Source: Siphonodentalium dalli (lineage: Eukaryota; Mollusca; Scaphopoda; Gadilida; Siphonodentaliidae). From it: a DNA stretch of 64,000 nt. Position 1 is the stretch's first letter. Every line of letters begins with the position of its first letter. Positions 1 through 64,000 of the stretch are shown in pieces. The notes beneath the pieces were generated by a model that worked only from the letters and a program-made list of their open reading frames with translations, was not told where the DNA came from and made no database searches. Made by a program: the position numbers and the translations under genes. The stretch spans positions 200,609,828 through 200,673,827 of the forward strand of contig CP136062.1 in NCBI GenBank assembly GCA_032622095.1, written 5' to 3'.

Positions 1-305
1 TTACTTTGAATAAACAGATTAATGTCCGATAATTGCTCCATTATCCATATATTGCTTATTTCATTATTCCACGATAAATAGTTTTATCTGATAAGTGTTA
101 CATGACTTTAAATAAGGGGCTAACCATTGATCTTCCCGGCATGCGCTGTAAGCTGCCAGTCGAAAGATCAGGAATACTGCCCACACACAGAAGGAATATA
201 TCCTGTCAGATTATGTTGGGAGCATATCAGATTCGATGAAGTATTTTTCATATCTGATTTTGATAATTCGATAAAGCAGTGAACATAGAACAGTGAATTG
301 TGACA
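1..305. repeat. Left member of a long inverted repeat pair
   Basis: Bases 1-305 recur as the reverse complement at 14702-15195. Examples are TTACTTTGAATAAACAG at the start against CTGTTTATTCAAAGTAA near 15197, and GTGAATTGTGAC near 303 against GTCACAATTCAC near 14702. The left copy lacks about 200 bp that the right copy carries (about 14819-15021). It may extend upstream of the window. Confidence 0.85.
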
Positions 306-625
306 TAAAAACTATATATAAATAACACAGAGTACATCTTACATGTAAAACATATGGGAATAAAATAAAGGAACGCCATTTAAGACTCAGTTGAGTTTTT
401 TTTTAAACACAAGCTTTCGGCTATCTAGTAGCCTTTATCAAGTATGAAGTCATGGATTAACAAGCAAGGAATAGCATATAATCTAGTTACAACGATATTT
501 ACAAAACTTGAACCTGAAAGAAAATATGTTACCTATTATAACGCCAAAGAATCCAACAAAGCCTGTTGGGTGCCCATTATTTTAACAACCTTATTCACCC
601 GGCGATCCAATGATTTTTGATTGTG
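306..625. other. No gene recognised
   Basis: AT-rich sequence; I see no coding signal, repeat or RNA gene. Confidence 0.5.
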
Positions 626-707
626 ATGAAGGTTTTGCTTTTTAATGTTTTAACTGTCCTGGTTTTTCCTGTATTCGCTGCTTCGGTCATCACTTATCAT
701 TCCGTCC
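626..707 (+). CDS. Candidate signal-peptide exon of GLG1 (uncertain)
   Basis: An ATG at 626 (G at -3) opens a frame starting MKVLLFNVLTVLVFPVFAA. It has one basic residue, a hydrophobic core and small residues at the end, so it looks like a cleavable signal peptide. A possible donor, CC|GTACAT, follows base 707. It leaves one base of a codon, which is the phase needed by the exon at 17815 (two leading bases). Against it: the donor is weak, the phase agrees by chance one time in three, the intron would be 17 kb, and a TA-flanked MITE starts 8 bp further on. It could equally be a chance ORF, with the real first exon upstream of the window. Confidence 0.25.
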
Positions 708-714
708 GTACATA

Positions 715-1673
715 CTCTCGGGCTCCAAATAAACGTGCATGCACGTTTATTATTTCAGGCGGAAAATTCCCCCCTGTACGCTGCTTATTTGGGTCTGCAC
801 GTTTATTTATTTTTCGGTAAAATAATTTGTACCAAAAGTGAACCGTCAAATTCATCAACCAAGTGAAAGTTTTACCACCGTAAAACATCTTTTCACTTCA
901 AATTTAGGGAAACAGTTTGACAGTTATTATAGTAAATACGTTACTCGCTTGAGAGGAATTCCCAAAAATGAAAATAGCAGTGTTTACCTCCCCGCATTCA
1001 TTTGAAAGTGGCTGCATCCGACTAGTAAGCCGAGTATCCATTACTTTCGCGCACGTGATTGTTAGGATTATCTCATTATCAGGGGGACGCACCATCATCC
1101 ATGTTCTTCCAGAATACACATTTCCCCTCCCCGCATGCCTTTAAAAGTGGACCCATCGGTTTCCGATTAAGCCGTGTATCCATGACGTTTGCGCACGTTT
1201 TCATCACATTTTTTACTGTGTCAGTGTGGGGCTCCATTTAGAACCAGATATTTTTGTTTTAATTATCTCAATAAAACACTCAATACTGCCATAATCCAAC
1301 AATTTATTAGAGGTTAATTTATAAAATATTTGGATCATTGAAAGTGTAATCAAATGTTACTTTATAGTTGGGAAGCTTAGTCTATAATTAAAAATGGACG
1401 TAGAATAAAACATCGGGGCCTCATTACGCACTGTCTTTAGGGAATTTCTGTAAAAATTGTTGTTGTTTCTCCGCGAGAATTTAAACATGGCTTAGTACTT
1501 ACCGAGTTATGTATAAAATATAAAAATTTCACGTCCTCACTGTTAATTTTATAAACATTTGCTGGAAATTCCCCCCCTGCAATATTATTTGGGTCTGCAC
1601 GTTTATTAATTTTCAATGAAAGTTCCCCCCTGCACTATTATTTGGGTCTGCACGTTTATTTGGAGCCCGAGAG
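715..1673. mobile_element. 959-bp TA-flanked MITE
   Basis: Terminal inverted repeats CTCTCGGGCTCCAAATAAAC and its complement at 1654-1673 are flanked by TA (713-714, 1674-1675). Inside, the motif GGGTCTGCACGTTTATT occurs repeatedly near both ends. A related element with a diverged end lies at 15758-16209. No transposase is encoded; it is non-autonomous. The TA target is typical of the Tc1/mariner or PIF range but does not settle the superfamily. Confidence 0.85.
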
Positions 1674-1722
1674 TAACCGACTTGATCTGCTTCATGAAAT
1701 TTGGAAATTAAGTTCTCTGAAC

Positions 1723-2693
1723 GACTTTACTAGTGTTGAAACGATTAGCGATTTTAAGGAATCGACTAGTCGCCAGAGGTAATCGACTACTAGACGACTA
1801 GTCAGACCCCTTCTAAGAGTTCCCGTTTCTATGCTCATATGATGTATTAAATGGGCCATGCGGCATCGCAGTTTTGCGTATCCAACTCTTCGTTTCAGAA
1901 TGTTCAAACGGAAAGCACGTGAACTATATAACATAATCTCCCGTTTTGCCCATGAGTCTCCCAATTTGATGTCTTAAACCCGGCTCTCCTGCAACCTCCA
2001 TATAATCTCACTGTTTGGGGAATGCAGGTAATAAAAACATTTTATTTAAACAAAATTGTCGCCGGTAACCAGGAAATAAATAGGCAAGTCTTGTTCGTAA
2101 GTCTCGCTAATGAGATGTCGGGGGTGTTCTATTGTCTCTCTGAATTGGCGCCTCACGTCGCGGGGGGGGGGGGGGGGTATGGGTATTAGAACGATCTAGA
2201 ATCTATACAGTTACTGAGTTGACTTTATAAGCTTGACTTGTTGCGAATTATGTTTCGTATATCATTGAAGCCATGTTGTTGCATCATTACTCTAGTATTA
2301 CACGTGCCACAGTGAGAAGTTATCACTGGTCAATTGTGTCCCATCGAACTAGACGGTGTTCATTCGGCAGCAACACTTCATGTCTTTGATGATCAACATA
2401 AAAGAATCCGTGCCTACACGTGCATACATTGGGTTCAGTTCAGGTCATGGAGTTCACTGCCCGTGCATGGCTGATGGCTGTGGCATCGTTAAAGGAACAA
2501 TGCAATAAGGCTTTAAGAAGTTAATATGTGTTAACTGTTACAGATTACGTGATAATATGGCCGTGCAATGGCACTGCTGTCATGATAGCACATATGTGGT
2601 GATTTTTCCCGACTAGCAGATTTCGGGATCGACTAATTCAATAATTGCGTCGATTTCGACAAGTCGATTAATCGTTTCAACACTAGACTTTAC
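1723..2693. mobile_element. hAT-type non-autonomous element with 8-bp TSD
   Basis: The element spans 1731-2685. Ends TAGTGTTGAAACGATTA and its complement TAATCGTTTCAACACTA are flanked by the direct repeat GACTTTAC at 1723-1730 and 2686-2693. An 8-bp duplication with TAGTGTTG ends is the hAT signature. Subterminal CGACTAGTCG-type motifs recur at both ends. A run of 17 G at about 2162-2178 lies inside. No transposase frame was found. Confidence 0.92.
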
Positions 2694-3783
2694 TAAAAGA
2701 AATCAATTGTAGGAATTCTGCACAAAGGAGCAGCATTTCTACTCTTATCACGACTAAATGCTCAGGATGCAATTATTATTATCATGGATGTATACCGATA
2801 TAGCGCCGATGCTAATTGTGATGCAACTGCATTTGTATTGACAATAATGTAGAGCTTGACACATATAAATATAACGATATTGGTGATGGTGATCATATCG
2901 TGATGATTAAGGCCTAAAAAAAAATTAACTGTGTTTCTGCTAACGGGTCCTTTCCAGGGTAGGTAGGTATGGGTTTAATTTTTTTTAATTTATTTTTTTT
3001 CACACCCCGCTCGCAGGTGCTCCAAGCTGTTTTTATGATATTTTGACAACAGAGTGTTCATATACCAGGGTTTCCGCTACTACGGCAGGCCGGCCGTCCT
3101 GCGGCCTCATTCCCCTTACCAACCTTGACTTAATATTGGCCACAAAATAGCTCAGCTCAGCCCCCTTTTTACACAGGATGAGCGATCACCGACACTGTTG
3201 ATTATTATAAACAGATAGCAAGGAATCCTGTCTGAATAAGACATTATCAGTACTGCGGATCACGTCAGCACCATCATGTGTAACACTTTGTCTGCGAATG
3301 TTCAGTATTAATCAGCCTCTCACATTTTAATCTACCGTAGATTTCTGTCTACAAGTCCCAACTTTCTGACCTACAATTTCCCTCAAAATGCTCATTATAT
3401 ATTGGTAAATCATTGGGGGGGGGGCTGACTTCTGAGCTGCAACCATTAACACAGGTGAGTTCTGGCAGTCACTGCGACAAACAGTGCAGACATTTTACCT
3501 CAAAACAAGGTGTGTCAAAGAAATGTTTAATTCTAAATAAAACAATATCAAATATTAATAGTTATTATCAATGTATTTGTTCCCTGTCCTATTGATACAA
3601 AATTATCAATTACCGATATACAAATCCAGCATGAGGTCATCTCCATCTGAGGAAATTTTGATTTTCACAAAATTGTTTTGCTTCAGTGGTACATGTACTG
3701 TGAATACAAAGAACGAATGCAGAGCACGAGCATGTATGAGCTCTGCTAACGACACCGTAACACTGGTTACTGCTGGAGTACCG
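2694..3783. other. No gene recognised
   Basis: AT-rich DNA with short purine and T runs. The small frames around 3413-3825 show no family features. Confidence 0.5.
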
Positions 3784-4183
3784 TTAACCCTTTACCCAAC
3801 AAACCGGCCAAAACCGGCCAAATAAAGCTTCAATAGCCTAAAATATCTTCGGTCTGTCTCAATAGAACCATACAAATATGGATATCATTGGAACCGGCTC
3901 CTTGACCACATTGTGATAGCTACAGTTATGCCCTGTGCCAATGCATTCTCTTATATATGCGAGTCGACCATAGGTCGCCTCGCATATATAAGAGAATGCA
4001 TTGGCCTAAAAAAAATCTGTTTTTAACACTTTTTACCATTTTTTCTTACATTCTTTAACAATTTTATAATTTTTAATGTGTTAAGCCAATGCATTCTCTT
4101 ATATATGCGAGGCGACCTATGGTCGACTCGCATATATAAGAGAATGCATTGGCACAGGGCTGTTCTGTTGGGTAAAGGTTTAA
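3784..4183 (+). mobile_element. Twin-hairpin TTAA MITE, copy 1
   Basis: TTAA at 3784 and 4180 bounds an element with ends CCCTTTACCCAACA and its near-complement. Two 67-nt hairpins (3938-4004 and 4086-4152), each with a 26-bp arm CCAATGCATTCTCTTATATA..., are reverse complements of each other and are separated by an AT-rich spacer. The TTAA target and CCCTTT end are typical of piggyBac-type elements. Non-autonomous. Confidence 0.92.
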
Positions 4184-5007
4184 CACTGTGTCTTTAGTTC
4201 CTTTGATGTCGGCTTTTAATATTGCTCCCGTTATAAAAGTCATTCTATCTACTGTATGTTGTGGTTCTTACATGCTTTTAGTTCATTAACTTGAGCTCAA
4301 AGACAATCTGTTTTAATTAGGTTTATGTTTCAAAACCTCTAAGTTTGGATTTACAGATTGAATTGACAATGTGGTTTAACAAATGCTTCTATTTTGGTAA
4401 CTCACAAAATATAGAACAACCATAAAACGGAACGAAATATGACATATTGAAACAGTTTATATACCAAGATTCAATGTTCATGCTTCTTGTCTTGCAAGGA
4501 AATTGCTACTTTTCAATGATAAACATCCAAATTTTCTCCCAATAGGGCGCCAGGTATGTGCTTCCCAAATACAGCCACATTCCCCCAACACCTAGCGGAA
4601 ACCCTGCATATACAGTCTTAAATTTTATTCCAAAATAGAGGGAAGGAACATATTGACACACATTGAGATTGGATAGATAATTAGATATACACAATTGATG
4701 GATTACACTCCCCATTAATTGTAATCAGTATTGAAATATATATGTGTAAGATGATTTACAAAAAGGGCCACGTTACAAATGGGCCTGAATTTACAACTTG
4801 TAGGTTTACCAATAACTGTTGAAGGAATAATATACATGTATGTATTCAATTTGTATATTTCCTGACTTCACACGAACGTGAATCACAAACTTTTTTTCTG
4901 AGTGACCATTTCATTGCCCTACCAAATTCCACACAATGAATACATCAAAATATGTTGGAAAGTTTTAAACTAGATTGGTCAATGCGAAAGCTGTGTTTAT
5001 AATTTAT
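4184..5007. other. No gene recognised
   Basis: AT-rich sequence between two repeat elements with no coding signal or visible repeat structure. Confidence 0.5.
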
Positions 5008-8000
5008 TAGCTCAACTTACTTTGTAAGTTTGAGCTATTGCCATGGTTTGGCGTCCGTCGTCCGTGTGTGCGTGTGTCCGTCAACAATTTCCTTTGGCGC
5101 GGGCTACAGGTCGTACCTTTGGTCTGATATTTATGAGATTTGTCATGAATGTTGACATTGACATGTAGATGGGAACGAGTCATTTTGGTGTCATTCGGCC
5201 AAAAAACATGGCCACTGGCGGCCATCTTGGATTTCAAAATTCAATCCATTGGCGCGGGCTACAGGTCGTACTGTTCGTCTGATCATCATGAAATTTGTCA
5301 TGGATGTTAATATTGACATGTAGATGGGAACGAGTGATTTTGGGGTCGTTCGGCCAAAAAACATGGCTGCCAGCAGCCATCTTGGATTTTACTCTTTGCA
5401 TGACTAAATCCTTTGGCGCGGGCTACAGGTTGTAGCTTTGGTCGGAACTTCATGAAATTTGTCATGGATGTTAACAATGACATGTAGATGGGAACGAATC
5501 ATTTTGGTGTCGTTCGGTCGAAAAACATGGCTGCCAGCAGCCATTTTGTATTTTACTCTTTGCATGACTAAATCTTTTGGCGCGGGCTACAGGTCGTACC
5601 TTTGGTCCGATGTTTATGAAATTTGTCATGAATGTTGCCATTGACATGTAGATGGGAACGAGTCATTTTGGGGTCATTCGGCAAAAAAACATGGCTGCTG
5701 GCGGCCATCTTGGATTTCAAAATTCAATCCATTGGCGCGGGCTACAGGTCGTACTGTTCGTCTGATCATTACATCATGAAATTTGTCATGGATGTTCATA
5801 TTGACATGTAGATGGGAACGAGTGATTTTGGGGTCGTTTGTTAAAAAAAACGTGGCCACCAACAGCCATCTTGTATTTTACTCTACAGGTCGTACTGTTC
5901 GTCTGATCATCATGAAATATGTCGTAGATGTTAATATTGACATGTAGATGGAAACGAGTGATTTTGGGGTTGTTCGGTCAAAAAACGTGGCTGCCAGCAG
6001 CCATCTTGTATTTTACTCTTTGCATGACTAAATCCTTTGGCGCGGGCTACAGGTCGTAGCTTTGGTTGGAACTTCATGAGATTTGTCATGGATGTTAAAG
6101 GATTTAAACTACAAAACGCAATCGGAAAGCCCTCCCTGTTGTGATTAAAATGATCCAAGTCCCATTCCGATCGCATAATAAATAACCCGTAAAATAAATA
6201 AATAATACCACTACCGGTATTCGGAGATTTCCGTGACTAAACTACGAGTGACGTACTTGTGGGGAGCAAATTAAAAACACAGATTCGGAGCCGGAGTTTA
6301 TTATGCAGACTACGATTATTACGTAATCGTAAGTCAGCCGATACTAAAATGCGGAGTCGTATGTGCGCGTGTGGTGTATAGATTACGTTACGCTTTGGCC
6401 GTTTATCTGGAATAGAAGACAATAACTCTGTGAATACAGTAATTAATAGCGCCTAGAATGGTTGTTGTTTTTGTAGCCATTAATAACATGCCGGTACGTG
6501 TCTGTTTTGGTGAATAGATGGCAGTAATTAGTGTTTGATTGTCTCGCGTATTCACTCAGTGATTTCTAATCACTCAGCGACTATTCATCAGTGTCATTCG
6601 CGAACTTGTTTGCACTCTAAAATGCCACAAAGTGAATAGAAAGAACATTATCTCTCTGGTCATACTTATATAAGAAGCGCCCAAATTTATATAAACACTG
6701 GGCTGAATAATGTTAACTCTATTTAGGCGCTTTTGTTTTGTGTTTGTTTTACTTTCGATATAAATATCCCGAGTATCTGTCATCGCCACATATTCCAAGA
6801 TGCCTAGTAGATGTAGTGTGTTCAGTTGTGGGCGGGCTAGCGATCCATTATTTAGTACCTCCAAAAAGACAACACAATGCGTAATTTAGAACGCTCTTTA
6901 TTGTCTACCGCTTTTGGGAGACGGAAGCATGGACGCTCTTTATATTTAATTGTCACAATACCACATACAAAATCACCCATGACATATCGAAATAAAGCAC
7001 GTTCATAATTGAGAACGCTCTTTATTGTCTACACCGCGACGAAAACATGGACGCTCTTTATTAGAGGCAATCATTGGAGTTTTGCTATGCTAACAATTCA
7101 AAAAAATACTCTCTAGAAAGTCAATATGTGCCATCAAAACGTAAAATAAAACGAACAACAAACACAAACTGAAAAACAATGCCAGGCTAGCCTTCAATTA
7201 AAAAAAATGTCATTATGCCAAACTGCAGCCTAACTAATAATTTTTGTAGTTTCAACAGTCTGTTGTGTATTCGAGTGAATTATTTTGTTTACTCACTTAT
7301 CGATCTTGACTGGAAGGATTTTAGCAAGCTGTTCACAGTCGTGCACTTCTCCACACAAAATGTTTCGTGTGAAGAAACAGACATGAACATTATTATGACG
7401 AATATAAGCCATCATGATACATGTACTAGTACAATAACCACCATCTTTTTAATCACACCCCATTTGTATTTAAAATTGTACGCATATAGCGCACAACGGG
7501 ATGACACTAGTGTGTAAACTATCCTCCGAAATTGGTACCATACAACGAAGAATGAAGTACCGGCATATGGCCAAACTCGTTTTCTTTCAGAAACAGTTAA
7601 ATTTGTTTCGCACGATATTCCGCTCGCTCATTGCATTTCTGCATAAATTAATCTCATTTCAAACAACTTTTATCGCCTCAAAGTGCAGTTTAGCCATCAT
7701 TATTCGTTATATAATCCAACATTCTAGCAAATCCAGTTCATAATTCAGCACATTCAAACAGTTTTATTCCGTAATCGCTATTTATCGTAAAGGCTTAGGT
7801 AATTAACCAGCGTAATTTATCAACTCGTTACGCGATTGGCGGAATTATTTCAAGCTCCACCCACCGCTGTCATCGGTAAGCGTTGATGCAGATGATCGGT
7901 CATGTGATCGCACTCACGTGACTGACTTCGGATATTTCAGCGATTTTTTTAATATCATAATGATAAAAATACTATCTGCTCGATTTTGAATTTTCTTGGC

Positions 8001-8632
8001 GAAATGGGTCTGTTAGACATATATTATTAGTATTATGACGATAAAAAAAATATTTTTTTGACAGACTAATTCCTTTAACAATGACATGTAGATGGGAACG
8101 AGTCATTTTGGGGTCGTTCGACCGAAAAACATGACCGCTGGTGGCCATCTTGGATTTCAAAATTCACATCCATTGGCGCGGCCTACATGTCGTACTGTTC
8201 GTCTGATCATCATGAAATATGTCATAGATGTTAATATTAACATGTAGATGGGAACGAGTGATTTTGGGGTCGTTCGGCCAAAAAAAATGGCCGCCAGCAC
8301 GGTCCAGCAGCCATCTTGGATTTTACTCTTTGCATGACTATATCCTTTGGCGCGGGCTACAGGTCGTAGCTTTGGTCAGATCTTCATGAAATTTGTCATG
8401 GATGTTAACAATGACACGTAGATGGGAACGAGTCATTTCGGGGTCAATTGGCCAAAAAAACATGGCCGCCAGCAGCCATCTTGGATTTCACTCTTTGCAT
8501 GACTAAATCCGTTGGCACAGGTTAGATATTTAAATTAGCACCTTTCCTATTCCTCCATTTACTGTCAACCATTAAATTATTCCCCTACCTAAGTTGAGCT
8601 ATTGTGTCATTGACACTTTCATATTTTATTTT
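5008..8632 (+). repeat. 160-bp tandem-repeat dispersed element (split by an insertion)
   Basis: The head palindrome TAGCTCAACTT...AAGTTTGAGCTA at 5008 is followed by CGTCCGTCGTCCG and then units of about 160 bp (GCGCGGGCTACAGGTCGTA ... GACATGTAGATGGGAACGAG ... GGCCATCTTGGATTT). The tail AAGTTGAGCTATTGTGTCAT is at about 8590-8620. It is interrupted at 6095-8078 by a TTAA insertion. Reading frames inside the units have no known protein similarity. A second copy lies at 28864-30139 and a remnant at 36560-36975. Confidence 0.9.
6095..8078. mobile_element. 2-kb TTAA-flanked element inside the tandem repeat
   Basis: The repeat unit is broken exactly at TTAA: GGATG-TTAA at 6095-6098 resumes as TTAA-CAATGACATG at 8075. 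Neighbouring units read GATGTTAACAATGACATG without a break. The element starts AGGATT and ends AATTCCT, a short inverted repeat. It holds several copies of ACGCTCTTTAT (6893-7060). A short frame at 6800 starts MPSRCSVFSC, resembling the start of a THAP finger, and stops after 29 codons. No transposase was recognised. Confidence 0.88.
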
Positions 8633-9521
8633 AGTCTGTGATTGCTATTTAGCACTGATTGTTTCCCGATTAATCGACCATACACAGTTAAAATTTAATA
8701 CTGTTTGTAATATTGTCTAAAATAAAACTAATAGTATCAAAATTATTATAAAACTGGTTTCTCAGGCTTTAAAATTTCAACGTTATGTTAAAACTGATAA
8801 AGATGTATTTTGTACTGTCTGTGGTATGCAAATCGGGTGAACTCAGTATTGATCACAATGCTGTAAAGATGCAACTGTATTGACAGTACATCAATCATGA
8901 CATGAATAGCTATATTGTAGCTAAGATGAAAACAAAACTTGCTTGTTTCCTATATTATGGAACCAAAAAATTCCAGGTAGGGATTTTTTGTTTTAAACAA
9001 GCAATATGTCTAGATCTTTAATGCTTAAAGTGATATGAAACACTCCGGTAGGGTGATAAAATAGAAATGGATAACAATCTTGTTCAAAGTAGTTATGTTT
9101 ACAAATATTATATGTATATTGACAACACATATCGTCATTCTTATATATTAATTAAATGCAGTGACTGTCGACGACGAAATCATTTTCGTTAGTTTATCGC
9201 CGATAGATGCGTCCCGAATCGAGTAGTAAATATTTACAATTTAGCGTAGTTCTGACAATGTTTTCTATGGAGCGGTACGGTTGATTTGCTTGAAGTTTCG
9301 GTTATGTTAGTAGAATGCTACATCCCTCCAGTTGGCATAGCACATTAATGCTAACTTATCAGTTTCACGCACCCGAATAAGTACACAATATGTCTTTAAT
9401 TTATCCTCATATGTGTAGCCTGTCTATGTATTATGTGGGAAAGTACTGACATAGTAGTAGTAGTGGTAATTGTTATATTCAAATTAATAGTTCTAATATA
9501 TGTACATGTATGATCTTGATC
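8633..9521. other. No gene recognised
   Basis: AT-rich intergenic or intronic sequence; no coding signal, RNA gene or repeat structure seen. Confidence 0.5.
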
Positions 9522-9829
9522 TTGAAAGGTACTCAATCCGATTAAGCACCCCTAAATTACTATTTCTTTGGCTTCAGGGGTAAAAAATATTTGATTCGAG
9601 TCGAGGAACCCACCCTTCAAAGCTGAGTGATCAGATATTGATTTTTAAAATTTGTTAATTTTTGGAGATGTGGTCCACTTCCGTGTCTCAAACGGACAAA
9701 TTGCGGACAAATTGCGGGTGTAAGATGGATAACACTAAAATCAAGTGGTTATTATTGTTAAATATTTTTTACCCCCGAATCCAAAGAAATAGTAATTTAA
9801 GGGTGCTTAATCGGATTGAGTACCTTTAA
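9522..9829. mobile_element. MITE with AGGTACTCAATCCGATTA ends
   Basis: AAGGTACTCAATCCGATTAA at 9526 and its complement TTAATCGGATTGAGTACCTT at 9807-9826 bound about 300 bp. TTAA is present on the right and TTGA on the left. A second copy with the same ends lies at 44084-44528. The inner part is also a partial inverted repeat (GGGGTAAAAAATATTTGA against AAATATTTTTTACCCC). Confidence 0.88.
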
Positions 9830-10528
9830 CGGCAGAATGTTGAGAAATTCTATGAAACAATCACTTAGTTTAAACAATATTTTATTTGAACTAAATAGAA
9901 CAAAATTACAGACAAACAATCACTTGTCATATATGTCCAAGCTCATTTAAGTTCTATTAACCAACACCCCTTCACATATCAAAGTTAATAAAGGTATATG
10001 TAGGCTCAAAAAACATGGACCAAAATACTTCATTTTATTTTTGTTTAATGTTCCCTATTTTCGAGGTAGTCTGTAAATTCACATTTTTTTGAAGTTTGTT
10101 TCCAATTAACCCCAGTTTGATGGGTTTTGTGAGCATGATTTTCACAGTTAATTAGGATATTGACTCTTTGAATTAAATTAATGACTGCAAGTAATAGAAA
10201 ATGGAAGATGATTTTGCATATTTGGATAAGCGAAAGCAAAGAAATTGCGATGGTCCAGGAAAAAATTAAAATTACAGTCGGGGGGGGGGGGGGGGAAAAG
10301 TTAGGGTCGGGGGTTTTGAACATGGGTTAGCAGAAACACGGGTTAATTTTGTTTAGGCCTAAGTTTTTAATTCTGATTATTTATTATATAGAGGATCGGA
10401 TTCAAAATGCACATTAAATAGATCAAGATATACATATATTTTGTTAATATGCTTTAAAACACTGGAATGATATGTCAGGGGCTATCATTATATACATTGT
10501 ATATCATAGAAAGAGCCACTCAATTATT
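9830..10528. other. No gene recognised; poly-G tract
   Basis: AT-rich sequence with one run of about 16 G at 10280-10295. No gene or mobile element was identified. Confidence 0.5.
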
Positions 10529-11110
10529 TAGCTCACCTGAGATGAAGGGTGGAGCTATGGTATAGTCATCACTCGTCCGCCGTCCGTCCGTCAACAATTC
10601 TTTAAACATCTTCTTCTTTGGAACCATATAACCGTTTGTTCCCTAGTTGATTCACATTCAGATTTGTTCAAATGAGATCATTGGGTCAAATAGTTGCCAA
10701 GCCAGGTCCATAACTCTTTCCCTTCTTAAAACGACTTCTCAAATAACATCGGTCCGAATGGGTTCATATTTGGAATGAAGGGTCCTTGTGTGACTGGGGT
10801 TCAGATTTGTTCAAATGAGGTCACTGGGTAAAATATGGGTGGTCAGGGACATAACTCCAAATTTTTTTTTTTTAATTTAACTGCTTGCTCAATTTAACGA
10901 AAAATAAAATAAATAAAACAATGAAAATATATTTTTTTTTTTAAATAGTAAAAAAATTCTACTTTAAATTTATTTATTTTTTTAAACTATCGCCATTCTA
11001 ACATCAACTGGGGCACCCTGAATCACCACACCAAATTTGGTTGAAATCAGTCCAGGGTCTGGGAGAAAAATTATATAGGAACAGACAGATTACCCTTGCC
11101 GTTTGAAGAG
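10529..11110 (+). repeat. TAGCTCACCTGA dispersed repeat
   Basis: It starts TAGCTCACCTGAGATGAAGG followed by CCGCCGTCCGTCCGTCAACA, and contains diverged direct repeats (CAGATTTGTTCAAATGAGRTCA twice, near 10660 and 10803). Its ending is indistinct. It has the same head design as the 160-bp and 174-bp repeat elements. Confidence 0.75.
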
Positions 11111-11261
11111 TCAAACATCATATTACCTTCTCATTTCACATTCCCAAATGAAACTAAATTTGTTTGACAAGTCATGACTTTCACTATCAACAATCATCTT
11201 AATATCAACAATATGCTTAATAAGTCAACACATGCCAGTCTCTGCATGTCCTATGTGACGG

Positions 11262-12450
11262 TAATTATACCCCCTTTAAAAAAAAAAATGGGGGGTATAC
11301 TGTTTTGCACCTGTCCGTCCGTACGTCCGTCCGATGTCTGTTCATGTCATAACTTGAACAGTAGTGCTCCGATCTCAATGAAATTAGGTATGGATGTTCA
11401 CTATTATGAGGACATTAAATAGAGGGTTCCATTGTTTTGTTTGGATTTTCCATTCTAGAGTTATTCATCTTTGTTTATCTGGAAATAGTGGCTTTTTGGT
11501 CCGTCTGGTATCTGTTCATGTTGTAACTTCAACAGTTGTACTGGGATCTCAACCAAATTGGGTGTGGATGTTCACAACTACGACGACATTAAATAGAGGG
11601 TTCCATCGTTTTGTTCAGATTTTCCATTCAAGAGTTATTCATCTTTGTTTATCTCGAAATGTTGGCTAATTTGGTCTGTCTGGTGTCTGTTCATGTTGTA
11701 ATTTCAACAGTTGTGCTGGCATCTCAATGAAATTTTGTATGGATATTGACTACTATGAGGAAATTAAAAAGAGGGTTCCATCGTTTTGTTCGGATTTTCC
11801 ATTCTAGAGTTATACATCTTTGTTCATCTGGAAATGTTGGCTTTTTGGTCCGACTGGTGTCTGTTCATGTCGTAACTTCAACAGTTGTGCTGGGATCTCA
11901 ATGGAATTTGGTATGGATGTTCACTGCTATGAGGACATTCAATAGGGGGTTCTATTGTTCTGTTCCGCTTTTCCATTCTAGAGTTATGCATCTTTGTTCA
12001 TATGGAAATGTTGGCTTTTTGGTCCGTCTGGTGTCTGTTGATGTCGTAACTTCAACAGTTGTACTGGGATCTCAATGGAATTTGGTATGGATGTTCACTG
12101 CTATGAGGACATTCAATAGGGGGTTCCATTGTTCTGTTCCGCTTTTCCATTCTAGAGTTATTTATCTTCGTTTGTCTAGAAATGTTGGCTGTTTGGTCCA
12201 TCCGATGTCTGTTCAGCTCATAACTTCAACAGTAATGCTCAGATTTCAATGAAATTTTGTATGGATGTTCACCACTATGAGGACATTTATTGGCACATTC
12301 AAATGTTTGTTTTGGTTTTTTGTTCTATAGTTATTCATCTTATATGAAAATGCTGATTTCTGGGTCCATAAGTCTTGAGTATAGCCATCATAAGTTATAG
12401 ATGTGCCCACACTAGGCGGTATGCCACGAGGGGGTATGCACCGGACGACA
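11262..12450 (+). repeat. 174-bp tandem-repeat dispersed element
   Basis: The head hairpin TTATACCCCC...GGGGGGTATAC is followed by GTCCGTCCGTACGTCCGTCC and then five to six units with period about 174 bp, starting at 11337, 11511, 11685, 11859 and 12033. Each contains TCTGTTCATG, TGGATGTTCAC and a GTTATTCATCTTTGTT-like string. The open frames of up to 168 codons seen on the plus strand are repeat translations and not genes. A TATGCACC tail lies near 12440. Confidence 0.88.
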
Positions 12451-12860
12451 GTCCATCTCTTGTTACAGATGATGTTATCTTGATTCTGTTTGATAAACAA
12501 ATAAGAGATTTATGGGGAGAATGGTTATCTTTGTCATTCATTTCAATTTAAATGAGCCATGTGTTTGTTCTTTGTGGTTGTATACTGGACAGATGTTACA
12601 ATATTATTTATATAGGCCATTAACTGTTTTCATCTATGCTAATGATATGTCTTATTTATTATGCTGATAATTCCATAGAACAATTATCAGTGGTAGAATG
12701 CTGATAGCTAATAATGTTGTAACTAATTTTGAGCAAAATTAGTCCACTTCAGCTCCTAAAACATACTGCATCCTTTGAAATTACAAGATCAATGGATCTC
12801 ATAGATTGGGTTTTACATTTGGTTCAAAGAGTGGCAGATATAGGAGATTTACCCCATATA

Positions 12861-13540
12861 CAGTTAAACTTCGTTAAGTCGAATTGCAAGGGACCGTTGG
12901 ATTACTTCGAGTTATCCGAGTGTTCGACTTAACTGTTTTGACCATTTGGTGACCACAAATTCCAACCAGTTGAATTCATATCGATCCGATGTGGCCCACG
13001 ATTGCTGCATCAGTGTCATGGCATCGAGAACATTCAAATTGAGTTCAGCCTTCTTGTCAATAGCATTTCTTTGTTTGGAATATTGTTTTCGTTTTGGGAA
13101 GACATGACTGAATGAAATTATTCTCTGTATCAGGCCGTTTAAATATGGTTTTCATTTCGCCTGTCAACACTACTAATCCTCACAGGGGAAATTGACCCCC
13201 ACACCTCATTAATATGTTAAATAAGCAATGCATTAGGATAAATAAAGACTCCAGGAAACTTCACAGCTTTTTAGGGTAATGAATAGAAGCACACTGAGTT
13301 ATAATCACATGGAGATGCGTCACCGACGGCGCTTCGACTTAACCATAGTAATTAGTGTTATAATCTGGCTGGTGGGACTAAATTTCGTTTCGACTTAAGC
13401 GGAATTTCAACTTATCCACCTTCGACTTAACCGTAATTATTCTAATGGCTTTGCTCACAAGCTCAGCCGGGACCAGGCGATGGCTTCGACTTAAGTGGGC
13501 TATTCGAGTTACCGACGTTCGACTTAACGAAGTTTAACTG
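12861..13540. mobile_element. 680-bp pogo/Tigger-like MITE
   Basis: Ends CAGTTAAACTTCGTTAAGTC and its exact complement at 13521-13540 are flanked by TA on both sides. CAGT ends with a TA target and internal TTCGACTTAA-type motifs are typical of pogo/Tigger-derived non-autonomous elements. No transposase is present. Confidence 0.88.
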
Positions 13541-14701
13541 TATATGGATTGTTAGCTTGATTTATAAACTAACCACTTGATTTGGGGGGGGTGGCTAATG
13601 GGGGGGGGTGTTCTGGTTTTGACCCCCAACTTTGTTGTTCAGCGAAAAAAAAATTGTAATTAGTCCAACAAATTGCCACATTTAGAATATTTTCTAACTT
13701 TGTGAGGGATGTCATTTTGGAAATTTCCAACAGTTGGAGAGCTTGAAGTGCCAGTTGTAAAATGTATAGTTTGATCCAGTTGGGAGTCAACTGGCTATAA
13801 GTCAGGGGTTTGCAGTTGGAAATTTCAAGTTAAATCTGCCTCCTGCCTGCTATGTTTCTGTTTATAACTACTTGTTTTAAAGTGATTTGACAACTACTGA
13901 CTATTGTAGTCACCAAAGTCCCAGTCTTCTCAGTCTTTAAAGTAAGGTGAGCACTCCACAGTCATTGACTGTCTTGTTATAATTATAATTGAATGGTCAA
14001 CTATTTGCGTTTTTTTTTTACTTTTCAATATTTATTTACACTTGATTTGCTTTAATATCGTGAAATTTTACAGGGACTTGGGATAAAAGAAGACTGCAGC
14101 TTACGCGGCGTGTGCTGATCAGTCCAGTCGCAATGCATAGACTTTTGTTACACAAGTCATGAATAATAAATATTTAGAAGCACTCATTTTATTAATAGGA
14201 TACTGTTGTCTGCATTCTCGACCCAACACCAACGCCACATACCCAACACATTATCACAGAATGCTGCATTTTTATATCATTACCAAGCCACATCTATGTG
14301 TCGCTGACATGCGCATCTTCTGAAGACCGATCACCAAGACGATCAGTTTTCCTGTATATGAGAACAAATTATTTCAAATAAACTTTGAACACTTTATGGG
14401 CCAGAATCTTAGAAGGGTATTGTTTAACTCATACCTGTACTAGTATTCCAAATACTGATCTTGGTACCAGATTAAGACGACGAACATAATAGTCATGTCA
14501 GACAACATTGATGATGATGGTTATGATGATTGTGGTGATGATTTTAATGGTGGGTTTGTGAAGTTGAACGATCCCCATTCCGGAATGAAGTCCACGTAGT
14601 TGCGTTTGAGAACAATTATGAATGGATTACGAAAATAACTTAATTGATATCACAGATGAGTCATAACATCGATGGTGTTATGTATCTATACAGTAGTTGT
14701 T
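13541..14701. other. No gene recognised
   Basis: AT-rich sequence with two G-rich runs near 13585-13610. No coding signal or mobile element was identified. Confidence 0.5.
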
Positions 14702-15197
14702 TGTCACAATTCACTGTGTTCTATGTTCACTGCTTTATCCGATTTATCTAAATCAGATATGAAAAAAACTTCATCGAATCTGATATGCTCCCAACATAAT
14801 CCGACAGGATATATTCGTCCGTTAATTATTCACACCAGTCTACCGAAAACCAACCAAGGACCGATTATTGAATCAGTATTGCTTAAATCGCCTTCCATAC
14901 AGCGTTTGCTGCACCGCAAATGCCGCATGGAAGGGCCTTAAGCACCCACAACCACGAATATTCCCATATCCTGATCCACTTCCATGAAATGAATTCCGGT
15001 AAAAAAAGTTCAACCGACTGTGTGTGGGCAGTATTCCAGATCTTTCGACTGGCAGCTTACTGCGCATACCGGAAAGATCAATGGTTAGCCCCTTATTTAA
15101 AATCATAACACTGATCAAATAAAACTATTTATCGTGGAGTAATGAAATATGCAATATATGGAGCAATTATTGGACATTAATCTGTTTATTCAAAGTA
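14702..15197. repeat. Right member of the long inverted repeat pair
   Basis: Reverse complement of 1-305 with an extra internal segment of about 200 bp (14819-15021). The small reading frames on both strands here have no recognisable protein similarity. The pair is 14.4 kb apart, which is the scale of a large DNA transposon, but no transposase or other element genes are seen between them. Two independent insertions of one dispersed repeat explain it equally well. Confidence 0.85.
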
Positions 15198-15354
15198 AGT
15201 AATCATACGTTTTGCCGTTTACCCGAATAAAATTGGTGCAGGTTAACCCCCACACGGCCGCATCAACAGTGCCCACTCAACATGGCCGCGGAAGTGACCA
15301 GCCTTCCTACCTCTTTGTATATATAAAATATATAAATGTTACAAGGGCCTGTGA

Positions 15355-15480
15355 GGCAAGCCCTTCAACTGAACTATATGGATTATTTCTCCGGTCTTGT
15401 GTCAATCAGGAGAGTTAAAAAATTATTGCCGTTCCTACTCCGTTCACTCTATTCTCGGATTAGTCACCCATGAATGTGCC
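15355..15480. repeat. Solo copy of the terminal repeat found at 48715-48850
   Basis: GCCCTTCAACTGAACTATATGGATTA, the CTTGTGTYATCAGGAG stretch and CTCGGATTAG correspond to the left terminal repeat of the element at 48715-53890. It stands alone here, as a solo terminal repeat or a fragment would. Confidence 0.7.
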
Positions 15481-15757
15481 CAGTAATGGCAGTATCAATC
15501 CAGTGTTCTACCCACTAACCATTTGAAACCTGTGCCCGACCTGTTGAAAGAACATGCAGAATTGAGATATAAGCAATATATATTAATATTAATTATTAAA
15601 AATAATATCAATATAGAACATTATGTCATTAGAAGGCCAATGAGTGAATAGCTACTTCTCAAAGAGATATTCTCTGATTGAGACTGAGAGGTCTATAGAT
15701 TGTTTTGTCGTTAGTTGTGTTATCACAGAAGTTCAGTTTAACCAAACCAGTCCAATA

Positions 15758-16209
15758 CTCTTGTGTGCCAAATAAAGGTACCTGTAGCGATAAGTTAATT
15801 TATTTTATGAGAAAAATTCACCCTGCACTATGCTTGTTTGGGTCTTACAAGTTTAAAAACAAATTATGGCTCTGTTCTAAATTTAATTAGAAAATGCTAT
15901 ATACAAATAAAAATGTGGATTTTTCATTTGAGATGTTGCCGCACAGAGTATGTAGACAACGAGGGTCACATTGCCAGGCACTTTTTGATTTTAAGCATGT
16001 CGATTTCGAAAACTTGCTTTATACTCAATTCTCCAAATATAAATGTTCCAAGTTATTTTTCCATCTTCAACATGATATGGACATTTCTGTTAGAATTGAT
16101 ATGTTTCCACAAACTCTTCTATTCCGCCTTACACTATAATAATTTTTTTTTTAGACATTTCCACCCTGCACTAATATTCCACCCTGCACATCTATTTGGC
16201 ACACAAGAG
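15758..16209. mobile_element. 452-bp TA-flanked MITE
   Basis: Ends CTCTTGTGTGCCAAATA and TATTTGGCACACAAGAG are flanked by TA at 15756 and 16210. It has CCCTGCAC motifs near both ends like the 715-1673 element, so the two are relatives with diverged ends. The open frames inside are not similar to known proteins. Confidence 0.87.
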
Positions 16210-17240
16210 TATGGCCTTTAGGGCAATTCCACAGTGTCGGACATACATAGAGAGAAAATCGTAATACACATATTCTCAAAATAAGTGTCCCTCTCGACCG
16301 TGTTGGAATTTTGTTGAACAATGACCCTCAACACGGTGCTAGTTACTGCAATGCGGTTCAACGTGGTTGCAATGTTCTTCAATCGAGATAACCATCAACA
16401 CAACATAACGCGTGGAGGTGACCTTTAATGAAACTGAATTATGCTGCATGTTCCACCAGCGATACATCAGGAAGTCTTTATGATGGCCGACAGGCCTGTT
16501 TTGGCCGACCATGGGCTTGCCAACCAATATGACGGCTTGTTTTATTGTCCTCTATATGCTATATAATATAACAGCGATTTATTATCGATCCGTCTTGGCT
16601 TATAAAATGCTTTAGTTTATTATGATACTCACCATACTCGTTCCTCGTGTGAAACTAAAGTTATTTTTCGGAAAATGAGGTCCTCATTAATTTCAATGAA
16701 GTCACTTACATAAAGCACCCTAAAAAATTCTTGAAATAGTGACCATGTCCTCAGATCTACATTGTATGTTTGGAACTATGCATTAGTAAATTAGGTCAAT
16801 ATTTAACACATTTACTTTGTTTTAATCACAACACTGACAACAGATGTTTTTATGAATATAAAACAATTAAACCAAGATATATTTGGGAACTATTTTCAGT
16901 AACCGTATGTAAATCATACAGAGATACCTGATATGATTCCCCAGAATCAAACATTCACTTGTGAATTAACTTTTGAATGTCAAGTCTGTCTTTACAAATT
17001 GTATTACTGCTGAATTAAATTATCATAAAATGGCATTATAAATTACAAGAACACCGCACAGATAGTTACCGGTATGTTATAAAATCAAATTATAATCAAC
17101 ACGCTTACTTTCAGTACATCTATGAAAATCTGTTTATTTTATATATATAAAAAAAAAGTAATGCCCACATACATGTACATGTACCTACCTGGAATAAATC
17201 GGAAATGCAAACATATATGTTTTTAGTTTTTATCAAAATT
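16210..17240. other. No gene recognised
   Basis: AT-rich DNA upstream of exon A; no coding signal or clear repeat. Confidence 0.5.
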
Positions 17241-17650
17241 CGACTTATGGTTTGGCGAGGGACAATGGGTGGTTGGGTTTATTTGGACGGCAATAAACCT
17301 ATATATTGTTTCTATTTCTTTAAATTTGTTGTCCGTTTGCACGATAACTTGAACAAGCATCAACCAATTTCATTCATATTTGGTATATGGATCTTTCACC
17401 ACAATATCTTGATTGAGTTCAAAATTATTTTTTATTCGATTTCTTTTACCTGAGCAATTTTTGGAAATGTTATATCCGTTAGCGCAATAACTTGGAACAA
17501 ACAACATAAACCAATTTCATTCATTTTTGATATACATGTATTGATCTTTTACAACAAAATCTCAAACGAATCAGGGTTTTCATTTTGAATAGCATCTCGA
17601 GTAGTATACTGAAATCTGCCATATCCATTAGATGTATTTAAATACCATGT
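17240..17650 (+). repeat. Decayed receptor-like dispersed repeat units
   Basis: Two diverged units share ATAACTTG(A/G)AACAA and CCAATTTCATTCATWTTTG, spaced about 170 bp apart. They resemble the internal units of the GTCCGTCC-headed elements but without a clear head or tail. Confidence 0.5.
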
Positions 17651-17814
17651 GAAAATTCCTGTAACGCTGGAGTCCCGGTGGACGTACTTGTATTTCATTC
17701 ATAGAGACATGGAATGGTCTATTTATTGATCAGTTCCCACATTTATCCAAAACATGTATTATTGTATACTGCATGAGCGGAATCGGAATTGTAATTTTCT
17801 CTCATTTTTTTTAG

Positions 17815-18035
17815 TAAGGAATTCTTATAATGATAACAACGTAAACAGAGGAAATCTTATAAATGAGCAGAATAGAAAAAAAGAAGTTAAAGAAGAACAT
17901 ACATTTCCGAAGAGCAGTCGTATCAAAATAGCCGATTCACCAGAATGTGCAGAGGAAGTTAGAAGGCTTTGTAGCTCAAAAGGAATCGCTGATAATAACT
18001 TCGCTTTACTTGACTGCTTACAGAAAGATCTAAAG
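17815..18035 (+). CDS. GLG1: GLG1 exon A: N-terminal linker and first half of Cys-rich repeat 1
   Basis: The acceptor is a T-rich tract ending TTTTTTTTAG at 17814 and the donor is AAG|GTACGT. The exon enters with two bases of a split codon and leaves on a codon border. It encodes a charged, poorly ordered linker (NNVNRGNLINEQNRKKEVKE) and then a stretch with three cysteines: DSPECAEEVRRLC and LLDCLQKDLK. This corresponds to the opening of the first GLG1 repeat in vertebrates (C-R-E-D-V-x-R-V-C ... L-E-C-L-Q). The linker replaces the Gln/Pro-rich N-terminal region of mammalian GLG1 and is probably poorly conserved. Confidence 0.9.
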
Positions 18036-21000
18036 GTACGTGGTCAGATGTCATTAATTGATGTTTCAAGATGCCCCATCCTATTTGACATCAAATTAGT
18101 CTAAATGGTTTAAGCCAATTTTCCACTTAGGTACCAGGGGATTAAAAGATGATAATTAAGGTCACAGGCAGCACAAAGATCCCACGAGAACATGTGAGAT
18201 AATAAATCACAATAAGCATGCAGTTGTATTTTTGGAAAACTTGTTATTTTCCGTTAAAGGGACTCAAGGCCTTTGCAGCGGGTGGGTTCATATAAAATCA
18301 CATAAAGTCTGTACAATAACTATCATTAACAAGGACATGATAAAATATATTGACTTTGTTCTTCTTTTCATTATTAATAATTCTCCAATAATGTGATTTT
18401 GCATGTCAAAACCATCATTATGTAAACGTTACTGTTATAGTTGGATAACCGACAGAAGTCCAATTAGTCGAACAAGATACCCAAGTTTATTAAAAACCTA
18501 ATGGTAAACATTGGAAAAGATCATTGAAAAATATTCTGAAAATCATATTCAGACTAAGATATTTGAGCTTACATGTACCTCACAATTAGCGATGTACCAG
18601 TATATTTACAAATCACTCTAACAAAGGTTTCAACATATTCAAACTTTCGCCATTGGAGACCTATCAATAATGAATAAAAGAACGCTTTTATCTACCTATA
18701 TTTCTTCACATTCTCCTTAGTGGCAATGTTTTTACAGACTTTTATATATATTTTTGCACATTTTCCCACTGTGAAGACCTTGGGTCCCTTTAATGGGGAA
18801 GTAAACAATAATTCTCTTCATAATGATCTTTTGAATTTTTGGGTGCCAGACACTGTACATGTAGGATCCAGGGATTTTTTGGGGACTCCTGTTTTCGGGC
18901 AATGATATGCCAAAGGCATATCCCAAAGACCTGAGCGGGAGCGGTACAGAATAGGGTCCTGCGAATTGGATATTTTGATCGAATCGAATATCGAATCGAA
19001 TTCACGAAATTGAATCGAATCATATCTGTGTGTTGCATTCTCAATTAGGTATGTTTTGTCAACGATTAGATTATTTGTGAGACGTTCTATGAACTACATG
19101 CATGAAGTTCCATCAGAACTTATGTGGCGATAAACCGTCGTTTGATATACTATTAACTTCAATTTATAATTGTCAAGAAAACAAAGCAGATTAAAACGTC
19201 CATGCGGCCATCACAACGATTAATATATTACCACTAAACGGATTATCAAACTAAAATCACACGAAATTTCTACAGTTTGCATGTACATGCAAATCGGCAT
19301 TCGGAAACACCCGTTATAAACTTGAGGACGCAACAACAGTCGCAGTGTAGCCTCTTCATGTATTGGTTGATGCTTCTTGAACAGATGATTCCATAGACGG
19401 GTCATTGTCCCAGATGCTAGCGATTTATACACCATGCATGTTGCATTCATCACACGTGCCTGCAGCTTTATCATGTTTAAAATAAACCTGAATGATGGAC
19501 GACATTTTGTCTATTGTAAAAGAAAACTCTGAAACTGAAAGTCAACTTCAAAAGAGAACAGTGCCAAAATGCACTTTTCGACACCAGGAACATGTGTTGT
19601 TTACATTCTCACCCATATTACATAACGCGGAATCGAAAAGACGATGGATAACGCTATCGGTAGCCCAGTCTCATAGCTATTATAATTTACCGCGTCGTCG
19701 GTCTATTGGCTATCTGCTAGCTTTTGCTACCATTTTAAAGCTATATAATTCAGACATATTTAGTCGTCCTATCGTGGCTAATTGTTGGCTATGTACAATA
19801 AGAATTATAATGTGCATATATACATAATTTTCTGGAATTAAATGCCACAAACAGCTAAGATCGACATGTGTACTTGTCCTGAAACAGCCTACTTTTCCGT
19901 CATAGTATATTCGAAATTTTGAGTTGGCAATTTCGACTCTAATTCGAATCGAATTTGACTTTCGAATCGAATCTCAAATCGAATATCGAATATTCGCAGG
20001 AGCCTAGTACAGAAGAGGGTGTCCCCCTGCTGATGGTGGGGGAAATTTTTGGAAAATCCATTGCATTGAGAGCTCATCCAGGGCTCCCAGTCAGTATTTT
20101 GAATTTTACTGAGAAGTCAATTTGATCAAGTTTCTCAAGTGTAACTTTGTATATATATATTCATGGGATTGAAAATGCTAAAAAGTTATTGTCAGGTAAC
20201 TTTTGGTTCAATGGATTATGCTTATCCTGCTTGAAATGAGACTTGCCGTTATCACTCTAATTCATATAATAGGCTATTTTCTAAAATTCAAGTGAGAGAC
20301 ACATACATAATATACTAGTAGTGCAGAAACAATGTCTATTAAGTTAGTAATTACTATTCGTACTAATCTCTATTTAAGTTATTCATTTGTTATTATGAGA
20401 TCCCACATGATAACCAGGTTGATTTGAGCAAATTGTCACTGTTCCTGTACTGTATTCTGTAATTTCACTTGAATTTGATTGAAATACTAAAGTCTGAAGG
20501 CTGAATGATAACACACAAATTATTTGAAGATTTCACAGATGAAAGCTAGATAAAGCCAAACATACTTTACAGTATGATTCCAACTGTTAGTAAACTTATG
20601 TCTTATGTCAATATATATAATTATATAAATGGTTTGTATCTTGTTATGATATGAATTGGGACCTGAATTGAAAACAAATGAATTTTTATTTTTTTATTTT
20701 TTTTTGGGCGCCCGGTAAACGGTATGAAAACAGGCCTGGATATGTCCCTGGTGCCAGACGAGACCAAAATTTTAAACCTGATAAAAGTGACTCTCTTTAT
20801 GTGAAAGTAAACACCTGATAATTAAAACCTTGTACAGTAATGCTCTAAACAATCGACTCCTTAAAGGCACGTGAGGCCTTAGTTGTCGAAAATATTCATA
20901 TTTGTTCCAATCACCGTAAACAGAAAAACATTAAAACGCATACAGTTTCGTTCATATATACCATGACCATCGCGTAAACAGCATGTTATCACAAAGACCT

Positions 21001-24000
21001 ACTATATTTACCTAAGCAAGAGCCTGATTGTGTTACAGAAGACAGCACAATGCTACTGGCTAATCACACACAAATGGCATAAACGCTCTTTAATAGTTCC
21101 ATATCAGGAATTCACCAACAAAGAACGCTCTTTATGTTTACCATCATAATATAAACAAACACCAGAAAAGTAACTTTTTATGCTTTTGTTTACATAACAA
21201 TGGTCAAACAGATGACAATAACATTCTGTTTATGCGATATTTCTTATTTGTATACGGACAAAGTCTGTCTACATTTTGATGTTCTTTCTGTTTGTGGCGG
21301 TTTTTTACGGGTGTAAATATTTTCACAGGATACCCACCGCCAAGGCCAACCGTACCTTTAACCACAGCAGAATTATGGGTAACTTTTCAGGATTTAGTCG
21401 GAAATACATGTATGGCTTGTTGCCATTCATCGGAAAGCTCTCACAGAGCTTTCCGATGAATGGCAACAAGCCATATTTCCGACTAAATCCTGAAAAGTTA
21501 CCCATAATTCTGTTGTGGTTAAGGAGTCGATTATTTAGGGCATCACTGTATGAATGGGCTGATAGGTTGTGGTTAAGGAGTCGATTATTTAGGGCATCAC
21601 TGTATGAATGGGCTGATAGGTTTAATCTCATTGATTATTTAGGGCATCACTGTATGAATGGGCTGATAGGTTTAATCTCATTGATTATTTAGGGCATCAC
21701 TGTATGAATGGGCTGATAGGTTTAATCTCATTGATTATTTAGGGATCACTGTATGAATGGGCTGATAGGTTTAATCTCATTGATTATTTAGGGCATCACT
21801 GTATGAATGGGCTGATAGGTTTAATCTCATTGATTATTTAGGGCATCACTGTATGAATGGGCTGATAGGTTTAATCTCATTGATTATTTAGGGCATCACT
21901 GTAGAAATAGGTTTAATCTCATTGATTTCTGTTATAGCAAATGTACATCTTATTCTAGTATTATAATAGCGCCCGCGGCAAAGCCGCGGAAGCGAAGCGA
22001 CCAGGGTATACGTATGCGAATATGAGATATATACTAATTGACTTTTTCGGCCAATCTAAAAATAAATTGAAATCACCTAAAATAGGATAATTTATTCATA
22101 ACTGAAGGGTCAGCCAGGGTCAGCGGAGTCCAAAATTCTATTGTTGGCAAACGTTCGCCATTTTGTATTGATTAATGCCACCTCGAAATGTGTAATTGGA
22201 CAAAATGCTCCAGGGCAAAAATAAAAAACTTTGATCTAGCAACTGTTAGCTATACTTCATCATATGTAGGAACATCATGATCCTAAAGCCAAATATATTT
22301 TCAAAAAGTGAATGTAAATTGAACAAAAGCTCTGGTTAACAAAAAAGTTAAATTGCATGAAAAAGTTTTGTTTGCATATTTCATAAAATTATTAAAAATA
22401 TTTACCCCGAAAGAGGAATCTAGCGATCTTGCTAGCCGTTTACATATTATCTTCAATTTTCTAACGGTATTTCCGCCTAAAAAAAATTATGAAATATTCT
22501 CAAAGTTCAAGGCCGACAAACGGAAACTTTAAGTTCCGAATGAAAGACCGCAGAGTCATTTTAAGATTGCTTCTTGGGAAACCAGTAAAGGCGTCATGAC
22601 ATCAAGACGTACATCATGACGTCACTACCTACACCGGCACGCAAAATTCCAGACAGGACTGCGTCGATGGCCAGACAGCTGAGACTCGTATTACATTGCA
22701 GGCTAAATATCCACATTTACGTTATATGTGATTATTTACATACATTGTATATATCATTTTCTTGTGTCCCATTATAATTAGGGTGGATACACACATGCAT
22801 GTAATTTATGTATGTAAAATACATGTATTTTACATGGCCACACCAATAATTGACAACAGTAATCACCTGCGCGCGAGCGGTTAATTGTTAACAGGCCAGA
22901 CAAGTGAGCAGTGCTAAGCGAAGTCAAATTGTCTTCTATCAGTACATTTAAGGCCAGTCCAAAACATGTCTTCTCTCACGGATGCGGAAATTAGTCAAGT
23001 CTGTGTGATATCTGGCATTTTGTTAATGCACGACCACCAGAAGCCATACGTCTGGCATATATATACAGACTTGATGTAGAACATTTTCAACCATGATGCT
23101 TGTTTGGGTGGGGTCTCGAAAGCTTCAAATCGCTAAGGGACTTACCGGTAGTTGAATGTATCGGTCGGAATAATCTGGGCAAGAAGGTACAATATGATAT
23201 GTTTTACTTAAATAGCTCAGAGTTAGCCACCCCCGCCTGGTAGCTTTCTGTGTCATATATAGCCCCTGCATGCGTCGGGGAAATCCTGATCCACCACTGC
23301 TATAAATAAGAGAGGACTGGTAATTATTTAAATATAAAGTCTACCATATAGGTTATCCCACGAACAATTATTTTAAGTGGCCTGGCGACTCTGTCCAAGA
23401 TAACGGCTTATCTACATTCTGACTTAATTGGAACTAGAACTCAGTGCGTTCAACATGTAGACAATGATTGGGTTGTCAGTGGACACATATTACATCGTCT
23501 GTATGATCCATGTAAAACGATAATTACAGAGATTACATGCATGTGTGTATCAACCCTTAGGGTTTAAATTATCATCAAATCCTTCTATAAAGATAACAAT
23601 TCATCCGATAATCCCATGAACAGTAACAAGCGGGCACAAATTACGTTTACGTACATGATCATATTAGTTTTATGGTGTCAAAGCTGATCTTCTTTAAATA
23701 AATTACAGCTATCAATACCTAAAATTGGGTATACCGGTATATGTTTACATGTAGACCGACATTCACACAATTTCTTTTGAGTTTTCCAGTCATTGCAAAT
23801 AGGACATTTTTACAATGGCAAAAAGCTGTTATCGCAATGCATCAGCATTATCTTGCTTACAATGGCATATTTGTTTTTTCCATTTCCCGGAAATATGGCT
23901 TGTTGCCATTCATTGGAAAGCCCTCAGTGAGAGCTTTCTGGTGAATGGCAACAAGCCATATTTTCGACCCCCCCAATCCTGAAATATTACACATAAATTG

Positions 24001-27000
24001 GCTGTGGTTAAGGAGTTGATTATTTAGGGCATTACTGTATGTGTTTCATTGTTTATTAAACATATTTGTATCTGTTCATTTCAGACTGATAATGATCTCA
24101 GTGAAACTTGCCATCATGTAAGTACTTACTAGTAGCTTTGATATTGAGATAAAAATAGACACTTGTATGCTTTATACCAGTACATACTGTACGCTTCTGC
24201 AATGGTAGGTGGTTTGTCAGATTACATTGTTACATCACAGGACTGTTGACATGTGTGCAAGTTCATTTCCTGGCTTAGTAATTCGCCTTGAGTGCAATAT
24301 GTAACCTGAAAACTTCAGTTTTACTGTCAGTTACGATCAGGTACGGAATGAATTTTTTTTGACACAAGCGAAAAATAATGCCATGCCTGCTTAGTAGTAT
24401 ATTGTCCATAAACATCAACCCGATATCGCAAAGGTGACTGCATGCATTGTGGTATAACCGCGGTATGCGTGGTGTTGAAGTGATAATACCTGTTAACCTT
24501 AACACAGTGTTGGAGATTACCGCAGAATAATACCACTGTATTACCAGGATAACAACATGTTGGAGGAATCAATTACTTTAAGTGTAGCTGTAAGTAGCCG
24601 AGTCAGCGGCATAAGAATTATGGAAAGGTTAACATTCCATGAGCCGATTGTCCCCGAGGCGAATTTACCCAATGTGTTCACTGTGTGTCCTTTGTTACCA
24701 ATCATTTCTCAGTGATTTGAGATTGAGAGTACTCATTTCCAATTTAAAAGTGGTCTCTTTGTTGCATTTTTTTAATAATAGAAGATACCAAACAATAATT
24801 TTCCTCACAATTGTTGTTAATAACTTGTGTTAATAACTTGCTTCACCTGTTATAATCAGATGGTTAATAGCCATCTGGCACTACTGACGACAAACTTCTA
24901 ATTCAATTTTCCAAGGTGTAATTTCAAATTTGATATTATAACATCAAATAGCAGCATGCTTTGCCAATGCATCAGGGAGATTTATGTCAAATTCATTTTG
25001 TATCCCATTTGTATTTCCCAATTTGGAAAGTAATTTTAATGACATAAATGGTCGCTTTTCCTCTGCGTCACTTTCATTTTGTTTACATTCAAGTCACTTG
25101 AACGGTCTTGAACTTTTTTTATTGGATCTTTGTAGGCAAAATCAGCCAATAAAATTTCATCCAATCAATAGATTTGAGATAATTATTTCTAATATGTTGA
25201 AATTAATCTTCCGGGGCCATAATTATAAGCAGTCAATGACTTTTTTGTTGCATTTATGGGCATATAAAATGCAATATAATTTTTGGAATATATGTGAGCT
25301 GTTGTTTGGACATAATTTATAAATGCAACAAGAAAGACATTGATTGCATATATAAAACATGTTAGTTGTAACAGGGTCCATATATAGTTGTCTTCCAAGT
25401 TTCTGATTACTTCTAAACTTTGAAACAATTTGTCATCTTTAAAATAGGCTTTAAATTTGACACCAGAGGTTTTCTCTTTTTGATCGAGTTGTGTAACATA
25501 CTCGACCTATGTTTGATGAATGACGGTGGGCATCCACCCGCCTGTCTGTCAATGTCATGACGTTAGCACGATAACTTTATAACAACTGGGGATTATCACT
25601 TCTACTAATGGATCTCTTGGATGAGTAAAAAACCAGTCCTGTCCAAATGTTTTTCCAGGCGTTATTCTTCCTGGATTGATTAAGCACGATAACTCTAACA
25701 AACGTCGTCCAATTTTGACCAAATTGGGATCATCGTTTCTACTCCTGAATCTCTTTGATTAGTTAGAAAGCATTCTGCCCAAATTTTTTCCAGGAGTTAT
25801 TGTTTACAGAGTGTCTTTCAGTATGTAAGCATGATAACTCTAGCTAACGTAATTTGATTTTGACCAAATTCGGTTCATGGTGTTCACTCAAGCACACATT
25901 TTCTTAAGCCACATCTCAACTACAGCATCTCTGATGCTCTCAACTACAGCATCTCTGATGCATACCTCTTGTTTCACATTATGGTGATCAAAATTGGTTG
26001 GTATTTACAGGAAATACTAATACTGTACATGGCACCCATATACCATTAGCTGCTGGGTGAAAATCTTGCCCAATGCTGTCAAATTCGTATTTCTAGGACT
26101 AGTAGTAAATATGCCCATAATTAAATCCCAAATTCTGAATGTCGACAGTAATTTACAGTTATGCTCTAATTAATCGACTCCTTTGAACCCTGGCTCCCCA
26201 CAACGATCGACACCCTGACTCTGGGCTCCCAGTGCCGTTTTGACTTATTGTAGACAGTGTTTAGGTGCATGGTGTTGGTTATGTTCATTGTTTCTCTCAT
26301 AATTTTTATACCATTGAAAAGGTTATTGAATTCGGAATTCACCTCAGCAAAATCCTTTTCAATATCTTAAATCCAGAAAAAGTTGTAAAAAAATAAGCAT
26401 TTGACTGGATTTATTATACAAACTGCCAAGAAATGTTACGTAACGTCACAATCTCAACATAAATACATGGCATTACAAGTATGGGTTTTAGCCAAAACAA
26501 AATCTGGGTGTTCGCTAAATACCCAGTAAATCTATTTAGCTTGTACCTTTGTGCAATAAATTTATGATTTAATGAACTCAGTAGTTTGTATATTCTTGAA
26601 CAAAACTTGTATGACGACATGTGTTTACATCCGACAATTGCTAGCGCGAATTATGTAATTTAGCAGAAATTTCTTCACACATTGGGAGTTAAAAATACCC
26701 TAAGAATACATCACTAAAGTTTCTACCCATAACTATAGTTTTTAGGTCACATATGAGCCATATAAAGGGATATGACCTAACACAAAACGAGAGGTCGCGA
26801 GAAGCAAGATAGTGGTGCCTGTAATTGCATAAATTCAATAAAATGGTGACTATCCGGTTTTCAATCTGCTGAAACTTTGTTGTGCCAAACCTAATATCAA
26901 TAAAGTTTGGACAGCTAAAATAAGTTGTAATATGAGTTTTATGAAACACTGCGATGTTGGTAGAATGCGAGATTACATCATGGCTGGAAAACCAGCAACG

Positions 27001-30000
27001 TCGGGCATATATGCAATTATGTTCTGGTCGGAATACCGGCCAGCCGGGTTCATAATGTTAACAAGGTTGTAGGCCGGTAATTAACATCATCATTCCTCCA
27101 GTCAACTGGCAGTCATGTGGTATCACCGTGAATGTTATTGGTTGACATGCAGTATTCGCTGGTAAACTTACTGCGTTAATAGTTTTTACCTGCGATAACC
27201 ATGTAAATTACCACCACATTCATTATGTGACCGAAATAACGGCAAATTCAAATTTATATCTAGAAACTTTTAAACACTTCAGTGTTCGACTGATGCCATT
27301 TTCAATCGCCAAGTATTCAATTCACAAATAACATATCTACACCATCAGGGGTATCTTTATTTTCAAGTTAACTAAACACAACATATTTCAATTAATTAAT
27401 TGTTTACAGTTTATTCAACATACGAAGTTAGTCACCGACCGACATTTGCGATTGCATCATCATTGCAGCTTCACGCCATGCCAGAAATATACAAATTCTC
27501 TGGTATGGTTACAATGCCGACTTTAAAAAAAATGAAATTCATATAAACACAACATTGCATAAAGAATAGTTTCTAACCGGGACTGTGAGGTGGTACCGCT
27601 GTCGGTGGCAGCATGAACATGGTTAAGTACTGTGGTAATACTGGTGGTCAACATTAATCAGATTAATCAGTGCATAGCTGTAAGTAAATAAAATCAGGGA
27701 ACCATAATATGTCCAACTTCACTAAATTTTGTATACTACAAAATATTCCTGATCAACCTGCACCAGCTTTCATCTAGGCCAGATCCACATTATCATCAGT
27801 TAGTACAAATCAGAATACATGTCGCAACATGTGTTATTTGACAATTTGTAATTGCGTCATAACCAGACAGAATCGAACACGTGGCTTTGAGCAATGTCCA
27901 CTTTGATATCTTTCAGATCTACAGTAATGCCCTAATTAATCGACTGCTTAACCACAGCAGAATTCTGCTGTGGTTAAGCAGTCGATGAATTAGGGCATTA
28001 CTGTAAGCTAATATAATTGTCAATGCATCTATCTTTAAAGATAATTATTTTCCTGTGAATTTTTGTTAACTGGTGGTAAGCGTAAGCTGTCAAATAAAAA
28101 TTATCTCGTTTATCATTCCCTGTTGGTTTTATATAGTCGAAGATATACAGGTGATTTCCTTAATCTGGTTCGAGTAGGGAAATATGCTAGAGGGGAAATT
28201 TGGACTACTACACCATGGGGGACAGTACCATGACCGGGACCCACTGACCTTCTAGTGGACACCCTGATTATATTAACTTTTTCACCGTTTCACATATAAC
28301 TGAACCGACACAAACTCTCTCTATTGATACCATAGCAGGAAAATACAATCACGGAATACTCTTTAATGTTCCACACTTCTGTAAAATGGGACCCTTGTTT
28401 ACTTCTTTGGTGATCAATTCTATGACTTTTTCCGAGATACATGTACATACAGAGTGTGTGCTAGTATATACATGTAAGATCCTTCATGTATTTATGAAGC
28501 TAGTTCGGTCAATGCAATGTGACAAAAGTGATATATTAAAGTCCTGATCTGAATATTAAATATTGTGAGTTGTTTTTAATTTTTTTAATGAATTTTTTTG
28601 TCTGAAGATTATAATATGCTTCAATGAATTTTTTTTATTATACCCCCACTTTCGAAGAAAATGGGGGGTATACTGGATTGACTGCGTCTGTCCGTCACAC
28701 TTTCTCCCTCCGTGTGTCGAGCCGTCCGTCCGTCCATCCGTCTGTGCGACCTCATAACACGAACAACTATGAACCGATTTCAATAATTTTTTGTATGCAA
28801 TCTCCTTAGGACCGCCTCTCAGCATGATGCTAATTGCGGTGCGGTGCGGTCCGACTTTCTTTTTAGCTCAACTTTACTTTGTAAAGTTTGAGCTATTGCC
28901 ATGGCTTGGTATCCGTCGTGTGTGTGTGCGTGATTCGTCAACAATTTCCTTTAACACGGGCTACAGTTCGTACCTTTGGTCCGATTATTATGACATGTAG
29001 ATGGGAACGAGTCATTTTGGGGTTATTTCGCAAAAAAAACATGGCCGCCAGTGGCCCGCTTGGATTTCAAAATTCAATCCATTAGCACGGGCTACAGGCC
29101 GTACTGTTTGTCTTATTGTCATGAAATTTGTCATGGATGTTAATATTGACATGTAGATGGGAACGAGTAATTTTGGGGTCATTCGGCCAAAAAACATGGC
29201 CGCTGGCAGCCATCTTAGATTTTACTCTTTGCATGACTAAATCCTTTAGCACGGGCTACAGGTCGTACCTTTGGTCAGATCATCATGAAATTTGTCATGG
29301 ATGTTATCAATTACATCTAAATGGGAACAAGTCATTTTGGGGCCATTCGGCCAAAAAACATGGCCGCCAGCAGCCATCTTGGATTTTATCATGGCTGTTG
29401 AAATTGGAATGTAGATGGGAACGAGTCATTTTGGGGTCATTAGGACAAAAAATATGGCCGCCAGCAGCCATCTTGGATTTTACTCTTTGTATGACTAAAT
29501 CCTTTAGCACGGGCTACAGGTCGTACCTTTAGTCAGATCATCATGAAATTTGTCATGGATATTAACAATGACATATAAATGGGAACGAGTAATTTTGGGG
29601 TCATTCGGCCAAAAAACATGGCCGCCGGCAGCCATCTTAGATTTTACTCTTTGTATGACTAAATCCTTTAGCACAGGCTACAGGTCGTACCTTTAGTCTG
29701 ATCATCATAAAATTTGTCATGGCTGTTGAAATTGGAATATAGATGGGAACGAGTCATTTTGGGGTCATTTGGACAAAAAACATGGCCGCCAGCAGCTATC
29801 TTGGATCATTATGAAATTTGTCTTGACTTTTGACATTGACATGTAGATGGGAATGAGTCATTTTGGGGTTATTCAGCATTAAAACATGGCTGCCAGTGGC
29901 CATCTTGGATTCTAATCTTTGCATGACTAAAGCTATCAAATGTTTTTGAATTGTTGGAAAACATAGCCGCCAGCAACCATCGTAGATTTTACTTTTATAT

Positions 30001-33000
30001 ACATATATATATATCTCTTCATGTTGATAAACTAGTATTAGACATTCAACTTTCCACATTCTTAAATCACTCCATCGACAGTAGCACATTAAATTATTCC
30101 CTTTCCAAGTTGAGCTACAGTGTCATTGACACTTTCATTTTAAGTTACGCCTTACTTTTCGACTTATTTTGACTTAGAAAATTCTGTCCGACTTAATAAC
30201 TTTAACAAATATGAACCGATTTCAAAAATTTTTGGTATACATGCTTCTCACAACACCCTCTCTACATGATGCGGCTCAGGGTTGGCTCGGACTGTTTTTC
30301 CTAACATTACACTTCTTTTTCGACTTATTTAGATTTTTTTTTTGTGGATGCTATCAAGTTAGGATATTCTATTGCTATAATATCTCAGATGAGTTCGAAA
30401 ATCAGCTTTGTCCAAATTTTTTCCCTGGAGTTGTGTGCCTTCTTAGCAGAAGTTTGGTTTGACTGACGAAACACTCGACAAAAGCCATCTTAGATGTTAA
30501 GGTTGCGTTTCATTTTCTACCCTTTTTTGGGTTTCTGCAATCATTCGAACAAATATGAACCAATTTGAATATTTTTTTCTGTACAAGCTTCTTGCAACAC
30601 CATATCGATATAATTAATCCAAATTTTTCTTTAAAGTTAAAAATCTTTTTTGTTGGGTTTACGGATAATGCGGGTTGAATTTGCCACGGTGGGGGTATGC
30701 TAGCACACGAGTGCACACCTCTTGTTTTCTTTTGTAGTTCTTGTGGCAATACAAGAGGAATCTAACCAAGGACAACAGATTCATGTTTGCTGGGAAAGAT
30801 GTTTGTGCAAATGAGCTCAAGCAGGTTGGTGATTTATATCAATCCTCTCAATTAAAGAAATTTAATTAATTAGGAAAAGATGAAAAAAGTTTGTTGGCTT
30901 TTTTTTTGCTTTTGCAGAGGCATATTTCAGAACCTGCCAATATTATGTTAAAAATTAAAACAAATTGCTGCAGACATTGTCTTAGTGTTTATTATTATTA
31001 TTATTATTATTATATATACATTTAAAACGCATTCTACTGTAAATTAGTTTCAATGCGCTTACATCAATCAATAAAAATAAAAATATACAAGGTAAGAGAT
31101 AAAAAAGTAGTAAATGAGCATTACAAAATCATAACGACCATCTGCATGTGACTAAGAAATAACTAAAAAAAATTAAAAACCAACGACCATAGTTGTACTG
31201 GAAGTCTTCATGCAGCAAAATTTCATTGTTGAATGCCAAAGACTACTGAGATAACAAGAACTGTCTTGATAATCAGCAATTTAAGCCGGTCCCAACCAAA
31301 GTCGGCCATGATAATTTATGACCAAGTTCAAATTATAAATTGAAGATATATGTGTTGAGCATGCAACTATATGGATCATATACTTTTAGCTGAGGAAATA
31401 TTTTTTTGCCTAGGCAATTTTTTAAAACTTTTTAGCTTAGGCAATAGCTACAGAACCCAAAATTTGGATTAACAACGTGGCTCAAGGTGTTTGTCATGGG
31501 TACTGCTGAAATATAATATGGGTACTGCTCAAAAATAATGATCCTTCAGTGATGAGATTCCACATGTTGAAACCAGTGTTATGTTTTCAGCAATGAAAGA
31601 TAACTCTAAAATACAGATGTTGATTATAATCAGATATGGGGTGCTGCATAGTTTCCTCATTATCTTATTTGCAGCAGCAAATGGCTGCACTCAAGTTGTT
31701 CTGCATTATATTTGTGGTATTAAAAAAAAACACGACTTGTAACACTTTGTATAAATTTTCAAGTAAATACTGTAATGAGTAAAAAAATTTGCAAATGTTT
31801 TAGATGATATTGATACCGTATATAGCTACATGTAATATGGTTACACTCTGACATGCTGTTATTTAATATCTGATTGGCAAAGTTTAAATAACTTTCCATT
31901 CACCTAGCAAATGCTTGAGGGCTTTTAAAACAAGATCACATTTTATATTTACAATATGTACATGACACCAGAGCTGTTAAGTTTCACGGATTGTCCGTGA
32001 GACTCCCGGATTGCCACGGCAATTACGAAAATATGGATAACCCCCAATTTATCCCGGATTCAGCAAAAACCAGCATTCAAAATCAAAAAAACGATGTTTT
32101 TTTTATTTGTTTGAATAGATATTTGCGGGGGATTCCCCAAATGACAGGAAATTCGTTTTTTCCGGTAGCGTAAATACCCACACATTAACATTCCCAGAAT
32201 GTACAGTCGGTAACTTTTGATTGAAGAAAGACTGATCAGTGGTGAACTGTTGACTGATATTAATTGATTTTCACACTCTGGTGAAGCCACAAGTATAAAG
32301 GTGTGTTGTTGTAGTATACAATACGTATAATCACAAGTGTGCAACTGTATTGTTCAGCCTCATTGATGAACATGTCTTAGTAACGGATTAGTGGCATGCA
32401 TTGCAAACGAAATAAAACTGAAAGATGGGTCATTTTGTACTTTCGTTTTCACCCATACATGTCCGGTTGTAACCTTTGTAACTTGGTTTTGTTTTTACTT
32501 ATTTTAAACAAAGTATACAATACGTATAAACACAAGTGTGCAGCTGTATTGTAAGGCCCCATTGATGAACATACTGTAAATAACGGATACTTTATGATTT
32601 AAGTTCACTGATAGTGGTATGCATGGCGAACATAATGTGTCCATTTCTTTTGCGGGTAAAACTTTTAAGACGGGTCATTTTGTACTTTCGGTTTCACGCA
32701 TACATGTCTGGTTTTAACCTGTGTAACTCGGGTTCGTTTTTACTTACTTTAAACAAAGTTTCTGCTTCTTAAAATTTGTTAATAAATGGTGGAATGTGTG
32801 CATTTCTTTTGTGGGTTAAACCGTAAGGCGTAAGACGAGTCCATTTTGTAGTTTATTACGATTTCGCGCATATCCGGCTGTATCCGGTGGAATTCTGAGT
32901 ATTTTTACGAAGTGTCTGCTTCTTTCTTTTCAATAAATGGTGGTACATGTATCTCCCACACACAGCAGCTTTATTACAATTACCAATAGGACATTCATTA

Positions 33001-36000
33001 CCATTTTATATAGGTACTTCTTTCTTTTCAATAAATGGTGGTACATGTATCTCCCACACACAGCAGCTTTATTACAATTACCAATAGGACATTCATTACC
33101 ATTTTATATAGGTCTATTATATTTATAAAATAAACACAAAATAGAAACTCATAAAAACTAAGTAATCTTCATCATAAAAATTATTTTTGGAACATGAACA
33201 TATTTGGGCATACCTCCCGAAAAAATCTCCCGGATTGACATTTTCAAAACTTAACAGGTCTGCATGACACCCAGCTGTTTTCATTGAAAGTAGGCAGATT
33301 GTACAACATGTTCTGGAAAAAGCTTATTGTTTTTTGGAAGCAGAGAGAGTTTCCCTGAAATATTGCAATACAAGTGAAAATATGCCAGCTCAAACTATTA
33401 TAAAAATAAAGAATCTTGGTTAACCCTTTACCCAACAAACCGGCCAAAACCGGCCAAAAACGGCCAAATAAAGCTGCAACAGCCTAAATTATCTTGGGGG
33501 TCTGTCTCAATAAAACCATACAAATATGGATATCATTGGAACCGGCTCATTGACCACATTGTGATGGTTACAGTTATGCCCTGTGCCAATGCATTCTCTT
33601 ATATATGCGAGTCGACCATAGGTCGCCTCTCATATATAAGAGAATGCATTGGCCTAAAAAAAATCTTTTTTTAACACTTTTTACCATTTTTATAATTTTT
33701 ATTTTTATTTTTATAATTTTTAATGTGTTAAGCCAATGCATTCTCTTATATATGCGAGGCGACCTATGGTCGACTCGCATATATAAGAGAATGCATTGGC
33801 ACAGGGCCGTTCTGTTGGGTAAAGGGTTAAATAGTTTTACCCTTTTACAGGTTCCTGAGTGTGACGAGTTAGCACAAGAATCGGGACAGCTTATCCCTTG
33901 TCTTATTGAACACAAGAACAACATTACCGGCAATTGTAAAACATTCCTCAATAAAATGGCGACTATAGTATTCAGCGATTACCGACTGATATACAAGTTT
34001 GTCGACAAATGTGAACGCAGCATTAAAGAACACAAGTGTGGAAGGATGGCCGTAGATGATCCGGATCTAATGGTATGTTGTTTTTAAAAATAAAAACGCA
34101 GTCATGTTCTTCTGGAATACATGTAATTGCAGTATGTCACACCATGAGAAGAACGTCTTGCTGCCCCCTCTGATGTAATGATGACAAGAATTGTTTCTGC
34201 GACTGTCTGATGAAATCAACATTTGAATCTTCAAGGCAGCTCAGAAATTTATCATGACTAGTAATTATTCCCAATTGTATGGCCCCGTCATTATTGAGGG
34301 ATATGGCTTCAAATATCACTGTTAATTTGATGCAGGTGATTGCTGCGAAAATGGGTTGCACAGAATTGTTGCAATTGTCTCACTATCACTTTTACCTTTC
34401 CTCAATAATTGTTCAATCAAGTGCACCATAATTGCGATATTCAAAGAATAACAGCTGCCGATTGTTAGTTAACAACAAGGTGAATCTAATCATTTTCAGG
34501 ATGAACTACCCAATCGTAATCATATTTGTCACGTTGATCAAAATCATTCAGAAAATTATAATCGGGTTTGGTTGTTTACCAGGGCTTGTGTTATTTCTGT
34601 CCTTTAATCAGGATGACAAATTAAAATAAACACATCTTAATTTGACATAAACCCATGTAAAGAGTAGGGCTGCAACGATGCATCGCAATTTCAATGCATC
34701 ACAATTCTTTCTCTGCATTGCATTGTCAGGATGTTACCACGATGCATCATGATATATGTTTTGAATGGCAGCAGCTTCCTACTCAATCACAGTTGCAGGA
34801 AATTTGTGTCTAAAAACTTGAGAAAAAAAAACATTTCCACAACTATAGTTACTACATAGACTTATGGTACACTATAACTATGGTGGTGGAAATGTTTATT
34901 GTTTCGGGTTTTTTGATACAAATTTACAACAACTGTGCTACCCATGTACTTCACTCTGACTTAACTTAATATTTCCAACCTTTCAACCAACAAGTTTGGG
35001 TACAATCAGATTGTAAAACTGATTGTTTTAGTTGTTCTGTCAATTTATTTGTAACAAATAAATGTAGAAAAATTAGCTTCAAGTTACACATATCTACTGT
35101 GTAGAGCTGTACATCATTCATTAATCTGAAGCGACAATTATCAGGTTCAACTTAAAGTTTGCATCATGATGCTCAATGTATTTTAGAGGAAAATTATGAT
35201 GCGCATCGCTTCGTGAACCTCTGAATATAGTCAGCCCTAACAATGATAGATTAAACAAATATAAGCCTCTTTGTACAGATAGATTTGCTCTTGGGTACAG
35301 TGAAAACTTTCACTATTGTGAAGTGTTGCTCCCTATTATTGGGATGGGGGGGGTATTTATTTATTGATTTATTAATAGGAGGTCATAAATTATATTTTGA
35401 AGACGTGGCATTCCCTGAGAAAGGATCTATGCCTAAATTGTCTCCATATTTTCTTCAGTTTGCACATTCTCAAGGGACAACATTATCCTGTTTGCAAAAC
35501 CATCTGATGAAGCTTGACGATGAATGTAAACTACAAGTTCTTCGCGTCGCCGAGCTGCAGTCTGATGATTATCACCTTGACCGTCCTTTGTACTATGCAT
35601 GCAGAGACGCTCGAGAAATATTGTGTCCACAAGTGGTTCCTGGACATGGGAAGATTTATAAGTGTCTCAAAAAGCATAAAACAGACCAAAAAATGGATGC
35701 TGCGGTAAACATTTTAGTTTTTCTTTTGAGAATGTAGATTTTATGCGCCTGTTTTGAAAAAATGGTCGTATTATGTAAATGGGTTGTCTGTCCGTCCGTT
35801 GTCCATCCGTCATCAATCCGCTTTTGGTTTCCAGATGATAACTTTATATTGAATCGAGTGAACTGAACCAAATTTGGTATGTTCGAATATGGGTTTCGTC
35901 CGCATGAGTTATGTCCCTTTTTCGACTTAGATTTTACCTGATTTGCAGTTTCCGGATGATAACTTTAGATGAATCAAGTGAACTGAACCAAATTTGGTAT

Positions 36001-39000
36001 ATTAGTTTACCACCCCAAAATACAGATCAAGTTCGAATATGGGTTTCGTCCGCATGATTTTGACTGAGTTATGCCCCTTTTTCGACTTAGATTTTACCTG
36101 ATATGCGGTTTCCAGATATAACTTGAGATTGAATCGAGTGAACTGAACCAAATTTGGTATACAGATGGAATTTGGATTGGATGGAATGATTGTTTATGTG
36201 GTTATTTCTCACTGGTAACAAGGTATATTAATTTCAACTTAAAATGTTTATATTTTGAGGTTTCTGATTGATAACAAAAAATTTGGTATGTGAATTTTTC
36301 AGTAAAATATACCACACTTGAAGTTATTGTGTTTTATTTTTGTTATTATTTAGTCTTAAGTCAAAGTTTTCAAACAAATGAATTAAACCTTGCCCCACTC
36401 TACTCCAGAAACGGGCGTATTATGCCACGCCCTGACGGCGTGCTCTTGTTTTACCTTATTTTCTTCCGTCAGTAGTTTTTCACATTTTTCCACATCCCTC
36501 ATTCGATCATCACAAAACTTCATACTGATATTCATGGTGGCCTCTAGATAGGAGACATCTTATTTATGATAAAAAACATGGCTGCCAGCAGCCATCTTGG
36601 TTTTTGCTCTTTGCATGACTAAATCCTTCAGCACACCTTACAGATCACAGCCCTCATCTGATTGCCAACAACTTCATATGGATCTTCGGGTGACCTCTAT
36701 TTGCATCCTCAATTCAATCCCTTCATTGTCAGGACTTATTATATTCCATATGATTTTGCAAGATTCCGTACATACTTGTTCACGAGAATCCAGGGTAATT
36801 TGCGAGAATATTTACGATTTGGATTCTCGCCGAAATATAAGCCCTGATTGTATTGCTTTAATTTTTTTTTTAAGTTGCTTATTCTTAATCCTCCCATTAA
36901 CTGTAATGCATAACATTTAAAAAATCATTCCCTCTCCATGTTGAGATACACTGTTATTGACACTTTCATTTTCAAGACAAGTATTAATTTGTTGATTGCC
37001 TAACTTAATATTTTTTAACTTCTACAGTGTAAATCTGAGTTGATAAAACGGCAGAAAATGATTTCCCAGGATGTTAAGATAAACAGATCCTTCTTTGATG
37101 CTTGCCATAAGGACATCCAGGATCATGTATGTTTCCGTGATGTACCGCCGTCAATGTACATCGGAAGGTCACAGGTACTGCTTTGCTTGGAAAATGCTCT
37201 CAAGGCAGGTTAGTCTACTGTAAATCTTATATTATTTATGCTTTCAATTGTGCTATTTGTGGCTGTTTTTTCTGTACTTACATTATTTAAACCCCTTACC
37301 CAAATGTTTTCAAAGATATCTACTCTTTGGCAAAGACTTACTATACAGGAATTAAGCGTCTGGTCACAGCTAGCGACTGGTCGAAAAGCCCAAATGACCA
37401 TTGCTTGTTTGCTTGTGAATGCCATTATGACCGTTGCTTATTCATTCATGTAAACCTTTAATTTACTGAGTAAAATGCTGCTGTTTTTATGTTGGGTTGA
37501 TTCAATATGCATAAGATGAATAACAACAACCCGATAACATGCCATATTATTTACAAGGCAGTGGACACTTTCTTTGAAAGACATGCAAATAACTCGCTAA
37601 TGCAAAAAAAACATGACCTGTGTTTCTGGTAAATTCAAGTGGCCTTCAAACGGCCCTCGACGGTTTTCATTTTATTGAATTTTTTTTACAAGAACTAAAT
37701 ATCAAATAAAAGAATCAAAACAATTTTACAAATGTTTTTGTCATATAGTTTTCCAGCATGTCCAGTGACATGTCCATCCGTATTGACCAATGATGAGCGA
37801 AATATGTGAGCCCTGACATTCCAGTTATATTGGGCTGGATCAATACAGTGTACGACAAGTACAACATGTACAACATAAAGTACATCTCCTCATTTGAGAA
37901 GATGATAAATGATAAATTTGCTCATCCTCATACACTGGAATGGTCTATTCATCAATTCTATAGAAGTTCTGATAATATGAGCAAACAAATGGCTAATCAA
38001 GTAACTACACATCATCTAGTATCCAGTTAGCAAAGGGTTAAATAAAGTGCACCATCTTGATTATTGGAATGAAATTTAATATGTGGGTTTACCAGCAGAA
38101 AATGCAGGTCAAGTTCCAATTCAGATTCTACCCGCCAATTTTCACCAGAGTTATGGCCCTTTTGTTGGAATTTGAACTCAATTTTTGTTTCCGGATAACT
38201 TTAGTAATTCAGAACTGAATGAAATGAAATTATTTATGTGAGTTTACTAGCTTAAAATACAGGTCAAGTTCGAATTTGGTTGCAGCCTGCCAGTTTTCAC
38301 TAGATTTATGGCCCTTTGTTGAAATTGCCACAGGCATATTTTGCCATGCCCTAGCGTCTAGCGATACTCTTGTTGTAATTAGATTAGGATCCATTCAGGA
38401 AATTTAAATCAAATATCTAATACTTCCTGAATATTTATAACTAGCGGATGGACCTGGCATTGCACGATCAAAGTGTGGTAAAATTATAATTGAAACAGTT
38501 ACAATAAATTAGAAAATATAATACTAAAGAGCATTTATGTTATGGTATTGTTCATGATGAGGTAAAACAAATGGATGTTGGGTGGAGCTGAGAACCAGCC
38601 ATGTTACTCTGAGGGCTAAAATACATGACCACACCAAATTTCAGTGAAATCCGCCCAGTATTTTCTGAGAACCTCCCAGTAGTTCCTGAGAACTGCAATG
38701 CCCGTGCAGATATGACGTCAAACATGGAGGTTTACAAAGCTTAAAAAGGTCTGTTTATTTAAGCTAGAGTTTCTTAGTTGCTTACATTGCTGAATTGTCT
38801 CCATTTTAGCAAAAAGGGTCAGACCAGAGTGCATCCGTGAGATGAGTGATTTGCGGAAAACCTTGCTAGAAGACTACCAGATTAGTCCTAATATTGTCAC
38901 TGCGTGCGGAGATGAGATCCAAGCAAAATGTCATGACAAGCTTGAGAAGGGTGGCGCCACTCTTCACTGCCTTATGGACTTAGCTCGACCTGCTAATAAT

Positions 39001-42000
39001 AAGTTCAAAGAGGATGATGATTTGCTCTCCAACAAATGTAGGGTGGAGGTAAAGTATCCGTGATACTTCTCTTGAAAGCCTGTTTATAATTCTTCAAATG
39101 GTTTACTTTAAAATGGCCCACACAATTATGAATAGGTAGGTTATACTAAAATCAACTAGGACAAAATTGTGGGAAATTCTCAAAAGTTTAAATTATTTAA
39201 TAAAATATTTTAATATTAAAGGCGTACTGTACACTAAATCCAGCCAGTTATGGGACCATCTCCTTTTATACTCAACAGAATATGCAATAAATGAATGAAT
39301 TTGAGCCATGGATTAGTGCTAAATACACTCATGTGCTCTACGAATGAGGCAAACAACATGGTAATGATAATGAAAATGATTTTATGGCTTGAGTCATAAA
39401 TTCATTTTCATTATAATTACCATGCTGTTTGCATCGTTGGTAGCAAACATGAGTGTATTTTGCACTAATCCATGGGTCAAATTCATTCATTTGTTGCATA
39501 TATTCTGTGGAGAATAAAAGGAGATGGTCCCATAAATGGACAATTTTTTTTTCATTTACAGTCGAATGTGGGACTCTGTTTGAAGCTATTTTATGTCCAG
39601 AAATTTCTTAAAAGACTGAATGGGCTGTCGGGATTGATTCATCTAGGGATCTGCGAATCGGGGATTTTGCATCGAATCGAATCTCGATATCGAATCTCCT
39701 TCCTGATATCGACATTGAATCGAATCTCGAATCGAATCAGCTAGTGGTTGATATTGTTTACCAGTGTGTATTTCAGTGGCTCATGACAGAAAACTGCAAA
39801 ATTCACTAGATACTATATAACAATGTTAATCTCCTTAAACATTCGTTGGAATTTGTTGGTTTTTTTTGGAAAATCATGACATAAGCAAGTCACCCTCCGT
39901 CTCATGGAGGGTTTGGGATATGTTGCACTGAATTTCTATCTAGCTGTGTCATGGCGAACATGACGCAAGAAGTGACAGTTAAACACTTAAAGACAGTTCA
40001 ATCAATGTATCACAAACCCCGTGGAATGGAAGTCACTTGTCCACATTAATTAATAAAGATAATAAAGGTTTAATTTAATAATTGTTGTAGTCCGATACCA
40101 ATGGTAGTTATCTGTTAAACGGTTCACCCTACAACAGATCAAACACCTACATCACATATTCACAGTAGTTGTCTTCACGGAAGGGATTCCCAGAAAACAG
40201 ACACAAATTACAAGTGTTAAATCTTATCAACAAGATTCAACTAATCGAAACTTGGTGCAACGTGCTTGATTTCCCGGGAAATAGAAACTGAAAGTATGAA
40301 ATTTATAGGAATTCTGCCGGCAGTGTCGCAGATAACTGGTCGCAAATGATGACGTCCATTTAGACCGATTGTTCTAAGGTTTCTCACCGTTTCTGTTCAA
40401 TCTGTGTTTTGTCACTCATAACGGCGGCTGACACTGTATTTTATTCATATAATCAGAATTGGATATCTGGAGTTCTGAACATAAGGTAATCAATTGAGTT
40501 CCGCATCTAGCGATCACGCACCATGTAGACAATTTACATGTCGATACAGATTGCAAATATATGCGGCAATTGATCACAGTTACGAGTTGCGATCGAAGCA
40601 GGCTTGTCAAAGTACCGCCGGTACCAAGGTAGTCGGTACCGGTACCGTTACTGTGTTGGAACCGCGGTACCGGTACTGGTGTTGTATTGTTTATTCCACT
40701 ACATATCACCCATTTAAAAGAGTATATTCTAATGTGGTAATTACTGGTAATGTATGGCACTTTGTGCCAGTTTTTGGTGATTGTTGTGGATGACAAATAC
40801 AACCATGTCAGACTATCCTAATGCACGTATGCCACAGCAGCCACACATACATGTGTGACATACATGCATTAGTACAGTCTGAAATAGTTGTATTTATCAC
40901 CCACAACAATCACCTAAAATGTGCCATAATTTAGGCAGCCTGATAGGTGTTAGAACTTTTATGTTTAGGGCTTCAGGCGCTCAAATACATACATCGGAAA
41001 GATGGGTATATATATATATATATATGGTGAATGACAATTTAAACTGAAATAAATTTTATGTACCTGCAACTGCAAGGCTGCAATCCTCTTATGTAAGTTA
41101 TAATGTAACACACAATGAGTCGATGAGTCACAAGCACAACTGACTAGACTGATGCAATAATTTGTTGACGGGTCACAGGTAACGTGACAGGTCACAGGTG
41201 CCGTCATCAAAGTAATCAAACTCAAAGGAAACACAGAGTGTTCCAGACTTCCGTGCGTTGGCGGCTGTCCGGAAAACTCTGTGTTCCCTTTGATCATTAA
41301 TGTCGACATCCGTCGCCGCGTGCTTGATCCGTTGACACATAGTAGCCTACCATAATGCAAGCGGCAGTTGCGGCACACTTAAAAGAGCAAAGTTCCTTCA
41401 ATTTTAATCGATCTATACTGATCTATTTACTATTTTTGCGAGTACCGAGAACCGTCAGTACTGAGTATCAGAACCGGTACCGTTGAAACGGCCAAGTACC
41501 GCCGGTACCGGTACCGGTACCGGTTGACAAGCCTGGATCGAAGCATATAAATTGCACAATGTACGTCGATTCTGAACGGCATACATTCACAATTACCTAC
41601 GTTGGCTAACTTGGCAACCTTGCGCTTCAATTTTTGTGAGTTCAGGTCATATGGCATGTGTTATTTAGACGCAAAAAACGAGACTACACCAAAGTAACTT
41701 CGATTCGAAAATATCTGAGTCAGCGGACCGATTCAGTGTCGATCTCGAATCGGGTGCCCGATTTCGACATCGAATCGAATCTCGAATATTCGCAGATCCC
41801 TAGATTCATCATCTTTTCATGCAAGTCTGCAATTATTGTGTCTGTCAATTGCAGAATGTGGTCCCCAGAGTGTTAATTTAGTGATGCTATCCTGCACAGC
41901 GGGATAGCATCACCAAATTCACCCTCTGGGGACCTAATTCTGCTTAGGCCTCATCATCTGGGAAGTATCTATAGTCTCAAATTAACATTGTTTTTAGTTA

Positions 42001-45000
42001 CTTTTTCCCTTCTGAGAAGTTTCTATATCCCCTAATTTGCAGAAGATAAAATGCATAATCAAGGTGACTAATGGGTGAACATCACCAGCTTCAACTGGGG
42101 AACTTTAGTCTGATCCAAGGTCTCCCATTGAAATTGAGTACAAAGCAGAATGAGGGTTCCCAGAGGGTGAATTTAGTGATGATAGCCTGCTGTGCGTGGT
42201 AGTGTCACTAAATTCACCCACTGGGGACCTCATTCTGCAAATGACAGACACACTATTTGCAGGCTTGTTTTCATGCCAAATTGGCATAGCCTGTAGGTGC
42301 ACTGCATCCCGAATATCTGAATCCACAAGATCTGTTGGCTCATGATGTATATGTCACAACGACAGAATTCTTAGAAATAGCCATTATCAATTGTAAGAAT
42401 TAATTTTCCATAAACCCCTGGCTTTTGGACCAATATATATTATGACAGCTTATGAGAAAATTTGTTAAGAGATATTTTCATTAGTTGACACATGTGGCAA
42501 AATAAAATTTTGAGCCAAGCGCAAACCCTGATTATAATGCCTCTGGCTGCAAACAATGGGATATCAGGATCTGTCTGTGCGCTCCGAAATCTACATCCAG
42601 TGGGAATTAACATGAATTACTTTTAGCCATTTATTATTGATATTTACAGCTAATGAACCTGATAAAGGAAGCCGATATCAGCACAGACTACAAGATGGAT
42701 GGAGTGTTACAACGAGCCTGCAAACCTGTCGTCGACATCGCATGTAATCACCATGAAGGTCCAGATGATAATCAGTAAGCAACCTATTTGATATGATAAT
42801 AAGCAGAGCATGTAGACTGACCTGCTGTTCAGGGTTAAATGAAAGAATAGCCCATGAGATCCATGTTACACACATTGTCCTTTGCTAATCCACAGACCGT
42901 ATGGGTGTGAATTATGAGTATGCGCCATGGACCATGATATTTCATGGTACAAATCTTCCAAATAATTCAGGTGTAAAATGTCCAAACACCTGGCAAGAAC
43001 CCTAGTACATAATGCCAGAGGTTACAATAGCGCTATACTGTTGACTAAATTTATCACCTAATTAACCCACAAAACCAGCTTCATAATTATTGGTAAGACA
43101 CATGTAATATTAGCGTGTTCGTTGACGTCACGCAATTATTTAAATAACTTGCGATTGCTGAAGTTTATGATTGTTGTTTTCGATGAATACTTCGCGTTTA
43201 TTTGATCATGTGATAAAAGGTATCTCAAACTCGTTCTATTTTATACGTAATTTATCAACCTCGTCCACTAAATTCTATTTGAGCCTTGGGTAAACCTCGG
43301 CTCAAAATCGAATTTAGTGAATTCGGTTGATAAATTACGTATAAAATAGAAACTCATGTGAGATCCTCTATTTATGATATAAAAGGTCATTAACCCTTTA
43401 CCCAACAGAACGGCCCTGTGCCAATGCATTCTCTTATATATGCGAGTCGACCATAGGTCGCCTCGCATATATAAGAGAATGCATTGGCTTAACACATTAA
43501 AAATTAAAAAATTGTTAAAGAATGTAAGAAAAAATGGTAAAAAGTGTTAAAAAAAGATTTTTTTTAGGCCAATGCATTCTCTTATATATGCGAGGCGACC
43601 TATGGTCGACTCGCATATATAAGAGAATGCATTGGCACAGGGCATAACTATAACCATCACAATGTGGTCAATGAGCCGGTTCCAATGATATCCATATTTG
43701 TATGGTTTTATTGAGACAGACCCAAGATATTGTAGGCTGTTGAAGCTTTATTTGGCCGGTTTGTTGGGTAAAGGGTTAAAAAACCTGTGTTCTCAGACAA
43801 TTTTACTCCAAAAATAAGACGAGGTGCATACAAAAATGTTCTGGGTGTTCATAGCTACCTAAAAGGACTTTTGGTCGACCTGCCAGTGCATTACTCATTT
43901 GTTCTAGGTGTAGTGTTCGTTTACCCTGGCATTTGTGTTGACCTAGTTTGACACCCACGTACCTATAACGGTTACATTTAAAAACGAAATTACTGCATAT
44001 GGTGAAGTTTATATAATTTTTCATTCTGTTGTAATCCCAAGATTCAAATAAAAATATGATAGCCATGGAGTTTTAATCTATCTTTAAAGGTACTCAATCC
44101 AATTCGACGGTCCCCATATCATCAGATTCCAACAACAACAACATTTTTTGAAATGCCGCTTCAGTTATCAGAATCGATTAATTGCCCAAAAATAATGCTA
44201 ACCACAGTCAACTATAGTATAAAATTGCCCAAAACCTGTTATTTATCAACGTTTTGTTCAACGAAATTTTGCCAGTTGTCAAATATCTGACACAAAAAAG
44301 CCACTGGATTTTAGAGTAATCGATCTTCATCCGCTATCTGGTCAGATAAGTTCTTCTCGTCGACAGTTTACTGGGCCACTTAAAATTAAAATAATAGATT
44401 TCAAACATCGATATCTGATCACTCCTAGCTTTGATGGGTGGGTTCCTCGACTCAAATAAAATATTTTTTACACCCGAAGCCAAGGAAATAGTAATTTGCC
44501 AGCGCTAATTCGGATTGAGTACTTTTAATGCGTCTCTCTGTGTTATAATTGCAGAATTTTAGATTGTTTAATGGACAAAGTTGACACCAAAGTTATGACT
44601 GACGATTGTGCAGAGAGGTTGATGGAGATACAATATTTCCTGGTTAGAGATTTCAGGTGAGATATACAAAAATATTGATGATACTGGGAAAACTGAACTT
44701 ATTAAATAGTTCCCAGTTTGGTTGACTTGATGAATGGTCTATTTTTCATCTGAAGAGATGTTCAGTAAATTTAAGCAGATGACAGACAGATGAATAAATA
44801 ATAATAATAATATATAGCATTTGTATAGCGCTTCATCCCTGGTGTAGCTCGAAGTGCAGAAATCTTCCTATTCAATGGGGGAAATGTACAGATAATAAGT
44901 TCAATAAATGCATTAAAGATCCTGTGCTAGTTAATTCTCTTATATATGCGAGTCTCCCATGTCCTAAAAATTGTAAGAAACATTTATTTTTTTTAAAATG

Positions 45001-48000
45001 ATAAAAAATTGTTAGGCCAATGCATTCTCTTATATATGCGAGGCGACCTATGGTCGACTCGCATATATAAGAGAATCCATTGGCACAGGGTAAAAAAATG
45101 ACCTATGGTCATTTGTTGCATTTATTATCTGAACAATCCCTAAGGGAACTACTCGTCGATCAGTATTTAGTATATAAATGGTTATTAAGATCAGGGTTGG
45201 TACTGGACCAAAATTTTTGACAAATGAAATTGTATTTGCCAAATCTCAAAATAATTTTCCAAATCTGTTACAAATACAAACAAATTAACCCTTTCATAAT
45301 GGGAGCTGTGCTGGTGCAGCATTAAAGATCCTGTGCTAGTTAATTCTCTTATATATGCGAGTCTCCCATGGTGAGCCTCGCATATATAAGAGAATGCACT
45401 GGCTAACAAGGTCAAGGCAAATATAGTTAGGCCAATGTATTCTATTATATATGTGAGGCTCCATAACGGAGACTCACATATATAATAGAATGCATTGGCA
45501 CCGGGTTATTGCAAAATTTCAGGAAGTTCCAGTCATGGAAGGGTTAAACTCAATATTGATCTGCAACTGGGGTAATAATGTGAAGCACTGAAGGCCCCTT
45601 ATAGTGGGATAAGCACTATATAATCATATTTATTATGCACCTGTTGTAAATCAGTCTGTGCAATTGTTTTTTTTTTTTTGTGGTTTCTGAGTGATAACTT
45701 TATCTTTTGTTTTTCGATCGACTCAAAATTGGCATGTGATGATGACATCTCCCTTTCTTCTCATAATAAGTCCCCATTCAAGATTGATATTGAATTTGTG
45801 CCCAAACTCTTCAGATGTCAGTTTTTGTTTATGTGAATCATTGTAAGCTCCAGCGGTAAATTTGCTTATCGATTATCTATTAGGATTAGCCAGTGCTCTG
45901 CTCTGTTCAATACCATGCTGCATGCTACACCATTTGGTTTCTACATTCACGTCAAAGAATAGTTTTTGGCACACAACATTGTTCTTCTCATTTACAAGTA
46001 ATTAAATCAGTAGAGTTAAGCTTCTGTGTTGCGTCACGAAACTAGAATCCAAATTAAAAAAAAATTCTTGCTGCTTATTGGTGTATAAAAATAGAGTATT
46101 AATTAAGTGAAGGAGACTCCCAGTTTCAATATTTACTCGATATTTGTTCCTTTAACCCTTTACCCAACAGAAGGGCCCTGTGCCAATGCATTCTCTTATA
46201 TATGCGAGTCGACCATAGGTCGCCTCGCATATATAAGAGAATGCATTGGCTTAACACATTACAAATTATAAAATTGTTAAAGAATGTAAGAAAAAATGGT
46301 AAAAAGTGTTAAAAACAGATTTTTTTTAGGCCAATGCATTCTCTTATATATGCGAGGCGACCTATGGTCGACTCGCATATATAAGAGAATGCATTGGCAC
46401 AGGGCTAACTGTAACTATCACAATGTGGTCAAGGAGCCGGTTCCAATGATATCCATATTTGTATGGTTCTATTGAGACAGACCGAAGATATTTTAGGCTG
46501 TTGAAGCTTTATTTGGCCGGTTTGTTGGGTAAAGGGTTAAATCATGATATCAAGGTGTGGGTCCTGATATTGACGAGGATAAAATTGCACACAAAAAAAT
46601 AATTTCATCAGTTCTCACAAATTTTAATTTGTTATAGGCTGGATGATCAGTTATACAGAAAGTGCCGCAAGGATGCTGAGCATTTGTGTAGTGTACAAGG
46701 GGACTGGCTGGAACGCAAAGAACCTGGCGCTGATATCGGTTATATGGTGTTGCCTTGCCTATACAGACATATGGAGTCTGAAGACAAGAATCAACCTGTA
46801 AGATATACTGACACATAATTTGTTAGTTTCTGTATTATATTGTGTTTTATTTTTCATTCCCCATTATAGTGTTAACAAACCTCCAGACGGCTGTTGGCAC
46901 TGGTCGTTTCTTTTTTATTGGATTCTTTAACCATTTGAACCCTGGCTTTCCACAGATATCGACACCCATGACTCTGGGCTCCCAGCCATTTTATACCCTG
47001 TTTTAGATACACATTAGATGTTTGGTGTTGGTAATGTTCTAAAGGCGGCATGTATTCATGGTAAGCCATTAAAATTTTTCGGTGTAGGTTTTGCCAAGTC
47101 ATAACCCCTTAGTAACGGTTGGTGGACAACTATCCAGAATATAGAAAGAAACGCGCAAATGCAGATGAAACATCGTTAATTCCCTTTAGTTAATACACCA
47201 TGTTGTGAAATAAAAGTGACAAACACTCTACTTGCGTTGTAATTTGCTAAGGTGCTATGCGAACAGTTTTGTGGAAACATTTAACCCTTTGAGTGCCAGG
47301 TCTGATTTTTGTATCAAGCCATATACCCTGTGCCAATGCATTCTCTTATATATGCGAGTCGACCATAGGTCGCCTCGCATATATATATATATATAACAAT
47401 TGTTTTGTTTTTTTTAAATTTTTTACAATTTTAATATATTTTATTATATTCTTTAACAGACTTATTGTGTAGGTTTAGGGCCGATAATATCGGCCCCTGG
47501 CACTCAAAGGGTTAATTCCATTATAAAACCTATGGTATTTAGGTCCTATATTTAACATACATGATTTGATTACATGGAATCAAATAAGCAGACTCAGTTC
47601 GCATGGGATCATTTATAATCCCCACACGCGTTCGGGTTTCCCTCGCTCTTCCATAAGTTATATAGGCCTACCTTAATACCTATAATATAGGTGAATTTAT
47701 ATGCTAATAAGTACATTTTGTAATCTAATTGCTATGCTCATGCATTAATATAACAACCCCACACACCGAGTGACCGTTCCAAATTAGTCCACAAAGCTAG
47801 AATATGAGAGGATAATTTATACTATGGTATCATTTCACATAGACCTACATACCAGATACCCAATTACTATCAGAGCACAATACAATACTTGCTCAATTTG
47901 CGTGTACGTTCAATGTATGGTTTATATCATTTCTATATACTTTGCGCATGCGCAAATATACCTATCATAACTATAGATGTTGACTCTTCCATACACATGT

Positions 48001-51000
48001 TACAGACACCCTGAACATCGCATAAGTGCAGGACGGCTATTTAAGTCATTTTTGTTTACTATCTCGATGTTATACCAGTTACAAATATTGGTAATGAGCC
48101 AGGTGTCTGCAGCCCGATATTTCGGGCTACCGGGTTATTGTCAAATTCGCTTCAGCCCGAGCTACCGGGTTCAAAGGGTTGAAGTGATATTATGTACTTA
48201 TTAACCTTCATAGTATGACATGTGTTATTAACAAAGCACAGAACAGATAAAATCTTTACTATATGCCAAATATTAGCCAGTAATACAAGGTGATTTAGAA
48301 TAAAACAAACTCATCCATTCATCTGCTAGGAGGGGAAGGGACATCGGTTGAATTACGTTTTGTCTTTACGCTAGGAAATTGGATTGGTCGCACGACATTC
48401 GACATGTACATTGTCTAACAGATAATATAAGTGGTAGTTTGTTGAACATTTCCTAAGGGAACTACTCATCAATGAGTATTTATTAAAGAAAGGGTTAAAA
48501 TAAATATCTCTTCTCATGTAATATTTGGATTTATTACATGCTTGTTCCCAGAAGTACAGTGTTATTGCTGTTCCATATTTACAAATACGTATGGAACGTA
48601 CGTTCCATACGCATCTCGTTGGCGTAAAATGACGTACATGACGTTCATCTCAACCATGAAACCAGAACTATAAAATAAAAGCATCATCACACATAACAAA
48701 ACACGCCCTCTATGTTTTTCCGCCAAGGAGAAGCCCTCAACTGAACTATATGGATTATTATCCTCGGCCTTGTGTTATCAGGAGGGTTAAAATTTATTGT
48801 CCGTCTATTGCCTACTCAGGTCAATCAGTGCTCGGGATTAGCTACGCATGGATGCGTCTCGTGTAACTCTCGCGTGATTCTCGCGTTGTAACAATCCAGC
48901 TAGTCAGTTTTTAATTCCTCCTCCAGCTATCGGACGTGGTTAATTTTAAGGAAGTATTATTCTGTATTGCGCGTTATCAACTCAATATTTATTGTTGATA
49001 ACAACTTGCAATTTATCCGTTGCTTACCCAGTCTTTTACTAAAAAATTTACAAACTCGCAGAAACTCTTCGTTTCATTGTATGCGCGAATTCCGTGTTTT
49101 CTATCGACACATTTCGTCTACGAATTTGTGATTGAATTTGACAAAAACCCCGTTGGAATCACTTTGGCATATTCGCCATTGATGGCCATTTTGACTCAGA
49201 TGCACATCGTTTACTTATGGCCAACCTATATTGCATTATTGTGCAACATATACGGTGGCATGACTCGTCAAATTTCGGAATCCACGTGGTGCGGTATGCG
49301 GACATTCTATTTCCTGACATGGTCTCTTCGCCCCGTTCAGGTTATGTATACTGCCATATCATATATGCAACAGCTATGTTAGTGCGCAGAACGTTGTCCA
49401 GGACAGAAATATCTCCTTTGGCACTAATTTACATGAATAAATAACAAAGATAGAACTTGTTACCTGATGTAATTTCCTTTGCCTCAACTAATTGTATTTT
49501 GTAAGTTGACGTTGAGCAACTGGAACTTCATCGACGTTTGGGAAATAATTATCGCAGAACATCATTGTACATATTCATTATGTCCTTATCATTAATTGTG
49601 CTTAAGCGATTAATATTTGCAAATCTTAGCTAGCCCGAATGTCTTAACATGAGGGCTTGTATTTGGATACTTGGAACGTTGGCGCGGATGTTAGTGACTT
49701 CACAATATTTATTTGACAATCCTGACTCTGTTCTTGCGATTCCATTCACTTTCCATCATTGTATCAATGGAATAATAGTTAGAAACAAGTCGATTCTGTT
49801 CGTTATACATCTAGTATTATGTGACCTGTGTCAAATAATGCTGTAATACTATAATAGTCTCTTTCTTTACGTACATGTATAGTATGAGTTGACAGTGTCC
49901 GGTTGCTACGACTCGTGCAACTGGTTTGATTGGGGAATAGGATTCTCAGACACACGATTTGACAACAAGGATTTTCGTTTCTAGTTTACATTATCGAATG
50001 GCGATCTCCATCAAATCATAATCTGACTTTCTCTCGGCGACAATTATGTCCGTTTGTTTGCAATTACTTACTTACTTACAGGTTCCCCTGTTCCAAGACT
50101 GCAAAGGCCATGCAAGCGCAGTAGCCTGAACTTTCAGCTATAGTTTGCTTACCTATACAATGTTAATTCCGTCCGTGGTCAGAACTCTTGTTGCGAGCCT
50201 ACTGGCCTACTTGTGGCAAGTCGCCTTATCCGATGTGACCTGGCATGAACTGTTATCCTCAGACATTAGTGTATCGATACATTCAACATTCATTGGTCCA
50301 TTAATCAGGACCAATATGGTATCAGTGCCTCATCGCCACATAACCGGTCAAATGGTGAGCATGACACATGTATGGCCAGCCGTAATAGTTCCATACCAAT
50401 GGTATCAGTGCCTTAACTGCTCAATGACATAAGAACTGGCTATGTCAATATGGTGACAATTTTTTCACCAATACCGACATACTTCTGCGCTTTCAATCCA
50501 TGAATAGTAACGGCGAACTACTATGCATATATATTGTCACGTGCTCCAGATGCATTGCCAATAGCCTTTCCCACTGAGCCCATCACTTGGCTCTCAACCT
50601 TCTATTTCCACATATCGAAAATATCAAATGTGAAATAGCCTTCACTCACGTATAAAGCACAGTTACATAACATGCATTTATATTGCGCAGGGCCGCTGCC
50701 ACTATAATTTTCAACAGAGACCAACACATGGCTCTTTTCTTTCTATTGCCTCATATCCAATTGATTATCGGGCAAATAACAAAAAGGACAGCATTTGTAT
50801 TGTCACACAAATTAAGTGCGTTTACATGAACAGCATTTAGATTTATATTGCGCACGACCACGGCAGGCCTGCGTATTGGAGGCACACGACGGTTCGGTTC
50901 ACATGACGGTTGCGAAATCTAGGTTGCGCCAAGGTTGTGTGAGGCTCTCGCAATATTGATTATAACTGTTTGTGTAACTTATGGGTACCTAAGGACAACC

Positions 51001-54000
51001 AGACAGCCGACACATACTACTATGTTACGGCTTGCGCATATTTTGCATTCCGCAGACCTGCCAGTGCCAATTTCAGAAGAGTCCAAAACATATCTCTTCT
51101 CCTTCTATTACTAAATATCCATATGATTATGTGGTGAATAGAATACCTCAATGACTAACAAAAATGACAGCTTTTGTATCATCACACATATACAGCGCCG
51201 TTCCGCAAGAAGCCTCTATTTCGTGTATGACCACTGCCCAGTACCAGTGACTGGCGGGGTGCTAATATCGTTGATTCGGAAAACCAATCTTCATGGGCGC
51301 ACGCCTCAGCACCTGAGCCTTAGGGTGGGGAAGACTCGTCATGTGCCGCTGACAGCGCACCAGCCAACCAGCCTTCAGTTCTTCCCAGATGAAAATGCAG
51401 CTCAAGCTCTCATTTTCTCTCACAATTCAGAAGACGGATGTAATTGCATCCGTAATATAATCGTTCGTTGTGTTTCTCTCAAATTAAATGTCTTTGTGGG
51501 TTAGACCTCAATACATGCATGTTTAGTTGCACTTTCACATTCCCATACTTCAACTGCGATGGGACCGGTTTTTAAATATACCTCCAATAGTTTAATATTG
51601 AATCAACGGTTACTGTAACCATGCACATTTTGTCAAGAGGGAGAGTGCAAAGTTTAATGCTCGTGAATTAGAGAATTACAAGTGCATACGGGTGCGAGTA
51701 CAATTGCTCCTGTCATCTGGGAGGGACTGAGACTTCTGACTCTTCCCCACGGTCCATGGCCCACTCCATTACGAGAGTGGGTCTTGTCCCCCTGGAATCA
51801 TTCTCCCTCGGGATATGTCCAGGCCTGCTCTACCTTCGGAGGACTTTCCGTACGCGTATAAAACATTCTCCTCACCGTAAGCAAGGGCACCGCGAAAACT
51901 GTTCTTGCACAGGAGAAATCGGTTCTCATCGTCCTCTTCGCCGAGAAGTGACAGTATCTTACCTGCAGTTTAATTTCTAGCAGGTAAGACCACGTGGCCA
52001 CATAATGAACTGAATTTACCTTATTAACATTATTTTGCATTAACTAACAAAATGTTTTGTGTATTACGCTTGCTAATAACTAACAGAATGTCTTGTCTTG
52101 CTTATAGTCGACGAGATTCGACTTTGATGGCCACACTCCGTGCGGGTTGCTCAAGAAATAAACGCGGCAATATGCGGTATTGTCATTGTTGGATGAGGGC
52201 CCGTTGGTCCATGGTTAAACAATTTGAGCAAACTTACCAGTCTTACCTCGGGCAGGACCAGTTCACCCCCCCCCTGGTCATGCATCAGCAGACTTTGGGT
52301 GGCAGCGTGCAGTTCTCGGAGATTCGGGCAACCAATCCTCCAGGACACCCGCACACTCGCCTTTGGAGGCTGTTCTGGGTGGGGAAGTCTCGATGTCCGG
52401 TGCCGCTCAATGCGCTCCAGCCAAAAGGCCTTCTGACGCTTCCCCACGGCGCTGTGGCCCACCCCATTACGAGGCTCGGTCTTGTCCCCCTGGAAACGTC
52501 ATCCCACGTGATACGTCCAGGCCTGCTCCTCTGCCGTCATGGGATCCTAGTGGTATGTCATCGACGTTTATTCCAGCTTGTCTGGACCACCTGCATTCGG
52601 GAGATTCGGTGGGGGGGTTTTCTCTGGTCAAATGGATCCTTCTAATTTTATCTTTTTGCTGACCTTCTGGCATTGGGGTGGGCCAAAGCACCTTAACTTC
52701 AACTGCGAGGGCATCTATACCTCGTTCGAGCCATTCCCCGAGTGGGCTTCCCTTTAGTACCTTATCTCAACCTGATGCAGGGTGTTCTGTTGCTGTGGTC
52801 GATACTGACATGCTTCCTATACTTCTCATGGCGTCTGATGGCTTTGACGACGATGGGCAAGAATCACGGGATTCTGTCGTTCCTAAGGAACTCGCTTTGC
52901 GTATGGAAACGACATGGGTCGATCTCTTGTACAAAACTTCATCACAGATATGTGTCAACTGACTTACACAAACTTGCACAACTGTACCAGTCTTTACCTC
53001 GGGATGAACCAGTTCGAGCCCCATGGTCCTGCACCAGCAGTCCGTGGCAGGCGGGGTGCCGTTATCAGAGATTTGGGCAACCAATCCTCCAGGACAATCG
53101 CACCCGAGCCTTTGGAGGCTGTTCTGTGTGGGGACAACTCGATGTCGCATACTGTCAATAGCGCTTTCTATTTTGGAAGATATTTACAGAAATCACTATC
53201 ATCACTTGAAAACGAGAAGAAGACGCAGTGAAGTCAGCAGCAGAAGAAGAAGTCTCTACTTGCTCGGTTTCTAGCTGGCGCGTATGGTGTGGCACTGCCT
53301 GGGACGTTTCTTCCTAAAACCAGGGGGGGGGCAGGTACAAGCTTGAGCAATACTGGAATCTGAATTTATGAGCTCTTTCACATAACATATCAAGGCTGAT
53401 TCATGACTAAATCACATTTACATGAAATATGTTTTCGGAAGAGTACATTCCCGTCAAACTGGGATATTAAATTTATTGCTCGTTGCCTCCTCCTGGGCTT
53501 GCATTCTAATCCATATAGTTCAGTTGAGGGCTTCTCCTTGGCGGAAAAATATAATTTTTTAAAGTAAAATAACTTTTTCCTTAAGGGAAGCCCGAACTAT
53601 CAGAGATCCCTCCCATGGCGGTGCCATTCCCAACCCCGCGACTCGCAAATCCTATGATTCGGTCGGAAAATTAAAAACTGACTAGCTGGATTGTTACAAC
53701 GCGAGAATCACTCGAGAGTTACACGAGACGCATCCATGCGTAGCTAATCCCGAGCACTGAATGACCTGAGTAGGCAATAGACGGACAATAAATTTTAACC
53801 CTCCTGATAACACAAGGCCGAGGATAATAATCCATATAGTTCAGTTTCTGGCTTCCCTTAAGGAATAAGTAATTTTACTTTAAAAATTATATGTCTAACT
53901 AAACCTTCTAAGCCTGTATTTTTTAATGCACAGGTTCTAGGACGCGAAGCGTGTAATAAACACAGAACGACACGATGTGTAAATGGGTTTGTCGATACAG

Positions 54001-57000
54001 CACTCGTGCTGTCATGGAAGGATAGAACTCGAGGCGCAAGCGACAGCACTCGTGCCGTATTGACAAACCCATTTACACATCGTGTCGTTCTGTGTATTTG
54101 TTTTAGTTCTTACTTCTAGAATTCTGGAGTGTAATGAATGTACAGATGATTTTATGGACCAGTTAGGGATTGATCATAAAATGCTAGTTCCTTTTGGACA
54201 GTTATCACTTTTTTTATATTACCTAAGTGAATAATAATTTAACACAATACGCATGTTTCAACAAATATCATGGATTTGTCCCAACAATGTGTTAATGATG
54301 GGCATATTCAAAGATATTCTAATCAGTGGTCCATTTCACTGTCAACATTGGATCATGCTGGTGATATCGACAACAGATCAAATCATCATCCAAACCAACT
54401 TTAGGAATTAGTTTGTGGACTATACTGTTGGTGGAGTATACTGTAATAGTTGTTTTATTTCTTTCTTCCATTTTACTTTGAAGTGAGTCAGAAAATCATC
54501 TCATACGTTATTTATTTGCAGAAAATTTCCAAATCTTGCCGCCACGAAGTTACCAGAGTTATGAGACAAAGGGCCAAGAGCGTAGAGCTGTTACCTGAGA
54601 TTGAATCGCCATGCATCGCCGATCTAGGAAAGTTTTGTTCAGCAAACAATGACTTTAACAAAAATGAGGTATGTGTTGGATATATAACTTTCATTAGGCC
54701 AAAAAAAAAAAAGGTGTTGGTTCTCAGGCCCCGCCGCATTGAATAAAAAGGGCCGCATTAGGCCTTTTTATTGCATTGCCTGATGTTACGACAAAAAAAC
54801 TTACGATTTTTTTTTAATTTTTTTTTTTAAATATGACCGTAGCAGATATGTGTTGAATAATAGTGTGCATTGAGCTCTAACATGTAATGTGTTAAAAAGT
54901 GACTTGCAGGCTTACAACATGTAGATGACTAGATGTAGAAGTAGATGACTACAATTAAGAAAATGATAAGCTGACCCTCATGCTCTTCTTATAATTAGTC
55001 ATTGTGAACTAACTTACACTAATTGTAACTTTATACAATTGAAAGGCACAGAACTAAATTCAGGATCACATATTAGAATGGGGAGGTATCAGTTTTTAGA
55101 CAACAATAACAGTAGTTAATGTCAGGGGCATTATATAATGTTAGGTAATCCCAGTCATACACTGGTAGTACAATGTCATTTTTATATAAGATTAAATGAG
55201 TTTATATGCATAACAGTTCCCTCTACATTTCTGGTTATTACTAGACAGAGGAAGGTATCTTTGTCCATGCTTACTATGCGCAGAAAAAAAATAAAAAAAT
55301 AAAAACAAAACCCTCCCTCCCTCATTGATTTGAAGAAAAAAATTGCCCGAGAACCAAAACTCTTTTTTTTTTTGGCCTTACCAGACATGATTTACGGCAA
55401 CCCTTATGTTCATAATAATAACAATCGATCCATGTATATAGTGCATTACATTATACTCTGAATTAATTCAATGCACTTGCTCATATTCTTGTGTATATTT
55501 TTTCAGCAACTCCAGCAAGACATGATGGGGTTGTGTCACTATAAAATTTATTTTAAAATGTTTTATCCTGCAACAAAGTTGAAGGCTTGGCTGTCCATGT
55601 CCACCCATCCATCGATGCAACATTGTCTTGGGTTTTATTAGTTGTCTGTTATTAGTAGTCTGATTGTCCTCTGCTTTTTAACCTGAACAACCCTCTAAAT
55701 GAATTAACAGACCATTTCAATGTATATCTTTATTAATGAATGAGAGAATCCAATTGGTATAGTAAGGGTTAAACATTGTTTTTTTTTTTTTTTTTTTATC
55801 TCAGGAGATTGAGTGTTTAGAAGAAAACTATGATCAACTTACTGAAGGATGCAGAAACGCTGTTGCTGATTTTATTGAATTAGAGGACGAGGATCTCAAA
55901 TTAGACCATGCTCTAATGAAGGCATGTGATCCCGTCATCAGACAACTCTGTGATGTAAGTTACTTAACTCTTTCATTGCCAGGCTAAATTTACACCTAAA
56001 CTGATTTTTGTATATGAAATGTATGATACAGTATGAATTTCCTACTTATGAAATAACTTTTCAAATATCAAGGACTTGTATGTGGGTGATAAGCATAATA
56101 CATGCTGATGAATATTTCTTGGAAAAAAAAAATTCACCGTAATCAAGGGGCATAACTCCTTGTCTACCAATGGGGGAAAAACTCCAGAAATTTAATTTTT
56201 TCTGTAATAATTAAATTGAAAAATGGCCCAAATTCTACTATAATGATTTTCTGAGACACAGAACAAATTTGGTGAGGATCTGATAACTTTCTCCTTTATA
56301 TCTTCACAATTTAAAAACTTGTGAGAGCAATTTAGGGTCTAGTCCTGATATCAGGACCATGTGTGAGGAGGGCCAATTGGGGATCCTGTAACTCCCAGAT
56401 TTATTATCGTAAATTTTGGTGTATAAGTCGCGTGCGTGTATAAGATGCACCCCCCCACTTTTCAACCCCAAATCCTGCCTTTTGTGAAATACCTTTGTAT
56501 AAGACGCACCCATTTTTAGATGCTGGAATTTCAGAAAACTTCTGTGCATGGTAAGTATTGTACTGGTAAGTATTGAGAGCAAGTATTCACACATCACATT
56601 TGGGAGGAGAAGAAATGGAGAAAGTTATTTACGTTAGAATGATTTATTTAAACACACAATATAACATAACAATTCATAGCACAGCACAATTTATCAAAAC
56701 GAACGACATTTGCAATAGACAAACAATAAAAATATGGAATGGGAACTGAATGATTTAATACACGGAATGCACAAAACGGACATTTCAACAACAATAACAT
56801 TCATTCACTTTCGTCATCACTTTCGTCGTTATCAATAAACAATTTAAACCACTCAGCATCTTGTTGACGGTGCGTTCTGGTGGCATGTCGAAAAACATCG
56901 GCACCTCGTCCATGTTGCCGATTTGATCGAGGATGTAATCGTATCTTTTTCGTTGCTTGATTACGAAGCGTTGAAATTCGAATAGCCGGTCCTATTGAGA

Positions 57001-60000
57001 CTCGGCTTACTGTTGTTTTAGGATAATGGCCTTGTTAATTAAGATTTCACCCCGATTTTGAGTTACCGTTGTATAAGGCGCACCAATATTCTGGGCTATA
57101 TATTCAGGTAAAAAAGATGCGACTTATACACCAAAATTTACGGTAATGGTTCCGTGATGACCTGCCCCAGTGACAACAAGATATTGCAAAATTATAATAT
57201 GTACATTTTATGATTATATATCTAACTACAAGTTTGTCATCCTTGTGCTATAAATAAAATACCAAATGACACATATACCTGTGGTCTAAACTATCACTGA
57301 GGCAAGTTATTTGTCACCTGTGTGGGTTATTTCTCTCCATTTGTGTTTCAATTGAGCAAAAAGGGTCAGTTTTGACTGGCAACACAATCAAAAGTGCACG
57401 TATTGTAATATAAGGTTGTCAAAAATCATGTTTAAATAAATGAATGCATTGATAAAATGTAAAAATGTTGTCTCCTTTTTTCTTCTGGCAACGGCGGCCA
57501 TTTTGGATCATTTGCTGCATGACTTCCGTTACAAACTTTTTTATATTATAGCTTCAAACTGCGCATTCCGAAGACAGCTGTTCTTTCATTGTGGCTATGT
57601 TATTTACTAAATTACTGACAATGATGTTTTTGCCAATAGTGATTTGTTCATGTGTCTACGACAAAAATTATTTCTGAGTAAAGAATTTATTTTACTCTCC
57701 ATAACCAATGGATATTGAATTGATAGATGATAATTAGAAAATCTGATGGATCCGGCCAAAGTTTTTACCCTTGATGCTGTTTGTTGTTGAACTTGATAGG
57801 ATTTATTTTATTTATTTGAAACATTTTGTATAAGCCTAATGCATGTCAGTTTTGTGATGTAGTGTAGATAATAATTATTGGGATGATGAAGTGTGAGTTG
57901 TCGTATTTGACAGGCTGCCTTCACATAAGACAATGCGTTAAGAGGCATTGGATTTCAGGATTTAGTCGGAAATATGGCTTGTTGCCATTCATCGGAAAGC
58001 TCTCCCCGAGAGCTTTCCGATGAATGGCAACAAGCCATATTCCGACTAAATCCTGAAAAGTTACACATAATTCTGCTGAGGTTAAGAAGTCGATTACTTA
58101 GAGCATTACAGTAGCTCGCCATGAAAATTACGGAACTTTGAAGTTGCCAACATTGTTCGGCTGTCAAATTATAAACTGAGGTGTCATCCTACAGGTACAT
58201 GTACCTGTCATTGAACTAATCTTATGGCCCACCGTCCACCAGATATTGAATGTGTTTGGACAGTTATACAATAGAGTAAGATGAACATTCTAATAATGCG
58301 TTGATTGGCATTACACATGCAAGCATGAATATAAAATGCAATAATTCTCTTTATGTCTATGGAAATTAACAAGATTCTTATGGACGTATGATTTTTTTCA
58401 ACTTTCTGTCAACACTGTGCAGTGTTGCCTATGGGAAATTATTTGGTTCCATGTAATCTATAATGCAATTTTCTAACTGCAGCCTGAGGAGGAAGATACA
58501 GATGCATTCGACATTCTGGAATGTCTCATTGAGCATAAGCATCACGACGCCATGGGTGATAAGTGTGAATGTGCTGTTGAACATCATCAAATAGTGAGTT
58601 CGCATATTTATTCTATTAGGCCACTGAACAAAGTCAATTTCCCCGTTATTTGATCTGAACCAAAGTTGGTACGTGTGTTTCTCCAAAAATTACAGGCCAT
58701 GTTCAAATATAGGTTCCGCCCAATTATTCTTACAGCTACAGCCCATTTTCAACTTAGAATTTACCCAAACACATTGCATATTAAATATTAAACACATTGC
58801 AAATATGGCTCATATGCATATTGTAGCTTGCCCACACATTTTGTCTTGTTGTGGCTCTTTAAAATGATAGTGCCTTAACACATCAAATTGCATCCTTAAA
58901 TTTCTTTGTGTGTGGTGTGAAGCCTCCGCTGAGGTGATCAGAATGGAATGGCAAAAATCATGCCAAAATTGTTATTTTTATAAAATTTATATCGAAATAG
59001 ACACAAAGCAGCATCATTATTATAAAACGAATTGCATGCAGTGACTATTGTCTGCTGAATCATTGCCGTAGTGAATTTACACTTCGGTGTAATTCAAACA
59101 TTGTGTTCTCTGAAAATGCACAATCGATGTGGTTAGAATTTGTTATAATCTTTGTTAATTGTTACATTGTCCAGTGGAGATAGTGTTTGGATACTAACTT
59201 TTCGGTTTTACTCAACCACAACCCGTAATATGTCATTAACCCTTTCTATACTGAATGGATTCTCGCATTCAGCTATAAAAGTTTCTATTGGAATAGTCTA
59301 TTATTCATTTGGATGGATGTTTACTGTTTAGTTAGCAAAAGCAGATTGGTGGAAAATGTTCTCATAATAAGTTCAACAAATGACTTTTGGCCGTTTGTTG
59401 AAATTATTATGTGAACATTTCCTAAGGGAAATACTTGTCAATGAGCATTTAGTACAGAAAGGGTTATATTCCATCTAATCTAAAAAGTGTTCACTCATTT
59501 GATAGTTCTATCAAGTGTCACCTTATCACAGGCTACTATTGACACAATCCGATTCCGCTTTCCATGTCTCTTCAATGTTTTGTAACTCAAAAATTTGAAG
59601 TGGCAAGTCAGTTTTCTGTTGATATCTAGTTAAGTGTTGGTATCTATATATTAGTATACAGCTTATCAGTTAGTTGTGTTAATCACACATAGCATGTGAT
59701 ATTCCCATTGTTCAAAAATAAGGCAAAGAGCACAAAACTGCACAAAATGTGCACTCCCTTCTCAATGTAAACAAATAATTGAAAACAAATTCATTTTCTG
59801 GCCTTTATGGTGCATAGTATGGACAAAGTAAACTTATTATATATATAATATATCTTACCATACCACCATATAACATCGTGTGCATTCAAAGTTGTTCCAT
59901 GGGCTTCATTTTTGTCCCCCGACGTTTCCGTCGGAGGACTATAGAAATGACCCTCGTCCGTCCGTCCGTCGTACCGTCCGTCCGTCCGTGTGTCCGTGCG

Positions 60001-62145
60001 TCCGAGATCGGGTACCTTCATGGTGTAATCAACTCCTCCTACAGTTTTAAACGTAGAGATTTGAAACTCTGGGATATTGTTCCTAACATGTTGGTGATTT
60101 GCAACATCTATATAGCTAATCAAAAATATAATTTTTTCCATATTTTTGGGGGGGTATTCGACATAGAAAATTTGGAACATTTTTGCCTTTTGGATGAGAT
60201 TGGGTACCTTCATGGTGTAATCAACTCCTCCTACAGTTTTAAATGTAGAGATTTGAAACTCTGGGATATTGTTCCTAACATGTTGGTGATTTGCAACATC
60301 TATATAGCTAATAAAAAATATCATTTTTTCCATATTTTTGGGGGGTTTTCGACTTAGAAAATTTGGAACATTTTTGCCTTTTGGATGAGATTGGGTACCT
60401 TCATGGTGTAATCAACTCCTCCTACAGTTTTACATGTAGAGATTTGAAACTCTGGGATATTGTTCCTAACATGTTGGTGATTTGCAACATCTATATAGCT
60501 AATAAAAAATATCATTTTTTCCATATTTTTGGGGGGTTTTCGACTTAGAAAATTTGGAACATTTTTGCCTTTTGGATGAGATTGGGTACCTTCATGGTGT
60601 AATCAACTCCTCCTACAGTTTTAAATGTAGAGATTTGAAACTCTGGGATATTGTTCCTAACATGTTGGTGATTTGCAACATCTATATAGCTAATATTTTT
60701 TTTATGGAGTTATTAACCCTTTTCAACTTAGAAAATTTCAACATTTTTTTTTAATTTCTTTAACAAAGCGGCATCGACTTGCCATGTTGTCGGGGGACAC
60801 TGTGGTCTGCTGACCTTTTATTTGTTTTATATCTGTTGTAAATTGTGATTTACATGATACAAAATACAATGCCCCGCCCTCGCAAACAATCAGCACAAAA
60901 CTTCCCAGTTTTCTGTCTCAAATCTCACATGTTTATGTGGAAGATAACAATTATCTGAGTTAATATTTAGATATAAATAATATTTCTGCGATTAATACAC
61001 ATGACGCGAGTGATTAAATCACATAATTTGAATGTGAGGCAACATTTTTTACAAGTTTCTCATGAACATATCCTAATTTTTTTTAAGCACCCAGTAAAAT
61101 TGTGAAGATTAATATCATTGCTAATTGTCTTGCAATCCAATCATTGTTGCTTTGTTCTTGAGACGAAAAAACCATTCTAACTGATACGCCAAAAATCAGA
61201 TTCTTTAACTTGTCAGTTCTTGAGAAAGAGAACAAGAAAATCAAAAACAGTGTAATCTGTGCTATCGAACCTGACGATATAATACCGAACTGGACATCAA
61301 AAGAGGAACCGAATTGTATCGATTGCAACCTGAGCTAATTATCTGATTATTCAATAGCCTATCTATTAATCTATCTAATTATCATATCTCTTTATCATTA
61401 TTATATGATATCAAGTTGATACTGGTATATTGTCTAATTTATATTATAATTCATTTCAGACACAATTAAAAGACTTCAAATTCAGTCATAAATTTAAAGA
61501 AAACTGTAAAAATCCCAAAGAAAAGTACTGTAAAGAGGCAAAAACAAGGTAATAATAATTAATGTAATCACTGAAGTATTATCCATTTCTATGTCTTATA
61601 GTACCCACTTCAGTTTTGAGCAATGGGGGATGCCACAATATCTGGCATCGAAATAGTTTTAGAACAGCAAGATAAAGAAATTAACATTCGGAGAAAACCA
61701 AAACTCAACATTTTTATAAATGGCGTGATTCTACATTTATTATTATAGAATTGTACACATACATGTACTTGTATGTGTGTACCAGGGTGCAGAGTTTCCA
61801 TTCAATTTAAGTTATTAGTCAAGAGTTTTGAGAGTTGCACATTTTCAAGGATGAGGGCTTGGAGGAGGTCTACATCTAGACATCCTTATTTCAATGTCAA
61901 CAGTAATGACGGCATTTCAGATTCCAAATTTTCAATATATTTTTAAAAATAGCCTTCATTGATCCTGAGTATTAACTTGTACACAAAAAGTTGCTTAAGT
62001 GGCAAAAGGCTGACTAATGGTTTCTTGCAGGTCAGAGATTGTGACGTGTTTGAGTGAACATATAAGAAACGATACTTTGTTCGGGAAGCCACAAAGAATC
62101 TCCAACAAATGCAGGAATCAAGTTAAATTTGATCTGCTGCAAAGG
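17815..62145 (+). CDS. GLG1: Golgi apparatus protein 1 (GLG1/ESL-1/MG-160), partial, 15 exons
   Basis: The fifteen exons listed separately join without a frame break: after two bases that finish an upstream codon there are 742 codons with no stop. The product is a chain of cysteine-rich GLG1 repeats of about 60 residues, each with roughly four cysteines and recurring C-L-x-x-(N/H/D) and (D/E)-(D/Y)-(Y/F)-x-(L/I) signatures. Order and spacing match the animal GLG1 family from the first repeat through about two thirds of the lumenal region. Family knowledge: GLG1 is a type I membrane sialoglycoprotein of the Golgi that binds FGFs; in vertebrates it also acts as an E-selectin ligand and in TGF-beta maturation. 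NLT, NIT and NDT glycosylation sequons are visible. All introns are GT-AG. Missing here are a certain signal-peptide exon, the last repeats, the membrane span and the cytosolic tail. Homology was judged by eye from knowledge of the vertebrate protein. Confidence 0.93.
18254..18793. mobile_element. 540-bp TTAA-flanked MITE
   Basis: TTAA at 18254 and 18790 with ends AGGGACTCAAGGCCTT and its near-complement AAGACCTTGGGTCCCT. It belongs to the same TTAA-AGG class as the elements at 6095 and 20861. It is non-autonomous and lies in the first sequenced GLG1 intron. Confidence 0.85.
18944..20014. mobile_element. 1055-bp hAT element with 8-bp TSD
   Basis: The element spans 18952-20006. Ends TAGGGTCCTGCGAAT and ATTCGCAGGAGCCTA are flanked by the perfect direct repeat GTACAGAA (18944-18951 and 20007-20014). 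The subterminal regions are built of CGAATCGAAT-type motifs. The TSD length and ends place it in the hAT superfamily. Confidence 0.95.
19220..19474 (-). pseudogene. BED-finger-like remnant in the hAT element
   Basis: This minus-strand frame contains ASGTMTRLWNHLFKKHQ, which resembles the second half of a BED zinc finger (S-G-T-S-x-L-x-x-H-L-x-x-x-H). The upstream C-x-x-C pair is reduced to one cysteine (C-M-V-Y). Many hAT transposases carry a BED finger at the N terminus, so this is probably a decayed transposase 5' end. No catalytic domain remains. Confidence 0.55.
20833..21570. mobile_element. Fold-back element split by a nested TTAA insertion
   Basis: The arms read TACAGTAATGCTCTAAACAA on the left (20833) and the complement, ending about 21606, on the right. 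The central palindrome spans 21362-21512 with its axis near 21442: GGATTTAGTCGGAAATA ... TGGCTTGTTGCCATTCATCG and back. The left arm is broken after CGACTCC at 20860 and resumes at 21362; the right arm is continuous (TGTGGTTAAGGAGTCG). Relatives lie at 23886, 27922 and 57951. Confidence 0.88.
20861..21361. mobile_element. TTAA-AGG element nested in the fold-back arm
   Basis: TTAA at 20861-20864 and 21358-21361, ends AGGCACGTGAGGCC and GGCCAACCGTACCT. It contains two ACGCTCTTTA motifs, as does the 6095-8078 element. Removing it and one TTAA restores a perfect complement to the other arm of the host palindrome. Confidence 0.9.
21513..21927 (+). repeat. 50-bp tandem array, about 7.5 units
   Basis: Units of 50 bp start ATTATTTAGGGCATCACTGT and contain ATGAATGGGCTGATAGG and TTTAATCTCATTG. 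The first two units are 54 bp and begin with the right arm of the fold-back element (TGTGGTTAAGGAGTCG), so the array grew from the end of that element. The last unit is truncated. Confidence 0.95.
21928..23885. other. No gene recognised
   Basis: Intronic sequence with somewhat higher GC near 21970-22010 and 22850-22930. No coding signal or mobile element structure was recognised. Confidence 0.5.
23886..24037. mobile_element. Fold-back element copy, damaged
   Basis: GGAAATATGGCTTGTTGCCATTCA and its complement meet near 23925. The right arm runs out to GGGCATTACTG followed by TA at 24038, while the left outer arm is missing. It ends 47 bp before the GLG1 microexon. Confidence 0.85.
24085..24117 (+). 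CDS. GLG1: GLG1 exon B: 33-nt microexon
   Basis: The exon lies between CATTTCAG and GTAAGT, both strong splice sites. It is exactly 11 codons long, phase 0 at both ends, and reads TDNDLSETCHH. This fills the one gap between the preceding exon (ending CLQKDLK) and the following one (starting FLWQYK). The vertebrate protein has the corresponding acidic stretch followed by an S-x-x-C-x-H motif. It supplies one cysteine of repeat 1. I found it by looking for the missing segment; no homology search was run. Confidence 0.88.
25481..25976 (+). repeat. GAGTTGTGTAACATACTC-headed dispersed repeat
   Basis: The head hairpin is TCGAGTTGTGTAACATACTCGA. It is followed by diverged units of about 125 bp, each with GATAACT, AAATT and GGGATCAT/GGGATTATC strings, and a tail GATGCATACCTCTTGTTTCAC. 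The tail CTCTTGTTT also ends the elements at 30727 and 36450. Confidence 0.75.
26200..26300. repeat. Dispersed repeat pair with 46925-47045
   Basis: GAACCCTGGCT, ATCGACACCC and ACTCTGGGCTCCCAG occur in the same order and spacing here and at 46930-47040. Short unclassified repeat. Confidence 0.7.
26301..27921. other. No gene recognised
   Basis: AT-rich intronic DNA. Small frames on either strand lack family features. Confidence 0.5.
27922..28003. mobile_element. 82-bp near-perfect palindrome, minimal fold-back MITE
   Basis: CAGTAATGCCCTAATTAATC ... GAATTC ... and back to GGGCATTACTG, flanked by TA on both sides. The arms equal the outer arms of the fold-back elements at 20833 and 57951 with the interior deleted, so only termini remain. 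Confidence 0.92.
28636..30727 (+). repeat. TTATACCCCC-headed dispersed element, split by the 160-bp repeat element
   Basis: The head hairpin TTATACCCCCA...TGGGGGGTATAC at 28636 precedes CGTCCGTCCGTCCATCCG. The body is interrupted at 28864 and resumes near 30140 (CGACTTATTTTGACTTAG, AACAAATATGAACC). The tail GGTGGGGGTATGC...CACACCTCTTGTTTT ends at about 30727, some 10 bp before GLG1 exon C. Confidence 0.82.
28864..30139 (+). repeat. 160-bp tandem-repeat element, second copy
   Basis: Head TAGCTCAACTTTACTTTGTA with AAGTTTGAGCTA, then six or more units (ACGGGCTACAGGTCGTACC ... GACATGTAGATGGGAACGAG ... CATGGCCGCCAGCAGCCATC). The tail is AAGTTGAGCTACAGTGTCAT TGACACTTTCAT. It is nested in the TTATACCCCC element. 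Confidence 0.9.
30738..30824 (+). CDS. GLG1: GLG1 exon C: end of Cys-rich repeat 1, start of repeat 2
   Basis: The acceptor is TTTTCTTTTGTAG and the donor CAG|GTTGGT. The exon has 29 codons and is phase 0 at both ends. It starts FLWQYKRNLTKDN and ends with DVCANELKQ. It aligns with the vertebrate segment L-L-W-x-Y-K-x-N-L-T ... V-C. NLT is an N-glycosylation sequon at the place where vertebrate GLG1 also has N-L-T. One cysteine. The upstream intron ends in the tail of a dispersed repeat about 10 bp before the exon. Confidence 0.92.
31961..33270. mobile_element. 1294-bp hAT-type element with 8-bp TSD
   Basis: The element spans 31969-33262. Ends CAGAGCTGTTAAGTTT and AAAACTTAACAGGTCTG are flanked by the direct repeat CATGACAC (31961-31968, 33263-33270). 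Motifs TCCCGGATT lie near both ends. It contains internal tandem duplications and no transposase frame. Confidence 0.92.
32309..33115 (+). repeat. Internal tandem duplications of the hAT element
   Basis: A unit of about 205 bp is repeated (AGTATACAATACGTATA at 32309 and 32513, with a diverged third). An almost identical 98-bp unit starting TTCTTTCTTTTCAATAAATG is repeated at 32920 and 33018. The 98-bp pair looks recent. Confidence 0.88.
33420..33830 (+). mobile_element. Twin-hairpin TTAA MITE, copy 2
   Basis: Same orientation as the copy at 3784. TTAA lies at both ends, with hairpins at 33586-33652 and 33733-33799. It ends 20 bp before GLG1 exon D, and one frame from 33605 stays open through the second hairpin into the exon. 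Confidence 0.93.
33851..34072 (+). CDS. GLG1: GLG1 exon D: Cys-rich repeat 2
   Basis: The acceptor is CCTTTTACAG and the donor ATG|GTATGT, with 74 codons and phase 0 at both ends. Five cysteines occur in VPECDELAQ, LIPCLIEH, ITGNCKTF, VDKCERS and EHKCGRM, with the family signature IVFSDYRLIYKF between the third and fourth. NNIT is a glycosylation sequon matching the N-I-T of vertebrate GLG1. A twin-hairpin MITE ends only 20 bp upstream, so the branch point must lie in or beside transposon sequence. Confidence 0.95.
34665..35239. mobile_element. Possible hAT-type element
   Basis: It starts TAGGGCTGCAACGATGCATCG, a common hAT-like terminus, and ends GTCAGCCCTA. ATGATGC motifs recur inside. I could not find a matching 8-bp duplication, so the right boundary is uncertain. 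Confidence 0.45.
35459..35704 (+). CDS. GLG1: GLG1 exon E: Cys-rich repeat 3
   Basis: The acceptor is ATTTTCTTCAG and the donor GCG|GTAAAC, with 82 codons, phase 0 at both ends. Five cysteines: LSCLQNH, DDECKLQ, YYACRDA, ILCPQ and YKCLKKH. The block LRVAELQSDDYHLDRPLYYA is one of the best conserved in the family. The frame is also open upstream of the acceptor to 35285, but that part has no family similarity and a pyrimidine-rich acceptor separates it. Confidence 0.95.
35738..36470 (+). repeat. GTCCGTCC-headed dispersed element in intron after exon E
   Basis: GTCTGTCCGTCCGTTGTCCA at about 35787 is followed by diverged units of about 110-130 bp with GAATCGAGTGAACTGAACCA and AAATTTGGTAT. The tail is GGGCGTATTATGCCACGCCC and CTCTTGTTTT near 36450. 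The head begins about 34 bp after the exon E donor. Confidence 0.78.
36560..36975 (+). repeat. Remnant of the 160-bp tandem-repeat element
   Basis: AACATGGCTGCCAGCAGCCA at the left and TGTTGAGATACACTGTTATT plus GACACTTTCAT at the right match the body and tail of the elements at 5008 and 28864. It ends about 50 bp before exon F. Confidence 0.8.
37028..37208 (+). CDS. GLG1: GLG1 exon F: Cys-rich repeat 4
   Basis: The acceptor is AACTTCTACAG and the donor GCAG|GTTAGT. The exon is 181 nt, enters in phase 0 and leaves one base of a split Ala codon. Four cysteines: CKSELIKRQ, DACHKDI, HVCFRDV and LLCLENA. It corresponds to the C-R-E-A-L-T-x-R-Q ... C-L-E-S-A segment of vertebrate GLG1. Confidence 0.94.
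38035..38375 (+). repeat. Fragment of the GCATGCC-tailed dispersed element
   Basis: Two units with GGTTTACCAGC/GAGTTTACTAGC and AAAATGCAGGTCAAGTTC are followed by the tail GCATATTTTGCCATGCCC and CTCTTGTTG. It is the same family as 35738-36470. Confidence 0.7.
38810..39048 (+). CDS. GLG1: GLG1 exon G: Cys-rich repeat 5
   Basis: The acceptor is CTCCATTTTAG and the donor GAG|GTAAAG. The exon is 239 nt; its first two bases finish the split Ala codon and it ends in phase 0. Five cysteines: RPECIREM, TACGDEI, AKCHDKL, LHCLMDL and NKCRVE. The motif LLEDYQISPNIVTACGDEI follows the family pattern M-E-D-(F/Y)-x-(L/I)-S-P-x-I-x-x-x-C. Confidence 0.95.
39257..39537. mobile_element. 280-bp fold-back element
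   Basis: GGGACCATCTCCTTTTAT at 39257 returns as ATAAAAGGAGATGGTCCC at 39520-39537. Arms of about 110 bp (also ATTCATTTTCATTATMATTACCATG) meet near 39395. No target duplication was identified. Confidence 0.88.
39636..41810. mobile_element. 2159-bp hAT element with nested insertion
   Basis: The element spans 39644-41802. Ends TAGGGATCTGCGAAT and ATTCGCAGATCCCTA are flanked by GATTCATC (39636-39643 and 41803-41810). CGAATCGAATCTCGA-type motifs fill both subterminal regions. It is the same family as the element at 18944-20014, with a second hAT element inserted at 40599-41535. Confidence 0.95.
40591..41543. mobile_element. 937-bp hAT-type element nested in a hAT element
   Basis: The element spans 40599-41535. 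Ends CAGGCTTGTCAA and TTGACAAGCCTG are flanked by GATCGAAG (40591-40598, 41536-41543). GGTACCGGTACC strings lie just inside both ends. An internal fold-back at about 40757-40930 (GATTGTTGTGG ... CCACAACAATC) is a further nested or composite segment. No transposase. Confidence 0.93.
41822..42267 (+). mobile_element. MITE with hairpin at each end (GGTCCCCAGAGGGTGAA family)
   Basis: The outer inverted repeat runs CAAGTCTGCAATTATTGTGT at the left and its near-complement at 42230-42267. Each end carries its own hairpin: 41863-41943 and 42146-42239 (GGTCCCCAGAG...CTCTGGGGACC type). A second copy in the opposite orientation lies at 62934-63342. Confidence 0.88.
42650..42774 (+). CDS. GLG1: GLG1 exon H: start of Cys-rich repeat 6
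   Basis: The acceptor is TGATATTTACAG and the donor TCA|GTAAGC. The exon is 125 nt, enters in phase 0 and leaves two bases (CA) of a Gln codon. It reads LMNLIKEADISTDYKMDGVL and then two cysteines, QRACKPVVDIAC. The preceding intron is 3.6 kb, mostly hAT-type DNA. Confidence 0.92.
43390..43779 (-). mobile_element. Twin-hairpin TTAA MITE, copy 3
   Basis: Reverse orientation. TTAA at both ends, hairpins at 43421-43487 and 43569-43635, with the same AT-rich spacer. It sits in the intron between exons H and I. Confidence 0.93.
44084..44528. mobile_element. TTAA-flanked MITE with AGGTACTCAATCC ends
   Basis: TTAA at 44084-44087 and 44525-44528, ends AGGTACTCAATCCAATTC and GAATTCGG-like complement ATTCGGATTGAGTACT. 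Same family as 9522-9829. It ends 26 bp upstream of GLG1 exon I. Confidence 0.88.
44555..44656 (+). CDS. GLG1: GLG1 exon I: end of Cys-rich repeat 6
   Basis: The acceptor is GTTATAATTGCAG and the donor TTCAG|GTGAGA. The exon is 102 nt; one leading base completes Gln, and it ends with two bases of an Arg codon. It reads QILDCLMDKVD, then DDCAERLMEIQYFLVRDF, which matches the vertebrate C-L-M-E-H ... D-C-E-x-R-L-L-E-L-Q-Y-F-I-x-R-D block. A TTAA-flanked element ends 26 bp upstream. Confidence 0.93.
44910..45185. mobile_element. Degraded copy of the hairpin MITE family
   Basis: It contains one complete hairpin (about 45016-45082) and a half hairpin near 44935-44955. It then continues into CCTAAGGGAACTACTCGTC, a block also found near 48450 and 59430. 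TTAA ends are not clear. It looks like a recombined or eroded copy. Confidence 0.7.
45285..45547. mobile_element. TTAA MITE, divergent hairpin subfamily
   Basis: TTAA at 45285 and 45544 with ends CCCTTTCATAATGGG and a near-complement ending CATGGAAGGG. It carries two hairpins of the same design as the main family but with changed arms: TTCTCTTATATATGCGAG in the first, TTCTATTATATATGTGAG in the second. Within each hairpin the changes occur in both arms. Confidence 0.85.
46152..46540 (-). mobile_element. Twin-hairpin TTAA MITE, copy 4
   Basis: Reverse orientation, TTAA at both ends, both 67-nt hairpins intact. It ends about 100 bp upstream of exon J. Its sequence is nearly the same as the copy at 62158, which suggests recent spread. 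Confidence 0.93.
46638..46797 (+). CDS. GLG1: GLG1 exon J: Cys-rich repeat 7
   Basis: The acceptor is TTTGTTATAG and the donor CCT|GTAAGA. The exon is 160 nt; one leading base completes Arg and it ends in phase 0. Three cysteines: LYRKCRKDAEHLC and VLPCLYRHM. The Trp in GDWLERKEPGADIGYMVLPC sits where vertebrate GLG1 has H-G-W-N-E-T. Confidence 0.94.
46925..47045. repeat. Second copy of the 26200-26300 repeat
   Basis: Shares GAACCCTGGCT, CGACACCC and ACTCTGGGCTCCCAG with 26200-26300, then TTGGTGTTGGTAATGTTC, in the same strand. Confidence 0.7.
47281..47515. mobile_element. TTAA MITE with CCCTTTGAGTGCCAGG ends
   Basis: TTAA at 47281-47284 and 47512-47515, with inverted ends CCCTTTGAGTGCCAGG and its near-complement. 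Inside is one hairpin of the same family, its right arm replaced by an AT repeat. A relative of the twin-hairpin MITEs with other ends. Confidence 0.88.
47516..48440. other. No gene recognised
   Basis: AT-rich intronic sequence with no coding signal and no repeat recognised. Confidence 0.45.
48440..48497. repeat. Fragment of the CCCTTTCTATACTG MITE subfamily
   Basis: CCTAAGGGAACTACTCATCA followed by GAAAGGGTTAAAAT matches the right end of the element at 59236-59467. The left end is not visible. Confidence 0.6.
49000..51200. other. Interior of the 5-kb element; no gene recognised
   Basis: Short plus-strand frames, for example 49020-49382 and 50145-50432, are rich in hydrophobic residues but lack any family signature. 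No reverse transcriptase motif (Y-x-D-D) was noticed in the frames offered. Confidence 0.45.
51220..53170 (+). repeat. Three diverged internal repeats within the 5-kb element
   Basis: Segments near 51240-51360, 52255-52440 and 53015-53150 share GGCRGCGTGC/GGCGGGGTGC, GGCAACCAATCCTCCAGGAC (two copies) and CTTTGGAGGCTGTTCTG. A second shared block, CCCACYCCATTACGAG then GTCTTGTCCCCCTGGAA and GTCCAGGCCTGCTC, is at 51757 and 52457. GC content is clearly higher than in the surroundings. Overlapping frames of up to 197 codons occur on both strands, none of which I recognise; they may be remains of a gag-like frame. Confidence 0.65.
53961..54094. mobile_element. Long hairpin, arms of about 54 bp
   Basis: CACAGAACGACACGATGTGT ... 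CAGCACTCGTGCTGTC and its near-perfect complement are separated by about 25 bp. It is a fold-back structure in intron 10. No target duplication was identified. Confidence 0.85.
54522..54668 (+). CDS. GLG1: GLG1 exon K: Cys-rich repeat 8, first part
   Basis: The acceptor is TTATTTATTTGCAG and the donor GAG|GTATGT, with 49 codons, phase 0 at both ends. Three cysteines: KSCRHEVTRVM, SPCIADLGKFC. It matches the family block S-x-x-C-R-x-E-V-x-R-(I/V)-x-x-Q-R-A followed by D-L-G-K-(W/F)-C. It follows the longest intron of the set, 7.7 kb. Confidence 0.95.
54836..55800. other. Intron between exons K and L; nothing recognised
   Basis: AT-rich, with several A and T runs including a T tract of about 19 at 55780 that forms the acceptor of exon L. 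An inverted pair, GGCCAAAAAAAAAAAA-GGTGTTGGTTCTCAG near 54697 and its relative near 55350-55380, may be the ends of another element. Confidence 0.45.
55805..55954 (+). CDS. GLG1: GLG1 exon L: repeat 8 end and repeat 9 start
   Basis: A long T tract ending ATCTCAG precedes the exon and GAT|GTAAGT follows it: 50 codons, phase 0 at both ends. Four cysteines: EIECLEEN, TEGCRNA, KACDPVIRQLC. IELEDEDLKLDHALMKAC follows the vertebrate pattern L-E-S-E-D-I-x-(I/L)-(E/D)-x-(A/L)-L-M-x-A-C. Confidence 0.95.
56407..57143. mobile_element. 737-bp pogo/Tigger-type element
   Basis: Ends TCGTAAATTTTGGTGTATAA and TTATACACCAAAATTTACGG are inverted and flanked by TA (56405-56406, 57144-57145). GTATAAGRCGCACC motifs lie inside both ends. 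It carries a transposase fragment on the minus strand (56857-56976). Confidence 0.93.
56857..56976 (-). pseudogene. DDE transposase fragment (pogo/Tigger family)
   Basis: Forty codons on the minus strand are open and read FQRFVIKQRKRYDY, then QIGNMDEVPMFFDMPPERTV. The I-G-N-M-D-E-(T/V)-P-(V/M)-x-F-D-M-P motif is the region of the first catalytic Asp in pogo/Tigger/jerky-type DDE transposases. Both flanks are lost, so this is a remnant and confirms the class of the enclosing element. Confidence 0.85.
57951..58111. mobile_element. Fold-back element copy with long hairpin
   Basis: GGATTTCAGGATTTAGTCGG...GCTCTCCCCGAGAGC...CCGACTAAATCCTGAAAA forms a hairpin with arms of about 60 bp. The right arm continues to GAGCATTACAG and TA at 58112, and the left outer arm is lost. 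Confidence 0.88.
58483..58593 (+). CDS. GLG1: GLG1 exon M: repeat 9, central part
   Basis: The acceptor is TTTTCTAACTGCAG and the donor ATA|GTGAGT, with 37 codons, phase 0 at both ends. It starts PEEEDTDAFDILECLIEHK and continues GDKCECAVEHHQI. The family pattern is E-K-C-A-x-x-(V/I); here an extra cysteine appears two residues after the expected one (C-E-C), giving an odd cysteine within the exon. Confidence 0.94.
59236..59467. mobile_element. TTAA MITE with CCCTTTCTATACTG ends
   Basis: Starts TTAACCCTTTCTATACTG and ends TACAGAAAGGGTTAT, an inverted pair with one changed base in the right target copy. The internal block CCTAAGGGAAATACTTGTCA recurs near 48450 and 45130, marking fragments of the same subfamily there. 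Confidence 0.8.
59914..60815 (+). repeat. GTCCGTCC-headed element with 191-bp tandem units
   Basis: The head hairpin TGTCCCCCGACGTTTCCGTCGG is followed by CGTCCGTCCGTCCGTCG and four units of 191 bp beginning GAGATNGGGTACCTTCATGG (60004, 60196, 60387, 60578). The last is truncated. The tail TTGTCGGGGGACACTG at about 60790 is the complement of the head. The long frames on both strands are repeat translations. Confidence 0.92.
60816..61459. other. Intron sequence, nothing recognised
   Basis: AT-rich, with no coding signal apart from chance frames. Confidence 0.5.
61460..61548 (+). CDS. GLG1: GLG1 exon N: repeat 9/10 junction
   Basis: The acceptor is ATTCATTTCAG and the donor CAAG|GTAATA. The exon is 89 nt, enters in phase 0 and leaves two bases of Arg. 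It reads TQLKDFKFSHKFKENC, then KEKYCKEAKT. It matches the vertebrate segment (Q)-x-x-x-(K)-D-F-(R/K)-F-S-x-K-F-K-x-x-C ... C. It is unusually Lys-rich. Confidence 0.92.
62031..62145 (+). CDS. GLG1: GLG1 exon O: Cys-rich repeat 10 (last exon in window)
   Basis: The acceptor is GGTTTCTTGCAG and the donor AGG|GTTAGT. The exon is 115 nt; one leading base completes Arg and it ends in phase 0. It reads SEIVTCLSEHIRNDTLFG and then NKCRNQVKFDLLQR. RNDT is a glycosylation sequon also present in vertebrate GLG1. A twin-hairpin MITE starts 12 bp after the donor. I see no further exon before 64000, so the next one lies outside the window. Confidence 0.93.
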
Positions 62146-62157
62146 GTTAGTAATCTG

Positions 62158-62555
62158 TTAACCCTTTACCCAACAGAAGGGCCCTGTGCCAATGCATTCT
62201 CTTATATATGCGAGTCGACCATAGGTCGCCTCGCATATATAAGAGAATGCATTGGCTTAACACATTAAAAATTATAAAATTGTTAAAGAATGTAAGAAAA
62301 AATGGTAAAAAGTGTTAAATTTTTTTTTTTTTAGGCCTATGCATTCTCTTATATATGCGAGGCGACCTATGGTCGACTCGCATATATAAGAGAATGCATT
62401 GGCACAGGGCATAACTGTAACTATCACAATGTGGTCAAGGAGCCGGTTCCAATGATATCCATATTTGTATGGTTCTATTGAGACAGACCGAAGATATTTT
62501 AGGCTGTTGAAGCTTTATTTGGCCGGTTTTGACGGTTTGTTGGGTAAAGGGTTAA
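62158..62555 (-). mobile_element. Twin-hairpin TTAA MITE, copy 5
   Basis: Reverse orientation, TTAA at both ends, two hairpins. It is inserted 12 bp downstream of the exon O donor, so the donor is followed at once by transposon sequence. Reading on from the exon gives an open frame to a stop at 62268. Confidence 0.93.
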
Positions 62556-62710
62556 TAAAACAAATTTGTATTTCGCAATGCATAGGAATAATTTCCAAAC
62601 GTCATTGACCTGTGATCTCCTAATTTAAATAGAACCAATCGGAAGCTGTGTTTGTAATTGCCTTTTTAAAAGAGACTGGACTATGTCTTGCAATGAGCTG
62701 TTACATCACA

Positions 62711-62803
62711 ACCAATGAAATAGCGCCCAGTCTGAGACATGACCAATGAAATAGCGCCCAGTCTGAGACATGACCAATGAAATAGCGCCCAGTCTGGGAC
62801 ATG
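62711..62803 (+). repeat. 31-bp tandem repeat, three units
   Basis: Unit ACCAATGAAATAGCGCCCAG + TCTGAGACATG, three copies with one substitution, and a partial fourth. Each unit contains CCAAT. It lies in the intron after exon O. Confidence 0.93.
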
Positions 62804-62933
62804 ACCAATGGAATGAAGGCAATCCCATCAATACAGAAATGGAATTTGTATTCGGAATTCTAGAGACGTAAATATGATAAGTCTATCTTCGGCCTTTCAA
62901 AGCGACTGGATTGATCCATAACCAGGTGCAAGT

Positions 62934-63342
62934 CTGAATTTAATATGTCTGACAATTGCAGAATGAGGTCCCCAGAGGGTGAAATTAACCATCTGGAGAC
63001 CTCATTCTGTTCAGGCCTTAACTGCTATGGCAGACTTCGGATCAGATTGAAGTTCCTCAGTTGAAGTTTGTGATGTTCACCCCTTAGTCAGCTCCATTAT
63101 ACAGTTTATCTTCTGCAAATTCAGGGATATAGAAACTTAACAGTAGGGAACCAAGTTCCTAAAAACAATGTTGAATTGAGACTATAGATACTTCCCAGAA
63201 GATGAGGCCTAATCAGAATGAGTTCCCCAGAGGGTGAATTTGATGATGCTTGCCCACTGTGTGGGGTAGCATCACTAAATTTACCCTCTGAGGACCTCAT
63301 TCTGCAAAAGTCAGACACACTAAATTTAGGCTTTACCAGGTG
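62934..63342 (-). mobile_element. Second copy of the hairpin-ended MITE
   Basis: Outer ends AAGTCTGAATTTAATATGTC and a near-complement at about 63304-63334. Hairpins with GGTCCCCAGAGGGTGAA and TTACCCTCTGAGGACC lie at the two ends; the left one has lost its centre. The inner segment is the reverse complement of that in 41822-42267. Confidence 0.85.
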
Positions 63343-63352
63343 TGTTCTACAG

Positions 63353-64000
63353 TGAAACCTCTCTAAACCGAACACCCTTCGGACCGGCCCTTCTGTTCGG
63401 TTTAGAGAGGTGTTCGGTTTACAGAAAATCGCAAAACCATCGGAATATATTGCCGCCGTCAGTAAGAGTTATCGAGACCCGAACACCTCATTACTGATTC
63501 CTTAAACTTTATTCAATAAACTACAAAATAAAACTTAAATTGCAATAGATAAACATGCTATAATAAGAAATAAATATATGTATAGATAAACCACGAAACA
63601 CGGTTACGATACATTTTACGGTGATTCACGGTTTTGGAAAATGTAGATTTCAACTCTGAGCTATTGTTTTCCCCGACGGCTCATTAATTTTGATAAGTTA
63701 ATTTAATAAAACTGTGATGGTAACAATAAACCACCCTACTGTACTTTTAGCAAATTAGTGTTTAGTTTGGACAATTGTTGTAAAAACAAAGAGTCCATTC
63801 CAGCACAATAGCTGATGTAAAAACAATGTGTCACTGCTCTAATTACCTGTGAAGTCACCATTGTTCAATCAGTGTGTGATATAAGCAAACATGTATCTAT
63901 CTGTATCTGCATGTATCTGAAGGTGGTGCAGTGCAGTAACTAATTCTTGTTTAGGCACATCTAATTAGACACCTGTTGTTTTAATTCGTTTCAAAGCTTT
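63353..64000 (+). mobile_element. Possible pogo/Tigger-like element, left end only
   Basis: TA at 63351 followed by CAGTGAAACCTCTCTAAACC and a nearby inverted copy (GGTTTAGAGAGG at about 63401) is the usual form of a pogo/Tigger terminus. The right end is not in the window and no transposase is visible up to 64000. Confidence 0.55.

Follow-up and report, generated by a model that had tools for sequence, protein, structure and literature searches.

A 69-nt hairpin cassette in piggyBac-type MITEs and in MITE families with other ends

The MITE family F1, which has five full copies in the window (the whole 64,000-nt stretch of DNA analyzed here, part of a 2.227-Gb genome in nine contigs), is a short non-autonomous DNA transposon with a TTAA target, a piggyBac-type MITE present in tens of thousands of copies. 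The 69-nt hairpin that it carries twice is a cassette common to MITE families with other ends, namely F3 and F5, both sampled by their ends, and at single loci it also occurs in family F2 and in one F4-like hybrid. Our tentative explanation, to which we give close to an even chance, is that these MITEs are of piggyBac type and carry a hairpin cassette that can be exchanged and is perhaps retained because it aids amplification in cis, a role that we infer.

F1 copies, their hairpins and their ends

All five full copies described in the initial annotation were found. They are 400, 411, 390, 389 and 398 nt in size, copies 1 and 2 lying forward and copies 3–5 inverted (Table 1), and have TTAACCCTTTACCCAACA ends, nine of the ten exact and the tenth with 1 mismatch. 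By chance, as judged from window shuffles, 0.08 matches to this sequence are expected at up to 3 mismatches. Both ends read TTAA-CCCTTTACCCAACA.

Table 1. Positions of the MITEs and hairpins in the window.
Feature	Positions	Strand	Remarks
F1 MITE copy 1	3784..4183	+	400 nt; TTAA ends; 1 mismatch in right end
Hairpin 1 of F1 copy 1	3937..4005	+	69 nt
Hairpin 2 of F1 copy 1	4085..4153	-	reverse complement of hairpin 1
F1 MITE copy 2	33420..33830	+	hairpins 33585-33653, 33732-33800
F1 MITE copy 3	43390..43779	-	hairpins 43420-43488, 43568-43636
F1 MITE copy 4	46152..46540	-	hairpins 46182-46250, 46330-46398
F1 MITE copy 5	62158..62555	-	hairpins 62188-62256, 62335-62403
F2 MITE (TTAACCCTTTCATAATGG / TTAACCCTTCCATGAC ends)	45285..45547	+	two older type B hairpins: 45335-45403, 45431-45499
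F3 MITE (TTAACCCTTTGAGTGCCAGG ends)	47281..47515	+	F1 hairpin; decayed 3' part
Hybrid element	44926..45090	+	full F1-type hairpin with one change at 45016-45084
F4 MITE-like element (TTAACCCTTTCTATACTG ends)	59236..59467	+	no hairpin

Each F1 copy has two hairpins, one the reverse complement of the other, as had been claimed, although each is 69 nt long and not 67; the unit that they share includes an outward-facing CCCTGT. In copy 1 the hairpin has a 27-bp stem, then a 1x1 mismatch, a further 5 bp and a closing triloop. The proposal that the element can fold locally or as one long stem also held for this copy, with folding z-scores of -13.4 and -11.5 for the hairpins and -25 for the alternative single stem. 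The 26-nt stem arm has 26 matches in the window at up to 3 mismatches, where 0 are expected.

With a fold energy of -55 kcal/mol, the hairpin resembles a small-RNA precursor in both size and energy, and the 27-bp stem, transcribed along with introns, might be a source of small RNAs that act in silencing or in a miRNA-like manner. This we consider improbable. The window has no Rfam match at gathering thresholds, silencing would bring the element no advantage, and canonical animal miRNA precursors are unlike a near-perfect stem closed by a triloop. On the other side, F1 copies may be intronic, given a reading frame at window positions 35255-35737 with a Cys_rich_FGFR repeat (E=1.8e-18), as in Golgi apparatus protein 1; the copies may lie in introns of the gene to which this frame belongs. 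MITE-derived small RNAs are known in plants, according to a review (PMC10004981).

Genome-wide, the exact 18-nt F1 end occurs 91,612 times (45,784 + 45,828) and its reversed control 0 times. The exact 26-nt stem arm has 137,002 + 137,078 matches, and the hairpin core, a 25-nt pattern with four free positions, has 128,491 (64,340 + 64,151), all core forms together. Some of these ends and hairpins sit in tandem arrays, so that the counts are not all independent insertions; at 400 nt per end pair, F1 is estimated to occupy about 18 Mb, to an order of magnitude. These numbers support the recent large-scale amplification that had been proposed from the similarity of the window copies. F1 ends followed by C or T (1,002 of 91,612) were considered as a separate set and set aside, as they look like background mutation; along contig C1 the listed places, about 100 in number, lie scattered, and two pairs of them stand close together at MITE size. 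Separately, at about 848–916 kb of C1, seven places spaced evenly, about 11.17 kb apart, have F1 ends and form a large MITE-bearing tandem array. The window itself has diverged tandem repeats with 155–175-bp periods at 5051-6207, 8049-8494, 28952-29911 and 11325-12321, the first three of which are related to each other.

The assignment of F1 to the MITEs follows from its 400-nt consensus, non-coding interior, terminal inverted repeats and high copy number (91,612 exact ends), and we call it piggyBac-type because of its target and end type: the TTAA target is duplicated and the terminal inverted repeats start with CCC, as is typical of the piggyBac superfamily. The TTAA target inferred in the initial annotation was confirmed in that TTAA stands on both sides of 25 of 28 similarity-picked copies and that single-TTAA empty sites were identified for four insertions by comparing joined flanks with unoccupied repeats. 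One of these insertions, since duplicated (L059/L060), has its empty site matched in L005 and L111; the others are L066 (matched in L024), L084 (window position 41834) and L078 (window position 62946). Self-hits were dropped from this comparison and some junctions are paralogous hairpin or duplication matches; those used are L059/L060, L066, L078_737 and L084.

Related piggyBac transposases are present in the genome, but the autonomous partner of F1, which the initial annotation suggested seeking by its ends, was not found among the loci examined. The piggyBac domain (DDE_Tnp_1_7, PF13843) gave 128 matches from 116 scored of 649 first-look candidates, and several of the transposase loci show TTAAC[C/T]CTTT ends, including the F1-like end types TTAACCCTTTATCTGC, TTAACCCTTTCGACGG and TTAACTCTTTACTCCCC. 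The ends of F1 were present at none of the 70 transposase loci examined, a non-exhaustive set from these candidates (30 covered with 1.5 kb on both sides, and 40 covered only upstream of the domain, for about 1.3 kb). The nearest end at any of them, TTAACTCTTTACTCCCCA, agrees with F1 at 14 of 18 positions. Two candidates were rejected: one transposase locus has a hairpin nearby (L150), but the hairpin belongs to an adjacent F2-type MITE and there are no F1 ends, and a 2.4-kb F1 copy (L089) owes its length to a spacer insertion and has a longest reading frame of 104 aa. That 2-kb insertion (C1:6269628-6272033 for the whole locus) has the borders TTAA-AGGA...TCCT-TTAA and is perhaps another TTAA element. 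Among the piggyBac copies with a 562-aa frame, twelve list one internal TGA, and in two more a TGA is joined by a TAG; should the stop position be common to the copies, this would look like the amplification of one that already bore a stop.

One hairpin in families with different ends

Elements with other ends that carry the hairpin were first met in loci taken by the stem arm, and F3 and F5 were then re-sampled by their ends. In these end-based samples the F1 consensus hairpin is identical, at 69 of 69 positions, in F3 and in both hairpins of F5. Both F3 (TTAACCCTTTGAGTGCC) and F5 (TGTGACCCGCC, mostly TA-flanked) hold it in the same orientation as F1, and in the loci compared CCCTGT faces outward and a mostly A+T-rich stretch lies inward. 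The exact F3 ends TTAACCCTTTGAGTGCCAGG occur 14,969 times in the genome and the exact 25-nt F5 ends (TGTGACCCGCCATATCAAATCCAGTCG) 19,005 times. In the literature covered, which took in a minority of subscription journals, we found no report of a hairpin common to several MITE families.

The window also has the same or related hairpins in other-ended elements, at 44934-45084, 45285-45547 and 47281-47515, which the initial annotation had passed over. F2 is known from single loci only (window position 45285, L119, L097 and L150). In the hybrid element, the left 52 nt are identical to F2 and the interior, judged by eye, resembles the F5 core; the right 74 nt of the F4 element are 82% like the flank of this hybrid.

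The cassette, bounded as CCCTGT...ACAGGG, might be a former mobile element that now lives as a hyperparasite nested in other MITEs. Its outer border at CCCTGT is sharp in at least six sequence contexts, and most F5 copies have the complete cassette with TA on both sides, as this would predict; nevertheless, we regard it as highly improbable, given that the cassette borders have no constant target duplication (the outer flank is TA, TG, GG or AG, GA, AA). Among 16 F3 copies, 13 have a full-length hairpin; in the other three the loop, half of the hairpin or the whole of it is missing, one copy each. Two F3 copies without a full hairpin (L170, L171) were considered as pre-insertion forms, which would have favored a nested element, but they retain CCCTGT or half a hairpin and are therefore taken to be secondary losses. 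The 11 F5 loci with flanks have TA on both sides in eight (two being a duplicated pair), AA/AA in two and AA/TT in one. One F5 copy (L169) lies within a hairpin arm, and joining its flanks over one TA restores the arm with one difference.

The hairpins fall into two types by their loop stems, CGACC/GGTCG in type A and CTCCC/GGGAG in type B, which differ by two paired replacements. We infer from its more varied copies that type B is the older. In 14 hairpins chosen for diversity, 8 pairs have changed on both sides, a number reached in 0 of 500 shuffles, and the 1x1 mismatch is retained in 13. The exact type B 21-mer occurs 10,119 times genome-wide; mixed loop stems occur 53 times with the type A 5' side and the type B 3' side and 26 times in the reverse combination, and there are none among the 217 hairpins collected (a few counted twice, L001 being a window copy). 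These counts may reflect descent as well as constraint, since the paired change may have happened once and the rarity of mixed forms may merely mean that two old lineages seldom recombine. In a further locus, L124 (positions 1-701; C1:544200-544900), about seven type B-like hairpins stand head-to-tail with a 97-bp period, the first one cut by the locus end.

Constancy of the stems within families

The initial annotation held that the hairpins are preserved better than the spacer. Among 32 similarity-picked or window copies of F1, differences from the consensus number 8/4,416 in the hairpins, 45/4,299 in the left part and 32/2,526 in the spacer. A fairer sample of 37 rows joins the five window copies to 32 copies taken by position on C1, chosen on no feature but their exact ends; L089 is omitted, as are L090-L097, eight loci that lack a paired exact end. 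A set of 26 clean rows remains once the duplicate L088 and ten copies whose hairpins are rearranged or misaligned are removed as well. Loci picked by an exact stem arm were kept out of all divergence counts.

Substitutions private to one copy are about as frequent in the F1 stems as elsewhere (32/4783 vs 65/8014, p=0.40; clean rows, 21/3,588 vs 52/5,656, p=0.09). Variants common to at least three copies, on the other hand, are found at 0 of 138 stem sites and at 25 of 226 others (p=5e-6) in the 37 rows, and at 0/138 vs 12/226 in the clean rows (p=0.004). Leaving aside the repeat-rich left end and the spacer, the corresponding values are 0/138 vs 9/125 (p=0.001) and 0/138 vs 6/125 (p=0.011). 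With variants in at least two copies, the 37 rows give 11/138 stem sites vs 38/226 (p=0.018), or vs 12/125 once repeats and spacer are left aside (p=0.67). Of these 11 stem sites, nine lie in an arm misaligned in L063 and L087, and a duplicated pair accounts for the other two. In the clean rows the same threshold gives 1/138 vs 22/226 (p=0.0002), or vs 9/125 outside repeats and spacer (p=0.008).

In F3 (L170, L171 and L176 omitted), private changes in the stems (7/874) are close to those in the rest outside the T-rich spacer (9/1,144), and the T-rich spacer is far above both (16/590). In F5, omitting the arm-selected L128, L133 and L137 and the duplicate L160 of L159, private changes are fewer in the stems (18/1303 vs 69/2509, p=0.008), and shared-variant sites number 0 of 138 in the hairpin and 8 of 267 elsewhere (p=0.055). 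Better preservation thus holds for variants shared between F1 copies and for private changes in F5, and not for private mutations in F1 or in the non-T-rich part of F3; given these even private rates, the role in mobilization raised in the initial annotation is at most hinted at.

Even private rates together with the lack of shared stem variants suggest stems that are constant in the lineages that amplify and not protected after insertion. On the simplest view, decay is about even along a copy once it has inserted, and the copies that multiply carry the consensus hairpin. F5 fits less well, as its lower private rate in stems calls for more than selection on source copies, a misfit that may stem from poor alignment of T-rich parts. 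Several F1 copies have truncations within the hairpin; like the three incomplete F3 hairpins, these would speak against a role of the hairpin in amplification if such copies can still move. Gene conversion between arms was considered as the keeper of the stems and rejected: hairpin mutations seen in a single copy mostly lack a counterpart in the other arm, so that such conversion is not efficient after insertion.

It is also a distinct possibility, although one we would not expect to hold, that the hairpin has no function and is a common internal piece swapped among MITEs by recombination or template switching and recently amplified, its constancy being due to recent descent, gene conversion or sampling. 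The nearly equal private rates in F1 and F3 fit this, as do the hybrid element (here 44926-45090) and the tendency of palindromes to promote template switching; moreover, the constancy of the stems is based on 37 copies and varies with threshold and alignment. Against it stand the distribution of shared variants in F1 (0/138 stem sites vs 25/226), the unmirrored single-copy mutations, which speak against efficient conversion, and the paired replacements that separate types A and B (13 of 14 hairpins still have the mismatch, and mixed forms number 53 and 26).

Proposed exchange of the cassette and comparison with known systems

Under the explanation that we tentatively favor, an exchangeable cassette perhaps kept for amplification in cis, copies with an intact hairpin would be those that amplify. 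The hairpin would act in cis, either extruded as DNA or serving as a binding site, in mobilization or re-replication, and its effect would be independent of the terminal sequence; recombination or template switching at palindromes would carry cassettes from one family to another. Cis amplification is perhaps the reason for the reuse of the hairpin across families, the identity of which could also come from recent capture. Since the ends and target of F5 are not those of F1, it is difficult to argue for direct contact of the hairpin with a single transposase, and MITEs targeting TTAA and TA would probably be served by different transposases. A wider proposal, which we think rather unlikely, is that the 69-nt hairpin is a general amplification module, acquired by exchange by both TTAA- and TA-targeting MITEs and keeping them amplifying, so that the hairpin and not the ends would be the unit of success. 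MITEs are usually explained through their ends, which transposases recognize; if the proposal is true, internal DNA or RNA structure contributes to their success across differing ends and target sites. The roughly 128,000 hairpin cores offer a natural series of intact, half and lost hairpins for testing.

F1 resembles the TTAA MITEs of the piggyBac superfamily in its target and target duplication, CCC-starting ends, short non-coding interior and very high copy number, and in the presence of related DDE_Tnp_1_7 transposases in the genome. Unlike them, it has two subterminal near-perfect hairpins of 69 nt, which recur in families whose ends differ. With MITEs that yield miRNAs or siRNAs, as described in the plant review (PMC10004981), it has in common short inverted repeats and precursor-like hairpins; here, however, the hairpin is a separate internal module, not formed by the pairing of terminal repeats, and is known from DNA alone. 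F5, likened by its flanks and ends alone, is similar to TA-flanked MITEs of the Tc1/mariner type in its long terminal inverted repeats and in having TA on both sides at 8 of 11 loci, and differs from them in carrying the hairpin cassette of TTAA MITEs.
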